Shown here: piece after piece, positions 1 to 64,000 of the stretch
Layout: every line of letters starts with the position of its first letter
Numbering within the stretch: position 1 is the stretch's first letter
Origin: Elusimicrobiota bacterium
GTDB taxonomy: Bacteria > Elusimicrobiota > Elusimicrobia > UBA1565
Direction of reading: 5' to 3'
Assembly (NCBI GenBank): GCA_016212885.1
Contig: JACRDO010000095.1
Span: forward strand, 1 to 64,000
Length of the DNA: 64,000 nucleotides
Notes under the pieces: model-generated
Seen by the model: the letters and a program-made list of their open reading frames with translations, nothing else
What the model was told of the DNA's origin: nothing
Databases searched by the model: none
Program-made: the position numbers and the translations under genes

Positions 1-12
1 AGCCCAAGAGCT

Positions 13-141
13 ATGAGCCATGAGCCGTGAGCTTGTCGTCAACGTTCCTCATGAGGTCGTGGCTCATGGCTCACCGCTCAGAGCTTCAAGAAATATGCGC
101 GCCGTATCCAGTGTCTTCCGATACAAATCTTCGCGGCGCGC
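13..141. repeat. Two inverted repeats upstream of the first gene
   Basis: GAGCCATGAGCC at 15-26 pairs perfectly with GGCTCATGGCTC at 61-72, and flanking wobble pairs extend the stem. A second hairpin pairs GCGCGCCG at 97-104 with CGGCGCGC at 134-141, with TATC/GATA inside. There is no T-tract, so these are not typical terminators. They may be dispersed repeats or mark the 3' end of a gene lying before the window. No coding sequence is supported in 1-196. Confidence 0.5.
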
Positions 142-183
142 AAAGAAACGACGGCTTAGTACTACAGCCGGCCGGGCCTATGG

Positions 184-189
184 TATCAT
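184..189 (+). promoter_or_regulatory. -10 box of a likely leaderless promoter
   Basis: TATCAT ends 7 bases before the ATG at 197, so transcription would start at or next to the start codon. The -35 region is weak. It is one of about twelve similar sites in the window. Confidence 0.4.
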
Positions 190-196
190 CCACCCG

Positions 197-1159
197 ATGT
201 CCGAACTGGTCGCCGCGCAGGCGTTCCTCGCCGCGGTCGCCGCGGTCTTCTACATCGAGGCCCGGCTGCTGCTGCACGCCTGGTTGCACAGGCGAGAGAA
301 GCCCCGGCCGCGCTTCTGGACGTCTTTGAGCGAGGCGGCGAGCCGGCGGCTGTGCCTCTTCTTCCACGCGGCCGCGGCACTCGGGGCGGGGTGCGTCCTC
401 TACGGGTTCCTCCTAGAGCCCTCTTGGATCGAGGTCAAGACTGTCCGGCTCTCATCGCCCAAGATCGCCCGGGCTTCCGGAACGATCCGGATCGTGCAGA
501 TTTCGGACTTCCATTCCGAGGCGAAGCCGCGCAATGAACCGCGCGCAGCCGGGATCGTCGACAGCCTCAAGCCGGACATCATCGCGGTCACCGGGGATTA
601 TCTCAACACCCCGGAAGGCCTCCCCGCGGCCCGGCGCCTGCTCTCATCCCTTCACGCCCCCTACGGCGTGTTCTGCGTGAGAGGGAACTACGACCTGATG
701 GTCCCAGCCCCCGGGCTCTTCGACGGCCTGCCTCTCCAGCATCTCGACAGGCGCGCCGCGCTCACGGATGTGCGCGGCACGAAGGTCCGCGTCCTCGGGC
801 TCGATCTCGAGTCAAGCCCGTATTTCAAGCGCCTGATGGCGAGCTCAGGGCCCTCTCCAGGCTATGACATCCTCCTCCATCACTTCTCGGACCTCGTCTA
901 CGAGGCCGATGAGGCCGGCATAGACCTCTACCTCTCCGGCCACACCCACGGGGGGCAGATCCGGCTCCCGCTCTACGGCGCGCTGGTGACCTTGGCGACC
1001 TTTGGGAAGCGTTTCGAGAACGGCCTGTATCAGGTCGGCCGGACCGCATTGTACGTCAACCGGGGGCTGGGCATGGAAGGCGGGCTAGCGCCCAGGGCGC
1101 GCTTCCTCTGCAGGCCGGAGATCACGGTGTTCGAGATCTCGACCGCCGAAAATCCATAG
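197..1159 (+). CDS. Membrane-anchored metallophosphoesterase, YkuE/YaeI-like
   Basis: This 320-residue protein has the calcineurin-like phosphoesterase motifs in order: QISDFH, a GDY metal-binding segment, RGNYD (the GNHD position) and the C-terminal SGHTHGGQ. Two N-terminal hydrophobic stretches (about residues 4-25 and 55-75) suggest a membrane anchor, as in YkuE/YaeI proteins, which hydrolyse phosphodiester or lipid-linked substrates with a dinuclear metal centre. The frame is open further upstream to 20, but that part crosses the hairpins and is not protein-like. ATG 197 is preferred because it precedes the first hydrophobic segment and lies 7 bases after a -10 box. The substrate cannot be told from sequence. 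Confidence 0.85.
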   Translation: MSELVAAQAFLAAVAAVFYIEARLLLHAWLHRREKPRPRFWTSLSEAASRRLCLFFHAAAALGAGCVLYGFLLEPSWIEVKTVRLSSPKIARASGTIRIVQISDFHSEAKPRNEPRAAGIVDSLKPDIIAVTGDYLNTPEGLPAARRLLSSLHAPYGVFCVRGNYDLMVPAPGLFDGLPLQHLDRRAALTDVRGTKVRVLGLDLESSPYFKRLMASSGPSPGYDILLHHFSDLVYEADEAGIDLYLSGHTHGGQIRLPLYGALVTLATFGKRFENGLYQVGRTALYVNRGLGMEGGLAPRARFLCRPEITVFEISTAENP

Positions 1160-1165
1160 GCTCGT

Positions 1166-1194
1166 TTGACCCATCAAGATAATCCTGCTAGAAT
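1166..1194 (+). promoter_or_regulatory. Sigma-70-type promoter for the VWA gene
   Basis: TTGACC (1166-1171), a 17-base spacer and TAGAAT (1189-1194) form a near-consensus promoter. The ATG at 1202 is only 7 bases after the -10 box, which implies a leaderless mRNA. Confidence 0.7.
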
Positions 1195-1201
1195 CGCCCG
1201 A

Positions 1202-2146
1202 ATGTTGATTCTTACCCTTTTAGCAGGCCTCTGCTTCCTGCCGTCCGCTCAGGCTTGGGCGGCCCAGGCCGAGCCCAAGGACACGGACCTCGTTCTCATC
1301 TTCGACGCGAGCGGCTCCATGAACGAGAGCGTCCAGGGCGGGCGCAAGCTCGACGTGGCGAAGGACGCGATGTGGAAGTTCGTGGACTCGCTTCCCAAGA
1401 ACGTCAACATCGGGCTCGTGGCCTTGGGGGGCTACTGCAGCGTGACCACCCTTCTGCCGGTCAAGAAATCCGCCCCGGCCGCCAGGCAGGAGCTCAAGAA
1501 GGCCATGGCGGGCCTCCAGGCCAACGGCAGCACCCCCATCGGCGGGGCCTTGGACCGGGCCGCGCAGCTCCTGGCCGCCTCCAAGAACAAGAAGCGCATC
1601 GTCGCGATGACGGACGGCGACGAGACCTGCTCCGGGCCCCAGCTCGCCGCGGCCTCGGACGCGGCGTGGCGCCAGGGCGTCAAGGTCTACGCGATCGGCT
1701 TCGCCTTCGGCAAGGAGCCCAGCCTCAACTTCCGCCGCATCGGCATCTACAAGGACGCCAACGACGAGAAGCAGCTCGCCTCCGTGTTCACGGACATCCG
1801 CAAGACGCTCGAGCGCGAGACCGGGAAGTTCGACGAATCCCAGTCGGCGCAGGCCGAGAAGCCGCCGGTTTCCTTCGTCGGCAGGATGGGCCGTTTCAAG
1901 CCCTCCGGCGGGGAGAGGGCGGGCAGGCTGTTCACCAGCCTCCAGCTCAGCTCTTCCTTCGAGCGCCGTTTCGACGAGAATGACCGCTTCAAGGTGCTCG
2001 AGCACGGCTACGACGTGAAGTTCAACGAGGCCGACTTCAAAGCGGAGAAAGCCGAGGTGCTGAGGGTGAGGCTGGAGGAGAAGCTCAATTTCCAGTTCAG
2101 CGGGGCGGAAGGCTTCGTATTCGCCGACGACGTGGTGATTGAATAA
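1202..2146 (+). CDS. Secreted VWA-domain protein
   Basis: A signal peptide (residues 1-20, ending near AWA) precedes a von Willebrand A domain with a complete MIDAS: DASGSM at residue 35, the Thr of STPIGGAL and the TDGDE motif. The remaining 130 residues have no recognised domain. ATG 1202 is chosen because it starts the signal peptide and sits at the predicted transcription start; the upstream TTG at 1166 is part of the -35 box. The gene is followed after 15 bases by pspA and probably shares its transcript. VWA domains of this kind bind protein partners through a metal ion, so a scaffolding role at the envelope next to PspA is inferred. Confidence 0.85.
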   Translation: MLILTLLAGLCFLPSAQAWAAQAEPKDTDLVLIFDASGSMNESVQGGRKLDVAKDAMWKFVDSLPKNVNIGLVALGGYCSVTTLLPVKKSAPAARQELKKAMAGLQANGSTPIGGALDRAAQLLAASKNKKRIVAMTDGDETCSGPQLAAASDAAWRQGVKVYAIGFAFGKEPSLNFRRIGIYKDANDEKQLASVFTDIRKTLERETGKFDESQSAQAEKPPVSFVGRMGRFKPSGGERAGRLFTSLQLSSSFERRFDENDRFKVLEHGYDVKFNEADFKAEKAEVLRVRLEEKLNFQFSGAEGFVFADDVVIE

Positions 2147-2161
2147 GTATCAGGAGGGCTT

Positions 2162-2911
2162 ATGTGGCAGAGATTCATGCGGGTGGTGCGTTCCTTCGTC
2201 GGCTTCTTCATCAGCACGATGGAGGATCCCAAGCTGATCCTTGAGCAGACGGTGCGGGACATGCAGGACAAGATTCCGGTCATGAACCAGGGCCTGGCCA
2301 AGGCCCGGGGCGGCATCATCATGATCGAGGGCGAGATCAAGCAGTACGAGCGGGAGATCAGCCTGCTGACCGCCAAGGTCAAGGCCTGCGTCATCGGCAA
2401 GGACGCCAGCCTCGGCGGGCAGTACGCCATCCGCCTCAAGAAGACCCAGGAAGCCCTGGCCCGCGACAAGGAGCAGCTCGCCGCGGCCAAGGCCGGCTAC
2501 GAGTCCCTGCTCAAGATGAAGGAGAAGTTCATGCGCGAGATGAAGGCCAAGACCGACGAGGCCATGGCCGCCATCCGCGACGCGGAGGCTTCCAAGTGGA
2601 AATCGGAGCTCGCCGACACCTTCGAGCAGTTCGAGGTGGCCGGCACCGACGCCACCTACGACGAGATGGTCGGAAAGCTGCGCCAGAAATTGGCAGAGGC
2701 GGAGGGCCGCCTCGCCATGGCAGCTGAGAGCGTGGACCAGAAGGCCATCGCGATCGACGAGCAGGCGGAGGCCCTGGAAGGGCAGGAGCTGTTCAAGAAT
2801 TTCCAGATGGAGATGGGCATCACGGACGCCGGCTCCGGCGCCGCGGAGGATAAGAAGGAAGAAGCCAAAAAGACCATCGGCGCAAAAGAAGCCCAGAAGG
2901 ACCAAGCTTGA
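2162..2911 (+). CDS. pspA: PspA/IM30 family membrane-stress protein
   Basis: The 249-residue protein is a PspA/IM30 (ESCRT-III-like) protein. It has an N-terminal amphipathic helix (MWQRFMRVVRSFVGFF), then the conserved MEDPKLILEQTVRDMQ segment and long coiled coils with the AGTDATYDEM hinge. Family members polymerise on damaged inner membrane and prevent proton leakage. An AGGAGG Shine-Dalgarno site lies just upstream. The C-terminal tail is charged and slightly longer than in E. coli PspA (222 residues). There is no pspBC or pspF nearby. Instead it neighbours a VWA protein and an ABC/AAA+ cluster, which suggests a different stress-response wiring. Confidence 0.93.
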   Translation: MWQRFMRVVRSFVGFFISTMEDPKLILEQTVRDMQDKIPVMNQGLAKARGGIIMIEGEIKQYEREISLLTAKVKACVIGKDASLGGQYAIRLKKTQEALARDKEQLAAAKAGYESLLKMKEKFMREMKAKTDEAMAAIRDAEASKWKSELADTFEQFEVAGTDATYDEMVGKLRQKLAEAEGRLAMAAESVDQKAIAIDEQAEALEGQELFKNFQMEMGITDAGSGAAEDKKEEAKKTIGAKEAQKDQA

Positions 2912-2919
2912 TTCAGGAG

Positions 2920-2973
2920 ACCCCCTCACGACAGCCGCGCATCCGTTTTCCACTTAGCGGCGAGGGGGTTTTC
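2920..2973 (+). terminator. Stem-loop terminator after pspA
   Basis: ACCCCCTC (2920-2927) pairs with GAGGGGGT (2962-2969), with an inner GCCGC/GCGGC stem (2934-2938 and 2957-2961), followed by TTTTC. The T-tract is short, so some read-through into the downstream operon is possible. Confidence 0.55.
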
Positions 2974-3012
2974 GGGGGTAATGGAGGCGTTGTTTAGCAG
3001 GAGGCAAAAGAC

Positions 3013-4704
3013 ATGGAATTGAAACTCGGCGGAAAGATCGCTCTGCTTTTGGTGGTCCTGGCCTTGGGCCTGGGCGCCCTCTACAAGTTCGGGCTCATCA
3101 AGAAGGGCATGCTCCCCATGGGGGCGTCCATCAACAAGGACACCCTCGACAAGATCCGCAAGGGCGAGGAGACCCCCACCACGGCCAAGAACTACTCCTT
3201 CGTGGCCAAGCAGTCCATCACCGAGGTCAAGGGCACGAGCAGCTATAAGTTCGAGAACAACACCGTGGTCTTCCCGATCAACATCTGGGGCGGCTGGGCG
3301 CCCATCATCGCCGCCAACAACGGCTTCGGCCCGAACAAGGACTCCGTCTTCTTCAAGAACTACGGCTTCCTGGTGGACCTCAAGCTCATCGACGACCCGG
3401 TGGCCGCGCGCGACGCCTTCGCCTCCGGCCAGTCCCACGTCCTCTGGGGGACCCTCGACATGATCGCCCTCTTCGCCCCGGGGCTCTCCAGGGACTCCAG
3501 GACCATGCCCATCGTCTTCCAGCAGATCGACTGGTCGAACGGCGGGGACGGCATCGCGGTCCGCGCGCACATCAACGAGGCGAAGGACCTGCGCGGCAGG
3601 ACCATCGTGCTCGCGCAGAACTCGCCCTCGCACTACTACATCCTAAGCGTCCTCACCGACGCCGGCATCCAGCCCTCCGAGGTCAACTTCAGGTTCACCG
3701 CCACGGCCTTCGAGGCGGCCAAGGCCTTCGTGGACAACCAGGACATCGACGCCTGCGTCTCCTGGGCGCCCGACATCTACAACATCGTCGACGAGAAGTA
3801 CGGCGGCAAGAAGGGCGGCGTGGCCGGGGCGCGGCTGCTCACGACCACGCGGGACGCCTCCGAGCTCATCGCCGACGTCTGGGCCGCGCGCGCGGACTTC
3901 GCCCGCGACCACCGCGAGATCATCAAGGGCCTGGTGGCCGGCATCTTCAAGGGCTACGACATCGCCAAGGCCAACCCGGACAAGGTCGCGGCCCTCATGG
4001 CCAAGGGCTACGGCGTCTCGGCGGAGGAGGCGAAGGGCATGATGGGAGACGCCCACCAGACCAACTTCGCCGAGAACAAGAAGTTCTTCCTCGTCAAGGA
4101 CAACCCCGCGAACTTCGCCCGCACCTGGGCAGCTGCGAGCTACGTCTACAAGGCCTACGGGGCCATCGGCACCCCCGCTCACGCCGAGGAGATCGTGGAC
4201 ACCTCGGTTTTAGACGAGCTCGAAGGCCAGTTCCCCGGCCACAAGGACGAATATATCCCGACCTTCAACAAGGTCAACATCTCCCGCATGAAGCTCGAGA
4301 GCACGCCCATCCTCACCAAGGCCGTCATGATCCAGTTCCCGCCCAACCGCTGGGACCTAGACCGGAGCTACGACCGCACCATCGACAACACGCTGGAGGA
4401 GGTCGCCAAGCTCGCCGGCAAGTTCGCCGCGGCCCGCGTCATGATCGAGGGCAACGTGGACACGAGCCGCAAGATCGAGTTCCAGCGCGAGGGCCCGCGG
4501 GTCTTCAAGGAGATGTCGCTCGCGGTGCAGGAGCTCAGCGAGCGGCGCGCGGAATCCGTCCGGCAGGCGATCGTGGTGAGGTACAAGTTCAACCCGAACA
4601 AGCTCACGGTCATCGGCAACGGCTGGGAGAACCCCGCCTCCCTGAACGACCACGCGAAGAACCGGCGGGTGGAGATCAAGGTCTATCCGCCCGAGGCCGA
4701 ATAG
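3013..4704 (+). CDS. ABC substrate-binding protein fused to an OmpA-like domain
   Basis: The 563-residue protein begins with a hydrophobic anchor (about residues 7-27) without a lipobox. A NMT1/SsuA/TauA-type periplasmic binding domain follows (about 75-420; IWGGWAPIIAANNG, VLWGTLDMIALF, VSWAPDIYN). The C-terminal domain (about 430-563) has the OmpA-like peptidoglycan-binding pattern and ends ..HAKNRRVEIKVYP. A strong AGGAGG site precedes ATG 3013. The fusion should tether a solute receptor to the cell wall beside its ABC transporter, encoded immediately downstream. The OmpA GHTD-type motif is degenerate (EGNVDTS), so wall binding is not certain. The ligand is unknown; sulfonate- or thiamine-precursor-like receptors are the nearest relatives by motif. 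Confidence 0.85.
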   Translation: MELKLGGKIALLLVVLALGLGALYKFGLIKKGMLPMGASINKDTLDKIRKGEETPTTAKNYSFVAKQSITEVKGTSSYKFENNTVVFPINIWGGWAPIIAANNGFGPNKDSVFFKNYGFLVDLKLIDDPVAARDAFASGQSHVLWGTLDMIALFAPGLSRDSRTMPIVFQQIDWSNGGDGIAVRAHINEAKDLRGRTIVLAQNSPSHYYILSVLTDAGIQPSEVNFRFTATAFEAAKAFVDNQDIDACVSWAPDIYNIVDEKYGGKKGGVAGARLLTTTRDASELIADVWAARADFARDHREIIKGLVAGIFKGYDIAKANPDKVAALMAKGYGVSAEEAKGMMGDAHQTNFAENKKFFLVKDNPANFARTWAAASYVYKAYGAIGTPAHAEEIVDTSVLDELEGQFPGHKDEYIPTFNKVNISRMKLESTPILTKAVMIQFPPNRWDLDRSYDRTIDNTLEEVAKLAGKFAAARVMIEGNVDTSRKIEFQREGPRVFKEMSLAVQELSERRAESVRQAIVVRYKFNPNKLTVIGNGWENPASLNDHAKNRRVEIKVYPPEAE

Positions 4705-4713
4705 GGGCGAAGC

Positions 4714-5532
4714 TTGACCCTCAAGGAAACCTTCAAGATCCGGGCGGAGAGCCTGCGCCGGCGCAGGTTCCTGCTGGGGTTCGCGAGCGTCTTCTCGGCG
4801 CTGTTCATCTGGTGGCTGCTCACAACCGGCTCCCAGGTCGAGACCCGCATCCTCAGCCCCCAGATCCTGCCCAACCCGCTCGAGGTCCTGAGCTCGTTTA
4901 AGGCGCTCATCGCGGAACGGGGCCTGCTCATGGGCATCGGCTACAGCTTCTTCCGCACGACCGTGGGCTTCATGATCGCGGTCGCCGTGGCCGTCCCGCT
5001 GGGCATCCTGATGGCGTCATTTACGCCGGTGAGGGAGTTCTTCCGGCCGTTGTCCACGATCGGGGGCTACGTCCCGATCGCGGTGCTGGTCCCACTCACG
5101 CTGTCCTGGTTCGGCCTGGGCGAGAAGCAGAAGTACATCTTTCTCGCCATGGCCACCTTCGTGCTGCTGCTGCCGCTCGTCGTCAGCGCCATGGACCGGG
5201 TGGATGAGGTCTACCTGCAGACCGCCTATACCCTCGGCGCGACGCGGAGGCAGGCCATCCTGGAAGTGCTCTTGCCCATCGCGCTCGTCGACATCTACGA
5301 CGGCCTCTGCCTGACCTACGGGGTCGGCTGGGGCTACATCATCATGGCGGAGGTCATCGACGCGAAGTACGGCCTGGGCAGCCTCATCATCAGCTCGCAG
5401 AGGCGCGGGCCCTACGAGCACGTCTACGCGGTCCTCATCGTCATCGTGCTCATCAGCGTCCTGATCAACTGGACATTGAATGCGGTGGGCGGCTGGCTCT
5501 TCCCTTATCGGGAAACGGGGAGCGGGCGATGA
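4714..5532 (+). CDS. ABC transporter permease, SsuC/TauC type
   Basis: This 272-residue protein has about six hydrophobic segments and the binding-protein-dependent transport signature around [20 protein letters not shown] (the EAA loop contacting the ATPase). It starts at TTG 4714, nine bases after the receptor gene's stop, with a GGGGCGA-like site. It overlaps the ATPase gene by four bases, as expected for a co-translated transporter. Family members import sulfonates, nitrate, aliphatic amides or thiamine precursors; the substrate here is not determined. Confidence 0.9.
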
Positions 5533-6449
5533 GCGGCCCCGGCGGCGAGAGCATGGACGAAAAATCCGAGAAGCCCCAGCCCGCGCCTGCCGCGCCCAAG
5601 CTAGCCGCTTCCTCCGGAAGCGCCGACGCGGCAGGCGCGGGGCGAGAGGAGAACGACTCGCGCCCCGTCATCGACTGCCGCGGCGTCACCAAGATCTTCA
5701 AAGACCCCCGCACGGGCAAGGACTTCATCGCCCTCGAAGACGTCTCCTTCGTCATCGACGACATCCCGGACACCGGGGAGCTCATCACCATCCTCGGGCC
5801 CTCCGGCTGCGGCAAGAGCACGCTCCTCAACATCATCGCGGGTTTGGGTCCCCATTACCCGCCCACTAAGGGCGAGATACTCATGAAAGGCCGGCCCATC
5901 GCCGGGCCGGGCTCGGAGCGCGGCATGGTGTTCCAGAGCTACTCCTCCTTCCCCTGCTACACGATCCTCGAGAACGTGGCCTTCGGCCTGAAGCTCAAGG
6001 GCGTTCCCGAAAAAGAGCGGGAGGGCATCGCAGCTGAGTGGATCAAGAAGGTCGAGCTCTCCGGGTTCGAGAAGAAGTACCCCAAGGAGCTCTCCGGAGG
6101 CATGCGCCAGCGCGTGGCCCTCGCTCGGACCTTGGCCGTCAAGCCTCGCATCATCCTGATGGACGAGCCCTTCGGGGCGCTCGACCGGATCACCCGCTGG
6201 GACATGCAGGATTTGCTCGTCGAGCTCTGGAGGGAGATCGAGGCCACGGTCTTCCTGGTCACCCACGACATCCCGGAGGCCGTCTTCCTGGGCGACCGGG
6301 TCTTCCTGATGAGCCCGAACCCGGGACGCCTCCTCGAGATCATCAAGCTGCCGAGGCCGACCGAGAAGGCCGCGCACATGCAGAGGACGGCGAAGTTCGC
6401 GGAGATCGTCAACGAGATCAGCCGCAAGGTCGAGGCCATCCGCCAATAA
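5529..6449 (+). CDS. ABC transporter ATPase, SsuB/TauB type
   Basis: A complete nucleotide-binding domain is present: Walker [10 protein letters not shown] (near residue 90), Q-loop FQSYSSF, signature LSGGMRQR (near 187), Walker [10 protein letters not shown] and H-loop THDI. It powers the neighbouring permease. The first 45 residues are a non-conserved Ala/Pro/Ser-rich tail encoded partly by a 62-bp palindrome (5580-5641), so the N-terminus is unusual. The gene overlaps the permease by 4 bases, and its TAA shares a base with the next ATG. Confidence 0.92.
5580..5641. repeat. Nested palindrome inside the ABC ATPase gene
   Basis: CCCGCGCCTGCCGCG (5580-5594) and CGCGGCAGGCGCGGG (5627-5641) are perfect 15-base inverted repeats. 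They enclose a second hairpin, CGCTTCC/GGAAGCG (5606-5612 and 5616-5622). The segment encodes only the Ala/Ser-rich N-terminal tail before the conserved domain, so it may be another in-frame palindromic insertion. Confidence 0.6.
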
Positions 6450-7288
6450 TGGCTGAGAAGACCAGCTACGTCAAAGAAGCCTTCAAGCGCCAGGAAAACC
6501 TGATCGCCCTGGCCGGCTTCGCCGCCGCCGGCGCCTTGTTCAACCCCGGCTTCCTGTTCCTTGGAGGGGCCATCGAGGTCGTCTACCTCTGGATGGTCGC
6601 GGGCAATCCGAGGTTCAAGCGCGTCGTGGACTCGGAGAAGAACCGAAGCAGCCTGCTCCTGGGCCAGAACGAGCGGGTGCGCATGCTCTCCACGCTGCCG
6701 GAAGCCGAGCGCGAGAGATACCTTGCCCTGGCGGACATCCGTCAGCGGGTCTACGACTCCTGGCAGTCGCGCGACTCCGTCACGCAGAGCCTGCTCCAGC
6801 CCAGCGTGGACAAGCTCGACTACCTCCTCGACACCTTCCTGCGCGCCCAGCTGACCCTCCAGCGCATGCGCGAGCATCTCTCAGGCAGCGACTTTGGGGA
6901 CCTCGAGAAGCAGGCCAAGATGCTCGAAACCGAGATCGCTCAGCGCCGCCTGCCGGACAAGCTCACGGAGGTGAAGTCCAAGAACCTGGAGATCCTCAAG
7001 CAGCGCATCGCGCGCCTCAAGAAACTGCAGGAGGACATCGCCGTGGTGCGCACCCAGCTCGACACGCTCGAGAACGCGATCCGCTTCGTCAACGACCAGA
7101 CGGTCTCCCTGAGCGACCCCCAGCAGATCACCAACGAGATCGACCGCGTCGCCTCGGAGGTGGGGGCGACCGAGAAATCCATCCAGGACGTCGAGTCGTT
7201 CCTGGGAACCCAGCAGGAGACCGACGAGAAGCGCATCGGCGAGATCCGCGCGGAGCAGCGCCAGGCGGAGGGGGAGCGCCCGGGATGA
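6449..7288 (+). CDS. Membrane-anchored coiled-coil protein of the PspA/ABC/AAA cluster
   Basis: The 279-residue protein has a hydrophobic hairpin near the N-terminus (about residues 15-50, ALAGFAAAGALFNPGFLFLGG) and then long helices predicted as coiled coil to the C-terminus. No named family was recognised. The ATG at 6449 overlaps the TAA of the ATPase gene, and the end overlaps the AAA+ gene by 4 bases. Such tight packing implies co-translation. A structural or adaptor role linking the transporter or membrane to the AAA+ ATPase is inferred only from context. Confidence 0.8.
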   Translation: MAEKTSYVKEAFKRQENLIALAGFAAAGALFNPGFLFLGGAIEVVYLWMVAGNPRFKRVVDSEKNRSSLLLGQNERVRMLSTLPEAERERYLALADIRQRVYDSWQSRDSVTQSLLQPSVDKLDYLLDTFLRAQLTLQRMREHLSGSDFGDLEKQAKMLETEIAQRRLPDKLTEVKSKNLEILKQRIARLKKLQEDIAVVRTQLDTLENAIRFVNDQTVSLSDPQQITNEIDRVASEVGATEKSIQDVESFLGTQQETDEKRIGEIRAEQRQAEGERPG

Positions 7289-9066
7289 ACCTGGAACAAT
7301 TCCCCAAGTGGGCCCAGGAGCTCGCGGACAAGTACGTGAGCGGGGCCTCGTCTTTGTTCGTGCTCTACGGCAACGTCGACGATTGGGTCCCCATGAAGGA
7401 CGTATCGAACCTTCCAAACAGCGTAGGTTCGATACGTCCAAACCTACAACGTTCGGAAGGTTTGGACGCGCGGAGCCTGCGCTACGTGTCCCTCCCGGAG
7501 TTCCTCAAGCAGGCCGTGTTCGGCACACGGGACGCGGTCATCCAGTACGACCAGGGCGGCGGCATCACGATCGGCTCGGAGGCGGCCCAGGACTTCTACC
7601 GGACCGTGGAGGCGATGGACACCGTCTCCGGCACGACCTTCTCAAAGCGCCTCCCGAAGAACCCGGCCGACGCGCTCCTCGTCATCGACCGGTTCATCCG
7701 CTCGAAGACCGCGGGCGAGGGCCGCAAGAAGGCCGGCATCGCGGTCATCATCTCCTTCGCGCACATGGTCGCCCCGCGCGGGGAGATATCCTTCATGAAC
7801 CAGGAGGACTGCCGCACCCTCATCACCCTGCAGAAGTGGGCCAGCGACCCGCTCTTCGCGCGCTCGGACGTGACCATCGTGCTGGCGACCGCAAGCCTGC
7901 AGGAGCTCAACGAGGCCTTAGTCAACAACCCCTTCACCTCCAAGATCCACGTCCCGCTCCCGGACGAAGAGGAGCGCGCCGAGTTCATCCGGGCCTCCCA
8001 GATCCCGGTCAAATACGAAGGCCTGACCCCGGAGACCTTCGCGCGGCAGACCAACGCCCTCTCCCGCGCGGACATCGAGGTGATGCTGAGGGGCGCCCAG
8101 CGGGCCGATAGGCTCGACCTGAATTTCGTGAGCGCCAAGAAGAAAGAGCTCATCGAGAAGTCCTGCTTCGGGCTGCTCGAGTTCCTGGAGCCCCGCTACA
8201 CCCTCGACGCGGTCGAGGGCCTCTGCGCGGCCAAGAGCCGCCTGCGCGAGGACATCCAGCTCATCAAGAAAGGCTGCTGGGACGCCCTGCCGATGGGCTA
8301 TCTGCTCTGCGGGCCGGTCGGCACCGGCAAGACATTTTTGAGCACCTGCGCCATCGGCGAGCTCGGCATCCCGTGCGTGCAGATGCTCAACTTCCGCTCG
8401 AAGTGGGTCGGCGCCACGGAGGGGAACCTCGAGAAGATCCTCATGACCCTGCGCGCCCTCGGGCCCGTGGGCGTGATCATCGACGAAGCCGACGCCTTCA
8501 TGGGCAGCCGGGAGCAGGAGGGGGACTCCGGCACCTCCGGCCGGATCTTCGCGCAGTTCGCGAGCCAAATGGGCGACACCAAGTACCGCGGCAAGATCCT
8601 CTGGTTCCTGCTCACCTGCCGGCCGGACCTCCTGCCCGTGGACATCAAGCGCCAGGGCCGCGTGGAGGTCCACATCCCGCTCTTCTACCCCCAGACCGCG
8701 GAGGAGAAGGTCCAGCTTTTCGTAGCCATGTCGAAAAAAGCCAAGTGGCCCGTAGAGCCGGCGGACGTGGATGTCCGATGGGTGGAAGGCAAGAAGCTCT
8801 CCGGAGCGGACATCGAAGCGGTCCTCGTCGGCGCCAAACGCAAGAGCCTTCTCGACGGCGAATCCAAGCCCGGGAAGGAGTACCTCCGCCAGGCCGCGGA
8901 AAGCTTCATCCCCGCGGCCAGCGCCGCGCAGGTTCAATACCAGGAGCTCGCGGCGGTCATCGAGTGCACGGACCTCTCGTTTTTGCCGGAGAACTACCGC
9001 AAGGCGGACCGGACGGAGATCCTGAAGGAATTCAACCGCCTGCGGGCCCTGCTGGAGGTGCGCTGA
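7285..9066 (+). CDS. AAA+ ATPase carrying an in-frame palindromic insertion
   Basis: The 593-residue protein has two P-loop-like regions. The first (about 20-290) is degenerate, with no clear Walker A, and contains LLVIDRFIR and VIISFAHM strands. The second is a canonical AAA+ domain with GPVGTGKT (near residue 342) and VIIDEAD (near 396), followed by a C-terminal lid rich in helices. The arrangement recalls Ycf46-like or two-domain AAA+ proteins, but assignment is tentative. Residues 39-61 are encoded by a 69-bp repeat (7399-7467); without it VPMK would join directly to ARSLRYVSLPEFL. It probably remodels a protein complex for the neighbouring PspA/ABC genes. Confidence 0.85.
   Translation: MNLEQFPKWAQELADKYVSGASSLFVLYGNVDDWVPMKDVSNLPNSVGSIRPNLQRSEGLDARSLRYVSLPEFLKQAVFGTRDAVIQYDQGGGITIGSEAAQDFYRTVEAMDTVSGTTFSKRLPKNPADALLVIDRFIRSKTAGEGRKKAGIAVIISFAHMVAPRGEISFMNQEDCRTLITLQKWASDPLFARSDVTIVLATASLQELNEALVNNPFTSKIHVPLPDEEERAEFIRASQIPVKYEGLTPETFARQTNALSRADIEVMLRGAQRADRLDLNFVSAKKKELIEKSCFGLLEFLEPRYTLDAVEGLCAAKSRLREDIQLIKKGCWDALPMGYLLCGPVGTGKTFLSTCAIGELGIPCVQMLNFRSKWVGATEGNLEKILMTLRALGPVGVIIDEADAFMGSREQEGDSGTSGRIFAQFASQMGDTKYRGKILWFLLTCRPDLLPVDIKRQGRVEVHIPLFYPQTAEEKVQLFVAMSKKAKWPVEPADVDVRWVEGKKLSGADIEAVLVGAKRKSLLDGESKPGKEYLRQAAESFIPAASAAQVQYQELAAVIECTDLSFLPENYRKADRTEILKEFNRLRALLEVR
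7399..7467. repeat. Family-1 palindromic element inside the AAA+ gene
   Basis: Two hairpins lie back to back. GACGTATCGAAC (7399-7410) pairs with GTTCGATACGTC (7427-7438), and GTCCAAACCT (7436-7445) pairs with AGGTTTGGAC (7458-7467). The length is 69 bp, exactly 23 codons. The encoded peptide has the pattern NLPxxVGSIRPxLxRS, also found in the transglycosylase and MFS genes. Confidence 0.92.
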
Positions 9067-9782
9067 TGGGATTCAAGGACTGGGTCGACCGCTACGTCAT
9101 CAGCGTGCCGGCTTCCCGCGCCGCGGCGCCCGAGACCGAGATCGAGCCGGGCAGGGTCCCCATGCAGGCGACCGCCAAGGTCGGCAGGATCTCCGTGGAC
9201 ATGGACGAATCCGCGCTGAAGGCTCTGCCGGCCGCCCAGGCGGCCGAGGACGTGCCCTTCGACAAGATCTTCGCCGCGGCCAAGATCCCGGTCCCCGCGC
9301 ATAAGTTCACGGTCGAGAAGATCGCAGAGATGCTCGCTCACCCCAAGCTTGCCTCCCTGGACCAGGCTGGGAAGGCCGCCGCGGCCCTCGTGGCGCTCGA
9401 GTCCCAAGGCGTCACCATCCAGAGCGTCATCGAAGAGGCGGCCAAGAAGGACCGCGCCCTGGACGTATTCGAGAACGTCCAGCGCGAGCGCCTCCGGCAG
9501 TTCGCCCGGCAGAAGGAGGAGGAGAACCGCAAGCTCGCCTGCGAGATCGAGAAGAACAAGAAGGCCGTCGCCGCGGTCGAGCGCAGCGTCGAGGCGTGGG
9601 GCGAGAAGAAGCGCCTCAAGGAGCGCGAGATCTACGACGTCGTCGCTCACTTCACGACGGAGAATCCCATCACCGCCGCGCCGCAGGCGCCCCCTGCTTC
9701 CGGCGCGCCCTTGCGGGAAGCGGCTTCGCCCCAGGGCCCATCGGCCAAGGTTCGGATCACGGATCTGACGCAGAGCGCCTAA
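9066..9782 (+). CDS. Coiled-coil protein ending the PspA/ABC/AAA cluster
   Basis: ATG 9066 overlaps the TGA of the AAA+ gene. The 238-residue product is hydrophilic with no signal peptide. Residues about 85-125 are a helical region (VEKIAEMLAHPKLASLDQAGKAAAALVAL is part of it), residues about 125-190 form a charged coiled coil (RQKEEENRKLACEIEKNKK), and the Pro/Ala-rich tail is probably disordered. No family was recognised. The overlap suggests it partners the AAA+ ATPase in the cytoplasm. It is the last gene before a drop in GC content. Confidence 0.78.
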   Translation: MGFKDWVDRYVISVPASRAAAPETEIEPGRVPMQATAKVGRISVDMDESALKALPAAQAAEDVPFDKIFAAAKIPVPAHKFTVEKIAEMLAHPKLASLDQAGKAAAALVALESQGVTIQSVIEEAAKKDRALDVFENVQRERLRQFARQKEEENRKLACEIEKNKKAVAAVERSVEAWGEKKRLKEREIYDVVAHFTTENPITAAPQAPPASGAPLREAASPQGPSAKVRITDLTQSA

Positions 9783-9846
9783 CAAAACCTATGTGGAGCC
9801 TAGTCCCTGCAATGAAACGCGGGGAACGGCGAAGCCAAAGGCCGGC

Positions 9847-10085
9847 TATCTGATGCGCTCAAGAAAATAGTACGTGCCCCTCCCGTTTATTACTAGAGTG
9901 TCGCCATTTGGCTTGAAAGGCTGGCTAAACGGTGTGTACCTGCAATTGGTTTCAAAAGCCTTGACTTCTTTCTCCTGGACGCCGATATCCTCCAGCCATG
10001 TTCTCGAGAAGTTGCTTCGGCAAAAAGCCTCACTGGCCTATCTCCTGTTCCATAGCGACTGCTCCGCTCTCCGGCCCCCTCAAGA
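9847..10085 (-). pseudogene. Decayed, internally deleted copy of the lysozyme-lipoprotein pair
   Basis: On the minus strand, 9847 to about 10010 encodes a C-terminal segment (DIGVQEKEVKAFETNC ... FLERIR, stop) that matches the end of the lipoprotein gene at 10182-10757 (DIGVKETEIKAFETNC ... ILERIK, stop). Further up, 10030-10085 matches the lipoprotein's start and the end of the lysozyme fragment (RRAEQSLWNRR, stop, against RRAEQALWDRR, stop). About 400 bp of the middle is missing and stops interrupt the frame. It is a degenerate tandem duplicate. The rest of 9783-10181 shows no other gene. Confidence 0.75.
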
Positions 10086-10181
10086 AATGAGCGAAGCGAG
10101 CGTTTTGACGCTGCGGCATATTTTACTTTGCGCAAGCCGTTCTTTGGTTTATGACCTCTCGACGACGATAGCCCAAGGCGG

Positions 10182-10757
10182 CTACTTGATGCGCTCCAAA
10201 ATATAATATGCACCATCCCAACTTGTTATGAGATTCTGCAAATTTGGCTTGAAATAGGTAACGAAAGGTGTCCCTTCGCAGTTGGTTTCAAAAGCCTTGA
10301 TTTCCGTTTCTTTGACCCCAATGTCCTCCGGCCTTGTCGGGAAAAGATAATTTTTCGCGTTGACTGTCTTGGAGCGGATTATTTTCAGGTCGCAAGGCTC
10401 CATATCATAACCTGGCACGATGTGTGTATATATAATCGGCCGACCGGGGCGAATATTGAGTATTTTCCCTAGCGCGGGCTCTGCATCCTCCGGGCCCGCT
10501 GCGATGACGCCGCGGCTGAAGCCGTATCTAGCTACCTTCCATTTTCCCTCGAGTTCTTTGAAATTCGCATCAAAATCCTCACTGTCCCATTTCTCCTCGA
10601 CCTCGGCAGAAGTCGTGATCGGGACAGCCGGCGCCGCGACCTTTGGCTTTTCCCGGAAAGTGTCCACGATCTCAATAACGAAATCGCAGGCTGAAAAGCT
10701 CGCAGCCAGAGCCGCTAGCGTAGTCAAGCGAAAGACGCCTTCGGCTGACAGCCTCAT
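10182..10757 (-). CDS. Small lipoprotein in a lower-GC island
   Basis: The 191-residue product starts with a signal peptide and lipobox (LAASFSAC), so it should be lipid-anchored. No conserved domain was recognised; the mature part has a Cys pair (PCDLK, TNCEG) and is mostly beta/loop in character. ATG 10757 is favoured because AGGAG lies 8 bases upstream; an in-frame ATG at 10778 also exists. The local GC content is clearly lower than in flanking genes, which suggests horizontal acquisition. A decayed second copy lies just downstream. Confidence 0.72.
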   Translation of the reverse strand: MRLSAEGVFRLTTLAALAASFSACDFVIEIVDTFREKPKVAAPAVPITTSAEVEEKWDSEDFDANFKELEGKWKVARYGFSRGVIAAGPEDAEPALGKILNIRPGRPIIYTHIVPGYDMEPCDLKIIRSKTVNAKNYLFPTRPEDIGVKETEIKAFETNCEGTPFVTYFKPNLQNLITSWDGAYYILERIK

Positions 10758-10762
10758 GCGGT

Positions 10763-11074
10763 CTATCTCCTGTCCCATAGAGCCTGCTCCGCTCTTCGAC
10801 GCCTTTCCAAGCCGTGCAGGACTACTTTTTCCCGCTTACCTGTTCCAGGATCGGTAACGAGCACGCCGTTGAATTCCATCCACTCCTTCAGCACGCCGTC
10901 ATAGTCCAGGGTGTTTAGCTTCACGAACATCTTGCTTTTCCTCACATCCGAAGTGTTTCCCATATTGAACAGAAATACAACAAGGGCCTCATACTGGTGC
11001 TGCGTCAGACGCACGTCCTTGTTCCATATGAGGCTCTTCACGCCGCTCTCAGCCACCGCTATATCAGCCTTCAA
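10763..11074 (-). CDS. C-terminal fragment of a GH24 phage-type lysozyme
   Basis: The 103 residues match the C-terminal half of T4/RrrD-like endolysins: KADIAVAES, LTQHQYEALVVFLFNMG, LKEWMEFNG, then the GLERRRRAEQALW end. The N-terminal half, which carries the catalytic Glu-Asp-Thr triad, is absent from this frame and from the preceding gene, so lysozyme activity is unlikely. The frame starts at TTG 11074, inside the end of the upstream gene. It probably derives from a prophage and is either a relic or a wall-binding fragment. Confidence 0.7.
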   Translation of the reverse strand: MKADIAVAESGVKSLIWNKDVRLTQHQYEALVVFLFNMGNTSDVRKSKMFVKLNTLDYDGVLKEWMEFNGVLVTDPGTGKREKVVLHGLERRRRAEQALWDRR

Positions 11075-11564
11075 TAGCAGCCTTCCATTGGGCCTGATGC
11101 GCGGCGTCGCAAGCCGAAGGCAGCTTCGCGATGTCCTGAAAGCTCTTGGCTAGATTCTTCTCGATGAATTCCAGGCGAGGCGACATCCCCCCGCCGTACT
11201 CGCCCGGCTTGGCCGGCTTCGCCAGTCCCAGATGGATGGGCTCAAAGACCCCGGTGAGTGTCGGAAGCTTCAACTTCCCGGCCAGCGTCTCTTTGTCCAA
11301 TTGCGGGATGATGCGGCGCGCTTCGGCGACCTTGATAATCAAAGCCTGGCCGTCGGCGATGACGGGGAGCAGAGAACTCAGAACAAGATGCTTGGGGCTC
11401 TTCTTTGCGCTTCCGGTGCCGTTGATCGCCGAGGCGGCTTGTTCAAGCGAATCAGCGGATGCAGTTCGTTCCGCCGGGAATAGGGAATCGGATCCTCCGA
11501 AAGCCCAAATACAAAAAAGAATCGACAGGGCAAGCGGCAACCTGCGAAGCAGCGCGACGGCCAT
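11064..11564 (-). CDS. Secreted protein of unknown function
   Basis: The 166-residue protein has an N-terminal signal peptide (LPLALSILFCIWAFG) and a mature helical domain without a recognised family. It overlaps the GH24 fragment by 11 bases. A TATAAT lies 7 bases upstream of its ATG. It belongs to the lower-GC island; an association with the lysozyme fragment (cell-wall targeting) is only positional. Confidence 0.6.
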   Translation of the reverse strand: MAVALLRRLPLALSILFCIWAFGGSDSLFPAERTASADSLEQAASAINGTGSAKKSPKHLVLSSLLPVIADGQALIIKVAEARRIIPQLDKETLAGKLKLPTLTGVFEPIHLGLAKPAKPGEYGGGMSPRLEFIEKNLAKSFQDIAKLPSACDAAHQAQWKAAIEG

Positions 11565-11571
11565 AAACGCT

Positions 11572-11577
11572 ATTATA
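11572..11577 (-). promoter_or_regulatory. -10 box of a likely leaderless promoter
   Basis: TATAAT on the minus strand ends 7 bases before the ATG at 11564. The -35 (AGACAT or CAGACA) is weak. Confidence 0.5.
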
Positions 11578-11775
11578 CAGGCCCTTCGCCCCGCATGTCT
11601 GGGCCGAAGGACCTATGACCGGGCATGGGCCTGAGGCTTGTCCCTCCGAAGCAGACGATTCCCATTACCCGGCGCCCGGAGCTCCGAGCTTGCCCGGCGC
11701 GGTTCCACCGGGCCCAGGCCGCGCCGCTGCCCCAGCCTTATGGCTGAATTTCAGTGTGATAAGACTCCGGCCGAC

Positions 11776-11804
11776 TTGTTTATTTAACATCGCGCTGGTA
11801 CAAT
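11776..11804 (+). promoter_or_regulatory. Promoter of the SpoIID gene
   Basis: TTGTTT (11776-11781), a 17-base spacer and TACAAT (11799-11804). The ATG at 11815 lies 10 bases after the -10 box, giving a leader of only a few bases. The rest of 11565-11814 holds an imperfect CCTTCG/CGAAGG hairpin (11583-11611) and no gene. Confidence 0.6.
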
Positions 11805-11814
11805 CCATCGCATC

Positions 11815-13929
11815 ATGCGAGGGTTCCTTCTTTCCCTGAGCGCAACCGCCTGGGTCGCGTGCTTGCCGGCCCTGCTCTCGCCCGCGCAATCTACGGGCCC
11901 TCCGCTCCAGTCCCAGATCCTCGAGGGTCATCGCCTCTATTTCGAAGGCCGGCACCGCAAAGCGGCCGAGCTCTACTCCCAGGCGCTCAGGGAGGATCCC
12001 CGCAGCGTGGACGCGTGGCTCAACGGAGCCGTCGTCCACTCCGAGCTGGGGGAAGGCGCGCGCGCGGTCGAATGGCTCCGCCGCGCCGCGGCGCTCTCTG
12101 CCGAGGACCCCGAGATTCGCATCGCGCTCGCGGAAGCCGAATTCCGCGTGGGCAGCCGCGAGGCCGCCCTTCAGGACGCCGAGCAGGTCCTGCGCTCCCA
12201 TCCGAAGGACCCTTTCGCCCTGATCGTGAAAGGCCGCCTGCATCTCAACGCGGGGCAAGCGCAGGAGGCCGCTGAGGCCCTGGAGGCCGCGGCGGCGAGC
12301 GCGCCTGAGCTGACCCTGGCCTATTACTGGCTCGGCAAAGCGCGGGAGGCAGCTGGGGATTCCGCGGGCGCCCTTGAGGCCTACCGCCGCGCGGTCTTGG
12401 GGGATTCCTACTTCACGAGCGCCCGCTACCAGCTCGGCCGCTCCTACCTGCGCTTGAAGCGCTTCTATGAGGCCGCCAAGCAGTCCGCCCAGCTGCTCAA
12501 CGCGGACCCCAGGAGCAGCAAGTTCCGAGCCCTGCTCTCGGGGATCAGCCAGCGCTCCATCGATAGGACCAAGCCCGGCCCGGAGCCTCGCGAGAAGCCT
12601 CTGAATTCGACCCACCGGGAACCCCTGGGGCCCCCTTTTCCGCCCAAGGGCCGGGTCCCGGTCATGCGGGTCGGTTTGGGGACCAACTCCCTCGGCAAGC
12701 CTCTGCGCCGGCGAGACCTGGCCTTCTACTGCACGAGGGATTTCACTGTCCTGGACCCGAAGTCCGGGCGGGTTCTTTCCAGCGGCCGCGCAAAGGAGGC
12801 TTGGCGCGCGCGGCAGGCCCCGGGCAAGAAAGCGCGGATCGAGCTCCTCGACGAAGACGGCCGGCGGCGCGTCCTCACCCGCGCCGGCGTGATCATCCGC
12901 CCGGAGCCGGATAGCGGCGGGGCCGTGGTCCTCAAAGATGTGCCGGCCGACAGCGGCGGCGCCTTGCGCGGCGGAGGCGAACGCCCGCTGCGCGGCGAGC
13001 TGGAAGTATCCCTGCTCGGCGGCCGCGGCGGGCTCCGGCTCGTCAATATCGTGGACCTTGAAAGCTACACCCACGGGGTGCTCGCCTCCGAGATGCCGAT
13101 CGATTCGCCGATGGAGGCGCTCAAGGCCCAGGCCGTGGTCGCGCGCAGCCACGCCCTGTACATCAAGACCGTGACCCGGCGCCACACCAAAGACGGATAC
13201 GACGTCTGCGACGGCCAGCACTGCCAGGTCTACTGGGGCATCCGCAACGAGACCGCGCGCTCGCGCCAAGTCGTGGACGCGACCCGGGGCCGCGTCGTAG
13301 CCTATCAAGGCCGCATCGCCCACGTGCTCTATTCGTCGAACTGCGGGGGACGCACCCAGAGCGGCCGGGACCTGAAAGGCTGGGGGGACGTCCCTTACTG
13401 GAAGGGCGTCACCGATGCGGCCCCCTCCATCCGGTCCCCGGCCTCTCCGTGGGAGCTGCGCCTCTGGCTGCGCCGTCCCCCGCCGGCCTTTTGCCGGCCT
13501 TCCCTGTACGTCCATCCCTCCCACTTCAGGTGGACCCGCGTCATCGCCGCGGAGGATCTCGAGGAGCGCATCAACCGCTCGATGAAGATCGGGCGTCTGC
13601 TCGGAGTCTTGACCATGCAGCGCTCCCTATCGGGGCACCTGAACTCCGTGCTGCTCAAGGGAAGCAAGGCCAGCCCCGTCGTCGCCAAAGAGATCGCCAT
13701 CCGCGGCTTTCTGGGCGACGGTTCCCAGCGCTCGGCCCTCTTCACGGTCGAGACGGAGGCCGACAAGAAAGGCCGGCCCAGGCTCTTCACCTTCTACGGC
13801 GGAGGCTGGGGGCACGGCGTCGGCATGTGCCAATGCGGGGCCATGGGGAGGGCCCTGGAAGGCCAGTCGTACCACGACATCCTCGCGGCCTACTACCCCG
13901 GGGTCGAACTGGGGAATCTACGCTATTAG
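11815..13929 (+). CDS. SpoIID/LytB-domain protein with N-terminal TPR repeats
   Basis: The 704-residue exported protein has a signal peptide (residues 1-25), about five TPR units (35-250), a linker, and a C-terminal SpoIID domain from about residue 405 (VDLESYTHGVLASEM, LKAQAVVARSHA, SSNCGGRTQ, GGGWGHGVGMCQCGA). SpoIID enzymes cleave glycan strands lacking stem peptides, and LytB relatives stimulate amidases. The enzyme's conserved acidic residue in the ASEM segment is present. The TPR part probably binds partners in the periplasm. The gene ends head-to-tail with the TPR gene on the other strand, the two stop codons overlapping. Confidence 0.9.
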   Translation: MRGFLLSLSATAWVACLPALLSPAQSTGPPLQSQILEGHRLYFEGRHRKAAELYSQALREDPRSVDAWLNGAVVHSELGEGARAVEWLRRAAALSAEDPEIRIALAEAEFRVGSREAALQDAEQVLRSHPKDPFALIVKGRLHLNAGQAQEAAEALEAAAASAPELTLAYYWLGKAREAAGDSAGALEAYRRAVLGDSYFTSARYQLGRSYLRLKRFYEAAKQSAQLLNADPRSSKFRALLSGISQRSIDRTKPGPEPREKPLNSTHREPLGPPFPPKGRVPVMRVGLGTNSLGKPLRRRDLAFYCTRDFTVLDPKSGRVLSSGRAKEAWRARQAPGKKARIELLDEDGRRRVLTRAGVIIRPEPDSGGAVVLKDVPADSGGALRGGGERPLRGELEVSLLGGRGGLRLVNIVDLESYTHGVLASEMPIDSPMEALKAQAVVARSHALYIKTVTRRHTKDGYDVCDGQHCQVYWGIRNETARSRQVVDATRGRVVAYQGRIAHVLYSSNCGGRTQSGRDLKGWGDVPYWKGVTDAAPSIRSPASPWELRLWLRRPPPAFCRPSLYVHPSHFRWTRVIAAEDLEERINRSMKIGRLLGVLTMQRSLSGHLNSVLLKGSKASPVVAKEIAIRGFLGDGSQRSALFTVETEADKKGRPRLFTFYGGGWGHGVGMCQCGAMGRALEGQSYHDILAAYYPGVELGNLRY

Positions 13930-15986
13930 CGGGAAAGGGCGCAGAGCCAGGCGTGGTACGCGGGGTCCGGCTGGCGGCTCAGCCGCTCGCGCGCGATCTC
14001 GAAGGCGCGCTCCTCTCCCAGGCGCAGGAACACCAGGGGGGAGAGCAGGCTCACCGGACCCGCCTCCTTCTCGGCCGCAATCAGCTTGAGCAGGTACTGC
14101 TTGTGCTGTTCGGCGACCGGCAAGCCGGCCTTCGCGCTGCAGAGGGCGCCGCAGATCGCGATGAGCTTGGGGACCACGGCCTGGGGATTCTGCTCGCAGT
14201 AGTAATAGTAGGACTCGATCATCCCAACCTCGTTCCACAGCGCGCCGGACCCCGCCATCTTGTCGGCCGCAAGGGCATGCATCAAGAGCTGGGCCAGGAC
14301 CATCAGGTAGGCCTGCTGCGCCTGCGGCGAAGGGGAAAGATAGAACCCCGGGTCCTCGGCCGGAGCAGCCAATCCCCTCCGAAACAGCCTTTCCCTCAGC
14401 TCCGCCTCCAGCCGCAGGGCGCAGGCCCCGAGGCCTTCCGGCGCCGCGAGCGACAGATGGTCCACAACGGCCCGCTTCGCCGTGTCCCACACGTCGAGTT
14501 CGACGCAGGCGCCGGATGGCGAAGGCGCGAATACGCCGCTGACGATCAAGCCCGGCGGGTCCGGCCAGAGTCCAACCTCGATGAGCGCCGGGACGTCCCA
14601 GGCCCCGCTCACGACCGGCCCCTTCTCAGGAACGAGCGGGACCATGCATAGCGCCCGCAGGCTCGTTTTATACGTCAGCGCTTCGGCCAGGTAGAGCGGC
14701 AGGGCGCGAGAGAGGCGGCCCCGGTCGTCTTCCGCTTCCTCATAATAACCGGGCTTGGCCCCGGCCCGCTCGGCCGCCCCCAAGACCTCGGACGCGGCAC
14801 TTCCTCGCGTTATCGCTCGGTCGCCTTTGCGCATCCCATCGGCGAAGCACAAGAAGCCGATCTCGGGCGAAGAGGCCGGCCGCAGTGGCAGGAGCCAGAG
14901 AGGCTCGCACAGTCCGCGCGTCCACACCGGGCCCGGAATCCGCACCAGGGAGATCGGCGGAGACATCTGCGCAGGCCGCGGGAGGCGGTCTTCCGGGAAA
15001 TCGCGCTCAAGCCGGCTCAAGGGCTCGGCCAGGTGCGCAAGGCTCAGGCCCTTGAGGCGATTGACCAGCTCGCGGCCTTCCTTCTCGCGCCCGGTCTCGA
15101 AGAACCCCCTGGCCAAGCTCAGAGCGGCGTAAGGCGAACTCTTCTGCGGATCGTAGAGCGGCCAGGCCAACTCGAGCATCTCGGAATGGAACCCCGCGCG
15201 CTCCAAGGCGCCGGCGACAGCGGCCAAGGCGTCGCTCTCGCCAGGGGCCGCGCGGCTATGGAGCACGGCACTACCGCGCGGTCCCTGGCTTCCAGCAGCG
15301 CCAGGGGCCGCGCGGCTCTGGAGCACGGCACTACCGCGCGGTCCCTGGCTTCCAGCAGCGCCAGGGGCCGCGCCAAGCGCGCGGCGGAAAAGCTCAAAGG
15401 CTTTAGAGGCGTCGCCCTCTCCGAGGCAGAGCTGCCCCAAGCGCAGCCAGGGCCTCCAGGCCCCCGACTCTTTGGCCACGTCCTCCAGAGCGGCGCGGGA
15501 GGCTTCGGCTCCGCCGCGGTCCTTGTGGATCGCGGCGTAAGCGCTGAGCGCGCCGTCCTGGTTGGGGTCGAGGGAAAGGGCGCGGCGCAGCAGGTCCTCA
15601 GCGGATGCGGCGTCGCCCTGCGCGGAGCGGACCTTCGCGAGAGTCGCAAGCGCCGCGCCGGTCTCGCCATGCTTGGCTATGAACGCCTGGAGGGTACGTT
15701 CCGCCGCGTCCAGCAGGCCGCCCTTGATCTGCGCGGCCGCCAGGATGGTCGAAGACCTCTCCGGATTCGGGTCGATCTCGATGAGCCTCGCGATCGCCGG
15801 AAGGGCGCAGTCCAGGAACCCGTCGCCCAAGGCGCCCACGATCACCTGGTAGAGCGCGTCCGGATCGTCCCAGGTCTTCTGGAAGTTCTCCGGAAGAACT
15901 TTTTCCGCCCAATCGCTGCGCGGGACAAGGACCCGCCGGCCGTTCTCGTCGTAATAGGAGATCATCTCCTCCAAACCTTCCGCCAT
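13926..15986 (-). CDS. TPR protein carrying tandem family-2 repeats
   Basis: The 686-residue protein is cytoplasmic by appearance. The first 250 residues contain TPR-like helical pairs (LARLIEIDPN, LLRRALSLDPNQDGAL, LRLGQLCLGEGDASKAFELFRRAL). Residues about 205-249 are a repeat-encoded insert with two copies of GAAGSQGPRGSAVL. The C-terminal 400 residues are of unknown fold, with a YYYYC stretch near 590. Its ATG overlaps the stop of the TPR membrane protein upstream, so the two form an operon. No specific function can be assigned. Confidence 0.8.
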   Translation of the reverse strand: MAEGLEEMISYYDENGRRVLVPRSDWAEKVLPENFQKTWDDPDALYQVIVGALGDGFLDCALPAIARLIEIDPNPERSSTILAAAQIKGGLLDAAERTLQAFIAKHGETGAALATLAKVRSAQGDAASAEDLLRRALSLDPNQDGALSAYAAIHKDRGGAEASRAALEDVAKESGAWRPWLRLGQLCLGEGDASKAFELFRRALGAAPGAAGSQGPRGSAVLQSRAAPGAAGSQGPRGSAVLHSRAAPGESDALAAVAGALERAGFHSEMLELAWPLYDPQKSSPYAALSLARGFFETGREKEGRELVNRLKGLSLAHLAEPLSRLERDFPEDRLPRPAQMSPPISLVRIPGPVWTRGLCEPLWLLPLRPASSPEIGFLCFADGMRKGDRAITRGSAASEVLGAAERAGAKPGYYEEAEDDRGRLSRALPLYLAEALTYKTSLRALCMVPLVPEKGPVVSGAWDVPALIEVGLWPDPPGLIVSGVFAPSPSGACVELDVWDTAKRAVVDHLSLAAPEGLGACALRLEAELRERLFRRGLAAPAEDPGFYLSPSPQAQQAYLMVLAQLLMHALAADKMAGSGALWNEVGMIESYYYYCEQNPQAVVPKLIAICGALCSAKAGLPVAEQHKQYLLKLIAAEKEAGPVSLLSPLVFLRLGEERAFEIARERLSRQPDPAYHAWLCALSR
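15241..15373. repeat. Family-2 palindromic repeat, two tandem 60-bp copies plus a partial one
   Basis: Units at 15241-15300 and 15301-15360 differ at one base, and 13 bases of a third follow. Each contains CCGCGCGGTCCCTGGC facing GCCAGGGGCCGCGCGG (15 of 16 pairs). The same sequence recurs at 27614-27672. Both copies are translated in the same frame as QGPRGSAVLxSRAA. Confidence 0.92.
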
Positions 15987-17284
15987 CAGGGTGAAACCTC
16001 CAGCGCGGCCTTCTCCCGAAGGGCGAGGGGATGGCGCGGATTGATGCTCAAAGCCGCGTCCAAGTACCGCTGAGCCTGGTAGCTCAGCCCCAGCTCCTTG
16101 GCGTCGTGCGCTGCGCCGACATAGGCCTCGGCGCAGCAGGGGCAGAGGGAAAAGGCCTTCTCATAACTGCGCATCGCGCTCTGCCATTCCCCGCGGTACT
16201 CCAGGACGAAGCCTTTCAGGAAGCTCGCGTCCCAAAGGGCCTGCCCCTTCAGGCGGAGCAGCCGGCGCTCCGCTTCATCCAGATCGCCATCCTGGACAGC
16301 AAGATACCCTCCGGCCAGAGCCGACACCGCGGCGTCCCCATCGCGGGCCGCCTTCTCGAAGTGGGGCGCAGGGTCCCCGCAATGCTGGAAGGCCTTGGTC
16401 CAGCCCAGCAGGTATTCGGCCTGAGCCCGGCCGGCCGGCGTCTTCGCCGAGGCGGACGCGGCGGCGAGCTCGCGGAGCGCCGGCTCGATTTCGCCCTTCA
16501 TCGAAAGGACGAAGCCGTAGAGCCAATGCGCCGCGGCGTCAGCGTATGGCCCTTGAGCGGCTTGCGCGGCGTAGCGCGCGGCGGAGGAGATGTCTCCCAG
16601 GGAGCAATAGGCATGCGCCGCTATCTGCGACAAGACTCCGGTGTAGGGGCCGTACGGATATTTCTCCATCGCATGGAGGGCCGTCCTTACCGCCTCCTGA
16701 TGGGCCTGCATCTCATGATAGACGGCCGCGGTCTGGAAGGAGAGTTCCTGCTCCCTCTCCGGCTGCCTTTCCAGGGCAATCTTCAGCCACCGCAGGGCTC
16801 CGTCATAGTCCTTCAGGTGCAGATTCGCGGCGCCCAGCACGTCCGCCAAAGCCTCCTCGCCGCCCGCGGATTTCTGGATGACCCTCAAGCACCCAGCCGC
16901 CGCGGCCCGCCAATCGCGGGTTTCCAAAGCCCATCTCACTTTGACGCGATCGAACACCAAGGGATTGAGCGACACCGCGATGAGGAAACCCGCGGCCCAA
17001 AGGGCGAAGCATCCCTTCTCGCCGGTGAGCTTCTCCCGGCGGAGCAGATACCCCGGGATGAACCACGTCGGGCCCAGCGGCGCGGTGCCGCAACCCTTGA
17101 TCCTCAGCATCCTTTCATCAGCCAGGAGGAGGCGCCAGCTCACGGCAAGGAGGACCACGACGCTGATCCAGGTCGAGAGGCCGGCTAGGGAAAGGGCGAA
17201 ATCCAGGGGAACGCCGGAAAACGGCGCAACCGCGGCGAACCAGACGAAAGCGCGGCTGAGCCTCTGCGAAATGGGTGTCTGCAC
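15986..17284 (-). CDS. Membrane TPR protein
   Basis: The 432-residue protein has three hydrophobic segments in its first 120 residues (AFVWFAAVAPFSG, LSTWISVVVLLAVSW, CFALWAAGFLIAVS), then TPR-like repeats from about 125 to the end, closing with YLDAALSINPRHPLALREKA. It starts at GTG 17284, with TATGAT some 25 bases upstream. The stop overlaps the ATG of the downstream TPR gene, suggesting that the two products work together, perhaps as a membrane-bound scaffold. No enzyme domain is visible. Confidence 0.8.
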   Translation of the reverse strand: MQTPISQRLSRAFVWFAAVAPFSGVPLDFALSLAGLSTWISVVVLLAVSWRLLLADERMLRIKGCGTAPLGPTWFIPGYLLRREKLTGEKGCFALWAAGFLIAVSLNPLVFDRVKVRWALETRDWRAAAAGCLRVIQKSAGGEEALADVLGAANLHLKDYDGALRWLKIALERQPEREQELSFQTAAVYHEMQAHQEAVRTALHAMEKYPYGPYTGVLSQIAAHAYCSLGDISSAARYAAQAAQGPYADAAAHWLYGFVLSMKGEIEPALRELAAASASAKTPAGRAQAEYLLGWTKAFQHCGDPAPHFEKAARDGDAAVSALAGGYLAVQDGDLDEAERRLLRLKGQALWDASFLKGFVLEYRGEWQSAMRSYEKAFSLCPCCAEAYVGAAHDAKELGLSYQAQRYLDAALSINPRHPLALREKAALEVSP

Positions 17285-17353
17285 CGCCGCTCACCAGTCT
17301 TGCCGGTTATCATAGATAATATGAAAGCGGAAGGGGTCGAGCGAGTAAGGGGA

Positions 17354-18310
17354 TTACTTCGAGCCGCCGGCCAGATCCTGCAGGGAAGAGAACGCCGAGC
17401 CCTCGGCGACGCCGAAGAGGGGGCGCCGCACGCTGTCGGGGATCAAGTCCGAGAACTCGGAGGCTTTCGTGACGTCCTCGCCGCGGCAATCATCGCCGTA
17501 GCAGCGCTTGGTCTTCATGCACTTCTTGCCGCCGGGCAGCTTGACGGTCTCGAAATCTTCCTCGCCCCGGACCAGCACGCCGACGATCCCCTCGGTCTTG
17601 GCGTTGAAGACCGGGGCCCCGGAATTGCCGTGGAAGGTGTCCAGGTTCGCCGTGAAGTATCCGGCCGTGCTGTCGCTGATCACCCAAGCCCCGTCCGCGA
17701 TCTTGGCCGGCAGGCCGTTGGGGTAGCCGATGACCATGAGCGGGGTCCCTTTGGCGGCTTCCTCGCGCTCGATCTTCAGGGGCCGGTGGCCCTTCACGGC
17801 GCGGTCGAGGCGGACCAGGGCCCAGTCGGCGCCGGCTTCATCCGCCTTGTGCCCGACCAGGTAGGAGCAGGAGTAGACCTCGGAGGAGGGGACGCTGCGG
17901 AGCGCGGAGGTCTCCTTGCTCAGGGCGAAGCCGAACACGAAGGAGGTCGCTACGCAGATCGCATTGTTCTCGACGCAGTGCCCGGCGGTAAGAACCATGT
18001 CCGGCCCCACCAGCACGCCAGAGCACTCGGGGCCGCTTATCTGGCCGCTGAACCGCTCGCCCTCGCAGAGGTTGTACTTCTCCTGATAGGACTCGGTCGC
18101 CAGCATGGCCCGGTTGCCGCGGCGGATCACCTTCTCCGACGGGAAGAGCGCCACGGCGGAGTCGGCCAAGGCGAGCGCCCGCGGGTCCTGGACCTCATAC
18201 ACGTCCTGGCGGTCGTCGTCGTTGTAGACGGGCATCGAACGCGCAGAGGACGAAATGCAGGCCGCGAGCGCTGCCAGGATCAGAGTCTTGAAGGTTCGCA
18301 TCGGATTCAA
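17354..18310 (-). CDS. Secreted trypsin-like serine protease, V8/glutamyl-endopeptidase type
   Basis: The 318-residue protein has a signal peptide (AALAACISSSARS) and a complete chymotrypsin-fold triad: His111 in LTAGHC, Asp162 in ADWALVRLD and Ser230 in HGNSGAP (numbered from ATG 18310). Extra cysteines (LCEGER, GPECSG, AICVAT, YSCSY, KKCMKTKRCYGDDC) suggest disulfides and periplasmic or extracellular location. A second in-frame ATG at 18301 is possible. Target proteins are unknown. Confidence 0.88.
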   Translation of the reverse strand: MNPMRTFKTLILAALAACISSSARSMPVYNDDDRQDVYEVQDPRALALADSAVALFPSEKVIRRGNRAMLATESYQEKYNLCEGERFSGQISGPECSGVLVGPDMVLTAGHCVENNAICVATSFVFGFALSKETSALRSVPSSEVYSCSYLVGHKADEAGADWALVRLDRAVKGHRPLKIEREEAAKGTPLMVIGYPNGLPAKIADGAWVISDSTAGYFTANLDTFHGNSGAPVFNAKTEGIVGVLVRGEEDFETVKLPGGKKCMKTKRCYGDDCRGEDVTKASEFSDLIPDSVRRPLFGVAEGSAFSSLQDLAGGSK

Positions 18311-18392
18311 GCCGCTGGGCTAATCTAAGGATAGGCGTTTATGCCCAATAAACCTGAGTCAACGGTCCTAGGCCCTGGATAGGCCTAAGGTC

Positions 18393-18806
18393 CTATACGA
18401 CCGATTTCCATTTCTTGCGGAGGTCGCGCCTGCGCATCTCAACCTCCAGGCGCTTGATTTCGTCCCAGTGCCGCACCACGGCCCGCGCGGTCTTCAGCCG
18501 CTTCTTCCCGAACACGTGCGGGTGGCGCCGGATGAGCTTGAGATGCTGGCAGCGGGCCACGTCCTGGATGCTGAAGCGGCCCTTTTCGCTCTCGATCTGC
18601 GCGTGCAGGAGGATCTGCAGGAGAACGTCTCCCAGCTCGTCCTGTATCTCGCGCCATCGGCCGCGCCTGAGCGCGCGCTCGAGCTCCCGGGTCTCTTCGC
18701 GCAGGAACCGGATCAGGGAGCGATGGGTCTGCTTGCGGTCCCACGGGCAGCCGCCTGGGCCCCGCAGACGTTCGATGACCCGGATCAGCCGGTCCATCGG
18801 TTTCAT
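18393..18806 (-). CDS. mazG: MazG-family nucleoside triphosphate pyrophosphohydrolase
   Basis: The 137-residue protein is a single MazG domain: GGCPWDRKQTHRSL, then EETRELERAL and the EIQDELGDVLLQILLHAQI metal-binding helix, followed by the RHPHVFG motif. These enzymes hydrolyse non-canonical or excess dNTPs. It is about half the length of tandem-domain E. coli MazG. The frame is open upstream through a mobile-type hairpin (18807-18884), but ATG 18806, which directly abuts the hairpin, is the plausible start. The insertion may have replaced the native promoter. Confidence 0.88.
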   Translation of the reverse strand: MKPMDRLIRVIERLRGPGGCPWDRKQTHRSLIRFLREETRELERALRRGRWREIQDELGDVLLQILLHAQIESEKGRFSIQDVARCQHLKLIRRHPHVFGKKRLKTARAVVRHWDEIKRLEVEMRRRDLRKKWKSVV

Positions 18807-18884
18807 GGGGTCAGGTCTGGACAATAGACATTGTGAGCAATTAGGAATCGGTCATGTCAATGTCTATTGTCCAGACCTGACCCC
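18807..18884. repeat. Perfect 27-bp inverted repeat, likely REP/MITE-like element
   Basis: Positions 18807-18833 and 18858-18884 are exact reverse complements, with a 24-base loop. The outer ends read GGGGTCAGGTCT and AGACCTGACCCC. Such ends are known from hairpin elements associated with REP-type tyrosine (IS200-like) transposases. No transposase is present in the window, so this would be a non-autonomous copy. Confidence 0.8.
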
Positions 18885-18891
18885 TGCATTA

Positions 18892-18920
18892 TTGTTTCTG
18901 TAACAATGAAAAGCTACACT
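18892..18920 (+). promoter_or_regulatory. Promoter of the lipoprotein gene
   Basis: TTGTTT (18892-18897), a 17-base spacer and TACACT (18915-18920). The ATG at 18928 follows after 7 bases, fitting the leaderless pattern. The promoter lies directly beside the 27-bp inverted repeat. Confidence 0.6.
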
Positions 18921-18927
18921 CCGTGCG

Positions 18928-19677
18928 ATGTCTTTTTCCTCTCGCACGGCCCCAACCGCTATCGATGCCGGTTGTTCAGGCATCGATAACGGGAAGCGGT
19001 TGGGGCGGGTGATGCATTTTTCTTCCCTCAGGGCGCGCATCGCGCTCATCTGCCTTGCGGCGCTCACCTGTTCCGGCTGCCGCGGAACCGCCCCGCGCTA
19101 CTACGGCGAAGCCACCCGCGGCTTCTCCGCGGTCCTCGTCCGCTCGCGCATCCTGGCGCCGACCGGGGAGACGAACGACGGCGCGGCCGCGCTCAACCTC
19201 GAGTCGGAGGACGGCGACGAGCGCTACCGGCTCAACCTGCAGCCGGGCCAGACCTCGCTCTTCCGCGTGGAGCCCGGCATATACCGTCTCGTTGCGACCC
19301 GCAGCTTCTTCGGTTCACCCCAGCCCCGGGTCCGCGTCCGCATCCAGGGCCGGAGTTATCTCGTGGATTTCCCGCGGGACGTCATGCGGATGGAAGCCAT
19401 CCAGATCAAGTCGGACAAGATCATCCCTCTGGGCGTGCTGGAGATCCGGCTCATCGCGGCCGAGCGGGGGGAGCGGCCCAAGGTGGTGCTGCGCTTTGAC
19501 CGCGGCATCGCGGCGCGAAGGTCACTCGTCGAAGACGTCATCGCCAAGCTGATGGACATCAAGACTCCCTTGCGCATCCGCAACAAGGCGATCACCTGGA
19601 CACGGGCCCTTGAGCAGGCGCTGGTGAAGATCCAGGGAGAGGAAGAGCGCCCTCCAGCCTTCAAGCCTTTCCCATGA
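18928..19677 (+). CDS. Lipoprotein of unknown function
   Basis: A lipobox (LAALTCSGC) marks this as a lipoprotein; the mature part is mainly beta-like with no recognised family. The start is uncertain. ATG 18928 fits the promoter, but the signal peptide proper begins at ATG 19012 (MHFSSLRA). The 84 bases between hold a strong hairpin, and the two starts are similar (MSFSSRTA and MHFSSLRA), as if the start region had been duplicated around an inserted palindrome. The end overlaps the kinase gene by 4 bases. Confidence 0.7.
   Translation: MSFSSRTAPTAIDAGCSGIDNGKRLGRVMHFSSLRARIALICLAALTCSGCRGTAPRYYGEATRGFSAVLVRSRILAPTGETNDGAAALNLESEDGDERYRLNLQPGQTSLFRVEPGIYRLVATRSFFGSPQPRVRVRIQGRSYLVDFPRDVMRMEAIQIKSDKIIPLGVLEIRLIAAERGERPKVVLRFDRGIAARRSLVEDVIAKLMDIKTPLRIRNKAITWTRALEQALVKIQGEEERPPAFKPFP
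18950..19005. repeat. Bipartite hairpin at the lipoprotein start
   Basis: CCCCAACCGC (18950-18959) pairs with GCGGTTGGGG (18996-19005), and ATCGATGCC (18961-18969) pairs with GGCATCGAT (18979-18987). It is either a structured 5' leader of a gene starting at 19012 or an in-frame insertion in a gene starting at 18928. Confidence 0.75.
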
Positions 19678-20480
19678 GGGTGGGAGCCGACCTCGGCGGC
19701 TCCTGGCTTCGCGCGGCGGTCTGCAAAGGCCGCGGCTTTCAAAGGGCGCGCAGGAGGATCGCGGCCGGCGAGGCGCCTGAGCGCGCGCTCGCGCAGGCCC
19801 TGCGGTCCCTCGGCCTGCGGCGCGTTCGCAGACTCGTCATCGGCGCAAGGGGCGCCTGGCTTGGGTCCGAGAAGGCGGCCCTGCGCCGCCGGCTCGCCGG
19901 CCTCGCCGACGAAATCCTCGTGATCTCGGACCTGGAGCTGGCCCACCTGGCGGCCTTCTCCGGAGGGCCGGGGGTGCTCGTCGCAGCCGGAACAGGCTCA
20001 GCGGCCTACGCGCGGGACATTCGCGGCAGGAGCGCCAGAGCCGGAGGCCTGGGCCCTCTGCTGGGGGACGAGGGGTCATCCTTCTGGATCGGCCGGCGCT
20101 GGCTCTGCGCGCTCCCCGACGAGGAGATCCGCCGCTTCGCCAAGCGGCCCGACGCGGTGCGGGCCGTGGCGGCGCTCGCGCGGGTGGTGCTCGCTCGCGC
20201 GGCCAATGACCGGCGCGCCCGGGCCATCGTTCGGGAGGCATGCCAAGGGCTGGCAACGCTGGCCTCGCGCGCCGCCTCGCAGCTGACCTTCAAGGGGCCC
20301 GCTCCCCTTTCGTGGTCCGGCGGACTCTTCCGCAGCGCGCTGTTCCGGGCCGAGTTCCTGCGGAGGCTGCCGCGGAGGAAGTTCTCTCCGCGGCCCATGG
20401 AGCGCAGGCCGGAAGATGCAGCAGCCATAAGCGGCGCACCAAACATCGGGAATGCGTATCGAACTTTCCAAACGACGTAG
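19674..20480 (+). CDS. BadF/BadG-type kinase, N-acetylglucosamine kinase-like
   Basis: The 268-residue protein has the ASKHA-fold phosphate-1 motif at the N-terminus (GADLGGSWLRAAV), the phosphate-2 segment (VLVAAGTGSAAYA) and GPLLGDEGSSFWIG, typical of BadF/BadG/BcrA/BcrD ATPases and N-acetylglucosamine kinases. A role in amino-sugar recycling is likely but unproven. The last dozen residues (PNIGNAYRTFQTT) are encoded by a family-1 repeat, which also supplies the TAG stop, so the native C-terminus appears to have been replaced. Confidence 0.8.
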   Translation: MRVGADLGGSWLRAAVCKGRGFQRARRRIAAGEAPERALAQALRSLGLRRVRRLVIGARGAWLGSEKAALRRRLAGLADEILVISDLELAHLAAFSGGPGVLVAAGTGSAAYARDIRGRSARAGGLGPLLGDEGSSFWIGRRWLCALPDEEIRRFAKRPDAVRAVAALARVVLARAANDRRARAIVREACQGLATLASRAASQLTFKGPAPLSWSGGLFRSALFRAEFLRRLPRRKFSPRPMERRPEDAAAISGAPNIGNAYRTFQTT

Positions 20481-20522
20481 GTTTGGTACGTCCTGAACCT
20501 AAGCCGTATGGTTGTTCAGGAC
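20438..20522. repeat. Family-1 palindromic element at the end of the kinase gene
   Basis: GTCCTGAAC (20490-20498) pairs with GTTCAGGAC (20514-20522). Upstream, ACCAAAC (20438-20444) and GTTTGGT (20481-20487) enclose most of a second unit (TCGAACTTTCCAAACGACG), so it looks like a nested or recombined pair. The kinase stop codon lies within it. Confidence 0.85.
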
Positions 20523-20539
20523 GGCAAGTTTGCTAGAAT
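20512..20539 (+). promoter_or_regulatory. Promoter of rpiB
   Basis: TTGTTC (20512-20517), a 16-base spacer and TAGAAT (20534-20539). The -35 box falls in the right arm of the family-1 repeat. The ATG at 20570 is 30 bases downstream. Confidence 0.5.
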
Positions 20540-20569
20540 TCGATCCCGGGGGATAAGGCTTCCTTACAA

Positions 20570-21031
20570 ATGCGCATCGCCATCGGCTGCGACCATGCCG
20601 GCTACGAGCTGAAGAGGATCGTGCACCTTCAGCTCGAGCAGCTCGGGCATGCGGTCCTCAACTTCGGCGTCGACGCCGCCGAGCCGGCGGTGGACTACCC
20701 CGACTACGCGGGCAAGGTCGCCGAGGCGATCCGGCGTGGCGACGCGGAGCGCGGCGTCATCGTCTGCGGCAGCGGGGTCGGAGCGTGCATCGCGGCGAAC
20801 AAGCACCCCGGAATCCGCGCCGGCACCTGCCACGACGCCTATTCGGCGCGCCAGTGCGTCGAGGACGACGACGCGAACGTGCTCTGCCTCGGCTCCCGCG
20901 TCATCGGCAGCCGGCTGGCCATGGACATCGTCGAGGCGTGGGCGGCGGCCCGCTTCTCGAAGGCCGAACGCCACCAGCGCCGCCTGGACAAGGTCCTCGC
21001 GATCGAGAAGAGGTTCATGGGCAAGGGATGA
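20570..21031 (+). CDS. rpiB: Ribose-5-phosphate isomerase B
   Basis: The 153-residue protein matches RpiB/LacAB isomerases: IGCDHAGYELK at the N-terminus, the catalytic-Cys segment VCGSGVGACIAANK, and NVLCLGSRVIG. It interconverts ribose-5-phosphate and ribulose-5-phosphate. It overlaps the kdsC frame by 4 bases (ATGA). Ribulose-5-phosphate is the precursor of arabinose-5-phosphate used in Kdo synthesis, so coupling with the following KdsC domain is sensible. Confidence 0.95.
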   Translation: MRIAIGCDHAGYELKRIVHLQLEQLGHAVLNFGVDAAEPAVDYPDYAGKVAEAIRRGDAERGVIVCGSGVGACIAANKHPGIRAGTCHDAYSARQCVEDDDANVLCLGSRVIGSRLAMDIVEAWAAARFSKAERHQRRLDKVLAIEKRFMGKG

Positions 21032-22251
21032 CCCTCCTCCAGCGCGCCCGCCGCATCCGCCTGCTGATGATGGACGTCGACGGCGTTCTGACCGACGGCC
21101 TGCTCTACCATTTCGTCGACGACGACGGGCGGCTCGTGGAGATGAAGGGCTTCAACAGCCAGGACGGCGTGGCCCTGGTCTGGCTCGCGGAGAGCGGAGT
21201 CTTGACGGGAGTCATCACCGGCCGGGCCTCCGAGGGAGTGGAGGGACGCGCGCGCATGCTCAAGATGACCCACGTGGTCCAAGGGACCACCGACAAGCTG
21301 CCCGCGTTCAAGGAAATCCTCGCAAAGGCCGGACTCCGCCCCGAGCAGGCGGCCTTCATCGGCGACGACTTCACGGACCTGCCGGCGATGCGCCATGCGG
21401 GCCTGGCCGCGGCCGTGGCGAACGCACGGCCCGAGCTCCTGCCCTTCGCGCACCTGGTCACCCAGAACCAAGGGGGCAAGGGCGCGGTCCGGGAGGTCGT
21501 GGAGCTCCTCATGCGCTCCCAGGGCACCTGGCAGGCGGTCCTCAAAAGATTCTCGGCCGTGGTCCTTCTAGGGGCCGTCCTCCCGCTGGCGGGCTGCGTG
21601 GGCTTCAAGATCCCGAAGGAAGCGGCGGAAGCGATCCCGTCCGCGCAAGCCGAAGGAGAGGCCAAGGCTCCCGAAGCGCGGAAGGCCAAGGGCGAGCAGG
21701 CCGAGGAGGCCGCCATCCAGCGCGCCCTGCAGCTGGTCCAGAAGCAGCAGACCTCCTACAAGATCAGCCCCGCGGACCTGCTCGAGATCACCGTCTACCA
21801 GGAGAAGGACCTCGAGCGCAAGGTGCGCGTGAGCCCGGAAGGAGTCATCAGCTTCCCGCTCATCGGCCAGGTCCAGGTGGCCGGGCTGTCGGTGCCGGAG
21901 GCCGAGGATGCGGTCATCAACAAGCTCAAGCGCTTCTACGTCAGCCCCCAGGTCACCATCTTCATCCAGGAGTACGGCAACAAGCAGGTCTATGTGCTCG
22001 GCGAGGTCAAGAACCCGGGCTCCTACGCCCTGCCGACGGAGGCGCCGCTGACGGTGCTGGAGGCCCTCACCCTGGCCGGAGGCTTCTCCCAGTACGCCGC
22101 GGTGGACCGCACCCGGGTCATCCGCAACGTGAACGGCAAGAGCGAAAGCTACACCATCGAGATCACCGCCATCACCAAGCGCGGCGACAAGAGCAAGGAT
22201 CTGCGCTTGGCGCCCAACGACGTCATCTACGTCCCGGAGAGCTTCTTCTAA
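21028..22251 (+). CDS. KdsC phosphatase and Wza-like polysaccharide export lipoprotein in one frame
   Basis: A single 407-codon frame encodes two proteins end to end. Residues 1-165 are a KdsC-type HAD phosphatase (DVDGVLTD near 16; GDDFTDLPAM; GGKGAVREVVELL), which makes Kdo from Kdo-8-phosphate. From residue 162 an export lipoprotein follows: signal segment, lipobox LAGC with Cys190, then the polysaccharide-export and SLBB domains (ISPADLLEITVYQE; YVLGEVKNPGSYAL). There is no stop between them. A GGAG site 6 bases before the internal ATG 21511 suggests the lipoprotein may be translated separately. The next gene encodes its tyrosine-kinase partner. Confidence 0.85.
   Translation: MTLLQRARRIRLLMMDVDGVLTDGLLYHFVDDDGRLVEMKGFNSQDGVALVWLAESGVLTGVITGRASEGVEGRARMLKMTHVVQGTTDKLPAFKEILAKAGLRPEQAAFIGDDFTDLPAMRHAGLAAAVANARPELLPFAHLVTQNQGGKGAVREVVELLMRSQGTWQAVLKRFSAVVLLGAVLPLAGCVGFKIPKEAAEAIPSAQAEGEAKAPEARKAKGEQAEEAAIQRALQLVQKQQTSYKISPADLLEITVYQEKDLERKVRVSPEGVISFPLIGQVQVAGLSVPEAEDAVINKLKRFYVSPQVTIFIQEYGNKQVYVLGEVKNPGSYALPTEAPLTVLEALTLAGGFSQYAAVDRTRVIRNVNGKSESYTIEITAITKRGDKSKDLRLAPNDVIYVPESFF
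21501..21513 (+). promoter_or_regulatory. Internal Shine-Dalgarno site and ATG for the export lipoprotein
   Basis: GGAG (21501-21504) is 6 bases before ATG 21511. Starting here gives MRSQGTWQAVLKRF plus a hydrophobic core and LAGC, a normal lipoprotein signal peptide, inside the KdsC reading frame. Confidence 0.6.
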
Positions 22252-23996
22252 TGGCCCCGAAAGAGGAAGGCCGGGAAGACCGGGCGGAGGAATCGCAGGA
22301 GATCGAGCTGGCCCGCTACCTGCAGGTCATCCTCCGCAGGCGCTGGGTCGTCATCTCGGTGTTCCTGATCTCCGTCCTCAGCGCCGCGCTCTACGCGTTC
22401 ACCGCCCGGCCCGTCTACTCGGCCGCTGCCTTGGTCCTCATCGAGAAGGAACGCCGCCAGCAGGTCTACGCCGAAGGGGCGATCGTCGAGGCCTCGGACC
22501 AGGATTACTACCAGACGCAGTACCAGCTGCTCAGGAGCCGCAGCCTCCTGCGCAAGGTCCACGAGCAGCTCGCCCTGTCCAAGACGGAGGACTTCGCCGG
22601 AGGGGTGGACGCCCTCGGCGGCGCCGTCTCCGTCGAGCCGGTCCGCCAGAGCCGGCTCGTGCGGGTCGTGGCGGAGTCCTTTTCTCCGGAGCTGGCCGCC
22701 CGCATCGCCAACGCGGTCTCCGAGGCCTACGTGGCCCAGAACCTCGAGAACAAGATCTTCATCTCGAAGGAGATAATGCAAACGCTCTACCCGAAGGAAG
22801 GCCAGGTCCAGGAGATCTCCTACGACTCCCTGCCTGCGGTCATGAACAACTCGATGCTCCAGAACCTCAAGACCACCTACGCGGACCTGGAAGCCCGGTG
22901 GGGGGACCTCTCGCGCCGCTACACTGGGGAGCATCCCGAGCTCATCCGCCTCAAGTCCCAGATGGAAGTCGTGCGCGCGAACATCAAGGAGCAGACCGCC
23001 AGGATCGTGCAGAGCATGAAGACGGAGCTCTCCGGCCAGCTGCGGGGCAACAACGTCCGGATCGTGGACCCCGCGGAGACGCCGAAGTCTCCCTACAAGC
23101 CTCGCAAGACGCGCATGCTCATGCTCGCCGCCCTCTTCGGCCTTCTGGGCGGCTTCTTCCTGGCCCTCGGCGTGGAGGCGCTCGACCAGACCATCCGCAC
23201 CCAGGAGGACGTCGAGCGCAAGCTCGCCCTGGCGTTCCTGGGCTCGGTCCCGCACGCGGTCTTCCAGGGGGACTCGGTCAAAGCCTACACGGACCTCATC
23301 GGCGGGCCCGAATCCTTCACCGGCGAGTCCTTGAAGAACATCCGGACCATGATCGGCTTCGCGATGGCGGGGCACGACACGAAGTCGCTGCTCATGACGA
23401 GCACGCACCAGGGCGAGGGCAAGACCTTCATGGCCATCAGCCTCGCCGTCGTGTTCGCCCAGCTCGGCGAGCGCGTCCTGCTCATCGAAGGGGACCTCCG
23501 GCGCCCGAACCTCCACAAGCGCTTCGCCGTGCCCAACGAGTCCGGGATCAGCCATTTCCTCGCCTACGGCAAGGACGCCTCGGAGCTCGAAGCCCTCCTC
23601 CAGCCCACGGGCATCCCCAACCTCGACGTCCTGCCCTGCGGCACGATCCCGCCCAACCCCTCGGAGCTCCTGAGCACTCCGCGCCTGCCGGCCTTGATCG
23701 ATTGGGCGCGCCGGCGCTACGAGCGGATCATCATCGACGGCACGCCGGTCTTCCCCATCACCGACGCTTTGCTTTGGGGCCGGCACGCGGGCACGGCCGT
23801 GTTCGTCGTCAAATTCGGCGGCCCGCACTCTGCCCTGGCCCTCCGGGCCCGTCAGAAGCTCGAAGAGGGGGGGCTCAAGATCGCCGGCGCCGTCATCAAC
23901 CAGGTCACCGCGCGGGGCGGGCACTACGGCGGATACTATTACTATTACCGGTATCACTATCATTATAAGTACTCGGATTACGCGAAGAAGGCTTAA
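22251..23996 (+). CDS. Wzc-like chain-length regulator with BY-kinase domain
   Basis: The 581-residue inner-membrane protein has a Wzz domain flanked by two membrane segments (about residues 30-50 and 285-305, with PKSPYKP before the second). A cytoplasmic BY-kinase follows: Walker A QGEGKTF (near 386), Walker A' LLIEGDLRRPN and a Walker B-like RIIIDGTPV. The tyrosine-rich C-terminus (GGYYYYYRYHYHYKYSDY) is the autophosphorylation cluster. Such kinases control polymerisation and export of exopolysaccharide with a Wza-type channel, encoded just upstream. The usual Walker B DTPP is altered to DGTP. Confidence 0.92.
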   Translation: MAPKEEGREDRAEESQEIELARYLQVILRRRWVVISVFLISVLSAALYAFTARPVYSAAALVLIEKERRQQVYAEGAIVEASDQDYYQTQYQLLRSRSLLRKVHEQLALSKTEDFAGGVDALGGAVSVEPVRQSRLVRVVAESFSPELAARIANAVSEAYVAQNLENKIFISKEIMQTLYPKEGQVQEISYDSLPAVMNNSMLQNLKTTYADLEARWGDLSRRYTGEHPELIRLKSQMEVVRANIKEQTARIVQSMKTELSGQLRGNNVRIVDPAETPKSPYKPRKTRMLMLAALFGLLGGFFLALGVEALDQTIRTQEDVERKLALAFLGSVPHAVFQGDSVKAYTDLIGGPESFTGESLKNIRTMIGFAMAGHDTKSLLMTSTHQGEGKTFMAISLAVVFAQLGERVLLIEGDLRRPNLHKRFAVPNESGISHFLAYGKDASELEALLQPTGIPNLDVLPCGTIPPNPSELLSTPRLPALIDWARRRYERIIIDGTPVFPITDALLWGRHAGTAVFVVKFGGPHSALALRARQKLEEGGLKIAGAVINQVTARGGHYGGYYYYYRYHYHYKYSDYAKKA

Positions 23997-24007
23997 CAAA
24001 CAAAGCC

Positions 24008-24036
24008 TTGAAATTTTGCCGGCGGCCTGTTAATCT
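24008..24036 (+). promoter_or_regulatory. Promoter of the coiled-coil/propeller gene
   Basis: TTGAAA (24008-24013), a 17-base spacer and TAATCT (24031-24036). The ATG at 24085 is 48 bases downstream. Confidence 0.6.
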
Positions 24037-24084
24037 TAATGGTCCAAGCCGCGCGGGAGGCATTCCAGCGCGTGCGGATTCGAC

Positions 24085-27000
24085 ATGAGCGAGTCTGAAA
24101 AGCCCGACGAGATGCTCGAAAGCGTCGCCAATCTTGAAACGGCGCGCATGACCCTGCGCTGGGCCTTAGACCGCATGCGGTCCCTGGAAGCCGGCAACGC
24201 GGAGATGCGCGAGCTGCTCAAAGCCGCGGCGTCCGGGCGCGAGGAGGCGGTCAAGGAGCTCGAGCGCTTCCGGCTCTCGGCCGAGGAGCGCCTCAAGCGC
24301 CTGAGCGAGAAGGAGCGCTTCGTCCAGGAGATGCAGGGCATCCTCAACAGCCTCTTCAAGGGCGAGCTCGACGTCGCCGGCTTCGTCAAGAAGCGCCAGG
24401 AGCTCGATAAGGCCCAGGAGCTCATCGAGGCGAAGGTCCGCAAGCAGCTCGCCGAGGCCGAGGAGCTCCGCAAGCGCGAGCTGGAGGGCCATGCGCGCCT
24501 CCTCACGGAGATGGAGGCGGCCTACACCGGGGCCCTCGCCGAGGCCCAGCGCCGCTTCCATGAGGCTGTCGCCGGGCTCGAAAAGCGCCACCGGGCGGAG
24601 ATCGCCGCGGAGCAGGCGAAGGTCTCCCGCGCGTACGAAGACGTCCTCCAGGAGACCAGCCATCAGGGCGAGCAGTTCCACCAGAAAGCCCTCCTCATGG
24701 AGGCGGAATTCTCAGGCCGGCGCAAGGAGCTCGAAAAAGACCTTGAGAAGCTTCAGCAGAAGCTGGCCGAAGAGCACCTCCAGGCCGAACAGCGCCAGAG
24801 CCATCTCCACGAAGCCCTCCGGGAGCGCATCGAGGCGGAAAAGCGGCAGCTGGAGCAGGAGCTGGCCCTGCGCGACGCGCGCGTCGCGGAGATGCGCCAG
24901 GCCCTCGTCGAGCTCGAGGCGTCCATCGAGCGCCGCGAGGAGGAGGCGGTCCGCAAGGCCTTCGAGCGCTTCGAGGAGGAGCGCCGCTCGTTCCGGGACC
25001 GCATCGAGGCCCTGCGCCGCGAGACGGACGAGAGGGTCGCTGAAGCCTCGAACCAGATCGAGGCCCTCAAGGCCGAGCTCGCGCAGCAAGAGTCCCGCTT
25101 CAACTCCGAGCGCGAGGCCCTGCTCCGCGCTCAGCAGGACCTGCGCCGCAAAGACGCGGACATGCACCGCGAGCAGCTCGAGGCGGAGCACCGCGAGTTC
25201 CTCGAGCGCCAGCGCCGGCGCGACGCGGAGCAGCTCGGCGCCTTGGAAACGGCCGAGCGCCGGCACGCGGCGCGGGAAGCGGAGCTCCGGGAAAGCCTTG
25301 CCCGCGACCTGGAGACGGTCCGCGCCGCTCACGCCGAGGAGCTCAGGCGCCTGGAGGCGGAGATCTCCAGCCTGCGCGAGCGGCATGAGGCCGAGCTCAG
25401 GATCCGCGACGACGAGGTCCGGCGGCTTTCGGAGCTGATGCGCGTCGATGACTCCAAGCGCGACGAGAGGACCTCCGCGGAGTTCGAGGCTTTGCAGGCC
25501 CGCCATGCGCGGGAGCTCGAGCGCCTCTCGCAGGAGCTCTCGCGCCAGCAGGAGCGATTCCAGGCGGAGCAGACGGCCATGCTGGGCGAGCTGGGGGAGG
25601 CGCGTCAGAAGCACGCGCACGATCTGGAGGCCGCGCGCGCCGAGATCGCCGCGAAGTCCGCGGCGGAGATCGACGGCCTCCGGCAACGCCATGAAGCCGA
25701 GTCCCGGCGCCTTTCAGAGTCCTGGAGCGCCCGATACGCCGAGCAGGCCCAGCGGCTGGAATCCGAGATCGCGCGCCTCAAGCAGCGCCATGAAGCCGAT
25801 CTCGCCTCCGCCCATCAGGAGTCCCACAGCATCTTGGAGCCTCTGCGCGCCGCGGAGGAGGAGCGCGGCCGGCGGACCGCCGCGGACTTCGAGGCCCTGC
25901 AGGCGAAGACCCGCGAGGAGATCGAGCGCCTCGCGGGGCGGATGCAGGCCCAAGCGGAGGCTTTCAAGGCCGAGCGCGAGGCCCTGCTCGCTGAAGCCCA
26001 GCAGATCCGCCAAGCCGACGCGGCCAAGCACGCCGAAGCCCTCCAGGCTCTGGAAGCTTCCTATAAGACGCGGGAGGCCGAGTTCAGCCGCGTCAACGAA
26101 ACCCGCTTCCAAACCCTCCACCAGGAGGCCGTGCGCCGCATCCAGACCGCGGTGGCCGAGGTGCAGGCTCTGCGCGCGCAGATGGAGAAGCAGAGAACGG
26201 AGTCCGACGCCCAGCGCGCGGCCCTGCTCGAACAGCAGGCGGCGGTCATCCAGCAGGAAGCCCAGAAATACATGGAGCAGCTGGACCAGATGCGCCGGAG
26301 CTATTCCAAGATGCTGGCTTCCCAGAAGGAGGAATCCCTGGCCGAGTCCGAGCGGCTGAGCAAAGCGGTCTCCGAGCTCCGGGCCGAGCTCACCCGTCGG
26401 CCCGAAGCGCCGGCCCCCGGCGCTTCTGAGAGCGCCGTCCTTGAAGGCGCGGCTGTTTCTCCTCTCGCCGGAAAGGGCGGCGCCCAGACTTCAGCTCAAG
26501 CCCCCAAGCGCAGGCGCCTGAAAGCGCTCGGCTGGGGGGCCTTGGCGGCAGCCGCATCGGCCGCCGCGGCGTTCGCCTGGGTTTTCGTTTTCTCCGGCCG
26601 CGATTACGCCGTGCCGTTCTCCCATCCGACGGGACTCGTCTGGGAGGGGGACATTCTCTGGGCTTCGGATTGGTACGACCAGTCCATCCACCAGCTCCGC
26701 CTCGGCCCAAGCGGGTTGACCGCGGTGCGCCGCTTCCCGGTGCCGGCCCACATCCTGGGCATGACGCGCGTCAACGGGGCGTTCTACATCGTCGATTCCT
26801 GGGCCCGGCTCATCGAGCGCTGGGTCCCCTCCGGCGACGCGCTGGTCCTCGACCGCTCCTGGCCGAGCCCCGGGGAGAAGCCCTCAGCTGTCCACTACGA
26901 CGGCAAGAGCCTCTGGACAGCTGATTCAGGGGCCCGGAAGATATACCGGCACCTTCTTGATGAGGACCTCACGGTGGCTGAATCGTATTCGGCCGGAGAC

Positions 27001-27291
27001 GATCCGGTGGGGCTGGGTTCGGACGCGAAAGGCGATTTCTGGTCCGCGGACGGGGCCAACCGGCTGTTCCTGCGCCGCCTGCGGGACGCCAACCTTTCCT
27101 TCGCCGGGGCCTACCGCCTCCCGGAGATCCTGGACGACGCCCCCTTGCTCTCCTGCTTCGCTTGGCGCGGCCGCAAGCTGTGGATCGGCCGGGAAGGCTC
27201 CTTCCGTCTGATCGAGCGCCCCTGGTGGCGCCTGCGGGCGGACAAGGCGGCCCTCGCAACGGGCCCCTCCACGTTGACACCATCGAAGTGA
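24085..27291 (+). CDS. Giant coiled-coil protein with transmembrane segment and beta-propeller
   Basis: Residues 1-770 are an almost uninterrupted charged coiled coil rich in Glu/Arg/Ala heptads. A repeat-derived linker (about 780-800) and a transmembrane helix (about 811-836) follow, then about 220 residues with five WD/YWTD-like blades (ILWASDWYD, FYIVDSWAR, LWTADSGAR, FWSADGANR, LWIGREGS). The topology implied is a long cytoplasmic rod and a small extracytoplasmic propeller. No family was recognised. Repetitive sequence of this kind gives misleading homology hits to myosin and SMC proteins. Confidence 0.82.
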   Translation: MSESEKPDEMLESVANLETARMTLRWALDRMRSLEAGNAEMRELLKAAASGREEAVKELERFRLSAEERLKRLSEKERFVQEMQGILNSLFKGELDVAGFVKKRQELDKAQELIEAKVRKQLAEAEELRKRELEGHARLLTEMEAAYTGALAEAQRRFHEAVAGLEKRHRAEIAAEQAKVSRAYEDVLQETSHQGEQFHQKALLMEAEFSGRRKELEKDLEKLQQKLAEEHLQAEQRQSHLHEALRERIEAEKRQLEQELALRDARVAEMRQALVELEASIERREEEAVRKAFERFEEERRSFRDRIEALRRETDERVAEASNQIEALKAELAQQESRFNSEREALLRAQQDLRRKDADMHREQLEAEHREFLERQRRRDAEQLGALETAERRHAAREAELRESLARDLETVRAAHAEELRRLEAEISSLRERHEAELRIRDDEVRRLSELMRVDDSKRDERTSAEFEALQARHARELERLSQELSRQQERFQAEQTAMLGELGEARQKHAHDLEAARAEIAAKSAAEIDGLRQRHEAESRRLSESWSARYAEQAQRLESEIARLKQRHEADLASAHQESHSILEPLRAAEEERGRRTAADFEALQAKTREEIERLAGRMQAQAEAFKAEREALLAEAQQIRQADAAKHAEALQALEASYKTREAEFSRVNETRFQTLHQEAVRRIQTAVAEVQALRAQMEKQRTESDAQRAALLEQQAAVIQQEAQKYMEQLDQMRRSYSKMLASQKEESLAESERLSKAVSELRAELTRRPEAPAPGASESAVLEGAAVSPLAGKGGAQTSAQAPKRRRLKALGWGALAAAASAAAAFAWVFVFSGRDYAVPFSHPTGLVWEGDILWASDWYDQSIHQLRLGPSGLTAVRRFPVPAHILGMTRVNGAFYIVDSWARLIERWVPSGDALVLDRSWPSPGEKPSAVHYDGKSLWTADSGARKIYRHLLDEDLTVAESYSAGDDPVGLGSDAKGDFWSADGANRLFLRRLRDANLSFAGAYRLPEILDDAPLLSCFAWRGRKLWIGREGSFRLIERPWWRLRADKAALATGPSTLTPSK
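26428..26486. repeat. Family-3 repeat, reverse orientation, in the coiled-coil gene
   Basis: The minus strand reads GGCGCCGCCCTTTCCGG, then GAGGAGAAAC, then AAGGACGGCGC, aligning with the family-3 copies at 27498, 42579 and 62119. An adjoining palindrome pairs GAAGCGCCGG with CCGGCGCTTC (26404-26426). It lies in the linker just before the transmembrane helix. Confidence 0.65.
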
Positions 27292-27302
27292 TTGACTAAA
27301 AT
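27274..27302 (+). promoter_or_regulatory. Near-consensus promoter for the CBM48-like gene
   Basis: TTGACA (27274-27279), a 17-base spacer and TAAAAT (27297-27302). The GTG start at 27309 is 6 bases later, a clear leaderless arrangement. The promoter overlaps the end of the preceding gene. Confidence 0.75.
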
Positions 27303-27308
27303 CGCGCT

Positions 27309-28085
27309 GTGCCTTTGTTCGACCCCTTCGGCCTGAAGAAAGAATCCGCGCAAGAGCCGGCGCCGGGCGGCGAACCGGGCCTGAAAACCGCCAAGCTCTT
27401 CCTGGGCGCCATGCTGGCGCTCAGCGCCGCGCTTACCCTCGTGTGCGCCGGAGGCCTGGCCGCGCGCGTGCGCCGTCTCGTGCTTGAGTCCAAGCCCGCG
27501 GCCGCCCTCTCCGGGAAAGGAGAACGGCGACCCTCCGAGGACGGCGCTTCCCATGGCGCGGCCGCCGCCGCGAAGCAGGCCCCGACGCAGAAGGCGCAGC
27601 CCCAGCCCGCGGCCCCTGGCGCTGCTGAAAGCCAGGGACCGCGCGGTAGCGCCGTGCTCCTTAGCCGCGCGGCCGAATCGCCCGCCAAGCCGCCTGAGCC
27701 CGCGGCGAAAGCCCACGCGCCGCCGCAGGCCAAAGCGGTCCCAGCCGCTCCCGCTCCGGCCAAGGAGGCCCCCAAGGCGCCCGCGCCGCCGCAGGCCAAA
27801 GCGGCCCCAGCCGCGCCGGCTGCCGCGCCCGCCCCAGCCAAGGCTTCCACGACGAAAAAGATCGAGTTCTCCCACTCCGACCCTTCGGCGAAGGAGGCCC
27901 TCCTCCTGGGCGCGTTCCTCGTCAGGAGCAAGGGACGCGCGGAGATGGCCAAGTTCTCCAGCGGCGAATGGCGCCTGACGCTCACTCTCGTGACCGGCAC
28001 GACCTACTCCTACCGCATCGAGACCGTGGACGGCCAGGGCAAACGCCGCGTCTCCCCCAAGCAGTCCGTCTTCGTCAGTCCCTGA
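27309..28085 (+). CDS. Membrane-anchored protein with C-terminal CBM48-like domain
   Basis: The 258-residue protein has an N-terminal transmembrane helix (about 30-55), a long Pro/Ala/Lys linker, and a C-terminal domain (about 180-258) resembling the AMPK/CBM48 E-set fold: LLLGAFLVR, FSSGEWRLTLTLVTGTTYSYRIETVDG. The linker holds a family-3 copy, a family-2 copy and a 63-bp direct repeat (APPQAKAxPAAP twice). Glycan binding is possible, but many E-set domains of this type bind proteins. GTG 27309 is supported by the promoter directly upstream. Confidence 0.78.
   Translation: MPLFDPFGLKKESAQEPAPGGEPGLKTAKLFLGAMLALSAALTLVCAGGLAARVRRLVLESKPAAALSGKGERRPSEDGASHGAAAAAKQAPTQKAQPQPAAPGAAESQGPRGSAVLLSRAAESPAKPPEPAAKAHAPPQAKAVPAAPAPAKEAPKAPAPPQAKAAPAAPAAAPAPAKASTTKKIEFSHSDPSAKEALLLGAFLVRSKGRAEMAKFSSGEWRLTLTLVTGTTYSYRIETVDGQGKRRVSPKQSVFVSP
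27498..27566. repeat. Family-3 repeat in the CBM48-like gene
   Basis: The 69-bp unit begins GCGGCCGCCCTCTCCGGG and ends GGCGCGGCCGCC. It matches the MerR-gene repeat at roughly 58 of 69 positions by eye. It is in frame but read in a different frame from the MerR copy. Confidence 0.85.
27614..27672. repeat. Family-2 repeat in the CBM48-like gene
   Basis: This single unit is nearly identical to the reverse complement of the tandem copies at 15241-15360, and it is translated in the same frame (GAAESQGPRGSAVLLSRAA). Confidence 0.9.
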
Positions 28086-28102
28086 GCGCCCCCTGTTCTG
28101 TA

Positions 28103-28131
28103 TTGATTTTGTAACATTCACGGGCTAAACT
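28103..28131 (+). promoter_or_regulatory. Promoter of the giant kelch gene
   Basis: TTGATT (28103-28108), a 17-base spacer and TAAACT (28126-28131). The ATG at 28139 is 7 bases later. Confidence 0.65.
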
Positions 28132-28138
28132 CGGAGGG

Positions 28139-31100
28139 ATGCCGCTCGGGGCTCCGGCCGCGGGCGCTATTGTGGTCATGCGGAAATCCCTTGCTTTCCT
28201 TCTCGCTTGCGCCGCCCTGACGGCCGCTGAAGGCCTGTCCTGGGCGCAGACGACCCGCTTCAACCACGCCTCGGTCCTGCTGCCCAACGGCAACATCGTC
28301 ACCATCGGAGGCTCCTCTTTGTCTTCGGATGATGCGGGCTTTACTCTGGCAATGTCGACGGTCGAGATATTCTCCGGATGGGGGGACCCGCCGACCACCG
28401 GGGCGAACATGGCCGTGGCGCGGGCATCCCACACGGCCACACTCCTGCCCGACGGCCGGATCCTGGTCGTGGGCGGCTGCACCGGCCTTAACTGCGGCGC
28501 CATCCGAGCCGACGCCGAGCTCTACAACCCGGTGGCCAACGCGTGGACGGCCGCCGCGAACCAGATGCCCGAGGGCCACCAGAGCCACACGGCGACGCTC
28601 CTGCCAAACGGCACGGTCCTCATCGCCGGAGGCCAGGATTCCGCGAACACGGTCTCGGCCAAGTGCTACATCTTCAATCCGGCGGACAACACTTTCACCG
28701 CGACCGGGAATCTCAATCAGGCCCGGACCGCCCACTCGGCCACCCTGCTCTACAACGGCAAGGTCTTCGTCGCAGGCGGCTTTTTCTTCCAGGCCGGCCC
28801 GCCCCCGATCGACTTCGCAGTGACTACCGAGCTCTACTCCAACGGGGCCTGGTCCCCGGGCCCGACCCTTATCTGGAAGCGCGCTTTCCACACGGCCACC
28901 GCCATGGGCAACCGCAACGTCTTCATCTCCGGCGGCTTGGCCACCAACGACGCCCTTTCCGCTCCAAAGGAAAGCCTTGGGTTCCTCGAAACGACGGAAA
29001 TCTACAACCCTTCCTCCGACAGCATCTCGCCGGGCGCGCCGATGCAGGAGCGCAAGATGCTGCACGCCTCCGCCCTGATTTCAGACGGCGGCATCCGGGT
29101 CATAGGGGGCCTCGGCAACGTCACGACCTCCTACTTCAACACGGTCCCCATCTTCGGCTCGGGCAGCAGCCTCGTCTCCTTCCCCGACAACTTCGCTGCC
29201 GGAGTCGTGCTCGGAACCGGCATCATCAACAGCGCCTTGACCACCCTGGCCGTGCCGGTCCAGCCCAACCTCACCGTCGCGGCCAACGGGACCATCGTCG
29301 ACGGCGACATCTTCTTCTCCAGCCCCACCGCCCAACTGGAGGACGCCAAGGTCTTCTTCACGCACAGCCCGCCCAAGCAGACGAGGGCGCCCCTCAACGG
29401 CGTCTCCGTCGTAGGCGGCCTGGTGAACCCCTCCCGCGCGAACCTCGCCTTGGTCAACCCGACCGGGATGATCCTCTTCAACCCCCGCGAGGCGACCTCG
29501 GAGGACATCATTATGGTGGCCGCCTCCTCCCTGACGTACAACGGGGGGGTCGCGCTTCCGCCCGGACAGACCAGGTCTCTCGACAACGGCACGCTCTTTG
29601 GGAAGATCAACATCTCGTTTCCGACCAGCGACATGAACGGGCTGATCATCAATGGAAGCGCCACTGTCGTCAGCGGCTCGATCCTCCGCGCGAACAACGA
29701 CACTGTCCCCGGCTTCGTGGCCAGCCTCAACGGCGGCGCGGCGACCCTCACTGAATGCTACCCCACATCCGCCCCTCCGTACGTCCCGGACCCGCGCATC
29801 ACCTCCGACGGCCGCGGCGAGGCGCACCTGAACTGCTACCTGAGGGTCACCGGCATCACGGGCGCCATCACGAACAGCAGCTCCACCGCCATTGCTTACA
29901 ATACCCCGGCCCCCTGCAACCCCCCCCCGGGTCCTCCGCCGGTGTGCACCGGGCTGGACATGGCCAACATCATCCTCTACGGCCTGACCCTGAACATGAG
30001 GTACGCGGTCAGCCCCGTCAACCTGCAGAACGCGGCCTTCAACTTCGACATCGCCACGGTCACCATCCGCCGCATGGTCTTCAACGACGTGGAGCTCTAC
30101 GACCCGTCCAGGAACGCGTGGGCCTTCGTCAACGTAACGACGATGCCGGCCTTCGGCAAGAGTTTCGTGCTCGCACCAAACCGGGACGAGCTCCTCTTCG
30201 GCGGGGTCACCTGCACGAAAGCCGGGGACCTTTGCCGCTTCCTGGCCCTCCAGAGCGCCTATCCCTCCGCGTTCATCCCATACGTCGCCATCGGCGGATG
30301 GGACGCGGCAGCTGACCTCAACACCGCCCGCTCCCACCACGCGAGCGTGGTCCTGCCCAGCGGGAGGGTCGCGACCTTCGGCGGCACCGACGGCACGGCG
30401 GTACTCAACACCACCGAGATCTACGACCCCGGCACGCAGGCCATCGAAGCCTCAGGCCCCATGATCCTCCCCAGGAACCTCCACACCGCGACGCTCCTGA
30501 GCGACGGGACCGTGCTTGCCGCGGGGGGATTCTCGACGCTGAGCTCCACGGGGGCAACGAGCTCGGCTGAGATTTTCTATCCGGAGCCCGGCGCCTGGGT
30601 GCCGACCTCCCCGATGTCCTCCTCACGCAGCTACCATACCGCGGCCCTGCTGCCCAACGGCAACGTCCTCGTCTACGGCGGCTATGATGCCCTCGGGAAC
30701 ATGCTGTCCTCCGCCGAGATCTTCATCGCGACGGCGGCCGCCTGGCGCCTGCTCTGCAGGCCGGGGATAGACTGCGGCGTCATCCCCAGCGCGAGGGCCC
30801 AGCACACCATGACGCTCCTCCAGAACGGCGACGTGCTGGTCGCGGGCGGAGTCAACACCAGCGGCGTCCTCAGCAGCGTCGAAACCTACAACTACCGCAC
30901 AGGGGTCTGGACATCGAAGACTCCCATGTCCACGTGCACTCCCGCCAGGCCCGACTGCACCGGCCGCTACGGACACAGCGCGACCCTTCTGCCGAACGGC
31001 CGCGTGCTCGTCGCCGGCGGCGACAACGGCACAGGCGAGATCGGCAACGCCGAGATCTACGACCCCAAGACCAACACGTGGACCAGGACCCGGGAGAACG

Positions 31101-33682
31101 GCAACGACATGCTCATCCCCCGCCTGCGCCACAACGCGACGCTTCTGCCGGACGGCAAGGTCATCATCTCCGGCGGCGTGAGCGCCCTGGGCGAAGCGAT
31201 CGACTGGGCCGAGGGCTTCGACCTCATGTTCTCCTCGTGGCAGGCCCAGGGGCAGATGACGAACAAGCGAGGCTACCATTCCACGGTTCTCATGCACGAC
31301 GGAACTCTCGCCTCGATCGGCGGCTTCAACGGCCTTGATCGAATCACTTCCATCGAAACGCGCTATTTCGGCGAGGACATAGACTCGCTCACTCCGGGCG
31401 GCACCCAGCGCCAGCCCCAAGGCGTGGACGTAGATACGGGGACCCTGACTCGGGGCGGGAGCCTGAGCGTGCGGGGCGCCCGGCTTAAGGGCGTGAGCGA
31501 AGCTTCCGGCGGAAGGGGCAGCGCGAACTCCGGGTTCCATCATCCGAGGCTCTACTTCTACCGGATGGACGCCTCAGGCAACAACACCCAGGCTTCCAGC
31601 GGATTCTCGCTCGACGCTTCCACCCGCTACTACTATTCCGGCTCGAACCTTTGGGCCAACGTGGACTCCTCGATCACCTTCACTGTGCCGGAGAGCACCG
31701 GGCTCCTCCCCGTCGGCTGGTACCAGCTCCGCACCGCGGCCAACGCCCAGTTCTCGACCGCGAAAGCGATCCAAGTGGGCCCGATGCGGCCCGCAGGCCG
31801 TCCGGGGGTCCCGTGGGCCCAGCAGAGCGGGGTGTCCTCGGTCACATGGACATGGGCCGCGGCCCCAGACGTGCCCGGCAGCCGTCCCTTCGTCGATTTC
31901 GACGGCTACCACGTCTACTCGGACACCAACGGCGTCTTCATCGCGACGGTCTCGGCGAGCACGACCACGAGCAACTGCAGCACGGCCGGGGAGAAATGCA
32001 TCCACTGGGTCCAGCGGAGCCTCGGCCCGGACGCGCTGGCCCGCATCCGAGTCGCTCCTTATAACTTGTCGGGCGATGGGCAGGTCAACATCTCCACGAC
32101 GGGCATCCGCAACGTCTCCGGAGTGACTTCCGGCCTCTCCGCGCCGCAGTCCGGGCGGACACAGGTGTCGCTCAAATGGCAATGGGACACGAACGCGGCC
32201 ACCTACTATTGGGTCTACTCGTCGACCAGCCTGGCCCCGATCGCGAAGGCCAACGGCAACGCGTTCATCCTCACAGGCCTCTCGACGAATACGGCCTACG
32301 CGGTGGCGGTCCAGGCCGTCATGGATGCGGGCAGCGGCCCCATGACCGCCTATGCCACGGCCTATACCCTGGCCGACGCGCCCGCGGCAGGGGTGCCCCC
32401 GATGACCGACCCTTCCACAGGATCCATACTGGCGCAATGGTTCCAGCAGACGAACCCAAGCTGGACGAACTATGACCTCCTGGTCGTAAGGGAGGACGGG
32501 CAAGCCGATACCTACGACGGCATTCAGGCCACCCAGTACGGGGTCACCAAGGAAGACTTCATCAAGCCGAACACGCGGTACTTCATGTGGGTCTTCGCGG
32601 TCAACGGGGACAACATGATCACCTTAGGGATACCCATGGGCTCCACCTTCACCTACGTGACGAAGCCGGAACCCCTGAGCGTCCCCTACTCGGACCCCTC
32701 GAACATCACCGTCTCCTGGAGCGCCAACGGAAACCCCTCCTCGACCACCTACAAGGTGGTCTACTCCAGCGACACTCGCATAGACTTCGGACAGAAATGC
32801 GATGTCGCGGTATCCACGACGCATATCTCGCCGGAGGCCCGATTCACAGGCCTCAGCACGCAGATCCCGAACCTCCTGACCGGAAAGAACTATACCATCT
32901 GCGTCTCGGCCATCAACCACTACGGCTACCAGATGGCGACCGTATCGACCTCCGTCTATACCGACAACGGAGGCGGCCCCGAAGGCTCCCTGAGGATCGT
33001 GGCCCAGGCGGGCCAAACGACATCGAAGACGGGAAACATCGGCTCCGGGAGGACGGTCACGGTGAACATCCCGGCGGGCACCTTCGACGACAGCGTCACC
33101 CTCTTCATCGCCTCGGAGACCCTCGCGGAATGCGGCAATATCAACGCGGCAATCAACGTCATTCCCTATCCCTACGCCGATCCGCGCCGCTCCTTCGAGA
33201 TCGGCATCTCCTACGTCGCCGGGGAGGCCAATCTCGGCAACTTGTCCACGCTCGGCATCGTGCGCTATGACCCGACGAGCCGCGCCTGCGTGCCGCTCAA
33301 GAGCAGGGTGGACACAAGCCGGAAGCTCGTCATCGCCGAGGTCAACCACCTTTCGATCTTCAAGCTCATGTCAATCCCGCCGGCGGCGTCGATCGATTCC
33401 GTCCGCGTGTACCCGAACCCGTTCTTCACCCACAGCCAGGGCCACTTCACATTCGACGGGGGCCTCTCCAACGGGCTCCCGACAGGCATGCCGGCCGGGA
33501 CCCGCGTGCGCATCTACACCTTGCACGGCGAACTGGTCTTCGACGGCGCCGCCAACGCCTCCGGCATGCTGACCTGGGACGCGCGCAACAAGGCCGGCCG
33601 CCCCGTCGGGAGCGGCATCTATCTGGCCGTGATCCAGTCTGAAGGGGCCAAGAAGATCATGAAAGTGGTGGTCCTCCGATGA
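28139..33682 (+). CDS. Giant secreted kelch/FN3 protein with C-terminal sorting-like domain
   Basis: The 1847-residue protein has a signal peptide (from Met14), kelch blades of the type HSATLLPNGxVLVAGG..AEIYDP in two blocks (about 30-340 and 720-1080), and a beta-rich middle. About four FN3-like domains (about 1215-1600) and a ZU5-like region (about 1615-1740) follow. The C-terminal FlgD/T9SS type A-like domain starts at VYPNPF (near 1757) and ends GSGIYLAVIQSEGAKKIMKVVV. Such C-termini direct export or anchoring in several phyla. ATG 28139 fits the promoter; ATG 28178 starts the signal peptide more directly. The overlapping next gene encodes a PorV-like barrel. Confidence 0.87.
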   Translation: MPLGAPAAGAIVVMRKSLAFLLACAALTAAEGLSWAQTTRFNHASVLLPNGNIVTIGGSSLSSDDAGFTLAMSTVEIFSGWGDPPTTGANMAVARASHTATLLPDGRILVVGGCTGLNCGAIRADAELYNPVANAWTAAANQMPEGHQSHTATLLPNGTVLIAGGQDSANTVSAKCYIFNPADNTFTATGNLNQARTAHSATLLYNGKVFVAGGFFFQAGPPPIDFAVTTELYSNGAWSPGPTLIWKRAFHTATAMGNRNVFISGGLATNDALSAPKESLGFLETTEIYNPSSDSISPGAPMQERKMLHASALISDGGIRVIGGLGNVTTSYFNTVPIFGSGSSLVSFPDNFAAGVVLGTGIINSALTTLAVPVQPNLTVAANGTIVDGDIFFSSPTAQLEDAKVFFTHSPPKQTRAPLNGVSVVGGLVNPSRANLALVNPTGMILFNPREATSEDIIMVAASSLTYNGGVALPPGQTRSLDNGTLFGKINISFPTSDMNGLIINGSATVVSGSILRANNDTVPGFVASLNGGAATLTECYPTSAPPYVPDPRITSDGRGEAHLNCYLRVTGITGAITNSSSTAIAYNTPAPCNPPPGPPPVCTGLDMANIILYGLTLNMRYAVSPVNLQNAAFNFDIATVTIRRMVFNDVELYDPSRNAWAFVNVTTMPAFGKSFVLAPNRDELLFGGVTCTKAGDLCRFLALQSAYPSAFIPYVAIGGWDAAADLNTARSHHASVVLPSGRVATFGGTDGTAVLNTTEIYDPGTQAIEASGPMILPRNLHTATLLSDGTVLAAGGFSTLSSTGATSSAEIFYPEPGAWVPTSPMSSSRSYHTAALLPNGNVLVYGGYDALGNMLSSAEIFIATAAAWRLLCRPGIDCGVIPSARAQHTMTLLQNGDVLVAGGVNTSGVLSSVETYNYRTGVWTSKTPMSTCTPARPDCTGRYGHSATLLPNGRVLVAGGDNGTGEIGNAEIYDPKTNTWTRTRENGNDMLIPRLRHNATLLPDGKVIISGGVSALGEAIDWAEGFDLMFSSWQAQGQMTNKRGYHSTVLMHDGTLASIGGFNGLDRITSIETRYFGEDIDSLTPGGTQRQPQGVDVDTGTLTRGGSLSVRGARLKGVSEASGGRGSANSGFHHPRLYFYRMDASGNNTQASSGFSLDASTRYYYSGSNLWANVDSSITFTVPESTGLLPVGWYQLRTAANAQFSTAKAIQVGPMRPAGRPGVPWAQQSGVSSVTWTWAAAPDVPGSRPFVDFDGYHVYSDTNGVFIATVSASTTTSNCSTAGEKCIHWVQRSLGPDALARIRVAPYNLSGDGQVNISTTGIRNVSGVTSGLSAPQSGRTQVSLKWQWDTNAATYYWVYSSTSLAPIAKANGNAFILTGLSTNTAYAVAVQAVMDAGSGPMTAYATAYTLADAPAAGVPPMTDPSTGSILAQWFQQTNPSWTNYDLLVVREDGQADTYDGIQATQYGVTKEDFIKPNTRYFMWVFAVNGDNMITLGIPMGSTFTYVTKPEPLSVPYSDPSNITVSWSANGNPSSTTYKVVYSSDTRIDFGQKCDVAVSTTHISPEARFTGLSTQIPNLLTGKNYTICVSAINHYGYQMATVSTSVYTDNGGGPEGSLRIVAQAGQTTSKTGNIGSGRTVTVNIPAGTFDDSVTLFIASETLAECGNINAAINVIPYPYADPRRSFEIGISYVAGEANLGNLSTLGIVRYDPTSRACVPLKSRVDTSRKLVIAEVNHLSIFKLMSIPPAASIDSVRVYPNPFFTHSQGHFTFDGGLSNGLPTGMPAGTRVRIYTLHGELVFDGAANASGMLTWDARNKAGRPVGSGIYLAVIQSEGAKKIMKVVVLR

Positions 33683-34665
33683 GGCTCCTCGCCGCTCTCC
33701 TCTGCCTGTCCCTCGCAGCTGCCACGCCGGCGCAGGCCAGCGATTTCTCCTCGTCCGCGATCGGCACAGCCGGCTCCGAGTTCCTGAACATGGACGTGGG
33801 CCCGCGCGGCATCGCCATGGGCGGCGCTTACTCGGCCGCTGTCAACGACGCGTATTCCCTCTACTGGAACCCCGCGGGCCTGACCCAGATCCCGCAGATA
33901 TCGGCCACCGCCATGCACAACGAGTACCTGGCCGGCATCCGCATGGAGTACCTCGCCTACGCGCAGAGGTGCAACGAGAACACCGTCCTCGCGGGCGGCT
34001 TGCGCTTCATGGACGCCGGCTCGATCGATGAGACGGATATCAACGGCAACAGCGCCGGCTACTTCCATCCCCGCAACTACGTCGTCGAAGCGGGCTGGGG
34101 CAAGTCGATCGCTGACCTCTCCGACGCCGAGCGGGACATCGCTCTCGGCGTGACCGGCCGCCATTTCTATTCGGACATGGTGGCCAGCGCGGACGGCTAC
34201 TCGGGAGACGTCGGCCTCCAGGCGCGCTACACCGAGGCCGCCATGCCCTACGTGTTCAGCTTCGTGGCTCAGAACCTGGGCCAGGGCCAGAAGTTCGACT
34301 ACACCCGCGACACCCTGCCCTTCCGCGCGAGGTTCGGCGCCTCCCTTCAGGCGACCGCCTTCATGCTCCTGTGCATGGAAGCCGTCATGCCGGTCTCCAA
34401 CGAACCTTACGGCGCACTCGGCATCGAGATGTCTCTCGAAGCCCCCAACGACGTCAAGGCCTTCCTCCGAGGCGGCTACAACTCCATCAACCAGTTCAGC
34501 GGGCTGGAGGGATTCCGCGGAGCCGCCTTCGGCTTCGGCTTGAAGCTGAAGGACTTCACGATCGATTATTCCTTCGTCCCCTTCGGCATGCTCGGCGACG
34601 CGCACAGGTTCGCCCTCTCCTGGAACCTGCCGGCGAAGCACTCCCGCAGGTTCCGCCAGCGCTGA
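33679..34665 (+). CDS. PorV/PorQ-like outer-membrane beta-barrel protein
   Basis: The 328-residue exported protein has a signal peptide (ending TPAQA) and the PorV/PorQ (UPF0164) signature at its N-terminus: GTAGSEFLNMDVGPRGIAMGGAYSA, then YWNPAGL. Alternating beta strands follow. In type IX secretion PorV shuttles C-terminally tagged cargo. This gene overlaps the giant protein with a sorting-like C-terminus by 4 bases, so the two may form a cargo/carrier pair. No PorU or other secretion components are visible in the window. Confidence 0.85.
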   Translation: MRLLAALLCLSLAAATPAQASDFSSSAIGTAGSEFLNMDVGPRGIAMGGAYSAAVNDAYSLYWNPAGLTQIPQISATAMHNEYLAGIRMEYLAYAQRCNENTVLAGGLRFMDAGSIDETDINGNSAGYFHPRNYVVEAGWGKSIADLSDAERDIALGVTGRHFYSDMVASADGYSGDVGLQARYTEAAMPYVFSFVAQNLGQGQKFDYTRDTLPFRARFGASLQATAFMLLCMEAVMPVSNEPYGALGIEMSLEAPNDVKAFLRGGYNSINQFSGLEGFRGAAFGFGLKLKDFTIDYSFVPFGMLGDAHRFALSWNLPAKHSRRFRQR

Positions 34666-34666
34666 C

Positions 34667-36262
34667 ATGAGCGAACAGCCCCCGCAGCGGCCCGACCTCC
34701 CGCCCTTCAGGCGTCCGGCGCCGCCTCCGCCGGCGCCTCCGGCCTCCGGCCTCCTGCGGCCCGAGGAAACGCCCTTGATGGAGTACCTCCGCAAGCGGAC
34801 CGAGGCCATGGAGCAGGAGCTGGCCCTCGAGCGCGAGCGCGCCCGCGCGGCCGAGAGCCTCATCAAGCAGCAGGAAGCCCTGCGCACAGAGGTCGAGACC
34901 CAGCTCAAGGCCATCGCCGAGCAGATGCGCCAGCAGAAGGCCCTGCAGATGTCCGAGGAGGACCGGCAGGCCTCGCACGGCCGCATCTCGGCGCTCGAAC
35001 AGCGCCTAGACGAGATGCACAAGACCTGGGCCTCCCTGCTCAAGGACGCCATCGGGCGGCGCGAGTTCGGCCTGGCGGAGGCCTCCAGCGGGATCGAGAA
35101 GCTCGCCCAGGCCCTATCCGAGCTCAAGGGGGAGCTGTCGGTCCTCAAGGAATCGGCCGCGGCGGCCGCGAAGCTCCCGCCCGAGATCCGCGAAATGCGC
35201 GAACTCCTGCCGGCGCTCGAGAAAGCGCGCGCGGAAGAGGAAGGCCTTCTGCGCGCGCGGCTCTGCGAGCTGATCGGGGGCCTCGGGGACGTGATCGTTT
35301 CCCGGCTCAAGGAGATGGGAAGCCGCCTCGGCGAGGAGAGCGGCCGGCAGAACGAGCGCTTGGAGCAGCTTTCCCGCGAGCGCGCGGCGCTCGCGCGCGC
35401 CATCGAGGAGCAGCGCCATGAGGCCCGCGAGGAGACCCTTCGGGAGCAGGCCGCCATGCAGCAGCAGCTCGACGAGCAGATGAAGGGGGTCCGGAGCGCG
35501 CTCGGAGAGCTCTCCGGGCGCCAGGGCGCGGCTTCCCATGTCCTGGAGGACGTCCGCAAGCTCTCCGAGGCGGTCCATGCGATCCTCCAGAGGCCCGAGA
35601 AGGCCAAAGACCAGATCCTCCAGGAAATGGAGCAGGAGAAGCGCGATCTGATGAAGGCGCTGAGGGAGCGGACCGAGCAGATGCGCGCCCAGGCCATCGA
35701 GCGCCGGGAGATCGAACGGAGCCTCGGGGAGAGCCTCATGGAGCTCCGGCGAGAGCTCGAGAAGGAGGTTGCGGCCCACCTGGGGACCAAGGCCCAGATC
35801 GCCGGCCTCGAGAGGACGATCGACGCGCTCAAGGCCGAGGCCGATCTGAGGCGCAAGGAGCTGGCGGCCAAGGACGAGCGGTTCGCCCAGCTCGCCGGCG
35901 AGCGCGACGCCCTGGTCAAAGCCCTGGCGGAGGAGGCGGAAAGGGTCCGCCGGCTCATCGAGGAACGGGCCCTCTCGGATGGCGCCTGGGAGGAGAAGAT
36001 CGTCGAGTACCAGAAGCTCGCCAACGACGCGAGGGAGAAGACCAGCCGGGCCGAGCAGGCCTCCACGGACCTGCGCTGCCAGGTCCAGACCCTCGGCGAC
36101 CACCTCAGCCGGCTGGTCCGCGAGAAGGAGGCTGTCGAGAGCCGCTACGGGCAATGGCAGAAGGAGCAAGAGGAGCTCGCCCAAGAGCTCCAGAAGAAGG
36201 ACGAGATGATCGCCATGCTCTCAGCCACCTTCCGCAACCTGCTCAAGAAGCCCGCTGAATAG
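34667..36262 (+). CDS. Long coiled-coil protein
   Basis: The 531-residue hydrophilic protein has a Pro-rich N-terminus (residues 1-35) and then continuous charged coiled coil without a membrane segment or signal peptide. The start is one base after the PorV-like gene's stop, implying co-transcription with the surface-protein genes. No family was recognised; similarity to the rod of the protein at 24085 is compositional only. Confidence 0.78.
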   Translation: MSEQPPQRPDLPPFRRPAPPPPAPPASGLLRPEETPLMEYLRKRTEAMEQELALERERARAAESLIKQQEALRTEVETQLKAIAEQMRQQKALQMSEEDRQASHGRISALEQRLDEMHKTWASLLKDAIGRREFGLAEASSGIEKLAQALSELKGELSVLKESAAAAAKLPPEIREMRELLPALEKARAEEEGLLRARLCELIGGLGDVIVSRLKEMGSRLGEESGRQNERLEQLSRERAALARAIEEQRHEAREETLREQAAMQQQLDEQMKGVRSALGELSGRQGAASHVLEDVRKLSEAVHAILQRPEKAKDQILQEMEQEKRDLMKALRERTEQMRAQAIERREIERSLGESLMELRRELEKEVAAHLGTKAQIAGLERTIDALKAEADLRRKELAAKDERFAQLAGERDALVKALAEEAERVRRLIEERALSDGAWEEKIVEYQKLANDAREKTSRAEQASTDLRCQVQTLGDHLSRLVREKEAVESRYGQWQKEQEELAQELQKKDEMIAMLSATFRNLLKKPAE

Positions 36263-36281
36263 CCCCCCGTCCCTAAAGTCC

Positions 36282-36309
36282 TTGACAGAAAAATCTAATC
36301 GGGTAAACT
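36282..36309 (+). promoter_or_regulatory. Promoter of the DksA/TraR-like gene
   Basis: TTGACA (36282-36287), a 16-base spacer and TAAACT (36304-36309). The leader to ATG 36375 contains a stem CCCAGCC/GGCTGGG (36327-36333 and 36345-36351) with a T-rich loop. An AAGGAG Shine-Dalgarno site lies 8 bases before the ATG. Confidence 0.65.
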
Positions 36310-36374
36310 ATATCCTCTTGCCGGTTCCCAGCCGGGTTTTTGAGGGCTGGGCCCGCGCGGATAAGGAGCGCCTT

Positions 36375-36815
36375 ATGGCCACGAAGAAGACGAAACCAGC
36401 GAAAACCCGGCGGCCCGCGAAGAAGGCCCACAAAAAGCGCGCCGCGGCCGCGCCGGGCGCGGCGATCTCGAAGCCGGAGTTGGCGGTCATCCAGAGATTC
36501 CTTCTCGCCAAGCGCAAAGAGATCCTGGACATCATGCGCAAGAACCAGGACATGGAGCCGATCACCTCGGAGGTGGGAGACGAAGCCGACCAGGCGGGGC
36601 AGTCACTCGAGAAGGAGATGATCTTCGAGCTTTCCGACAACGAGCGCAACGCCTTAGACCAGATCGAGGGGGCTCTGCGCAAGATCGAGAAGGGCGCCTA
36701 CGGCCTCTGCGAGTCCTGCCAGAAGCCCATCATGAAGCAGCGGCTGAAGGCGATGCCTTTCGCGCGCTACTGCATCGGCTGCCAAAGCACTTCGGAGCGC
36801 GCGGTCATCTCGTGA
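36375..36815 (+). CDS. DksA/TraR-family zinc-finger protein
   Basis: The 146-residue protein has a Lys/Ala-rich N-terminal tail (residues 1-30), a helical coiled-coil region and a C-terminal C4 zinc finger (GLCESCQKPI ... ARYCIGCQ), the DksA/TraR/YteA pattern. Such proteins bind the RNA polymerase secondary channel or related targets. ATG 36375 is chosen because AAGGAG precedes it; the upstream open frame runs through the promoter. The basic tail is unusual for DksA and recalls histone-like extensions. Confidence 0.87.
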   Translation: MATKKTKPAKTRRPAKKAHKKRAAAAPGAAISKPELAVIQRFLLAKRKEILDIMRKNQDMEPITSEVGDEADQAGQSLEKEMIFELSDNERNALDQIEGALRKIEKGAYGLCESCQKPIMKQRLKAMPFARYCIGCQSTSERAVIS

Positions 36816-36830
36816 GGTTATGTCCCTTTC

Positions 36831-36888
36831 GTCCCGAACATCCGAACGGCGTATCGAACTTTCCAAACGACTTAGGTTCAATACGTCC
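36831..36888. repeat. Family-1 element between the DksA-like and transglycosylase genes
   Basis: The left half of one unit (GTCCCGAACATCCGAACGGC) runs into a second unit, GTATCGAAC ... GTTCAATAC (36851-36859 and 36876-36884; one mismatch). It is a chimeric pair like that at 20438. The last residues and stop of the transglycosylase gene lie in its right end. Confidence 0.85.
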
Positions 36889-38581
36889 GGCTGTCCCTTC
36901 TGGAGGGGGGCATATAGTCCGAGCAGTCGAGGGATTCGCCGCCTAGATCCGCGTAATACCCGAGGACCTTCCGCACGTAATTCTTGGTTTCAGGGAAGTT
37001 CGGGATCCGCGTCTTCACCCGCCCCTCCCCGGCGTTGTAGGCCGCGACGGCCAGGACCTTGTCGCCGTCGTAGAGTTCCAGCAGCCGCGTCAGGTGGCGA
37101 ACGCCTCCGTCGATGTTCTGCTCCGGGTTGCGGGGATTGACGCCCAGGCGGCGGGCGGTGCCTGGCATGAGCTGCATCAAGCCGACGGCGCCCGCGTCCG
37201 ACACCACCATGGGATTTCCCCAAGGATTCTCGGCCCGCATGACGGCTTCCACGAGCTTTGGGTCTAAGCCGCGCTTGCCCGCGATGATCTCGATGGTCTT
37301 CCGGTAGCGCGCCACGGGATCCTTAGTCGGGATGGAAGCCGCGGGGAGGGGGGTAATCGCCTGCTTGACCTGGTCCCGGACAGCTTTCAGAGTCGGGCTC
37401 TTCACCGGCCGTACGGCTTCCACCTTGGGCTTGGAAGGCCCCTGCCGGTAGGCCCGCTCGTAGGCGGCCAGGAGGTACTTGACCTCCGGATCGTTCGGGA
37501 TGCCTCCGCTGCGCACGACCTTCCCGGTGCCGACCTGATAGGCGGCCAGGGCGCGGTGCACGTCCCCGTGGAAAAAATCCAAGAGCTTGGACAGCAGCTT
37601 CGCTCCGACCCGGATGTTCGTCTCCGGGTTCTTGAGGTCCGCGGCCTTCATGCCCACGGCCTTCGCGGCGCCCGGGGTGATGAGCAGGAGCCCGTAGGAG
37701 CCCCCGCTCGCTCGGCCGGGCTTGGCTTCGAAGCCGCCTTTGGCGGCCACGAGGGCGCGCAGAACGTCCGGACTGATCCCCGCGGCCTTCGCCTCGCTTT
37801 GGATGACGGCTTCGTAAGGGCCCAAGGGGACCGCGTCCCGAACATCCGAACGCAGTAGTTCGGGACGTATTGAACCTACGGCGTGTGGAAGGTTCAATAC
37901 GTCCGGCAGGGGCACGTCCTTGCTGAGGTTGGCGCCCACGGTCTCGATGGCCCTGGGGAATCCCAGAGAACCCGCGGGCGATGCTTTCGCCGCAACGCGG
38001 GTCCAAGGCATGAGCGGCGTCCCGAACATCCGAACGGCGTTGGTTCGGGACGTCCCAAACCTACGCATTTCGGATGTTTGGGACGACGCGAGTGCATCGC
38101 GCACCGCGCTGTTGTCATAAAAGGCGGCAGGATCCTTCGCCCCCGCGGCCGCGCTCATGTCCAAAGTCTTCTTCGCGGCCGCGAGCTCCGCGCGCCGGGA
38201 AAGCTCCGGAGACTTCTCCTGCTGAGCCCGGGGCTCGAAGCCCTCCGGCCGCTCCTCGAAGCGGATGTTGTCCTTGCCCCAGACGGCCTTGAGGAGCTCG
38301 ATCGACTCCGCGGCCTCCTCCGCCTGCTGGAGCGTCCACGTGGAAGCGGTGAACCGCAGCTCCGCCATGCCGTTCTCCGTGTCCTCTACGAGGCTCTTGC
38401 CGGCGCCTAGGCCCACCAAGCCGAGGATCCGGGGCTCGGTGGCGTTCAGCTTCTCCTGCGCCTCGACACTCACGCCCTCAGGCATGCGCAGGACCACGCG
38501 GACATCGGCGCTCGCGGAGAAGGAGAGGAAGAGCAGTCCGAGGGAGGCTGCGGCGGAGATCCTGCAGGCTGGGCCCTTCAT
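36878..38581 (-). CDS. Two-domain lytic transglycosylase with repeat-encoded inserts
   Basis: The 567-residue exported protein has a signal peptide (ending SASA) and two SLT-type transglycosylase domains. In the second (about 430-545), Glu451 in RAENPWG is the catalytic acid and GLMQLMPGTA and AVAAYNAGEG are intact. In the first (about 260-375) the corresponding position is Lys281 (AAKGGF), so it is probably a non-catalytic, sugar-binding copy. Residues 227-249 (69 bp) and about 166-188 (66 bp) are family-1 inserts, and the C-terminal RDSRTY also comes from a repeat. It cleaves peptidoglycan glycan strands in the periplasm. Confidence 0.87.
   Translation of the reverse strand: MKGPACRISAAASLGLLFLSFSASADVRVVLRMPEGVSVEAQEKLNATEPRILGLVGLGAGKSLVEDTENGMAELRFTASTWTLQQAEEAAESIELLKAVWGKDNIRFEERPEGFEPRAQQEKSPELSRRAELAAAKKTLDMSAAAGAKDPAAFYDNSAVRDALASSQTSEMRRFGTSRTNAVRMFGTPLMPWTRVAAKASPAGSLGFPRAIETVGANLSKDVPLPDVLNLPHAVGSIRPELLRSDVRDAVPLGPYEAVIQSEAKAAGISPDVLRALVAAKGGFEAKPGRASGGSYGLLLITPGAAKAVGMKAADLKNPETNIRVGAKLLSKLLDFFHGDVHRALAAYQVGTGKVVRSGGIPNDPEVKYLLAAYERAYRQGPSKPKVEAVRPVKSPTLKAVRDQVKQAITPLPAASIPTKDPVARYRKTIEIIAGKRGLDPKLVEAVMRAENPWGNPMVVSDAGAVGLMQLMPGTARRLGVNPRNPEQNIDGGVRHLTRLLELYDGDKVLAVAAYNAGEGRVKTRIPNFPETKNYVRKVLGYYADLGGESLDCSDYMPPSRRDSRTY
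37835..37903. repeat. Family-1 element inside the transglycosylase gene (copy A)
   Basis: GTCCCGAAC/GTTCGGGAC (37835-37843 and 37858-37866) overlaps GACGTATTGAACCT/AGGTTCAATACGTC (37864-37877 and 37890-37903). The length is 69 bp. The translation, NLPHAVGSIRPELLRS, matches the AAA+ insert in frame and sequence. Confidence 0.92.
38019..38084. repeat. Family-1 element inside the transglycosylase gene (copy B)
   Basis: GTCCCGAAC/GTTCGGGAC (38019-38027 and 38043-38051) is followed directly by GTCCCAAAC/GTTTGGGAC (38052-38060 and 38076-38084). The length is 66 bp (22 codons), in frame with the gene. Confidence 0.92.
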
Positions 38582-38658
38582 ACACCCTCAGTGTAGGCCC
38601 ATGGGCTTGAGAGCACCCGTGGCCGAGGGCCCAGCCCGCAATGGGTCCTTGGACCCGG

Positions 38659-39411
38659 CTACTCTTTTCTATCTTTGAAGAAGGGGAGCCTCGCGCGGGC
38701 CGCGCGCACCTCATCCTTCCCAATGTCCGCCTCGCAGACGTGCAGTCCCTCCAGGCTCCCGCAGTCCAGCACGACCATGCCCATCGGGTCGAAGACCATG
38801 GAATTGCCGCCGTATTCCAGCCCGCCGGGCTCCCTGCCGATCCGGTTCACTCCGACCACGTAGGCCTGGTTCTCGATGGCTCGGGCGCGCAGGAGCGTCA
38901 TCCAGTGCTCCGCGCGCCGCAGGGGCCAGCACGCGATGAGGACGAAGACGTCGGTCTTCTCGGCGAGGCGCCAGAACAGATAGGGGAAGCGCAGATCGAA
39001 GCAGACCGCGGGGGAGACGGACATGCCGCCCAACTCGAAGGTCTCCTGCCTCGCGCCGGCTTTGTAGTCCTTGTCCTCGCCGTTGAATGAAAAGAGGTGG
39101 ATCTTGGAGTACTCCGAGACCTGCCGGCCCGACGCGTCGAGGGTGATGAGCTTGTTGAAGCCCTCCTCGACTCCGCCGTAGGAGACGCATACGGAGTGGT
39201 CCCTAGCCAGGTCCGCGAAGAAGGATTTATCGTCCGCAGCGAGGGTGGTCTTGACCTGGTCCATCGAGAATCCGCTCAAGGTCATCTCGGGGAAGACGAC
39301 CCAGCCGGCCTGCCTTCTCCGGGGACACGCTTCCATAAGAGAAAGGATCTTCCTCTTATTGGATTCCTTGTCCTCCCACGCCATGTCGTACTGGAAGAGC
39401 CCGATCTTCAT
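38659..39411 (-). CDS. Nitrilase-superfamily amidohydrolase, omega-amidase (YafV)-like
   Basis: The 250-residue protein has the Glu-Lys-Cys triad of carbon-nitrogen hydrolases: Glu in FPEMTLSGF, Lys in YSKIHLF and Cys in AVCFDLRFP. The length and the WPLRRAEHW motif fit YafV/Nit2 omega-amidases, which hydrolyse alpha-ketoglutaramate or alpha-ketosuccinamate and repair deaminated products. TATAAT lies 9 bases upstream of its ATG. The gene is divergent from the glycosyltransferase gene. Confidence 0.9.
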   Translation of the reverse strand: MKIGLFQYDMAWEDKESNKRKILSLMEACPRRRQAGWVVFPEMTLSGFSMDQVKTTLAADDKSFFADLARDHSVCVSYGGVEEGFNKLITLDASGRQVSEYSKIHLFSFNGEDKDYKAGARQETFELGGMSVSPAVCFDLRFPYLFWRLAEKTDVFVLIACWPLRRAEHWMTLLRARAIENQAYVVGVNRIGREPGGLEYGGNSMVFDPMGMVVLDCGSLEGLHVCEADIGKDEVRAARARLPFFKDRKE

Positions 39412-39420
39412 CCGGTGCCA

Positions 39421-39441
39421 ATTATATCAGAATGGTAGAAT
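39421..39441. promoter_or_regulatory. Divergent promoter pair
   Basis: The minus strand carries TATAAT (39421-39426) 9 bases before the nitrilase ATG. The plus strand carries TAGAAT (39436-39441) 9 bases before the glycosyltransferase ATG at 39451. Neither has a strong -35 box; the two polymerase sites overlap. Confidence 0.5.
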
Positions 39442-39450
39442 AGCGGCTCC

Positions 39451-41055
39451 ATGTGCGCGAAGCTCCTCCTCGCGATAGTCCTCTCGTCCCCGTTCTGGAA
39501 CCTCGGCCACCCGCTCTGGGAGGTGGACGACGCCCGGTACGCGGAAGTCCCCCGCGAGATGATCGAACGCGGAGACTGGCTGACCCCGAGCCTGAACTAC
39601 TTCGACTACGTCGAGAAGCCGCCTCTGATCTACTGGCTTCCGGCGCTCTCCTACAAGATCTTCGGGGTCAGCGAGGCGGCCGCGCGTCTGCCGAACGCCC
39701 TGCTCACGCTCCTCGGGATGCTCGGGGTCTGGTGGCTGGGCTCCTGGCTCTTCTGCGCGCAGACGGGCCTCTGGGCGGCCCTCATCCTGGGCACCTGCGC
39801 GCAGTATTTCGTCCTGGGTCATTTCCTGACGCCTGATACGGCCGTGAGCGTCTTCCTGCTTTGGGCTACCGCGGCGATCCTCCGCTGTCTCAGGAAGCCG
39901 GAGGACACCCGCTGGGCCGGCCCTTTGGCCTGGTTCGCGATGGCCCTGGGCTTCCTGTCCAAAGGCCTCATCAGCCTGCTTCTGCCGTGCCTGTGGACCG
40001 TCCTGCTCCTGGGATTCTTCCCGGAACTGCGCCGGGGCGCCAAGGGCCTGCTCTTCAACTGGGGCGTCCTGATCTTCGTCCTCATCATCGGCTCCTGGGT
40101 CCTGGCGATGGAGAGCCGGCATCCCGGCTTCTGCCGCTTCTACTTCATCCGGGAGCAGTTCCAGCGCTACTTGACCCCCAGGTACGCCAGGCCCGGGCCG
40201 TGGTACTACTTCTTCGGAGTGGACGCGGGCGGGCTGCTCCCCTGGACCCCGCTTGCGTGGGCCGCAACGATGCTTCCGCTGCTGCGCTGGCGCAGGGAGG
40301 ACCCCGGACGCAGGCAGCTGGCCCTCTGGGTCGCGGCGACCTTCGCCTTCTTCTCTGCCTCGAGCTCGAAGCTGCCGACCTACATCATGCCGATCTTCAC
40401 GCATCAGGCTCTGCTAGCGGCCGAGCTGCTGGGCCGGCTCGACGGGAAAGCGGCCAGGTGGGTGCGCCGCGGCGCCTTCCTGCTGGCGGGGATCTCCCTC
40501 GGCGCGGCCCTGACGGCTTGTGTCCTCGCGCAGCGGGCGGCCTGGCTCCCCCTGCCGCAGACCGCGATCTGGGCCGCCTCCGCTTTCGCGCTGGCGCAGG
40601 CCTTCGCCCTCGGGACGCTCGCCCTGGGCCGCGGCGGCCCCTTGCGGCCCGCGGCTTGGGCTTCGGCGGCCAACGCTTCCCTGCTTCTCGCCGCCCACCT
40701 TGGCGTTTCCGTGCTGAGCGCGAAAGCTCTATCCTTGGAGATTTCGGCCAGGTTCTCGCCCGGGGACCGCATCATCGCCTACGACAAATACCTGCACGGC
40801 GTTGCCTTCTACGTCCGCCGGCCCGTCGACGTCGTCAATTGGCTCGGCGAGCTGAGTTACGCGAAGCAGAGGGGGGCCGATCCGAGCCGTTTCGGCGACG
40901 ACGACACGATCCGCCGCCTCAAGACGGGCCCCGGAAGCCCCCGCACCTTCGTCACGCTGGAGAACAAGCTCCTCAGGCACTTCCGAACCCTCCGCCCGAA
41001 AAAGGACTTCCGGCGCGTGTCCTCTTTCGGAAACTGGATTCTTGTCGAATTGTGA
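39451..41055 (+). CDS. ArnT/PMT-like lipid-linked sugar glycosyltransferase
   Basis: The 534-residue integral membrane protein has about 11 hydrophobic segments. The first periplasmic loop has the motif WEVDDARYAEVPREM, and YVEKPPLIYWL follows, both typical of ArnT-like (GT83) and PMT-related (GT39) transferases. These move a sugar from a polyprenyl phosphate to lipid A or protein on the periplasmic side. No aminoarabinose pathway genes are nearby, so the transferred sugar is unknown. Confidence 0.88.
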   Translation: MCAKLLLAIVLSSPFWNLGHPLWEVDDARYAEVPREMIERGDWLTPSLNYFDYVEKPPLIYWLPALSYKIFGVSEAAARLPNALLTLLGMLGVWWLGSWLFCAQTGLWAALILGTCAQYFVLGHFLTPDTAVSVFLLWATAAILRCLRKPEDTRWAGPLAWFAMALGFLSKGLISLLLPCLWTVLLLGFFPELRRGAKGLLFNWGVLIFVLIIGSWVLAMESRHPGFCRFYFIREQFQRYLTPRYARPGPWYYFFGVDAGGLLPWTPLAWAATMLPLLRWRREDPGRRQLALWVAATFAFFSASSSKLPTYIMPIFTHQALLAAELLGRLDGKAARWVRRGAFLLAGISLGAALTACVLAQRAAWLPLPQTAIWAASAFALAQAFALGTLALGRGGPLRPAAWASAANASLLLAAHLGVSVLSAKALSLEISARFSPGDRIIAYDKYLHGVAFYVRRPVDVVNWLGELSYAKQRGADPSRFGDDDTIRRLKTGPGSPRTFVTLENKLLRHFRTLRPKKDFRRVSSFGNWILVEL

Positions 41056-41063
41056 GCTAAACT
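41035..41063 (+). promoter_or_regulatory. Promoter of the two-TM protein gene
   Basis: TGGATT (41035-41040), a 17-base spacer and TAAACT (41058-41063). The ATG at 41070 is 6 bases later. The promoter overlaps the end of the preceding gene. Confidence 0.6.
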
Positions 41064-41069
41064 AACGGT

Positions 41070-41795
41070 ATGCTCCCATCGTCATCTCAGCCCGAATTGC
41101 TGCTGCCGCAGATCCGGCTTCGCAAGCCCTTCTGGAAGAGGGGCGGCTTCTGGTGCCTTTTCGTGTTCGTCCTGGCCATGCCGTTCATCTACAGGAGCCG
41201 CGTGAGCCTGGAGCGGAAGTTCCGGGCGACCTTCCTGCCGAAGCTCGCCAGCCGCGCGAAATCGCTCAAGGAGAAGGCCGCCCAGACCTTCGGAGAGCAG
41301 GCCAAGGAGGCTTACAAGGTCGCCAAGGAGATCGGCCGCGACGCGCTCCCGAATCAGCCGCCGTCGGACGACAACCTTCCGACGAACCCTCCCGCCTCCA
41401 CGCTCGAGGCTCCGGACGCCTCCCCGCGGCTCGCCTCCGATGGGGACGACGTGACCCCGGAGGCCCTGGTCAAGGGACGCCGGGACCCGAAAGACCGCCA
41501 GCGCCTGGCCCTCGGCCACAGCCCCATGGCCGGCGCCGGCTATCAGTACAAGGAGCACGGGGTCCAGGTCGCGAAGCGCAAGAAGTACGGGCCGGTCTCC
41601 AAGACTTCGATCGCCCCCGGCCAGGAGATCCAGGGCGGCCTCTACAGCTTCGAGAGCTCGCAGGAGGAAGAGGTCTCGTTCTTTGAGACGGACCTGGGCA
41701 AGGGGATCCTCCTCGCCCTGGGCTTCTCGGGGGTGTTCGGCCTGATGGGCTACGCGTTGCTGAGCATCAACAAAGACTACGCCAAGAAGACGTGA
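41070..41795 (+). CDS. Two-transmembrane protein of unknown function
   Basis: The 241-residue protein has hydrophobic helices near both ends (about 28-45, FWCLFVFVLAMPFIY, and 212-233, GILLALGFSGVFGLMGYALLS). Between them lies a charged helical stretch (KSLKEKAAQTFGEQAKEAYKVAKE) and a disordered Pro/Ser/Asp linker. No family was recognised. It converges with the RDD gene with no spacing between the stop codons. Confidence 0.72.
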   Translation: MLPSSSQPELLLPQIRLRKPFWKRGGFWCLFVFVLAMPFIYRSRVSLERKFRATFLPKLASRAKSLKEKAAQTFGEQAKEAYKVAKEIGRDALPNQPPSDDNLPTNPPASTLEAPDASPRLASDGDDVTPEALVKGRRDPKDRQRLALGHSPMAGAGYQYKEHGVQVAKRKKYGPVSKTSIAPGQEIQGGLYSFESSQEEEVSFFETDLGKGILLALGFSGVFGLMGYALLSINKDYAKKT

Positions 41796-42686
41796 TCAGC
41801 CGCCTTTGAGGGGTCCGGCCAGCGAGACCTCGCTGCGGCGGCGGTCGAGCGCGCGGGCCCGTATCTCGAAGGAATCCTTGTCCGCGGCCAGCCGGAACCC
41901 GTCCGGATCGAAGATTCCTTCCATCGCTTCCTTGAATTGCCTCACGTCGCCGCTCGCCTTGGCGAGATCCGCGAGCTGATCGGCATAGGCTCCCCGCTCC
42001 GCCTTGACGGCCTCTTCGACGGCCGCGAGGACCTTGAGCCCCTCGCGGGCCTTGCGGATCGCCTCGCGGTCCGCCGGGGTGGGGGAGAAGATGAAGAACC
42101 ACCAGTTCAGGGCCAGAAAGCCCGCGAGCGAAGCGAAAGCGAAGAGCGCGTTGCGCCCCGCCTGCCCCTGCGTCTTGGCTTGGACCTCGATGACGATAGT
42201 GCGGGCGAGAAGGTCGTGCCAGGCGCGGGACTCGGCCTGGAAGAGGGCCCAGATGAATCCGAGGTTGAAGACCGGCATGCTTGCCGCGTAGCCCAAGGCC
42301 CGCACAACGCTGCGGGCGAAGCCGGGGCGGCTTGCGTCCGGCCGGACCACGCGCAGGCCCAGCAAGCGCTTGCCGAGCGTCGCGCCGAAGAAGTTGCCCA
42401 GCATCTGATATAGGAGGTAGGCCGCGGCCCAGCCGAGGAAGATCCTCTTCCAGCCCCCGGTTACGAGGGTCGGGTCGTGTTTGAGAACGATGCGGCAATA
42501 GAGTGTCCCATAGTAGCCGGCCAGGAAGGGGAGGAGGTCGAGCAGGAAGGCGAGGAACCTGTCGGTGATCTTCGCCAGCGGCGGCGCGCTGGGAAGCGCC
42601 GTCCTCGCAGGACCGCCGTTCTCCCCTTCAGGAGAGGGCGGCGCGCTTGAAGAGGACGGCGCGGCCGGGGACTGGGGCTCGTCCAT
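41796..42686 (-). CDS. RDD-family membrane protein with soluble C-terminal domain
   Basis: The 296-residue protein has an RDD domain (about residues 38-175: ITDRFLAFLLDLLPF, LGKRLLGLRVVR, ARSVVRALGY), a further membrane segment (about 185-205), and a C-terminal soluble region (about 210-296) with a helix plus strands resembling the pilin-like domain appended to some RDD proteins. RDD proteins are membrane proteins of unclear role, some acting as ion antiporters. Residues about 14-36 are encoded by a family-3 repeat in the disordered N-terminus. Confidence 0.82.
   Translation of the reverse strand: MDEPQSPAAPSSSSAPPSPEGENGGPARTALPSAPPLAKITDRFLAFLLDLLPFLAGYYGTLYCRIVLKHDPTLVTGGWKRIFLGWAAAYLLYQMLGNFFGATLGKRLLGLRVVRPDASRPGFARSVVRALGYAASMPVFNLGFIWALFQAESRAWHDLLARTIVIEVQAKTQGQAGRNALFAFASLAGFLALNWWFFIFSPTPADREAIRKAREGLKVLAAVEEAVKAERGAYADQLADLAKASGDVRQFKEAMEGIFDPDGFRLAADKDSFEIRARALDRRRSEVSLAGPLKGG
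42579..42645. repeat. Family-3 repeat in the RDD gene
   Basis: On the minus strand the unit runs from GCGCCGCCCTCTCCTGAAG through GGGAGAACGGCGGTCC to GAGGACGGCGCTTCCC. It is read in the same frame as the MerR copy (compare PPSPEGENGGPARTA with PPSSGKENDSPTRTA). Confidence 0.85.
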
Positions 42687-42692
42687 GCGCCT

Positions 42693-42722
42693 ATCGTACT
42701 ACCAAGGCCGTTGGGAACGCAA
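42693..42722 (-). promoter_or_regulatory. Leaderless-type promoter of the RDD gene
   Basis: On the minus strand TTGCGT (42717-42722), an 18-base spacer and TACGAT (42693-42698) lie 6 bases before the ATG at 42686. Confidence 0.5.
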
Positions 42723-42726
42723 CCTC

Positions 42727-43184
42727 TCACCCCTTCGGCTTGAGCCGCCGGAGCCCTGCGAAGAGGTCATCCGTGGAAAGCTTTGAACAGAAGGCCAGCA
42801 ATCCTTCGACCATGTCCATCGAGGGCTCCGCACTTTTCAAGGACTCCATACTTAGGAATACGACTGAGTCGGCCAAAAGTTCCCTTATGAAAGAGCGTGC
42901 GTCGAGCCGGCCGACGAGGGCGGCCCCTTCTGCAGGCTCGCTCGGGCGCTCTTCCCCAACCTCAGTCTGCCCAGTCTACCCGGAATGTAAACCCATCCTG
43001 CCTCGACGAGAGGGTCGGCGTCATGCTCGTCAATGATGTGAGCCCATCGTCGGATAATCTTTGGTTCACTCAAAAACTTTCTTCGTCGGGCGTCACCTTG
43101 AGTGCAAATTATGATGGAAATAGCGATACTTTCTGCACGCCTACCCGGAAAATCCAGGTAGGCATGCAGAAAAAGTCGATAATT
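42727..43184 (-). pseudogene. Frameshifted coding remnant
   Basis: The minus-strand frame from 43184 reads a protein-like sequence (HAYLDFPGRRAESIAIS ... SEPKIIRRWAHIIDEHD ... LVEAGW). Removing one base near 42992 and one near 42964 lets it continue as FTFRVDWAD, EVGEERPSEPAEGAALVGRL and on to LFAGLRRLKPKG with a stop at 42727. The two apparent +1 shifts suggest a decayed gene. No family was recognised. GC content is lower than in neighbours. Confidence 0.5.
43130..43172. repeat. 16-bp inverted repeat in the remnant region
   Basis: Positions 43130-43145 and 43157-43172 pair at 15 of 16 bases (TTTCTGCAxGCCTACC type) around an 11-base loop. No T-tract follows on the plus strand. From here to 43399 I see no further gene on either strand. 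Confidence 0.6.
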
Positions 43185-43399
43185 TCAGCATTATTTGTCT
43201 GCGGGGTGACGGCGGCGACAAGGACGCATGTGCTCAGTGGAAAAGAATCTTGCTCAGTCATGCGGGAGCTGGCTCACCGAATGTCCACGCTGCGAAGCGC
43301 GTCCAATCGCAGGGCATTCAGGCCCCTGACAGTAATCCGACCAAAAGGCTGTCGGAGCACCCGAGGCAATTGTGTTCAAGACCAGCAGGCTTGCTCCGC

Positions 43400-45937
43400 C
43401 TAGCCGAGTTTCCCGAGGCGCCAGCGCAGGTACAGGTAGGCGATCCCGATCGGGATCAGCATGAAGGAGAGGTAGGTGAACGGCGTCAGCCCGGCCGCGG
43501 CCTTGAAGAGGTACTTCATCCCCACGAGGCCGAGGGTGGTGATGGCCAGAGAGGCCGAGCCCAAGAATCCCATCGCGTCCGCCATGTCTTCCTTGCGCGG
43601 GACCCGGGCCTGGAAGAAGCTCTGCAGCTTGAGCGTCGAGATGACCTGCGCGATCCCGAACGGGATCAGGGCAAGGGCGGGGAGAGTCAGGCTCGAGGCC
43701 CATGAGAGGAAGGCCGGGAGCGCCGCCATGGCGCCCAAGGTCGGCAGCGGCAGGGCCAGCGTGGCGAGCAGGGAGAGGCCCCCGGTCCCGAGGAGGAGCC
43801 AGCGCAGGAGCGACTTCCTGAGGATTTGCGCTTCCTGCGCATCGTCGATCTGCCCGGACTCCTTGCCCTTGGCGATCCGGTTGCCCTCCATCGTCATCAG
43901 CAGCCCGCCCAGCAGGCCGCCCGCGCTGTAGAGGCCGGTCAGCCAGCCGCTCACCGAGGTGGCCAGCTCCGAGTTGGCGGCGCCCACCAGCGCCAGCGCG
44001 TAGCCGGGCGCCATCATCTGATAAAGGAAAGGGTTGAGCATCATGACCAGGGAGTAGGCGATGAAGCTCAGGCGCAGGGCCGGAGCCCTCCAGACGAGCT
44101 TCGCGCCGCGGCCGATCTTTTGGAAGAAGCCCTTGAAGACGGCCCCTACGCCGCCCGGGCGGCTCTGCGGCCGCTCGCTCTTCAACTCGGATTTAGGAGG
44201 CAGGCGCAGGGTCTTCCATACGATCATCGCGGAAGCGAGAGCCGCGACCGGGAATGCGATCAGCGCGGGCATGAAGCCGAAGCTTGACACCACGATCCCG
44301 GTCACGATCGGCCCGGCGATCCCGATGATCTCGACGAGGGTGTGCTCGATGGACCAGAACCTCTCGAGCGCCGAGTTCTTCTGGCCCACCAAAAGCGGCG
44401 GGATGCTGTTGAGCGCCGTGATCGTCACCCCGAAAATCAGCGCGTTGACGGAGTAGAAGCCGATCATCAGAGGAAGGGTGATGTGCCCTGTGGCGAGCAG
44501 GCCGATGAGCGCCGAGATGGAAGCCAGCCTGAGGAGCATGGAGCCGAGGTACGTCTTCCTGATCCCGAACTTCTCGACTAGGACGGGCCCGATCTGCCGC
44601 CCGATGATGCCCGCGATGGAGGAGAACACCGCGAGCTGGGCCACGACGGTGAAATCGCCGAAGGCCTTCTGCACCAGGGTGGGCATCGCCGCGCCGAGGG
44701 CCTCGATGCCCACCTGGGCCACCAGCAGGGAGGAGATGAACCACCAGGCCACCTTGCCCAGAGCGGAGCGCTCCTTCTTCTCCTGCGCGGGCGCCGGGTC
44801 CGTCTTCGGAGCCTCTTGGATGTTGGCCGCGTTCGGGATGGCTGACGGGGGGAGGGAGAGCTGAGCCTCCGCGCCGACCGCCTCGGAAACCGGGGAGAGC
44901 TGAGCCTCCGCAGCTTCGACGCTCTCGAGCGCCAGCTGAGCCGGGGTCCCGGCGGCCTTGCCGGCTTGGACCTTGAAAGCCAAGCCCGCGTTCTCATCCG
45001 GAAGGCTGATGACGCGCCGGCCCAGGAACGGGATCTTCGAGAGCCAGCCTCCGGCCTTCACCGGAGCCTGGGAGGGGGAAGCTGTCTCGCCTTGCGCTTC
45101 TGCGCCGCTCAGCTCGCCCAGGGCGCGCGCGTCGGACCGGAGATCCTCGGAATCCTGCCGTCCGGAGAAGAGCCTCTTCAGCTCTTCGAAGCGCCGGCCC
45201 AGGGTGTTCGGTCGGCCGCGCAGCTGCTGAAGGGAAGAGGCGCCTTGCTCGACGACGGGGACCTCTCCGACATCCGTTGTGCGGACATCGCCCGACTGCG
45301 CGGCCGCAGGGACCCCGCGCGGACCGACCAAGGACGCGGCAGGCGCCGACACCGAAGCGTCCATGGCGCGTTCGCGCAAGACCGCGGGGGCCTGGAAAGG
45401 GACGGGCTGCATCCCGCCGCCGGAGGGCCGCAGAAGCGGGACCCGCTGGGGCGCTGCCCCAGGGGCGGCGATGACGGAGGCGGGCAGCACGAGCGACGCG
45501 GCGGAGGGCGAAGCGGTGACGGAGGGCTCCACGACCGGGGTCGGCACGGAGAGGGGGGAGACGAGCCCGTTCGAGATATTCCCCATGAAGCCCGGAAGGC
45601 TGGTCTGGATGCGGATGTTCTGCAGGCTGAGCGCTCCAACTCCAGCCGCGCCGAGGTTCAGGCCGCCGACCGGGGTGTTGACCTTGATCGGGGTCGGAGC
45701 GGTCTGCGCCGCGGCCTGGGTGGGGCCGATGCCTGGGGCCGTGAGGAGGAGCGCGAGCGCCAGAGCGAGGCAAAGCGCGCGCTTGGCCGTACCAAACATC
45801 CAAAATATGTAGGTTCGGTACGTCCCGTCCAAACCTTCCGAACGTCGTAGGTTTGGACGTATCGAACCTACGCAGTTTGGAAAGTTCGATACGAACCAAC
45901 GTCGTTTGGATGTTCGGGACGCCGTAAGGACCTTCAT
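43400..45937 (-). CDS. MFS transporter with long N-terminal extension and repeat-split signal region
   Basis: The C-terminal 460 residues form a major-facilitator transporter with about 12 hydrophobic segments (SLLVAQVGIEALGAAMP; RQIGPVLVEKFGIRKTYLGS as the loop 2-3 motif). Before it lie some 330 low-complexity residues and, at the very start, MKVLTA followed by a 44-residue insert and then AKRALCLALALALLLTAPG. Removing the 132-bp family-1 element restores a textbook signal peptide. The substrate is unknown. TATAAT lies 9 bases upstream of the ATG. Confidence 0.83.
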   Translation of the reverse strand: MKVLTASRTSKRRWFVSNFPNCVGSIRPNLRRSEGLDGTYRTYIFWMFGTAKRALCLALALALLLTAPGIGPTQAAAQTAPTPIKVNTPVGGLNLGAAGVGALSLQNIRIQTSLPGFMGNISNGLVSPLSVPTPVVEPSVTASPSAASLVLPASVIAAPGAAPQRVPLLRPSGGGMQPVPFQAPAVLRERAMDASVSAPAASLVGPRGVPAAAQSGDVRTTDVGEVPVVEQGASSLQQLRGRPNTLGRRFEELKRLFSGRQDSEDLRSDARALGELSGAEAQGETASPSQAPVKAGGWLSKIPFLGRRVISLPDENAGLAFKVQAGKAAGTPAQLALESVEAAEAQLSPVSEAVGAEAQLSLPPSAIPNAANIQEAPKTDPAPAQEKKERSALGKVAWWFISSLLVAQVGIEALGAAMPTLVQKAFGDFTVVAQLAVFSSIAGIIGRQIGPVLVEKFGIRKTYLGSMLLRLASISALIGLLATGHITLPLMIGFYSVNALIFGVTITALNSIPPLLVGQKNSALERFWSIEHTLVEIIGIAGPIVTGIVVSSFGFMPALIAFPVAALASAMIVWKTLRLPPKSELKSERPQSRPGGVGAVFKGFFQKIGRGAKLVWRAPALRLSFIAYSLVMMLNPFLYQMMAPGYALALVGAANSELATSVSGWLTGLYSAGGLLGGLLMTMEGNRIAKGKESGQIDDAQEAQILRKSLLRWLLLGTGGLSLLATLALPLPTLGAMAALPAFLSWASSLTLPALALIPFGIAQVISTLKLQSFFQARVPRKEDMADAMGFLGSASLAITTLGLVGMKYLFKAAAGLTPFTYLSFMLIPIGIAYLYLRWRLGKLG
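45789..45920. repeat. Family-1 element in the MFS gene start region (four units)
   Basis: The units are GTACCAAAC/GTTCGGTAC (45789-45821, one mismatch), GTCCAAACCT/AGGTTTGGAC (45827-45858), GTATCGAAC/GTTCGATAC (45859-45892) and a left-truncated unit ending GTTCGGGAC (45920). The total is 132 bp, 44 codons. About 96 bp are identical to the reverse complement of the copy at 60484. Confidence 0.93.
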
Positions 45938-46078
45938 GGCGCTGATATTATAGGCGCTGACCGGCCATGCGTCCGAGGGCCTTTCGGGTCGGAACGCTCT
46001 GAAATACGGCCCCCTGCGCGGTGGGCCCTAGGCCCCGGATTGCTGCCGAATCATCAAGCTTGACCGAAAATAATTGCG

Positions 46079-46107
46079 TGGATTTGCCCATGCGCATTTT
46101 GTTTAAT
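46079..46107 (+). promoter_or_regulatory. Possible promoter of the HEAT-repeat gene pair
   Basis: TGGATT (46079-46084), a 17-base spacer and TTTAAT (46102-46107), 55 bases before the ATG at 46163. Confidence 0.4.
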
Positions 46108-46162
46108 TCAATCCAATGGAAATTGGCTCCCACGCACTCCTCCCTGACGCGATGGAGGGCGG

Positions 46163-46780
46163 ATGAAGCAGATCATACTCGTCGTCGCGATCCTGGCGGT
46201 CGGCTTATACGCCTACATCCGGTTCACGCAGAGCAAGAAGCCCCCCGAGGAGCCGCCGCCTCCCCCGCCGGTCATCGAGCTTCCTCCTCCCCAGGTCCTC
46301 TCCGAAGAGGAGCTCGAGCGCGTCAAGTCCGCCACGATCGACTCGGACCCGCAGGTGCGCTGGGAGGCCCTGCAGCTGCTCGTCACCTCGCAGGACACCC
46401 GCGCCGAGGACATCATGGTCCACATGCTGCACCATGACGCGGACGCGCAGATCCGAAAGAACATCATCGGCATCCTGGCCAACCGCAAGGGCCCGAAGAT
46501 CACCGAGAACCTGATCGCGATGCTCAAGGACATGGATTCGGAGGTGCGCCACGCCGCGCTCGACGCGCTCGGCAGGATCGGGGACCCCTCCACGGCGCCG
46601 GCCATCACCGAGGCGATGCGCGACACCGACGAGCGCGTTCGGCTCACGGCCCTGACCATCCTCAAGAACATGCAGGAGGCCCGCAACCGCGACATCGAGG
46701 AGAAGCGCCGCCAGCAGGAGGAGGCCCTGCGCCAGCACGAGGAGATGCTGCGCCAGCAGCAGGGCGGGAAGAAGAAATAG
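46163..46780 (+). CDS. Membrane-anchored HEAT-repeat protein 1
   Basis: The 205-residue protein has an N-terminal transmembrane helix (residues 3-20), a Pro-rich linker (EEPPPPPPVIELPPP), four HEAT/PBS-lyase-type repeats (DSDPQVRWEALQLL, DADAQIRKNIIGIL, DMDSEVRHAALDALGRIGD, DTDERVRLTALTIL) and a Gln/Glu-rich tail. It is paralogous to the next gene, three bases downstream. The repeats should form a protein-binding solenoid. The location just upstream of the MoxR/Bat operon suggests a shared envelope role. Confidence 0.83.
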   Translation: MKQIILVVAILAVGLYAYIRFTQSKKPPEEPPPPPPVIELPPPQVLSEEELERVKSATIDSDPQVRWEALQLLVTSQDTRAEDIMVHMLHHDADAQIRKNIIGILANRKGPKITENLIAMLKDMDSEVRHAALDALGRIGDPSTAPAITEAMRDTDERVRLTALTILKNMQEARNRDIEEKRRQQEEALRQHEEMLRQQQGGKKK

Positions 46781-46782
46781 GC

Positions 46783-47433
46783 ATGGCCCGCGTTTTCCTG
46801 ATCCTCGTCATATTGGGCGGCGGGATCTATTTCTACGTGAAGCACCTCGGCAAGAAGGAGGAAGCTCCGCCTCCGCCGCCGCCCGTCATCGAGATTCCCG
46901 AGCCCCTTTTCCTCCACGAGGCGGAGGTCGCCCAGATTCTGCGCACGACGAAGGACTCCGACCCGCACGTGCGCTGGGCCGCGATCGAGCTCCTCTACCG
47001 CATGGGACATCCGGAAGCGATGAAGCTCATCGAGAACACCATCGCCATGGAGACCAACGCCGAGATCCGCCACCAAGCGATCAACTTCCTCAAGAGCGCG
47101 CCTCACAAGGATGCCTCCCGGCAGATCCTGCCGGCCCTGGGCGACACGGACATCCAGACGCGCTCCGCGGCCTTGACGGCCCTGGGCGAGCGGGGAGACA
47201 AGGAGATCGCCCCGGAGATCGTGAAGATGCTCTCGGATTCGGAGCCTGATGTCCGCGTCAAGGCTCTGCAGGCGCTCTCGCGCCTGCAGAGCAAGCGCGC
47301 GGAAGAATACCGCGCCCTTCAGGACGAGCTCCGCCGGAACTACCAGGAAGCCCTCGAACTCGCCAAGCAGAGGGCGAAAGGGAAGACGACGACAGGCGGC
47401 CCGTCGAACGTCTGGGACGTCGGCAGCAAATAA
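46783..47433 (+). CDS. Membrane-anchored HEAT-repeat protein 2
   Basis: The 216-residue paralogue of the preceding gene shares its layout: an N-terminal helix (residues 3-20), PPPPPPVIEIPEP linker, four HEAT repeats (DSDPHVRWAAIELLY, TNAEIRHQAINFL, DTDIQTRSAALTALGERGD, DSEPDVRVKALQAL) and a charged tail. The two genes arose by tandem duplication. The moxR start follows 17 bases later behind a GGGAGG site, so the pair is likely co-transcribed with it. Confidence 0.83.
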   Translation: MARVFLILVILGGGIYFYVKHLGKKEEAPPPPPPVIEIPEPLFLHEAEVAQILRTTKDSDPHVRWAAIELLYRMGHPEAMKLIENTIAMETNAEIRHQAINFLKSAPHKDASRQILPALGDTDIQTRSAALTALGERGDKEIAPEIVKMLSDSEPDVRVKALQALSRLQSKRAEEYRALQDELRRNYQEALELAKQRAKGKTTTGGPSNVWDVGSK

Positions 47434-47450
47434 GGGAGGACACAACCGCC

Positions 47451-48440
47451 ATGCCGCTCGACATCCGCGAGATCACCCAGAAGGTCCAGAGCGAAAGCGT
47501 CTTCGTCGCCGAGCTGAAGAAGGAGCTCGGCCAGGTCATCGTCGGCCAGGAGGAGATGGTCGACCGCCTCCTCGTGGGCCTGCTCGCCAGGGGCCACATC
47601 CTCCTGCAGGGGGTCCCCGGCCTCGCCAAGACCCTCACCATCAAGACGATCGCCTCCGCCGTCGAGGCCCAGTTCAGCCGCATCCAGTTCACGCCGGACC
47701 TGCTCCCAGCTGACCTGACCGGCACGCTCATTTACAGCCCTCAGACGGGCAAGTTCACCGCGCGCCGCGGCCCGGTCTTCGCGAACCTCATCCTCGCCGA
47801 CGAGATCAACCGCGCCCCGGCCAAGGTCCAGAGCGCGCTCCTGGAGGCCATGCAGGAGCGGCAGGTGACGATCGGCGACGCCTCCTACGCCCTGCCGGAC
47901 CCCTTCCTGGTGCTCGCCACCCAGAACCCGATCGAACAGGAAGGGACCTACCCTCTTCCCGAAGCGCAGGTGGACCGCTTCATGCTGAAGGTCATCGTCG
48001 ACTACCCGCGCAAGGACGAAGAGCGTGTGATCCTCGAGCGCATGACTACAGGCCGCATCCCGCAGGCGCGGGCCGTGATCTCCCAGAAGCACATCCTGGC
48101 GGCCCAGCAGGTCGTGGATTCGATCTACGTGGACGAGAAGGTGAAGAGCTACGTCCTGGACATCGTCTTCGCCACGCGCCGTCCCGAGGAGCACCGGCTG
48201 GAGAAGCTCAAGCCCCTCATCCAGTACGGCGCGAGCCCCCGGGCCACCATCATGCTGGTCCTCGCGGCCAAGGCCTTCGCCTTCCTCAACGGCCGCGGCT
48301 TCGTGACCCCGGAGGACATCAAGTCCATCGGCGCCGACGTCCTGCGCCACCGCATCATCGTCAGCTACGAGGCCGAGGCCGAGAACGTGACCTCGGAGGA
48401 CATCATCCGCACGATCTTCGAGACGATCGAGGTCCCGTAA
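47451..48440 (+). CDS. MoxR-type AAA+ ATPase
   Basis: The 329-residue MoxR ATPase has Walker A GVPGLAKT (near residue 54), the PDLLPADLTGT insert, Walker B LILADEINRAPAK (near 113), sensor 1 LATQNPIEQEGTYPLPEAQ and sensor 2 GASPRA. MoxR proteins act as chaperones for metal or cofactor insertion and for VWA-domain complexes. It is followed by DUF58 and Bat genes in the standard order, with a GGGAGG site at its start. Confidence 0.94.
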   Translation: MPLDIREITQKVQSESVFVAELKKELGQVIVGQEEMVDRLLVGLLARGHILLQGVPGLAKTLTIKTIASAVEAQFSRIQFTPDLLPADLTGTLIYSPQTGKFTARRGPVFANLILADEINRAPAKVQSALLEAMQERQVTIGDASYALPDPFLVLATQNPIEQEGTYPLPEAQVDRFMLKVIVDYPRKDEERVILERMTTGRIPQARAVISQKHILAAQQVVDSIYVDEKVKSYVLDIVFATRRPEEHRLEKLKPLIQYGASPRATIMLVLAAKAFAFLNGRGFVTPEDIKSIGADVLRHRIIVSYEAEAENVTSEDIIRTIFETIEVP

Positions 48441-48467
48441 GGAGACCCCCGGGGCGCCGGAGAGCGC

Positions 48468-49346
48468 ATGCTCCCCAAAGAGATCCTGGCGCAGGTGCGC
48501 CGAATCGAGATCCGGACCGGGCGTTTGGTCCAAGACGTCTTCGCCGGGAAATACCTGAGCGTCTTCAAGGGCCGCGGGATGGAGTTCTCCCAGGTCCGCG
48601 AGTACGCCCCCGGCGACGACATCCGCTCGATCGACTGGAACGTGAGCGCGCGCTTCTCGCGGCCCTTCGTGCGGCAGTACCAGGAGGAGCGGGAGCTGAC
48701 CCTCATGGTCGCCTGCGACCTCTCCGGCTCCCAGTTCTTCGGGAGCGGGCGCCGCCTCAAGCGCGAGGTGGCCGCCGAGCTCTCAGCTGTCCTGGCCTTC
48801 TCGGCCTTAAAAAACAACGACAAGGTCGGGCTCTTCCTGTTCACCGACGGCCGCGAGCTGTTTATCCCTCCGCGCAAGGGCCGCCTGCACGTGCTGAAGA
48901 TCATCCGCGACGTGCTCGTCTTCGCCCCCCAGCGCCGCAGGACCGACATCGCCGCCAGCCTCGACACGCTCAACCGCATGCTGCGCCGGCGCAGCATCCT
49001 CATGCTGGTCTCGGACTTCCAGGACCAGGGCTTCGAGCGGGTCATGCGCCGCACCGCGGCCAAGCACGACCTCATCCCGGTCGTGGTCGAGGACCCGCGG
49101 GAGAGCGACCTGCCCGCCCCGCCGGCCTGGCTCGACCTGGCGGACCCCGAGACCGGCGAGCGGGCCCTGGTGCGCCCGACCGCTCTGCTGAGGGAGCAGC
49201 TCCGCCGCCGCCGCGCTGAGGCGGAGGGCCGGATCTCGGAGGCCTTCCGCTCAGCGCACGTCGAACCCATCCGGGTCCGGACCGACGAGCCCTACGTGGA
49301 TCCGATCGTCCGCTACTTCCAGGAGCGGGCGCGGAGGTTCCGGTGA
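48468..49346 (+). CDS. DUF58 protein of the MoxR/Bat operon
   Basis: The 292-residue protein has the DUF58 core GRGMEFSQVREYAPGDDIRSIDWN near residue 35, then a VWA-like fold with VACDLSGSQ at the MIDAS position and VSDFQDQGFE. DUF58 proteins almost always accompany MoxR ATPases and probably are their clients. It ends with a 4-base overlap with the next gene. Confidence 0.92.
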   Translation: MLPKEILAQVRRIEIRTGRLVQDVFAGKYLSVFKGRGMEFSQVREYAPGDDIRSIDWNVSARFSRPFVRQYQEERELTLMVACDLSGSQFFGSGRRLKREVAAELSAVLAFSALKNNDKVGLFLFTDGRELFIPPRKGRLHVLKIIRDVLVFAPQRRRTDIAASLDTLNRMLRRRSILMLVSDFQDQGFERVMRRTAAKHDLIPVVVEDPRESDLPAPPAWLDLADPETGERALVRPTALLREQLRRRRAEAEGRISEAFRSAHVEPIRVRTDEPYVDPIVRYFQERARRFR

Positions 49347-50257
49347 GGAGGGTCTTGGCCCCCTGCCTGCTCCTCTGCGCGCAGGCGGCCGCGGCCGCGG
49401 TCGGCTTCGAGCTCTCCCCCGCGACCTCCACGGTCCTGCTCGGGGCCCCGGTCGAGATCTCCGGCACGGCCCAGGTTCCCGCCGGGCGCCTGCTGACGCT
49501 CGCGCTCTCCGGGCGCTCCACCGGAGCTTTCGAGCTGCTCGACGTCCAAATCAGCCCTGGTTCCGAAGGCTCGGGGCCGAACGGGGGGCGGGCCTACTCG
49601 ATCAAGATGACGGCCGCGGCCTTCGAGCTCGGCCCGGTCCTCTTCCCCCAGCTCCCGTGGAGCCTCAAGCCTCCGGGCGGTGAAGCGGAAATCGTTCTAA
49701 GCCCGCCCATCCCCCTCGTCGTGGTCCCGCCGGAGTCCGCCAAGAAGGGCGTAGACATCCGCGACATCAAGGGCCCGCTCTCTCCCTCGGCCTGGCCCTG
49801 GATCCTGGCGGCCCTGGCGCTCCTCTGCGCGGCTCTCTACCCGCTCCATCGCCGGCTGCGCGCCAGGTCCCTGAAGGGCGGCTGGGCCGCGCAAGCGCCG
49901 GACACGCTGACCCCGGAGCAGAAAGCCTTGGACGATTTGGGCGCGCTCTTCGCCCTGGGCCTTCCGGTCAAGGAGTTCTACGATAGGCTCTCCGACATCC
50001 TGCGGCTCTACCTCTCGCGGCGCTACGGCCTCGACGCCCTGCAGATGACGACCCACGACCTCCTTCGGGCCCTGCGCGGAGGTCAAGCGGACACGGCCTC
50101 GACCCGCCAGATGACGAAGGCCCTTCTCGGCCGCTGCGACCTGGCCAAGTTCGCGCGCTTCGCTCCCGCCGATCCGGAGCGGCTGCGCGACGTCGAGGCC
50201 GCCAAGCACATCGTGCGCAGCAGCGCGAAGCCGGAGGCGGCGAAAACTAATTCATGA
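49343..50257 (+). CDS. DUF4381-like membrane protein of the Bat operon
   Basis: The 304-residue protein starts at GTG 49343. It has a signal peptide, an immunoglobulin-like periplasmic domain (about 20-130), a transmembrane helix (about 148-168, WPWILAALALLCAALYPL), and a cytoplasmic helical domain (about 190-290: LGLPVKEFYDRLSDILRLYLSRRYGLDA, then TTHDLLRAL). This layout is usual for the small BatD-like/DUF4381 member between DUF58 and BatA. The last residues are charged and variable. Confidence 0.8.
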   Translation: MRRVLAPCLLLCAQAAAAAVGFELSPATSTVLLGAPVEISGTAQVPAGRLLTLALSGRSTGAFELLDVQISPGSEGSGPNGGRAYSIKMTAAAFELGPVLFPQLPWSLKPPGGEAEIVLSPPIPLVVVPPESAKKGVDIRDIKGPLSPSAWPWILAALALLCAALYPLHRRLRARSLKGGWAAQAPDTLTPEQKALDDLGALFALGLPVKEFYDRLSDILRLYLSRRYGLDALQMTTHDLLRALRGGQADTASTRQMTKALLGRCDLAKFARFAPADPERLRDVEAAKHIVRSSAKPEAAKTNS

Positions 50258-50324
50258 CACAGAAACGGAAGCTGGATCACAGCGGAATTCAGAAACTCGA
50301 CGGAATGTTTCCAAAAGAGCACTC

Positions 50325-50341
50325 GCGCCCCTTCGGGGCGC
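50325..50341 (+). promoter_or_regulatory. Stem-loop in the gap before batA
   Basis: GCGCCCC and GGGGCGC pair around TTC with no T-tract. It lies 11 bases before the batA ATG in the only sizeable gap (94 bp) of the Bat operon, and may tune BatA translation or transcript processing. Confidence 0.4.
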
Positions 50342-50351
50342 TCGGCGGCTG

Positions 50352-51344
50352 ATGAGATTCGAGTCGCCATTCCTGCTGCTCCTGGCCCTGCCCGCTCTCG
50401 CGGCGGTCTTCTACGCCTGGCTCAGCGGCGAAGGGCGCCGCCCCGCGCTGACCTATCCGGGCGGACAGGTCTTCCAGGGCTTCCGGGCCGGGCACGCGAG
50501 CCTGGTCCGCGTCCTTCCTTACGCGCTTAAAGCCCTCGCCCTGCTCCTGGCGGTCTTCGCACTCGCACGGCCGCAGAAGGTCATCCGCCAAGCCGCCTCC
50601 CTCAGCTCAGGGGTCGACATCCTGCTGGTCCTTGACGTCTCCACCAGCATGCGCGCGCTGGACTTCGACCCGCTCGACCGGATGTCTGCTGCGAAGAACG
50701 CAGCGCGCAGCTTCATCCAGCGCCGCGTCAGCGACCGCATCGGCATCCTCGTCTTCGCGGGGGTCCCGCTGCTGACCTGCCCGCTCACGCTCGACTACGG
50801 GGCCCTGCTGGACTTCCTGGACGATATCGACGCCGGCATGACCCAGACGGACGGCACCGCGATCGGCGACGGGATCGCGGCCGCGGTCTCCCACATCAAG
50901 GACTCCCAGGCCAAGAGCAAGATCCTCATCCTGCTCACCGACGGGGCGAACAACACGGGCCTCGTGGACCCGTTGACGGCCGCCAAGACGGCCCAGACCT
51001 TCGGCCTGAAGATCTACACGATCGGCACGGGCCGCAAAGGCCCCGCCGTGGTTCCGGTCAACGACCCCCACTTCGGGCGCAGGCTCATGCAGATCCCGGA
51101 CGAGCTCGACGAGGACATGCTGACCCGCGTCGCGGCCGACACCGCAGGCCGTTACTTCCGGGCCCACAACCTGATGGAGCTGCAGTCGATCTACGGCGAA
51201 ATCGACCGCCTGGAGCGCTCGGAGCTCAGGCTTCCCCCGATCATCTCCTACACGGACTACTATTCCTGGCTGCTCGTGCCGGCTGCCCTCCTGCTGGCCG
51301 CGGCCATGCTGCTGCCGAGGACCGTGCTCCTGAGGCTCCCGTGA
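50352..51344 (+). CDS. batA: BatA, VWA-domain inner-membrane protein
   Basis: The 330-residue protein has N-terminal membrane helices (about 8-25 and 55-75), a VWA domain with MIDAS DVSTSM (near residue 94), ILLTDGANNTG, and a C-terminal membrane helix (about 303-320). This is the BatA/Aer layout, in which the VWA domain faces the periplasm between membrane spans. Bat genes affect oxygen tolerance in Bacteroides and stress survival elsewhere, though their biochemical role is unsettled. It overlaps the next gene by 4 bases. Confidence 0.92.
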   Translation: MRFESPFLLLLALPALAAVFYAWLSGEGRRPALTYPGGQVFQGFRAGHASLVRVLPYALKALALLLAVFALARPQKVIRQAASLSSGVDILLVLDVSTSMRALDFDPLDRMSAAKNAARSFIQRRVSDRIGILVFAGVPLLTCPLTLDYGALLDFLDDIDAGMTQTDGTAIGDGIAAAVSHIKDSQAKSKILILLTDGANNTGLVDPLTAAKTAQTFGLKIYTIGTGRKGPAVVPVNDPHFGRRLMQIPDELDEDMLTRVAADTAGRYFRAHNLMELQSIYGEIDRLERSELRLPPIISYTDYYSWLLVPAALLLAAAMLLPRTVLLRLP

Positions 51345-53020
51345 CCGGCCTCTTCCAGCAGACCGCCTATCTCTACTGGATACTTTTCGCGGCCGCCGGC
51401 ATCGTTGCCCTCGGGATATGGTCCGAGAAGCGCCGGCGCAGGCTCCTCGAGGCTTTCGCGAGCCCCGAGACCCTCAAGCGCCTCTACTCCGAGGAGGAAG
51501 CCTCGGCGCGCCGGCTGAAGTACTGGCTCGAAGCCGCGGCCCTCTGCCTCGTCCTGGCCGCCCTCGCGGGGCCGCAGTGGGGGGTGGAGCTCGTCGAGAC
51601 CCGCAACCCGGGGTCCCAGGCCGTGATCGCCGTGGACACCTCGCTCTCGATGGCGGCCGAAGACATCAAGCCCAACCGCATGGACAAGGCGAAGAGCGCC
51701 CTCTCCCACCTCATCGACGGGCTCAAGGGCGCCCGGGTGGGGATCGCGGCCTTCGAGGCCGAGGCGCAGATACAGTGCCCGCTCACGACGGACCTCGACG
51801 CGGCCAAGAGCTTCCTCAAGCGCGTAAAGATCGGGATGATCCCGCAGGCCGGGACCAGCCTGGGCCGGGGCATCCTCCTGGCCGCGGCGATGCTCTCGCG
51901 CTACCCGGGCCAGAAATCCGTCATCCTGCTCAGCGACGGAGAGAACCTGGAGGGCAGCCCCAAGGACGCGGCCCTGCAGGCGGCCCAGGCGGGGGTGCGT
52001 ATCTACCTCATCGGCACCGGGACCCCCGAGGGGGAGCCCATCCCGATCCGGGACGAGAGCGGCCGCCTGCTCGGCTACAAGAAGGACCCCCGCGGGCAGA
52101 CGGTCCTGAGCAAGCTCAACGAGGCCGGGATGATGGAGGTGGCCGCGGCAAGCGGCGGCGCCTACTACCGCGCCACCCAGTCCGAGAACGAGGTGGGGGA
52201 GATCCTCAAGCAGATTGAGTCCTCGGACAAGAGCTCCGCAGGCTCGGGGGTCACGACCCGCCTGCGCAATCGCTACCGCCTGCCCCTGCTGGCCGCCGTG
52301 CTCCTGCTTTTGGTAGAACTAATTATCGTGAAGCTCAAGCCCGCGGCGCTCAAGCGGATCTCCGCCAGGCCCTTGGCGCTGACCGCGCTGCTCGTCTTCT
52401 GCGGCTGCAGCCCCTCCAGCGACGTCAAGCTCTGGAAGGGGAACAAGGCCTACGACCAGGGCCGCTACGAGGACGCCTTCGAGCAATACGCCCGCGCTCT
52501 GAAGAAAGGCTCCAAGGACCCCAAGCCCCTCTTCAACGCCGGCGACGCGCTCTTCAAGATGGGCGACTACGACCGCGCGGAGGAATCCTTCAAGAAGCTC
52601 GCGGACCCCAAGAAGAGCCCGAAGAAGACCGCAGCTGCCTCCTACTACAACCTCGGGAACTCGCTCTTCAAAAAGAGCCAGATCCCGGAAGCGGCCGAGG
52701 CGTTCCGCCGCTGCCTCGTGCTGGACCCCTCCGACGAGGACTGCCGGCACAACCTCGCGCTCGCCCTGCAGCGGCCCCCTCAGCGGAAGGATCCCAAGCA
52801 GGAGCAGCAGAACAAAGGCGGAGGCCAGGACCAGAAGCAGCCGCCCCCGAAGCAGAAGTCCTCCTCCCAGCAGAAGCAGCAGGAGCAGAAAGGCGGCATG
52901 AGCAAGGACGACGCCCAGCGCATCCTGCAGGCTGTCCAAGAGCGCGAGCGCCAGGCGAAGCCGCCCCAGCCCCAGCAGAAGGGCAAGCCTTCCTATGAGA
53001 AGCCGGGGGAGGACTGGTGA
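51341..53020 (+). CDS. BatB-BatC fusion: VWA domain plus TPR domain
   Basis: The 559-residue protein starts at GTG 51341. Residues 1-330 are BatB: two N-terminal spans, a VWA domain with DTSLSM (near 100) and LLSDGENLEG, and a third span (about 310-330). A second hydrophobic stretch ending CGCS (about 345-358) then leads into BatC: TPR repeats (LWKGNKAYDQGRYEDAFEQYARAL and on) and a Gln/Lys-rich tail. BatB and BatC are separate genes in many species. Overlaps on both sides show tight operon coupling. Confidence 0.9.
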   Translation: MTGLFQQTAYLYWILFAAAGIVALGIWSEKRRRRLLEAFASPETLKRLYSEEEASARRLKYWLEAAALCLVLAALAGPQWGVELVETRNPGSQAVIAVDTSLSMAAEDIKPNRMDKAKSALSHLIDGLKGARVGIAAFEAEAQIQCPLTTDLDAAKSFLKRVKIGMIPQAGTSLGRGILLAAAMLSRYPGQKSVILLSDGENLEGSPKDAALQAAQAGVRIYLIGTGTPEGEPIPIRDESGRLLGYKKDPRGQTVLSKLNEAGMMEVAAASGGAYYRATQSENEVGEILKQIESSDKSSAGSGVTTRLRNRYRLPLLAAVLLLLVELIIVKLKPAALKRISARPLALTALLVFCGCSPSSDVKLWKGNKAYDQGRYEDAFEQYARALKKGSKDPKPLFNAGDALFKMGDYDRAEESFKKLADPKKSPKKTAAASYYNLGNSLFKKSQIPEAAEAFRRCLVLDPSDEDCRHNLALALQRPPQRKDPKQEQQNKGGGQDQKQPPPKQKSSSQQKQQEQKGGMSKDDAQRILQAVQERERQAKPPQPQQKGKPSYEKPGEDW

Positions 53021-54858
53021 GGGCCCTGCCCGGCATTCTTCTGCTCGTCTTTGGCGCCGCGGCTCGCGCCCAGGACTTCAACATCACCGCCAGCGTCAAC
53101 CAAACGCAGATCACCCTGGAGGAGCAGGTGGTCCTGAGCGTGTCGGTGAGCGGCGCCGGCTCGGGCCTCCCGGAGCCCAAGCTCCCGGCGATGCCCAACT
53201 TCAACGTGCACGGAGCGGGGCAGAACCGCAACTTCACCTTCGCAAACGGCGTCATGACGAACTCCGCGGAATACCGCTACGTGCTGGTTCCGCGCTTCTC
53301 AGGCAGGGCCCTCATCGGGCCCATCTCCGCGGAGAGCGGAGGGGTGACGCGCAAGACCGCGGCCATCGAGATCGCCGTGCTCAAGCACTCCCCGGCGGCC
53401 GCCCCTCAGCCTTCGCCCCAGCCCCCGCCGCAGGCCCACGGGGCCCGGCCCCAGGCCCAGCCGCGCGGCCCGGGAGGCGCGCCCGACCTCTTCGTGAGCG
53501 CTGAGGTGGACAAGGAATCCCCTTACGTCAACGAACAGGTCATCCTCACCGTGCGCTTCTACACCGGGGTCCCCCTGCTGGGCAACGCGGAATGGCATCC
53601 GCCCGCGACGCAGGGGTTCCTGAGCGAGGACATCCCGCCGGCCCAGCCCCGGCAGGTGTTCCAGGACGGCCGGCGCTACAACCTCTCGGAGATCAAGCTG
53701 GTCCTCTTCCCCATGCAGAGCGGAGAGCTGACCATCGGGCCGAGCGTCATCGTCTGCCAGGCCCAGCAGGAGATGGAGGTGGATCCGTTCTCGCAGGATT
53801 TTTTCCAGCGGTTCTTCTCGCAGGGCCTGATGCAGGCTCAGACCAGGGAGCTCAGGACCCGGTCCATCACCCTCAAGGTCCAACCCTTGCCTGAAGCGGG
53901 CAGGCCCGCGTCGTTTACGGGCGTGGTCGGGCAGCTGCGCGTCAAGGCCGAGACGGACAAGAAGAGCCTCAGCGCCGGGGACGCGCTCAACCTCGTGGTC
54001 ACGGTCGAAGGCTCGGGCAACCTGAAGGCTCTCCTGGACCCCAAGCTCCCGGACATGCCCCAGTTCAGGACCTACGACACGGTAAGCTCGGCCAACATCG
54101 AAAAGGACGCCAACGGCGTGCGCGGCTCCAAGGTCTTCAAGACCGTGCTCGTGCCGAAGGTCTCCGGCCAGCTTAAGATCCCGGCGATCCCGGTTTCCTA
54201 CTTCGACCCGGTCAAGAGGGACTACGCGACCGCGGAGACCCGGCCCATCGAGATCGACGCGGCGCCCGGGGCCGCGCAGGCCCCGGCCCCGGCCTACGTG
54301 GCGTCCCCCGGCCAAGGCGGGACCATCACCCCGCTGATCCAGGACATCCGCCACATCAAGGAGCCCCGCGGGTTCGGCCCCGGCCGGCTCGCGGCGGCGC
54401 TCAGCAGGACTCTGTGGATCCATCTCTTCCCGGCCGCGGTCTTCCTCGCGGGCCTCCTCTCGTTCCTCCACCGCGAGAGCCTCCTGCAGGACCCAGCTGG
54501 AGCCCGATTCAGGCGGGCCTTAGACCTTGCCGAGCGCGCGATCTCCGAGGCGCGGGAGATACTCCCCTGCGACCCGCAGAAAGCAGCAGGCCTGCTGGAG
54601 GAGGCGCTCACGGGGTTCCTGGGCGACAAGCTCAACTGCCCCCGCTCCGGCTTGACGATCAAGCAGGCGCAAGCGCTGATCAAGAAGCGCTTCCCGAAGA
54701 TGCCGGAGGGGCACCTGCGCCAGCTCAAGCTCCTCTGGGAGGAGATCGACCTCTACCGCTACGCGCCCTCGGCGCCCGGCGGAACCGGGGACGCGTCCCA
54801 GTTCGTTGACGGCGTGCTCCAGATGATCAAGGCGCTCGACGAGGAGATGGCGCGGTGA
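53017..54858 (+). CDS. batD: BatD, exported oxygen-tolerance protein
   Basis: The 613-residue protein starts at GTG 53017 with a signal peptide (ending AARAQ). It has several immunoglobulin-like domains typical of BatD (DFNITASVNQTQITLEEQVVL; LVPRFSGRALIGPI; LFPMQSGELTIGP), a Pro-rich linker near residue 135, a transmembrane helix (about 468-485) and a cytoplasmic helical tail. BatD members are thought to assemble with BatA/B at the inner membrane. It overlaps neighbours by 4 bases on both sides. Confidence 0.9.
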   Translation: MRALPGILLLVFGAAARAQDFNITASVNQTQITLEEQVVLSVSVSGAGSGLPEPKLPAMPNFNVHGAGQNRNFTFANGVMTNSAEYRYVLVPRFSGRALIGPISAESGGVTRKTAAIEIAVLKHSPAAAPQPSPQPPPQAHGARPQAQPRGPGGAPDLFVSAEVDKESPYVNEQVILTVRFYTGVPLLGNAEWHPPATQGFLSEDIPPAQPRQVFQDGRRYNLSEIKLVLFPMQSGELTIGPSVIVCQAQQEMEVDPFSQDFFQRFFSQGLMQAQTRELRTRSITLKVQPLPEAGRPASFTGVVGQLRVKAETDKKSLSAGDALNLVVTVEGSGNLKALLDPKLPDMPQFRTYDTVSSANIEKDANGVRGSKVFKTVLVPKVSGQLKIPAIPVSYFDPVKRDYATAETRPIEIDAAPGAAQAPAPAYVASPGQGGTITPLIQDIRHIKEPRGFGPGRLAAALSRTLWIHLFPAAVFLAGLLSFLHRESLLQDPAGARFRRALDLAERAISEAREILPCDPQKAAGLLEEALTGFLGDKLNCPRSGLTIKQAQALIKKRFPKMPEGHLRQLKLLWEEIDLYRYAPSAPGGTGDASQFVDGVLQMIKALDEEMAR

Positions 54859-55586
54859 GGCTCCCGCTCCTCGCGCTCCTGTTCGCGGCCCAGCCCGGGT
54901 GGGGGGGAGACCTCGTCGAGGCGAACAAGCTCTACGGACAGTCGAAGTTCGCAGAAGCCGCCGCGGCGTACAAGGAGCTGGCCGCGAGGGACCCCCTAGA
55001 CCCCGCGGCGCACTACAACCTCGGCAACGCCTATTTCAGGCTCGCCGGGCCCGGGGATTTGGCCCGGGCCATCGCCTCCTACGAGCGCGCCTTCAACTTG
55101 AGCCCCCGCGACGGCGACGTCCGCCACAACTTCGACTTCGCGCTCAAGCGTGCCGGGGAGACCCTGGTGCCCACGGGCATGCCCTCGGCCGCCTTCATCC
55201 TCTTCCACATCCTCAGCCGCACCGAGCTCTCGGCCCTGCATTGGCTGGGCTTCTGGGCCTTCCTGCTCCTCGCGGCGGCGGCGCTCTGGCGGGAGAAATG
55301 GCGCGAGGCGCTCAAGCCCTGGGTGCTCTGGAGCGGCCTCTTCTGGGCAGCTGCCGGCGGCTGGTGGGGCCTGCTCGCCCTCAGCGACGTGCAGAACCCC
55401 GGGGTGGTCCTGACACTGGACGCGGAGGTGCGCAGCGGGCCGGGGCTGAACTTCCCGGTGAACTTCAAGTCGCCCGAGGGGCGGCGGGTGTCGATACTGG
55501 ATGAGAAGGAAGGGTGGGTCGAGATCGGGGTGCTGAAGGAAGGGCTGAAGGGGTGGATCTCCGCTGAGCAGGTGGAGAGGATTTGA
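54855..55586 (+). CDS. batE: BatE, TPR protein with C-terminal SH3-like domain
   Basis: The 243-residue protein starts at GTG 54855 with a signal peptide. It has TPR units (ANKLYGQSKFAEAAAAYKELA, AAHYNLGNAYFRLAG, SYERAFNLSPRDGDV), two membrane helices (about 120-145 and 155-178) and a C-terminal bacterial SH3 domain (EVRSGPGLNFPVNF ... GWVEIG ... GWISAEQVERI). This is the usual BatE architecture closing the operon. The 84 bases after it hold no gene. Confidence 0.88.
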   Translation: MRLPLLALLFAAQPGWGGDLVEANKLYGQSKFAEAAAAYKELAARDPLDPAAHYNLGNAYFRLAGPGDLARAIASYERAFNLSPRDGDVRHNFDFALKRAGETLVPTGMPSAAFILFHILSRTELSALHWLGFWAFLLLAAAALWREKWREALKPWVLWSGLFWAAAGGWWGLLALSDVQNPGVVLTLDAEVRSGPGLNFPVNFKSPEGRRVSILDEKEGWVEIGVLKEGLKGWISAEQVERI

Positions 55587-55670
55587 GCCGGAGAAGCAAC
55601 CCCCAAGGCCGCTGAGAACCCCGCGGGCCCAAACGCAGCGAGAAAGACCTCGATCCCGATTCCTGGGAGT

Positions 55671-56282
55671 CTACGGAGCCTTAGGAGTGATGGGGGTGAG
55701 GGGGAGGACCGGGAACTTCACCTCGACCCTTTCCTGCTTCTTCTTCTCGGAGGATTTGTCCGTCGAAGCCGGCTTCTTCGTCTTCTTGGCAGGGGGCTTG
55801 GGCTTGTCTTCTTCGTGGGCGTAGGCCGGCTCCTCGGCCTTGGCCGAGGGCGGGGCCTTGGGCTTCTTCACCTTGGCCGGCTTGGCCTCCTTGGCCGGCT
55901 TCTTCTCTTTGGCCGGCGGCTCGGCCTCGGGCTGGGGAGGCTCCTCTTCCGATTCCTTGCCTTGGATGAAAGTGGCCTCGTTGGCGGCGGCAGGCGGCTG
56001 CCGGCTCTCCCCAGAAGCCTCGCTTGACGCTTTGTCCTCGGGCTGAGCCGCGGACTCTCCCTGCTGCTCTGAGCCCTGCCTTTCGGGCTGGGCGGATTCA
56101 CCGGAGCTTTCGGAAGAGGGGGCGCTCTCCGGCGCAGACTCGGCCGGGGGGGATTCGCTCCCTTGCGAGGCTTCCTCGCCGGCAGGCGGCTGGAGGGGCT
56201 CGGATTTCTCCTCCCCAGCCTGGGCGAAGAGCCAAGCCGGCAGGAAGAGAGCGGCTGCCCAGAAAAGAAGTGGTCGCTTCAC
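55671..56282 (-). CDS. Exported low-complexity Glu/Pro/Lys-rich protein
   Basis: The 203-residue protein has a clear signal peptide (RPLLFWAAALFLPAWLFAQ) and then a disordered chain with an acidic Glu/Ser/Pro half and a basic Lys/Pro half (PAKEKKPAKEAKPAKVKKPK). No domain is visible. The Lys/Pro half resembles spacer segments in periplasm-spanning proteins. GTG 56282 is supported by the promoter directly upstream. Confidence 0.7.
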   Translation of the reverse strand: MKRPLLFWAAALFLPAWLFAQAGEEKSEPLQPPAGEEASQGSESPPAESAPESAPSSESSGESAQPERQGSEQQGESAAQPEDKASSEASGESRQPPAAANEATFIQGKESEEEPPQPEAEPPAKEKKPAKEAKPAKVKKPKAPPSAKAEEPAYAHEEDKPKPPAKKTKKPASTDKSSEKKKQERVEVKFPVLPLTPITPKAP

Positions 56283-56289
56283 AATTATA

Positions 56290-56318
56290 ACGATAACAGA
56301 CCCGTGTTACGAAATCAA
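56290..56318 (-). promoter_or_regulatory. Leaderless-type promoter of the low-complexity gene
   Basis: On the minus strand TTGATT (56313-56318), a 17-base spacer and TATCGT (56290-56295). The GTG start follows after 7 bases. A TATAAT overlapping those 7 bases is an alternative -10. Confidence 0.55.
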
Positions 56319-56365
56319 GTTCGCCAAAAAGATGCCCTCCTCGACGGCCTGCGCATCGAAGTTGC

Positions 56366-56371
56366 TAGAAT
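56366..56371 (+). promoter_or_regulatory. -10 box of miaB
   Basis: TAGAAT ends 6 bases before the GTG at 56378. The -35 region (GACGGC at 17 bases) is poor. Confidence 0.5.
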
Positions 56372-56377
56372 AACCCG

Positions 56378-57625
56378 GTGAGGCTCCACACCATCACCTT
56401 CGGCTGCCAGATGAACGAGGCGGACAGCGAGGAGATGGCCCTCCCCCTGCTCCTGCGCGGCTTCCAGATGACGCAGAGCCTCGCCGAAGCCGACGCGGTC
56501 ATCGTCAACACCTGCACGGTCCGCCAGCACGCCGAGCACCGCGCCGTCTCCAGGATCGGCCGGCTGAAGGCCTGGAAGGCGGCCCGCCCCGGCCGCCTGC
56601 TCATCGTCGCGGGCTGCGCTGCCCAGCGCCTAGGCGACGCTGTTCGCAGGCGCTTCCCATTCGTGGACCTCGTGGTCGGAGCCCGCTCCATCGAGCGCTA
56701 CCCCGAGATACTCGACGCGGCGCTGGGCCCCAAGCCCCTTGAGCCCGCCGGCGCCCTGGAACCGCCCCAAGTCTCGGCCTACGTCACGATCACGCGGGGC
56801 TGCAGCTGCGCCTGCGCCTACTGCATCGTGCCCCAGGTGCGCGGCCGCGAGAGCCGCCTCCCCTTCGAGCGGGTCATGGGCCGGGCGCGGCGGCTCGCCC
56901 AAGGTGGCGCCCGCGAGCTCGTCCTGCTCGGGCAGACCGTCAACGGCTGGCGCGATCCCTCCGCGGGGCGGGACTTCGCGGACATCCTGCGCGCCGCTTC
57001 CGATATCCCCGGGGTCGCGCGCGTGAGATTCATGAGCCCCCACCCTTGTTTCTTGGACGACCGGATGGCCGCGGCCATGGCCGAGGCCCCGGCCGTCTGC
57101 CCCCATCTGCATCTGCCGGCGCAGTCGGGCGCTGACCGCATCCTCAAAGCCATGCGCCGCGGATACACCCGCGCGCAGTTCCTGGAGAAGGTGCGTCGGC
57201 TGAGGAAGCTGGTCAAGGGCTTGAATCTGACCACGGACTTCATCGTCGGTTTCCCGGGCGAGAGCGCGGAGGATTTTCAGGGCACGCTGGAGCTCCTGGG
57301 CGAGATCGGCGCGACCATGGCCTACTGCACGAAGTTCTCGCCGAGAGAAGGGACCCCGGCCGCGGCCATGCCAAGCGCGGTCAGCGAGGAGGTCAAGGAG
57401 GAGAGGCTCGAGCGCCTGCTCGCCGCGGTTTCGAAGCGCCAGCAAGCCTATCTTGACAGCTTCCTGGGAGCCAGGGTCCGGATCCTTCTGGAGACGCCGA
57501 GCGTCGGCCGCACGGAGCACAACCTCAGCGCGAGGCTGGAGGAGCCCCACGCCGCTGGGGAGATCGTCGAAGCGGCGGTCCACGGCCGCACGGACTTCGG
57601 CTTGAAATGCCGGCGGCGTTCGTAG
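56378..57625 (+). CDS. miaB: MiaB-type tRNA methylthiotransferase
   Basis: The 415-residue radical-SAM protein has the N-terminal MTTase domain with three cluster cysteines (FGCQMNEADSE, VNTCTVR, VAGCAAQR), the SAM motif CSCACAYC (CxxxCxxC) and a C-terminal TRAM-like region. MiaB adds a methylthio group to isopentenyl-adenosine-37 of tRNA, acting after MiaA, which is encoded two genes downstream. It starts at GTG 56378, six bases after a -10 box. It is slightly shorter than E. coli MiaB (474). Confidence 0.92.
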   Translation: MRLHTITFGCQMNEADSEEMALPLLLRGFQMTQSLAEADAVIVNTCTVRQHAEHRAVSRIGRLKAWKAARPGRLLIVAGCAAQRLGDAVRRRFPFVDLVVGARSIERYPEILDAALGPKPLEPAGALEPPQVSAYVTITRGCSCACAYCIVPQVRGRESRLPFERVMGRARRLAQGGARELVLLGQTVNGWRDPSAGRDFADILRAASDIPGVARVRFMSPHPCFLDDRMAAAMAEAPAVCPHLHLPAQSGADRILKAMRRGYTRAQFLEKVRRLRKLVKGLNLTTDFIVGFPGESAEDFQGTLELLGEIGATMAYCTKFSPREGTPAAAMPSAVSEEVKEERLERLLAAVSKRQQAYLDSFLGARVRILLETPSVGRTEHNLSARLEEPHAAGEIVEAAVHGRTDFGLKCRRRS

Positions 57626-57631
57626 TACACT
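57602..57631 (+). promoter_or_regulatory. Leaderless-type promoter of the PilZ gene
   Basis: TTGAAA (57602-57607), an 18-base spacer and TACACT (57626-57631). The GTG at 57638 is 6 bases later. It lies within the end of miaB. Confidence 0.6.
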
Positions 57632-57637
57632 GATTGC

Positions 57638-58168
57638 GTGATACACCGCAACGGCAAGCACGCCAACGAGCGCCGCAAGCACCGCCGCTTCAGCGTGGTC
57701 CAAGACCTGGTCGAGCCGATCGTCCTGCGCTATGCGGACCGGAAAGGCGCCAAGGGCGAGGACATCCCGAGGCACCTGCGCACCCAGCCGGCCATCCTGA
57801 CGAACCTCTCTGCGGGAGGGATGTCGCTCGTCACCTTCCTCGCCCCGCCGCACGCAAAGGTCTTCAAGATGACCCTGACGATCCCGGGCTTGGACAACCT
57901 GCCCATCGAGGGCAAGGTCGTCCGCGTCATGAAGAAGGGGGAAATCTTCACCGTCGGCATCCAGTTCGTCAAGATCGCCAAGAAGTACCGGAAGATGATC
58001 AACCGGATGGCGGAAGACGACGCCGACTGCAAGACGCGCATCTCGCTCGGCCTTCCCGATGTCTGCGCGCCGGAGTGCGCCTTCCATGGGCTGTGCTCCA
58101 AGACGCAGAGATCGAATCCTTGGCACAAACCTACGACCTCCGGAAAGTTTGGACGTTCCAAGACTTAA
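57638..58168 (+). CDS. PilZ-domain protein with a cysteine-rich tail
   Basis: The 176-residue protein has the c-di-GMP-binding PilZ signature: RRKHRRFSV (RxxxR) near residue 11 and NLSAGGMSL (D/NxSxxG) near 55, then the beta-barrel strands. The C-terminal region has four cysteines (DCKTRI, DVCAPECAFHGLCSK) that could bind metal. The final residues (HKPTTSGKFGRSKT) are encoded by a degenerate family-1 repeat and overlap the miaA start. It probably senses c-di-GMP; the output is unknown. Confidence 0.85.
   Translation: MIHRNGKHANERRKHRRFSVVQDLVEPIVLRYADRKGAKGEDIPRHLRTQPAILTNLSAGGMSLVTFLAPPHAKVFKMTLTIPGLDNLPIEGKVVRVMKKGEIFTVGIQFVKIAKKYRKMINRMAEDDADCKTRISLGLPDVCAPECAFHGLCSKTQRSNPWHKPTTSGKFGRSKT
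58119..58162. repeat. Degenerate family-1 unit at the PilZ/miaA junction
   Basis: CAAAC and GTTTG flank CTACGACCTCCGGAAA, the reverse of the conserved core, with outer CTTGG/CCAAG (58119-58123 and 58158-58162). It encodes the end of the PilZ protein and contains the TTG start of miaA. Confidence 0.7.
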
Positions 58169-59096
58169 AGCCACTCTGAAGCCCATCGCCGCCGTCGTAG
58201 GCCCAACCGCATCCGGAAAAACCGAGATTGCGCTTTCCCTCGCCCGCAGGCTGGGCGGCGAGATACTCTCGGCGGACATGGGACAGCTCTATCGCCGGCT
58301 GGACGCCGGGACCGCCAAGCCCGAGGGACGATGGGAGGACGGGGTCTACCGCGTGGGCGGGGTCCCTTATCATCTGGTGGACCTGCTCGACCCCTCCGAA
58401 CGGACAGACGCGGGCCGCTACGCCGCGCTGGCCCGCCCGGTCCTAGAGGCGGTCCGCGGCCGGGGGAAGATGCCGATCATCGTCGGGGGCACGGGCCTCT
58501 ACCTGCGCGCTCTGCTCGAAGGCCTCCACCCGCTCCCCGCGCGCAACGCGGAGCTCCGCGAGCGGCTCGCCCGCGTGGCCCTGGAGAAAGGCCGCGCCTT
58601 CCTTCACGAGGAGCTCCAGCGCCTGGACCCTGAATCCGCCCGGAGGATTCCTCCGGGCAACATTCAGCGGGTCATCCGCGCTTTGGAGGTCGTTTTGGCT
58701 TCGGGGACGCACATGTCGAAGCTTCTGAGCGCTCCGCGGGCGTCTTCCTCCCCGGCCGGAGAAGTGGTCTACTTCGGCTTGGAGTATTCCTCCGAGGATC
58801 TCCGCGTCCGCATCCGCGCTCGGGCCGAATCGATGTTCCCCAGAATGATCCAGGAGGTCGCGCGCCTCGTCCCCGCGGAATACACCGGAGCCGAGCCCGG
58901 GTTCCGCTGCCTCGGGTATCCAGAGGCCCTCGCCTGCCGCCGCGGCGAGCTCTCCTTCGAGGAAAGCCTTTCATCGATGGTCCGGGCCACGACAGCCTAC
59001 GCGAGGCGCCAGCGCACCTGGTTCCGCGGCCAGGTCCAGGTGCGCTGGCTCGATCCCGCGGCCGGCCCCGAGCGCATCGCAGAGGAGCTCCTTTGA
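58149..59096 (+). CDS. miaA: tRNA dimethylallyltransferase MiaA
   Basis: The 315-residue enzyme has the P-loop GPTASGKTE (near residue 18), AEILSADMGQLYRRLDAGTAKP (compare SADSxQxYxxxDIGTAKP), GGTGLYLRAL and the ARRQRTWFR tail. It transfers a dimethylallyl group to A37 of tRNAs reading UNN codons. The frame is open to 58059; TTG 58149 gives the usual MiaA N-terminus and lies in the repeat overlapping the PilZ gene end. It overlaps hflX by 4 bases. Confidence 0.92.
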   Translation: MDVPRLKATLKPIAAVVGPTASGKTEIALSLARRLGGEILSADMGQLYRRLDAGTAKPEGRWEDGVYRVGGVPYHLVDLLDPSERTDAGRYAALARPVLEAVRGRGKMPIIVGGTGLYLRALLEGLHPLPARNAELRERLARVALEKGRAFLHEELQRLDPESARRIPPGNIQRVIRALEVVLASGTHMSKLLSAPRASSSPAGEVVYFGLEYSSEDLRVRIRARAESMFPRMIQEVARLVPAEYTGAEPGFRCLGYPEALACRRGELSFEESLSSMVRATTAYARRQRTWFRGQVQVRWLDPAAGPERIAEELL

Positions 59097-60364
59097 CCGC
59101 GGAGACGAGGATCCGGGAGCGCGCGGTCCTCGTGGGCGCCTACCTCAAGGGGGCGGACCCCCGGCGCTCTTCGGCCGGCATCGAGGAGCTCAAGCGCCTG
59201 AGCGAGACGGCCGGGGCGGTCGTCGCGCAGACGATGACCCAGCGGGTGGCGCGCTTCCATGCAGGCTCGCTCCTCGGCCGGGGAAAAATCCAGGAGGTCG
59301 CTGATGCGGCCCGGAGGCAGCGCGCGCGGACCGTCATCTTCGACCTGGACCTCAGCCCGGCCCAGCAGAAATGCCTGGAGGAGGAGCTGGGCGCGAAGAT
59401 CATCGACCGCACGCGCCTCATCCTCGACATCTTCGCAAAGCGCGCGCGCACCAAGGAGGGGGAGCTGCAAGTCGAGCTCGCCCAGCTCTCCTATATGCTG
59501 CCGCGGCTGACCGGCGCCTGGCGCGGCTTCTCCCAGCAGGTCGGCGGCATCGGCACGCGGGGGCCCGGCGAGCGCAAGCTGGAATACGAGCGGCGCCACA
59601 TCCAGCGCCGCATCCAGCATCTCAAGGGCGACATCGAGCGCATCAAGCGCCAGCGCGCAGTGCAGCGCCGCAGGCGTCTCTCTGTCCCGGTGCCCGCGGT
59701 GGCCATCATTGGCTACACGAACGTCGGGAAATCCAGCCTGCTCAACGCTTTGACCCGCGCCGGGACCGCCTACGCCGACGACAAGCTCTTCGCGACCTTA
59801 GACCCGACCACGCGCCGCGTCCGCCTGCCGAAGGGCGGCTTCGCCGTTTTCACCGACACAGTCGGCTTCATCTCGAACCTGCCCACGACCCTGGTCGCGG
59901 CCTTCCGCTCCACCCTGGAGGAGGTCCTGGAAGCCGATTGCCTCGTGCACATCGTAGACGCCGCCTCCGCGGACCAGGAGGCCCAGGCCTCCACCGTGCT
60001 CTCCATCCTCAAAGACCTCGGCGCGGAAGGGGTCCCTCTTGTCACGGCTTTCAACAAGTCGGATCTGCTTGGAGCATCGGGCCGCAAGGCCGCGCTGGCG
60101 GCGGACCCGCGGCGCCTCTTCATCTCAGCTGCGACCGGCGAGGGCCTGGGCGCGATGCTCGATCATGTCCAGGAAGTGCTCAACCGGCGCTGGCTCCAGC
60201 GGGAGCTGGCCGTGGGCTTGGGCGACGGCCGCCTGGTCGACGAGATCCACCGCTGCGCGCAGGTCCTGGACCAAAGGTCCGAGCGCGGCCGCTGGATCCT
60301 GCGCCTGCGCGTGACGCCGGAGAACTGGAGCCGCCTCATGGCCCGGACCAAAATGGTAGACTAG
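59093..60364 (+). CDS. hflX: Ribosome-associated GTPase HflX
   Basis: The 423-residue protein has the HflX N-terminal domain (RVARFHAGSLLGRGKIQEV; DLDLSPAQQKCLEEELGAKIIDRTRLILDIFAKRA; GPGERKLE) and a GTPase domain with G1 GYTNVGKSS (near 206), G3 DTVGF and G4 NKSD. HflX splits stalled ribosomes under stress. It begins at TTG 59093 within the miaA stop. The miaA-hflX linkage is also seen in proteobacteria. A terminator follows directly. Confidence 0.95.
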   Translation: MTAETRIRERAVLVGAYLKGADPRRSSAGIEELKRLSETAGAVVAQTMTQRVARFHAGSLLGRGKIQEVADAARRQRARTVIFDLDLSPAQQKCLEEELGAKIIDRTRLILDIFAKRARTKEGELQVELAQLSYMLPRLTGAWRGFSQQVGGIGTRGPGERKLEYERRHIQRRIQHLKGDIERIKRQRAVQRRRRLSVPVPAVAIIGYTNVGKSSLLNALTRAGTAYADDKLFATLDPTTRRVRLPKGGFAVFTDTVGFISNLPTTLVAAFRSTLEEVLEADCLVHIVDAASADQEAQASTVLSILKDLGAEGVPLVTAFNKSDLLGASGRKAALAADPRRLFISAATGEGLGAMLDHVQEVLNRRWLQRELAVGLGDGRLVDEIHRCAQVLDQRSERGRWILRLRVTPENWSRLMARTKMVD

Positions 60365-60367
60365 TCC

Positions 60368-60391
60368 CGCCGGATGTAATCCGGCGTTTGT
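60368..60391 (+). terminator. Intrinsic terminator after hflX
   Basis: CGCCGGAT (60368-60375) pairs perfectly with ATCCGGCG (60379-60386) around a GTA loop, followed by TTTGT. Confidence 0.75.
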
Positions 60392-60483
60392 ATATCTGCG
60401 ATGCAGATGCTGAAGCGCGATAGAATTCCTATTTCGGAAAGTTTGGACGACAGAATGTCTGCAAATAGCGCTCGACGGGCTCC

Positions 60484-60618
60484 GTCCCGAACATCCAAAC
60501 GACGTTGGTTCGTATCGAACTTTCCAAACTGCGTAGGTTCGATACGTCCAAACCTACGACGTTCGGAAGGTTTGGACGGAACGTCCCAAACCTACGAATC
60601 CCCGATGTTTGGAACGTC
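60484..60618. repeat. Family-1 element upstream of plsY (four units)
   Basis: A right-truncated GTCCCGAAC unit is followed by GTATCGAAC/GTTCGATAC, GTCCAAACCT/AGGTTTGGAC and ACGTCCCAAAC/GTTTGGAACGT (one mismatch). The first 96 bases are identical to the reverse complement of the MFS-gene element. A stray half unit (TTTCGGAAAGTTTGGAC) lies at 60433-60449. The 60365-60630 gap holds only this and the terminator. Confidence 0.92.
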
Positions 60619-60630
60619 CGTCTCGGCGAC

Positions 60631-61248
60631 GTGAAAGCCTCCATCATCGCCCTCGCGGCGACCTGCTACGTATCCGGCGGGGTCCCCTCCGGATATCTGA
60701 TCGCGAAGCGCTTCGGGCGCATCGACATCCGGGAGCACGGCTCCGGCAACCCCGGCGCGGCGAACGTGTACCGGGTCATGGGGCCCGCGGCCGGGGCCGC
60801 CACGCTGGTCATCGACGCCCTGAAGGGATTCGCCCCGGTCCTCTGCGCGAGGCTCGTGTTCCCGAAGGATTATTCCATGATGGTCCTCTGCGGGGCTCTT
60901 GCGATCGTCGGCCACATCTTCACCGTCTTCCTGGGCTTCCGCGGCGGCAAGGGGGTGGCGACCTCGGCCGGCGTGTTCGCCGCCCTTCTGCCCCTGCCGC
61001 TCATCCCGGCGGCAGCGGCCTTCATCATCGCCGCGGCCGCGAGCGGCCACATCGCCGTGGGGTCCATCGCCGCGTCGCTCGCCCTGCCGATCTCCGCCGG
61101 GCTCCTCGGCTCGCCCAAGCCCCTGCAGGCCCTTGCCTGGGCCGTCTCGATCCTGGTGCTCATCCGCCACATCCCGAACATGCGCTGCCTTCTTAAAGGA
61201 GAGAGGCTCACGGCCCGTGGGAGGGGGCGGCCCGGAACGGCTCCTTGA
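60631..61248 (+). CDS. plsY: Acyl-phosphate glycerol-3-phosphate acyltransferase PlsY
   Basis: The 205-residue membrane protein has PlsY motifs: GGVPSGYLIAKRFGRIDIREHGSGNPGAANVYR, GHIFTVFLGFRGGKGVATSAG, and LIRHIPNMRCLLKGE. It makes lysophosphatidic acid in phospholipid synthesis. GTG 60631 gives the normal N-terminus. The frame is open back to 60505 through the family-1 element, so a longer repeat-encoded N-terminus cannot be excluded. No clear Shine-Dalgarno site precedes 60631. Confidence 0.9.
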   Translation: MKASIIALAATCYVSGGVPSGYLIAKRFGRIDIREHGSGNPGAANVYRVMGPAAGAATLVIDALKGFAPVLCARLVFPKDYSMMVLCGALAIVGHIFTVFLGFRGGKGVATSAGVFAALLPLPLIPAAAAFIIAAAASGHIAVGSIAASLALPISAGLLGSPKPLQALAWAVSILVLIRHIPNMRCLLKGERLTARGRGRPGTAP

Positions 61249-61273
61249 AATTTGCTCGAAAACACAATAGAAT
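61245..61273 (+). promoter_or_regulatory. Leaderless-type promoter of the BFN-domain gene
   Basis: TTGAAA (61245-61250), a 17-base spacer and TAGAAT (61268-61273). The ATG at 61280 is 6 bases later. It overlaps the plsY stop codon. Confidence 0.75.
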
Positions 61274-61279
61274 TCCTGC

Positions 61280-61858
61280 ATGACGAGGAAGGAAGGCGGG
61301 GGGAGCGGCGCGGCGGACGAGACCGAGGTCCGTATCTACTCGCTGGCCACGACCGTCAACGAGTGCATCGTGTTCCTCGAAGAAGCGGAAGGCAACCGCC
61401 TGCTTCCGATCTGGATCGGGCTGGCCGAAGGCCAGGCGATCGCGATCCGCTTCTCCGGGATCGTGCTTCCCCGGCCCCTGACCCACGACCTGCTGCTCTC
61501 GGCGATCAAGACCCTCGGCTGGAGCGTCGAGAAAATCGTCGTGACGGACCTGCGCGAGAACACCTTCTACGCGAACATCCACCTGCGCAGGAACGCCGAG
61601 GAGCGCCTCGTGGACTCCCGCCCTTCGGACGCCATCGCCGTCGCGGTCCGGGCCGGCTGTCCGATGTTCGTCAAGGCGAGGGTCTTCGAGCGCTGCCAGG
61701 TCCTCAGCAAGCCGATCAGCGAGAAGGAAGTCTCCAGATTCAAAGAAGATCTCAAGAACCTCAAACCGGAAGACATCTTCAAAGACATCGTCAAGAAGCC
61801 GCCGAAAGCCCATCCCGAGGAAGGGAAGGGCGGCGGCCGGGAAGGTGCGAATGAATAG
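61280..61858 (+). CDS. Bifunctional nuclease (BFN/DUF151) family protein
   Basis: The 192-residue protein has the DUF151 core: LLPIWIGLAEGQAIAIRFSGIVLPRPLTHDLL, then FYANIHLRR and SRPSDAIAVAVRAGCPMFV. Related proteins have been reported to have nuclease activity, and many bacterial members have no assigned role. The C-terminal 40 residues are charged and variable. It overlaps the HU gene start by 8 bases. Confidence 0.9.
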   Translation: MTRKEGGGSGAADETEVRIYSLATTVNECIVFLEEAEGNRLLPIWIGLAEGQAIAIRFSGIVLPRPLTHDLLLSAIKTLGWSVEKIVVTDLRENTFYANIHLRRNAEERLVDSRPSDAIAVAVRAGCPMFVKARVFERCQVLSKPISEKEVSRFKEDLKNLKPEDIFKDIVKKPPKAHPEEGKGGGREGANE

Positions 61859-62111
61859 ACTGGATATCATCAAAGCCGTCGCTAAGTTGCTCTCCACGAA
61901 GGGGGAGGCGGCCCGCGCGGTCGAGACCACATTCGACACGGTCCGCCAGGCCCTGAAGGGAGGGGAGAAGGTCGTCATATCGAACTTCGGGACCTTCCGG
62001 GTGAAGACCCGCCAGGCGCGCGTCGGCCGCAACCCGAAGACCGGCGACAACGTCCAAGTGCCGCCCAGGAAAGGGGTGCGGTTCAAGGCGTCGAAGAACC
62101 TTCTGTCCTGA
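61851..62111 (+). CDS. HU/IHF-family DNA-binding protein
   Basis: The 86-residue protein is a typical HU/IHF subunit: MNRLDIIKAVAKLL, VISNFGTFRVKTRQARVGRNPKTG, then VPPRKGVRFKASKNL. It bends DNA and organises the nucleoid. ATG 61851 is preferred over GTG 61845 because it gives the standard N-terminus. Its TGA shares a base with the MerR-family ATG. An IHF/HU gene followed by merR and tRNA-Pro is an order also known from alphaproteobacteria. Confidence 0.94.
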   Translation: MNRLDIIKAVAKLLSTKGEAARAVETTFDTVRQALKGGEKVVISNFGTFRVKTRQARVGRNPKTGDNVQVPPRKGVRFKASKNLLS

Positions 62112-62611
62112 TGGAGCCGACGGCGCCCTCCTTGGGGCGGCCGCCCTCTTCGGGAAAGGAGAACGACAGCCCTACGAGGACGGCGCCCTCCTTGGGGCGG
62201 CCGCCCTCTTCGGGAAAGGAGAACGACAGCCCTACGAGGACGGCGCCCTCCTTGGGGCGGCCGCCTCTGCCTGATAAGGATTTCTTCAACATCGGCGAGG
62301 CCGGCCGGATCGCGCAGGTGCCTGAATACACCCTGCGCTACTGGGAGAGGCGCTTTGGCATGCTCCGCCCGGTGCGCCGCGAGAGCGGGCACCGCCGCTA
62401 CACCCGGCGGGACATCGAGACCATCCTCCGGATCAAGGAGCTCCTGCAGGGCCGGAAGATGACCGCGGCCGGCGCGCGCAAGCTGCTCCTTGCGCGGGCC
62501 GCGTCCGAGAGAAAGTCAGCGGGGCAGCCGCTCCGGCTGGACGCGCAGGCGCTGAAGCTCCTGCGCGACGTTCGGGAGGACCTCCGCGAGATTATCGCGG
62601 AGCTGCAATGA
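62111..62611 (+). CDS. MerR-family regulator with a repeat-encoded N-terminus
   Basis: The helix-turn-helix domain starts only at about residue 57 (FFNIGEAGRIAQVPEYTLRYWERRFGMLRPVRRESGHRRY), as in MerR proteins next to ihfA genes. The first 50 residues are the translated family-3 tandem repeat (TAPSLGRPPSSGKENDSP twice and partly again), absent from normal relatives. The stop codon TGA lies in the left arm of a family-1 element. The protein should bind DNA as a dimer; its effector is unknown. Confidence 0.9.
   Translation: MEPTAPSLGRPPSSGKENDSPTRTAPSLGRPPSSGKENDSPTRTAPSLGRPPLPDKDFFNIGEAGRIAQVPEYTLRYWERRFGMLRPVRRESGHRRYTRRDIETILRIKELLQGRKMTAAGARKLLLARAASERKSAGQPLRLDAQALKLLRDVREDLREIIAELQ
62119..62268. 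repeat. Family-3 repeat, 60-bp tandem array in the MerR gene
   Basis: Two full 60-bp units and about 27 bp of a third start at 62119, 62179 and 62239, identical where they overlap. The unit contains the palindrome GGGCGGCCGCCC and ends with GGCGCC. It is entirely within the N-terminal coding region and in frame. Confidence 0.93.
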
Positions 62612-62670
62612 GCCTCCCACACGGCGTAGGTTCATTGCGTCCCGAACTACGTCGTTTGGATGTTCGGGAC
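62605..62670. repeat. Family-1 element at the end of the MerR gene
   Basis: GCAATGAGCC (62605-62614) pairs with GGTTCATTGC (62629-62638) except at one position, and GTCCCGAAC (62639-62647) pairs with GTTCGGGAC (62662-62670). The MerR stop codon TGA is in the first arm. It is 14 bases upstream of tRNA-Pro. Confidence 0.9.
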
Positions 62671-62684
62671 GGGACGTGACTCAT

Positions 62685-62756
62685 CGGGGAGTGGCTCAAT
62701 GGCAGAGCGCTCGCTTGGGGTGCGAGAGGTTCTGGGTTCGATTCCCAGCTCCCCGA
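62685..62756 (+). tRNA. tRNA-Pro (anticodon GGG)
   Basis: A full cloverleaf folds: acceptor CGGGGAG/CTCCCCG, D stem GCTC/GAGC, anticodon stem CTCGC/GCGAG with loop TTGGGGT (anticodon 62717-62719), T arm with GGTTCGATTCC. The 3' CCA is not encoded. The following 175 bases hold no gene. Confidence 0.95.
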
Positions 62757-62931
62757 TGGGACCTTTGGCGGCGACATAGGCGGCAGGGCCTGTCATCCGG
62801 GCCCCTCCCGCCGCTGCGGTGCTCAGACGGAAAATTGCGCGCCTCGCGGCGGTCCGCCTTCCCGGATGCCACCCGCCGCTTCAACGCCGCGGTTGGTCTG
62901 AGGGTTGCCGGGAATGCTAAGATGCTGGAAC

Positions 62932-63005
62932 CGGGGTGTAGCTCAATCGGCTAGAGCGTTCGGTTCGGGACCGAAAGGTTCTCGGTTCAAGTCCGAGCAC
63001 CCCGA
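62932..63005 (+). tRNA. tRNA-Pro (anticodon CGG)
   Basis: The cloverleaf has acceptor CGGGGTG/CACCCCG, D stem GCTC/GAGC, anticodon stem TTCGG/CCGAA with loop TTCGGGA (anticodon 62966-62968), and T arm with GGTTCAAGTCC. CCA is not encoded. A T-rich stretch (GTTTTTCC) follows. Confidence 0.95.
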
Positions 63006-63122
63006 AGTTTTTCCGCATTTTTGCTTGACGGCTTGTGGGGAACGCGAAAATGCGCGGGGTTTGGGAGTTCCCCCAGCCCACGCTTGACACGGCAAGAGCC
63101 TGCTTCACAACCCTCTTGACTT

Positions 63123-63128
63123 TATGAT
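63123..63128 (+). promoter_or_regulatory. Possible -10 box before the acylphosphatase gene
   Basis: TATGAT lies 12 bases before GTG 63141. The -35 match is weak (CTGCTT at 17 bases). Confidence 0.35.
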
Positions 63129-63140
63129 ACCCTTTCAAGG

Positions 63141-63419
63141 GTGGGGGCCTTGACAATCCGGGTCCATCTGCTGATCCGGGGCCGCGTCCAGGGGGTCGGC
63201 TACCGCTGGTTCGCCCGCGACGCCGCCGCGGGGCTGGGCGTCGCGGGCTTTGTGCGCAACCTTCCGGACGGCAGAGTCGAGATCGAAGCGGAGGCGGGCT
63301 CCGCGGCCGTCGCGTCCTTCGTCCGAGAGCTGAAAACGGGGCTGCCCTTCGCCCGCGTCGACGAAATCGCGCGCAGCGAGATCGCGCCGAAAGGAGAGAA
63401 GGATTTCGAGATCCACTGA
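63141..63419 (+). CDS. acyP: Acylphosphatase
   Basis: The 92-residue protein matches acylphosphatases: RGRVQGVGYRWFARDAA with the catalytic Arg, and GFVRNLPDGRVEIEAEG-like with the catalytic Asn in RNLPDG. It hydrolyses carboxyl-phosphate bonds. GTG 63141 is the start used; a TTG at 63150 is possible. The sigma-factor gene begins one base after the stop. Confidence 0.92.
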   Translation: MGALTIRVHLLIRGRVQGVGYRWFARDAAAGLGVAGFVRNLPDGRVEIEAEAGSAAVASFVRELKTGLPFARVDEIARSEIAPKGEKDFEIH

Positions 63420-63420
63420 C

Positions 63421-64000
63421 ATGCAGCCGACCACCGACGCCACGAGCCAGTATTTCAAGGGGATCCAGAAGCTGCATCCCATCGACCGCGAGGAGATGCA
63501 CAAGCTCTGGAAGAAGGCCAAGCGGGGCGACAAGGAAGCCAAGAAGCGGATCATGGAGTCCAACCTCCGCCTCGTGGTCCCCATCGCCAAGAAGTACCAC
63601 CGCCAGGGCACAGAGGTCCTCGACCTCATCGAGGAGGGGAACCTCGGCCTGATGCACGCCATCGATAAGTTCGACCCGTCCAAGGGCTACCGCTTCTCGA
63701 CCTACGCCTCCTATTGGATCGAACAGTCGATCCGCCGGTCCGTGGAGGAGCAATCGAAGACGATCCGCGTCCCGCCGCACGCCTGGGAGGCTCTGCGCAA
63801 GTGGCTCCGGGAGTGGGAGAAGATGCACGCGGCCCTGGGCCGCGATCCGACCCTGGCCGAGATGGCCAAGAAGATGCACTGGACCGCCCGCCAGGTCCGG
63901 GGGGTCCTCGATGCCGCGGAGGCGGCCAAGGGCATCGGCTCCATCGAGAACCCCATCGAGAGCGAGGACGACAACCTGACCGTGGAGGACATGATCTCGG
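63421..64000 (+). CDS. Sigma-70-family RNA polymerase sigma factor, 5' part
   Basis: The window ends inside this gene after 193 codons. Visible are a region 1.2-like segment (ATSQYFKGIQKLHPIDREEMHKL), region 2 (NLRLVVPIAKKY, then LDLIEEGNLGLMHAIDKFD, GYRFSTYASYWIEQSIRR and TIRVPPHAWE) and the start of region 3. There is no region 1.1. The -10-recognition helix differs from the housekeeping WWIRQAI (here YWIEQSI), which favours an alternative sigma factor of the RpoS/RpoH-like group. Confidence 0.9.
   Translation, partial: MQPTTDATSQYFKGIQKLHPIDREEMHKLWKKAKRGDKEAKKRIMESNLRLVVPIAKKYHRQGTEVLDLIEEGNLGLMHAIDKFDPSKGYRFSTYASYWIEQSIRRSVEEQSKTIRVPPHAWEALRKWLREWEKMHAALGRDPTLAEMAKKMHWTARQVRGVLDAAEAAKGIGSIENPIESEDDNLTVEDMIS

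Follow-up and report, generated by a model that had tools for sequence, protein, structure and literature searches.

A gene in a bacterium of the Elusimicrobiota joins, in one open reading frame, a solute receptor and a domain of the type that binds peptidoglycan, which raises the question of what a receptor might do at the cell wall, and with which partners. We analysed it in the context of the window, meaning the whole stretch of 64,000 nucleotides presented here, and compared it with related loci in other genomes, plasmids and phages. In the SBP-OmpA fusion protein, Pfam placed an NMT1 domain (PF09084) at residues 113-324 (E = 1.8e-8; 35 bits against a cut-off of 20.5) and an OmpA domain (PF00691) at residues 442-551 (E = 6.6e-9; 36.4 bits against a cut-off of 27.2). 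The N-terminal membrane helix has a mean hydropathy of 2.28, and residues 5-25 are helical in the AlphaFold2 model. A binding domain, an OmpA-like domain and an N-terminal helix on one protein, as given in a preliminary description of this DNA, are therefore agreed on by the open reading frame, Pfam, hydropathy and AlphaFold2. A lipoprotein or an outer-membrane protein was ruled out, as the chain has no lipobox cysteine, no barrel and one N-terminal helix.

Table 1 Features of the SBP-OmpA operon, with positions in the window.
Feature	Position	Strand	Evidence
Secreted von Willebrand A (vWA) protein, signal peptide, DxSGS MIDAS motif	1166..2146	+	Pfam VWA_2, E 2.9e-16
PspA/IM30 protein	2162..2911	+	Pfam PspA_IM30, E 4.9e-13
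SBP-OmpA fusion protein, 563 aa, ATG start	3013..4704	+	Pfam, AlphaFold2, PHROG phrog_25518
Uncleaved N-terminal membrane helix, residues 11-29, without lipobox cysteine	3043..3099	+	Hydropathy, sequence comparison
Solute-binding domain, NMT1/TauA/SsuA type, residues ~84-400	3262..4212	+	Pfam, alignment, AlphaFold2/Foldseek
OmpA-like peptidoglycan-binding domain, residues ~434-558	4312..4686	+	Pfam, domain model, Foldseek
D483 in GNVD, equivalent of A. baumannii OmpA Asp271	4459..4461	+	Alignments
Region with 14-residue insertion between pocket Asp and Arg, residues ~488-505	4474..4527	+	D-to-R spacing
R512 in LSERRA, equivalent of A. baumannii OmpA Arg286	4546..4548	+	Alignments
ABC importer permease, TauC/SsuC type, EAA-loop motif	4714..5532	+	Pfam BPD_transp_1, E 5.2e-19
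ABC importer ATPase; Walker A, signature and Walker B intact	5529..6449	+	Pfam ABC_tran, E 3.6e-30
Membrane-hairpin and coiled-coil protein	6452..7288	+	Conserved synteny; no Pfam family above cut-off
AAA+ ATPase, C-terminal AAA module	7285..9066	+	Pfam AAA, E 7.6e-23
Coiled-coil protein; weak relatives in giant-phage cassette (phage G gp246)	9069..9785	+	Synteny, profile comparison

The full-length AlphaFold2 model, built on an alignment of 11 sequences (the fusion protein and ten homologues), reached a mean pLDDT of 77, with poorly predicted linkers at residues 30-71 and 413-427. When its receptor body was searched against the PDB with Foldseek, TauA was the top match (6ssy; E = 1.8e-15), and SsuA, Thi5, CmpA and NrtA were also found. 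The OmpA part was modelled separately with 26 homologous domains (pLDDT 85.9; pTM 0.81), and its top PDB matches were structures of A. baumannii OmpA (3td3, 3td4 and 3td5), solved with glycine, with diaminopimelate (DAP; 3td4) and with a stem pentapeptide (3td5), followed by OprF and TagL. Structure prediction, which the preliminary description had named as a check, thus recovered the OmpA-like fold, whose absence would by that description have refuted the idea. A sequence profile built from OmpA domains of the family likewise retrieves the A. baumannii domain (E = 6.7e-27); a sequence-only search of PDB chains with the Elusimicrobiota domain gave weak matches, the best at E = 3.7e-4.

The fusion lies in an eight-gene operon that runs in one direction (vWA, PspA, SBP-OmpA, permease, ABC ATPase, transmembrane coiled-coil, AAA+, coiled-coil) with short gaps throughout, permease and ATPase following the fusion within 9 bases or overlapping. 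The PspA, AAA+ and vWA neighbours, absent from the preliminary description, are the most informative part of this context, and a genome search found no other PspA in the assembly. A motif scan located the sole Walker A motif of the AAA+ ATPase at residue 343, with none in its N-terminal half. Residues 129-556 of this protein match phrog_8638, of unknown function (E = 5e-29), and a relative of it may also exist in phages, outside the cassette described below. Adjoining the operon, just outside it, is a phage-type lysozyme locus (10763-11564, minus strand; PF00959, E = 2.6e-14), the N-terminal part being absent from its frame; the next frame at this locus (11064-11564) has a signal-like start, and a frameshift may have split what was a single gene. 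Further downstream is a protein with TPR and SpoIID domains (11815-13929, plus strand), which also lies downstream of the operon in a genome of the same genus, G001.

PspA/Snf7-TM, AAA+ and ABC transporter operons with a PBPB-OmpA protein (example, OGG56892.1) are described in a PSP survey (mSystems 2024; PMC11237479), one paragraph of which proposes that OmpA holds peptidoglycan and the receptor feeds the transporter. The type is described there with an AAA+ protein of two AAA modules, the N-terminal one inactive, and a Snf7 homologue with a TM segment, which is possibly the counterpart of our membrane-hairpin protein. PspA, ABC ATPase, permease and PBPB-OmpA stand in one operon here; the Elusimicrobiota operon is a further member of that type, and the wall-anchor idea has already been published in outline. 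The main text of the survey mentions no Elusimicrobiota, vWA gene, DAP residues, bacteriophages or phage cassette, and no version with TelA.

We propose that the fusion protein is probably the receptor subunit of a taurine/sulfonate-class ABC importer, held between membrane and wall and forming one unit with the PspA, AAA+ and vWA module. Its N-terminal helix would sit in the inner membrane, its middle domain would catch a small solute for the permease and ATPase encoded next to it, and the OmpA-like domain at its C terminus would clasp the DAP stem peptide of peptidoglycan, like MotB, TagL or Pal. The importer would thereby be fixed between membrane and wall, with the three kept in alignment. 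We infer that import would be coupled to PspA/AAA+ activity, the importer acting with PspA, the membrane-hairpin coiled coil, the AAA+ ATPase and the periplasmic vWA protein, most likely as a module that maintains the membrane at the site where it is held to the wall.

Close copies of the fusion were present in 4 of 341 Elusimicrobiota genomes, belonging to two families. Besides the window, it is conserved at full length with 81-88% identity in two genomes and is split over two contigs in a third; G001 and G010 preserve the order of the operon, as does G040 across two contigs. The SpoIID neighbour was not found beside the G010 copy, and the downstream flank is common only within the genus. This patchy distribution suggests that the operon has moved horizontally. 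The architecture is no chance join, because it is conserved at full length in Elusimicrobiota and recurs in Vibrio plasmids and giant phages, and an assembly error is ruled out by the same conservation in other genomes and phages.

Our chief new finding is that the SBP-OmpA/importer/PspA-like gene set occurs in giant phages, where it seems to be undescribed in the literature searched: the cassette is not mentioned in two jumbo-phage reviews, a huge-phage survey or the Jug-phage paper, nor did full-text literature searches return it. Using tblastn, we found the fusion in Bacillus phage G, in Prevotella Lak phages (540-552 kb) and in uncultured phages of 595 and 735 kb; a structure search of BFVD gave no full-length viral counterpart, and the phage homologues came from sequence searches. 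The profile phrog_25518 covers residues 4-555 of the 563 in the Elusimicrobiota protein (E = 1.5e-34), and PHROGs label both this family and that of phage G gp247 (phrog_33389) 'unknown function'. Side by side in giant phages stand an ABC permease, an ABC ATPase, a coiled-coil protein, a PspA-like protein that has a membrane segment, and SBP-OmpA proteins, singly or in pairs. In phage G (NC_023719, L072) the cassette comprises gp243-gp250, the fusion being gp249 and the adjoining gp250 having the same domains; further cases are Lak-A2 (L073) and the 735-kb genome LR756501 (L074).

A profile scan of IMG/VR added 32 loci (L077-L108) on contigs of up to 497 kb, which fall into two groups by gene order. 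The first group comprises 15 loci (L077-L091), 14 of which run from a coiled coil through a PspA-like protein that has a membrane segment to SBP-OmpA, permease and ATPase, with no ATPase detected in L078; phage G-like loci start with permease and ATPase, followed by a coiled coil that was found in some of them, then the PspA-like protein and SBP-OmpA. Viral membership in IMG/VR is a prediction, the firm cases being phage G, Lak and the 735-kb genome. PspA was assigned in phages by profile comparison, with hhalign E-values that are each from a single comparison: 4.4e-8 over 182 columns for the first group against the Elusimicrobiota PspA, and 5.1e-5 over 208 columns for phage G gp247 and its relatives. 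The phage cassette resembles the Elusimicrobiota operon in its SBP-OmpA, permease, ATPase, PspA-like and coiled-coil proteins and in the N-terminal anchor motif, a KLxxGK-type start common to many giant-phage homologues. It differs in the membrane segment of the PspA-like protein, in an OmpA domain without the insertion, and in the frequent loss of the pocket Asp in the phage G-like group; vWA and AAA+ were not found next to it.

Related operons on Vibrio megaplasmids encode an ATPase, SBP-OmpA #1, vWA, SBP-OmpA #2, a membrane coiled coil, TelA, a third receptor and a permease, and most of these components also occur in Elusimicrobiota genome G015 and on a 545-kb IMG/VR contig. The operon of the 595-kb phage (LR756511) resembles this type. 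It holds (L075:11887-20449) an SBP-OmpA, a vWA, a second similar receptor protein, a membrane protein, a coiled-coil protein, a third receptor, a permease and an ATPase, the coiled-coil protein, which matches no Pfam family, occupying the place of TelA. NCBI names the Vibrio fusions 'nitrate ABC transporter substrate-binding protein' and 'phosphate ABC transporter substrate-binding/OmpA family protein', and the megaplasmid receptors (L036, L037, L038) nitrate, phosphate and urea receptors; these ligands are putative. TelA-type operons share with the Elusimicrobiota operon an SBP-OmpA fusion, vWA, ATPase, permease and membrane coiled coil, and fusion #1 has the insertion at the same place in its OmpA domain. 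They differ in that TelA replaces PspA, that there are two fusions and a third receptor, and that fusion #1 starts with what appears to be a cleavable signal peptide and has no membrane anchor, so that membrane anchoring is not universal in the family. In the tree, the Elusimicrobiota clade joins TelA-type fusion #1 (support 0.98), consistent with their common insertion; in single BLAST comparisons, however, the fusion scored best against an IMG/VR protein that belongs to the phage cassette type (30%, E = 5e-61).

Could the operon be a cellular copy of the giant-phage cassette, or the reverse, that guards an infected or threatened envelope, for example against superinfection or premature lysis? 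Five gene families of the operon (SBP-OmpA, permease, ATPase, PspA-like and coiled-coil) do have counterparts side by side in phage G, the Lak phages and the 735-kb phage, and the distribution in Elusimicrobiota is patchy; Al-Shayeb 2020 further suggests that phage envelope proteins change susceptibility to other phages. We nonetheless hold this reading to be unlikely, given that the tree places the Elusimicrobiota clade outside the phage cassette clade, that the GC of the operon (0.647) is close to that of the window (0.661), and that PADLOC returned no system-specific defence component for the operon, only generic ABC-ATPase (mad3) and AAA (IetA) similarity. For want of a specific match there, a known anti-phage defence system was ruled out.

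The wall-held importer that we propose is like TauABC and SsuABC in the folds and motifs of receptor, permease and ATPase and in its single permease gene, whilst the receptor of those systems is soluble and that of the Elusimicrobiota is membrane-anchored with a wall-binding domain. Its best NCBIfam score was 56 bits against a cut-off of 163.5 (SsuA_fam); the TauA and SsuA equivalogs were not reached, and all matches to NCBIfam transporter models lay below cut-off, so no ligand is assigned. Taurine, sulfonate and urea were ruled out as assignments by scores so far below cut-off.

Nine receptor residues (W92, S175, G177, G178, D179, P205, D254, T279 and D288) are invariant among highly diverged members, and a QIDWSxGGD motif occupies residues 171-179. 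This invariance, an ATPase with all catalytic motifs, and the presence of permease and ATPase beside the fusion at almost all loci whose flanks are long enough argue against a structural strut, in which the solute-binding fold would be a spacer or protein-docking module and no solute would be moved. Some giant-phage and Vibrio operons carry two or three paralogous receptor domains per permease, beyond the needs of import, and the partners are membrane-remodelling proteins, both of which would suit a strut; overall we judge it distinctly unlikely. It appears quite improbable that the receptor binds a peptidoglycan fragment (muropeptide or stem peptide), making the fusion a wall-damage sensor or a recycling receptor that feeds the PspA module: the domain most resembles proteins that bind small sulfonates, nitrate, bicarbonate and thiamine precursors, not the peptide-binding class, even though a wall-binding domain is on the same chain, the PspA/AAA+/vWA neighbours suggest envelope stress, and the lysozyme and SpoIID genes are among the nearest downstream, if outside the operon. 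The earlier idea that the protein senses a wall-derived ligand found no specific support, the receptor being closest to the taurine/sulfonate binders TauA and SsuA.

Attachment of the importer to the wall would depend on the OmpA-like domain. In A. baumannii OmpA, Asp271 and Arg286 contact DAP (PMC5974059), and alignment places an equivalent of each in the fusion, which rules out a degenerate site as far as these two contact residues are concerned. The preliminary description had the DAP-binding residues only partly present; this does not apply to the key contacts, but does apply to the altered GHTD, in which H is replaced by N and T by V, and the end that it called good (NRRVEI) is indeed kept as KNRR. 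N for H is the family norm (31 of 43), whereas V for T is not. Arg is kept in all 42 members of the 43-member family set that cover the position, and Asp in 29 of 43, the exceptions being mainly in the phage G-like group, whose members mostly have Asn there, or else Ala or Gly, and keep Arg. DAP contact via Asp is therefore not essential in every member. Loss of Asp with Arg kept in that group might mirror another wall chemistry of the hosts.

The spacing from D to R is 29 residues in the Elusimicrobiota fusion against 15 in the canonical family, about 15 being typical and not strictly defining. As the insertion lies beside the pocket and may reshape it, the DAP site is, judged by sequence, likely usable but reshaped. 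MotB/PomB, TagL/TssL and Pal likewise have an OmpA-like domain on a membrane-anchored chain with D and R retained; the Elusimicrobiota fusion differs in its cargo, a solute receptor, and in the insertion. It is very doubtful that the OmpA-like domain has become a vestige, or that it binds a protein, on the pattern of YfiB-YfiR, in place of peptidoglycan, since D483, R512 and the KNRR end are kept and Arg is found in every member covering the position, despite the lost T of GHTD, the insertion near the pocket, the Asp lost in the phage G-like group and YfiB among the structural matches. The anatomy lends good support to the suggestion that the protein keeps the transporter at the wall: there is an inner-membrane helix, a receptor, an OmpA-like domain with D483 and R512, and an intact permease and ATPase downstream.

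Tentatively, the Elusimicrobiota operon may be the cellular form of an exchangeable envelope machine, a wall-anchored ABC importer with a PspA-like membrane protein, or with TelA in related operons, of which giant phages carry a compact cassette that would keep the infected or stressed envelope intact or closed to competitors. For phage G, a cultured phage, the cassette provides a testable assignment for unexplained genes, and it prompts the question of what use a phage has for a wall-tethered importer and a membrane-stabilising protein of its own. The Elusimicrobiota fusion, with its DAP-contact residues intact, is a well-preserved example of a transporter receptor that would be fastened to the cell wall and connected with PspA.

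Follow-up and report, generated by a model that had tools for sequence, protein, structure and literature searches.

The window analysed here, a stretch of 64,000 nucleotides from a contig of an Elusimicrobiota bacterium (genome G000), raises the question of why one short peptide should recur in unrelated proteins that are encoded on both strands. A preliminary description had proposed that a repeat, referred to as Family-1, is translated in frame in an AAA+ ATPase, a lytic transglycosylase and an MFS transporter, and had likened it to the palindromic elements of Rickettsia. Rickettsia and some Proteobacteria are the best-known hosts of palindromic elements inserted in frame. The current analysis indicates that Family-1 is very probably a mobile, frame-neutral element made up of two hairpins.

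Family-1 is a dispersed double hairpin of 68 nt with the order CGT-stem-loop-stem-ACGT-stem-loop-stem-ACG, the second hairpin being inverted relative to the first. The second half is an inverted version of the first, a core TCCRAAC..GTAGG being conserved, and within one copy the two usually have different stems. The stems are 10-12 bp and the loops about 12 nt long, the CGT pairs with the ACG, and the GTAG sits on the 3' side, where loop and stem meet. Stem sequences differ among copies while the pairing and the loop are kept, with 30 double-change cells against 7.7 in shuffled data (0 of 500 shuffles reach the observed value). Watson-Crick pairing amounts to 95-96% in the two-hairpin fold against 39-73% in a single long hairpin, by which the latter fold is ruled out. 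The two subtypes differ in their arms, which are 36+34 in type I and 35+35 in type II, and both total 68 nt because the central CG is common to both arms. This length is found in 89 of the 100 parsed copies of G000; independent arm lengths would, by our arithmetic from the parsed copies, predict about half at 68 nt, an expectation that is not to be read as a probability because the copies share descent.

A covariance model (R2) built from 18 copies recognises about 100 distinct places in its own genome, and an HMM applied to stretches of G000 identifies at least 145 units in at least 108 places, both counts being lower bounds since scoring was restricted to the best candidates. A strict centre pattern has 118 matches against 2 for the reversed control. 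On the basis of these matches and of the covariance-model places, a chance origin of the family is excluded. The Rfam search returned two tRNAs only.

Two copies are present in the gene of the lytic transglycosylase (SLT, PF01464; 36878-38581, minus strand). One of them (37834-37901, minus strand) has 36+34 arms, is 68 nt long from CGT to ACG, scores 86.7 bits with the covariance model and is read as VLNLPHAVGSIRPELLRSDVRDA. The other (38018-38085, plus strand), also matched by the covariance model, is of type II (35+35), lies in another frame of the same gene and gives the peptide SSQTSEMRRFGTSRTNAVRMFGT. The AAA+ ATPase gene (PF00004; 7285-9066, plus strand) contains a type I copy (7401-7468, plus strand; 94.3 bits) that is read as VSNLPNSVGSIRPNLQRSEGLD. 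At the N-terminus of the MFS transporter gene (PF07690; 43400-45937, minus strand) a composite has been identified (45785-45921, minus strand), in which a type I element (45826-45893) is nested in a type II element.

The copies in the AAA, SLT and MFS genes are stop-free in the frame of the gene, as had been described. VGSIRP does recur in genic copies, but the same peptide had been assigned to three inserts, and the copy at 38018 differs in subtype, frame and peptide. The copy in the MFS gene is likewise real, but it occupies the very N-terminus, no coding signal is seen upstream of it, and a signal-peptide-like hydrophobic stretch follows immediately after an ATG inside the element; judged from the sequence, translation through the element in this gene is an uncertain, candidate case.

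The composite occurs a second time in the window (60483-60619, plus strand; inner element 60511-60578; 92% identical to the first). It lies by a plsY-like gene, identified by a G3P_acyltransf match, either at the gene start or, more probably, upstream of it. A ROK-like gene has at its 3' end a copy of 69 nt (20455-20523, plus strand), probably a composite remnant, which supplies the stop codon. Another copy (62604-62671, plus strand) lies upstream of tRNA genes and overlaps the stop codon of a MerR-like gene, and a remnant of truncated hairpins is intergenic (36830-36889, plus strand). Across the genome about one third of the Family-1 copies lie convincingly in frame within genes, others being intergenic or, like the ROK-like and MerR-like cases, at 3' ends.

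Comparison of filled and empty sites reveals that each insertion adds exactly 66 nt, which corresponds to 22 codons. The target CG is present once in the empty site and twice in the filled site, and one of the two CGs could be the element's own right end. The AAA insert and one SLT insert had earlier been given as 69 nt; the net length is 66 nt per element, the other two bases being the second copy of the target CG. Five empty copies of another repeat, Family-2, read CTCCG(A/G)GGA-CG-GCGCTTCC, and filled copies carry CG-64 nt-CG at the same point, a net gain of 66 nt, with flanks that differ slightly among the filled copies. A subtilase gene of G000 and that of its sister species G001 each have one Family-1 copy in the linker (L112 2962-3029 and L174 2922-2989) at different CGs, each being empty at the other's site, and both sites differ by 66 nt between the two genomes. 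These two copies have an identical unusual stem, so a local move within the gene is possible. The flanks of most copies are unique, and their CG ends are exact. Type I insertions have G at -2 in 80% and A at -1 in 50%, with no preference on the right side, a bias that resembles the element's own right end (GGACG). The composites consist of one Family-1 inside another at a CG, each adding 66 nt.

Further repeats were noticed. Two near-identical nested composites (2073-2234 and 6379-6540) are situated 4.3 kb apart on one short contig (L121, G000:C49), for which duplication or an assembly artefact is possible. Family-2 is a second dispersed repeat (27498-27571, 42573-42642 and 62137-62270 in the window) that is in frame in several ORFs, the MerR-like gene holding 60-nt copies in tandem. 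Elsewhere in the genome, Family-1 is found within some Family-2 copies. Multi-copy MITE-like repeats (L092, L093, L097-L100, L108) carry a type II copy, some of their ends resemble CTAGTGTAGTGTCCC, and several contigs end in them.

The joined flanks of the in-frame inserts were searched against G001 and then aligned, orthology being taken as the best match in this one sister genome; genes were called with a home-made codon model, with Pfam and with the same genome. The assemblies are MAGs, and several Family-1 copies lie at contig ends. For 19 in-frame inserts in 14 genes a relative in the sister species matches across the junction without the insert, two of the 19 being weak. Among the clear cases are the AAA+ ATPase, a penicillin-binding protein that has a transglycosylase domain, a riboflavin kinase/FAD synthetase, an amylase and a protein kinase domain. 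Others of the insert-free relatives, including those for both SLT sites, have gaps beside the junction in the alignment. The two weak matches concern an N-terminal kinase insert (L119 2216) and a response regulator (L066). The match of L076 3198 to an insert-free relative was spurious.

Alignment with orthologues, which had been suggested as a check, has shown that the AAA and both SLT inserts are absent from the sister species, so that the outcome named beforehand as refuting, a peptide belonging to a conserved domain, did not arise. Both SLT inserts are missing from the G001 orthologue (L029/L132). The AAA insert is missing from that of G001 (L129) and from L021, L022, L023 and L025, the net difference being 22 amino acids; the nearest relatives of this protein are from Elusimicrobia MAGs, and its Planctomycetota relatives are also without the insert. 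In an AlphaFold model of modest overall confidence (mean 65, six sequences) the AAA insert is predicted as a low-confidence loop (pLDDT 33-37) between two β-strands (34-38 and 65-69), the flanking domain being mostly at 70-90.

Type I is stop-free in four of the six frames. In the genes of the window CG is at the phase NNC|G in 48%, and GGACG is at that phase in 87 of 126 occurrences. At this phase type I has a single open orientation, which reads VSNxPxxVGSIRPNLRR. Recurrence of the VGSIRP peptide therefore follows from the net length of 66 nt, the CG target, the codon phase of the CG and the stop-free orientation. A functional peptide, for example a localisation or interaction tag selected in many proteins, is highly improbable. 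One frame does recur in about a dozen genic copies (10 among the better-supported type I copies, the uncertain MFS copy included), but CG phase and stops account for this bias, other frames and subtypes yield other peptides, the host proteins are unrelated, the same frames are also open in copies that lie outside genes, and the peptide is absent from sister orthologues. The peptide itself would appear to be functionless and tolerated as a disordered loop. For annotators this is a caution that a peptide common to unrelated proteins is not necessarily a domain.

Family-1 is best pictured as a non-autonomous mobile element of two back-to-back hairpins in inverted orientation, similar to REP doublets (REPINs). 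Its insertion at CG, preceded preferentially by GA for type I, adds exactly 66 nt, and the reading frame survives because 66 is a multiple of three. The copies seen in genes would be survivors of selection for a stop-free orientation and phase at places that tolerate a flexible loop. The hairpins would be recognised as single-stranded DNA by a trans-acting enzyme, most likely of the HUH type (IS200/IS605 or RAYT-like). That stem sequences change but pairing and loop persist, and that the target bias is one-sided and resembles the right end GGACG, argues for such a single-strand mechanism, for which the chances appear about even. Published TnpA-REP enzymes bind single-stranded DNA in its folded form and cleave at short dinucleotides, a choice that in one system involves a GTAG motif (PMC8266576); the fit to the one-sided target and covarying stems of Family-1 is in kind only.

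Y1_Tnp genes are encoded in all eight genomes of the family, six of which are without Family-1, and three are present in G000. No transposase gene flanked by Family-1 was found, two of the three Y1_Tnp (RAYT-like) genes of G000 having been read. These two (L126 3671-4649 and L115 5689-6661) have GGGGTCAG-like flanks instead, with a clear inverted repeat in one, and resemble the TIR-flanked RAYTs described previously (PMC3733652). Y2_Tnp has no match in G000 and is an unlikely mobiliser there.

Family-1 could otherwise be a MITE of a conventional double-strand transposase or recombinase, a coreless one whose halves serve as terminal inverted repeats of 33-34 bp and which generates a 2-bp duplication of CG. 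The inverted halves with their conserved core and the doubled CG agree with this possibility, the duplication being equally compatible with a staggered double-strand cut. The stems, however, covary inside each half, the two halves usually bear different stems, the target preference is one-sided, and a partner IS with Family-1 ends was not noticed in an unsystematic look, so a MITE of this kind seems somewhat unlikely. It is more improbable still that Family-1 spreads only as a passenger of larger elements, such as the MITE-like repeats and an IS91-like gene, together with recombination, and has little mobility of its own at present. Seven copies are indeed located within MITE-like repeats, and a 564-bp piece of an IS91-like (Y2_Tnp) gene with two Family-1 copies is 93% identical between G001 and G245, which belong to different Elusimicrobiota families (L157 1013-1668 and L015 1-597). 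Against this, the unique flanks with exact CG ends of most copies, and the insertions by which sister species differ, argue against spread as a passenger alone. The shared piece nevertheless suggests that the mobile double hairpin has also spread horizontally as a passenger of the IS91-like gene, which is a likely vehicle.

Family-1 is present in G001, which is of the same genus, and was not found in the six other genomes of the family. Under strict filters it occurs in 5 of the 295 genomes of the phylum sample, G000 counted. A length of 68 nt with arms of 36+34 or 35+35 holds also for most copies of G001, G041 and G245; in G056, from a distant family, three of four copies are 71 nt long, which is also 3n+2. 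It is conceivable, though rather doubtful, that selection keeps the length to a whole number of codons, which the two subtypes reach via different arms; Family-1 would then be a transposon adapted to life inside genes. Selection at genic sites alone is unsupported, the length of 68 nt being found in 29 of the 32 genic copies and in 60 of the 68 remaining ones; as the two classes are alike, the length is a property of the element.

The comparison with Rickettsia palindromic elements holds for behaviour. In the literature they are described as palindromic and dispersed, with several families per genome, inserted in frame in many unrelated genes and giving a recurring peptide (PMC10969869, citing Ogata 2000 and 2002), a behaviour that Family-1 shares. 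They are set apart by a length of about 150 bp (PMC10969869) and by their phylum, Family-1 being 68 nt long with a net gain of exactly 66 nt and a CG target.

The closest architecture is that of REPINs, inverted doublets of short palindromes that form the mobile unit, have compensatory stem changes and are thought to be mobilised by RAYT (PMC3116915). REPINs are described as extragenic and near RAYT genes, whereas Family-1 is often intragenic, flanks neither of the two RAYT genes read among the three Y1_Tnp genes of G000, has loops of about 12 nt and is without a GTAG tag 5' of the hairpin. Intragenic REP dimers with a CGTC tag encode 20-30 amino acids in several species, a dedicated transposase not being known (PMC3733652). 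Family-1 is similarly an intragenic dimer with an encoded short peptide, for which no dedicated transposase was found. The CGTC tag of those REPs is unpaired, with stems of 8-9 bp and loops of 4-5 nt (PMC3733652), while in Family-1 the CGT is paired with ACG and both stems and loops are longer.

No report of such elements from Elusimicrobiota was found in a search of the open-access literature. Family-1 is an abundant case of in-frame palindromic elements from a further phylum. Its insertion boundaries are exact and its target is defined, each insertion amounts to 22 codons net, and a sister species supplies empty sites. Movement without an obvious transposase, and selection of a coding-compatible length, become testable in this case.

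A further hairpin repeat, Family-3, is also present in the window (15239-15372 and 27608-27674): a TPR-like gene holds two 60-nt copies in tandem and in frame, and a third copy lies in another ORF.
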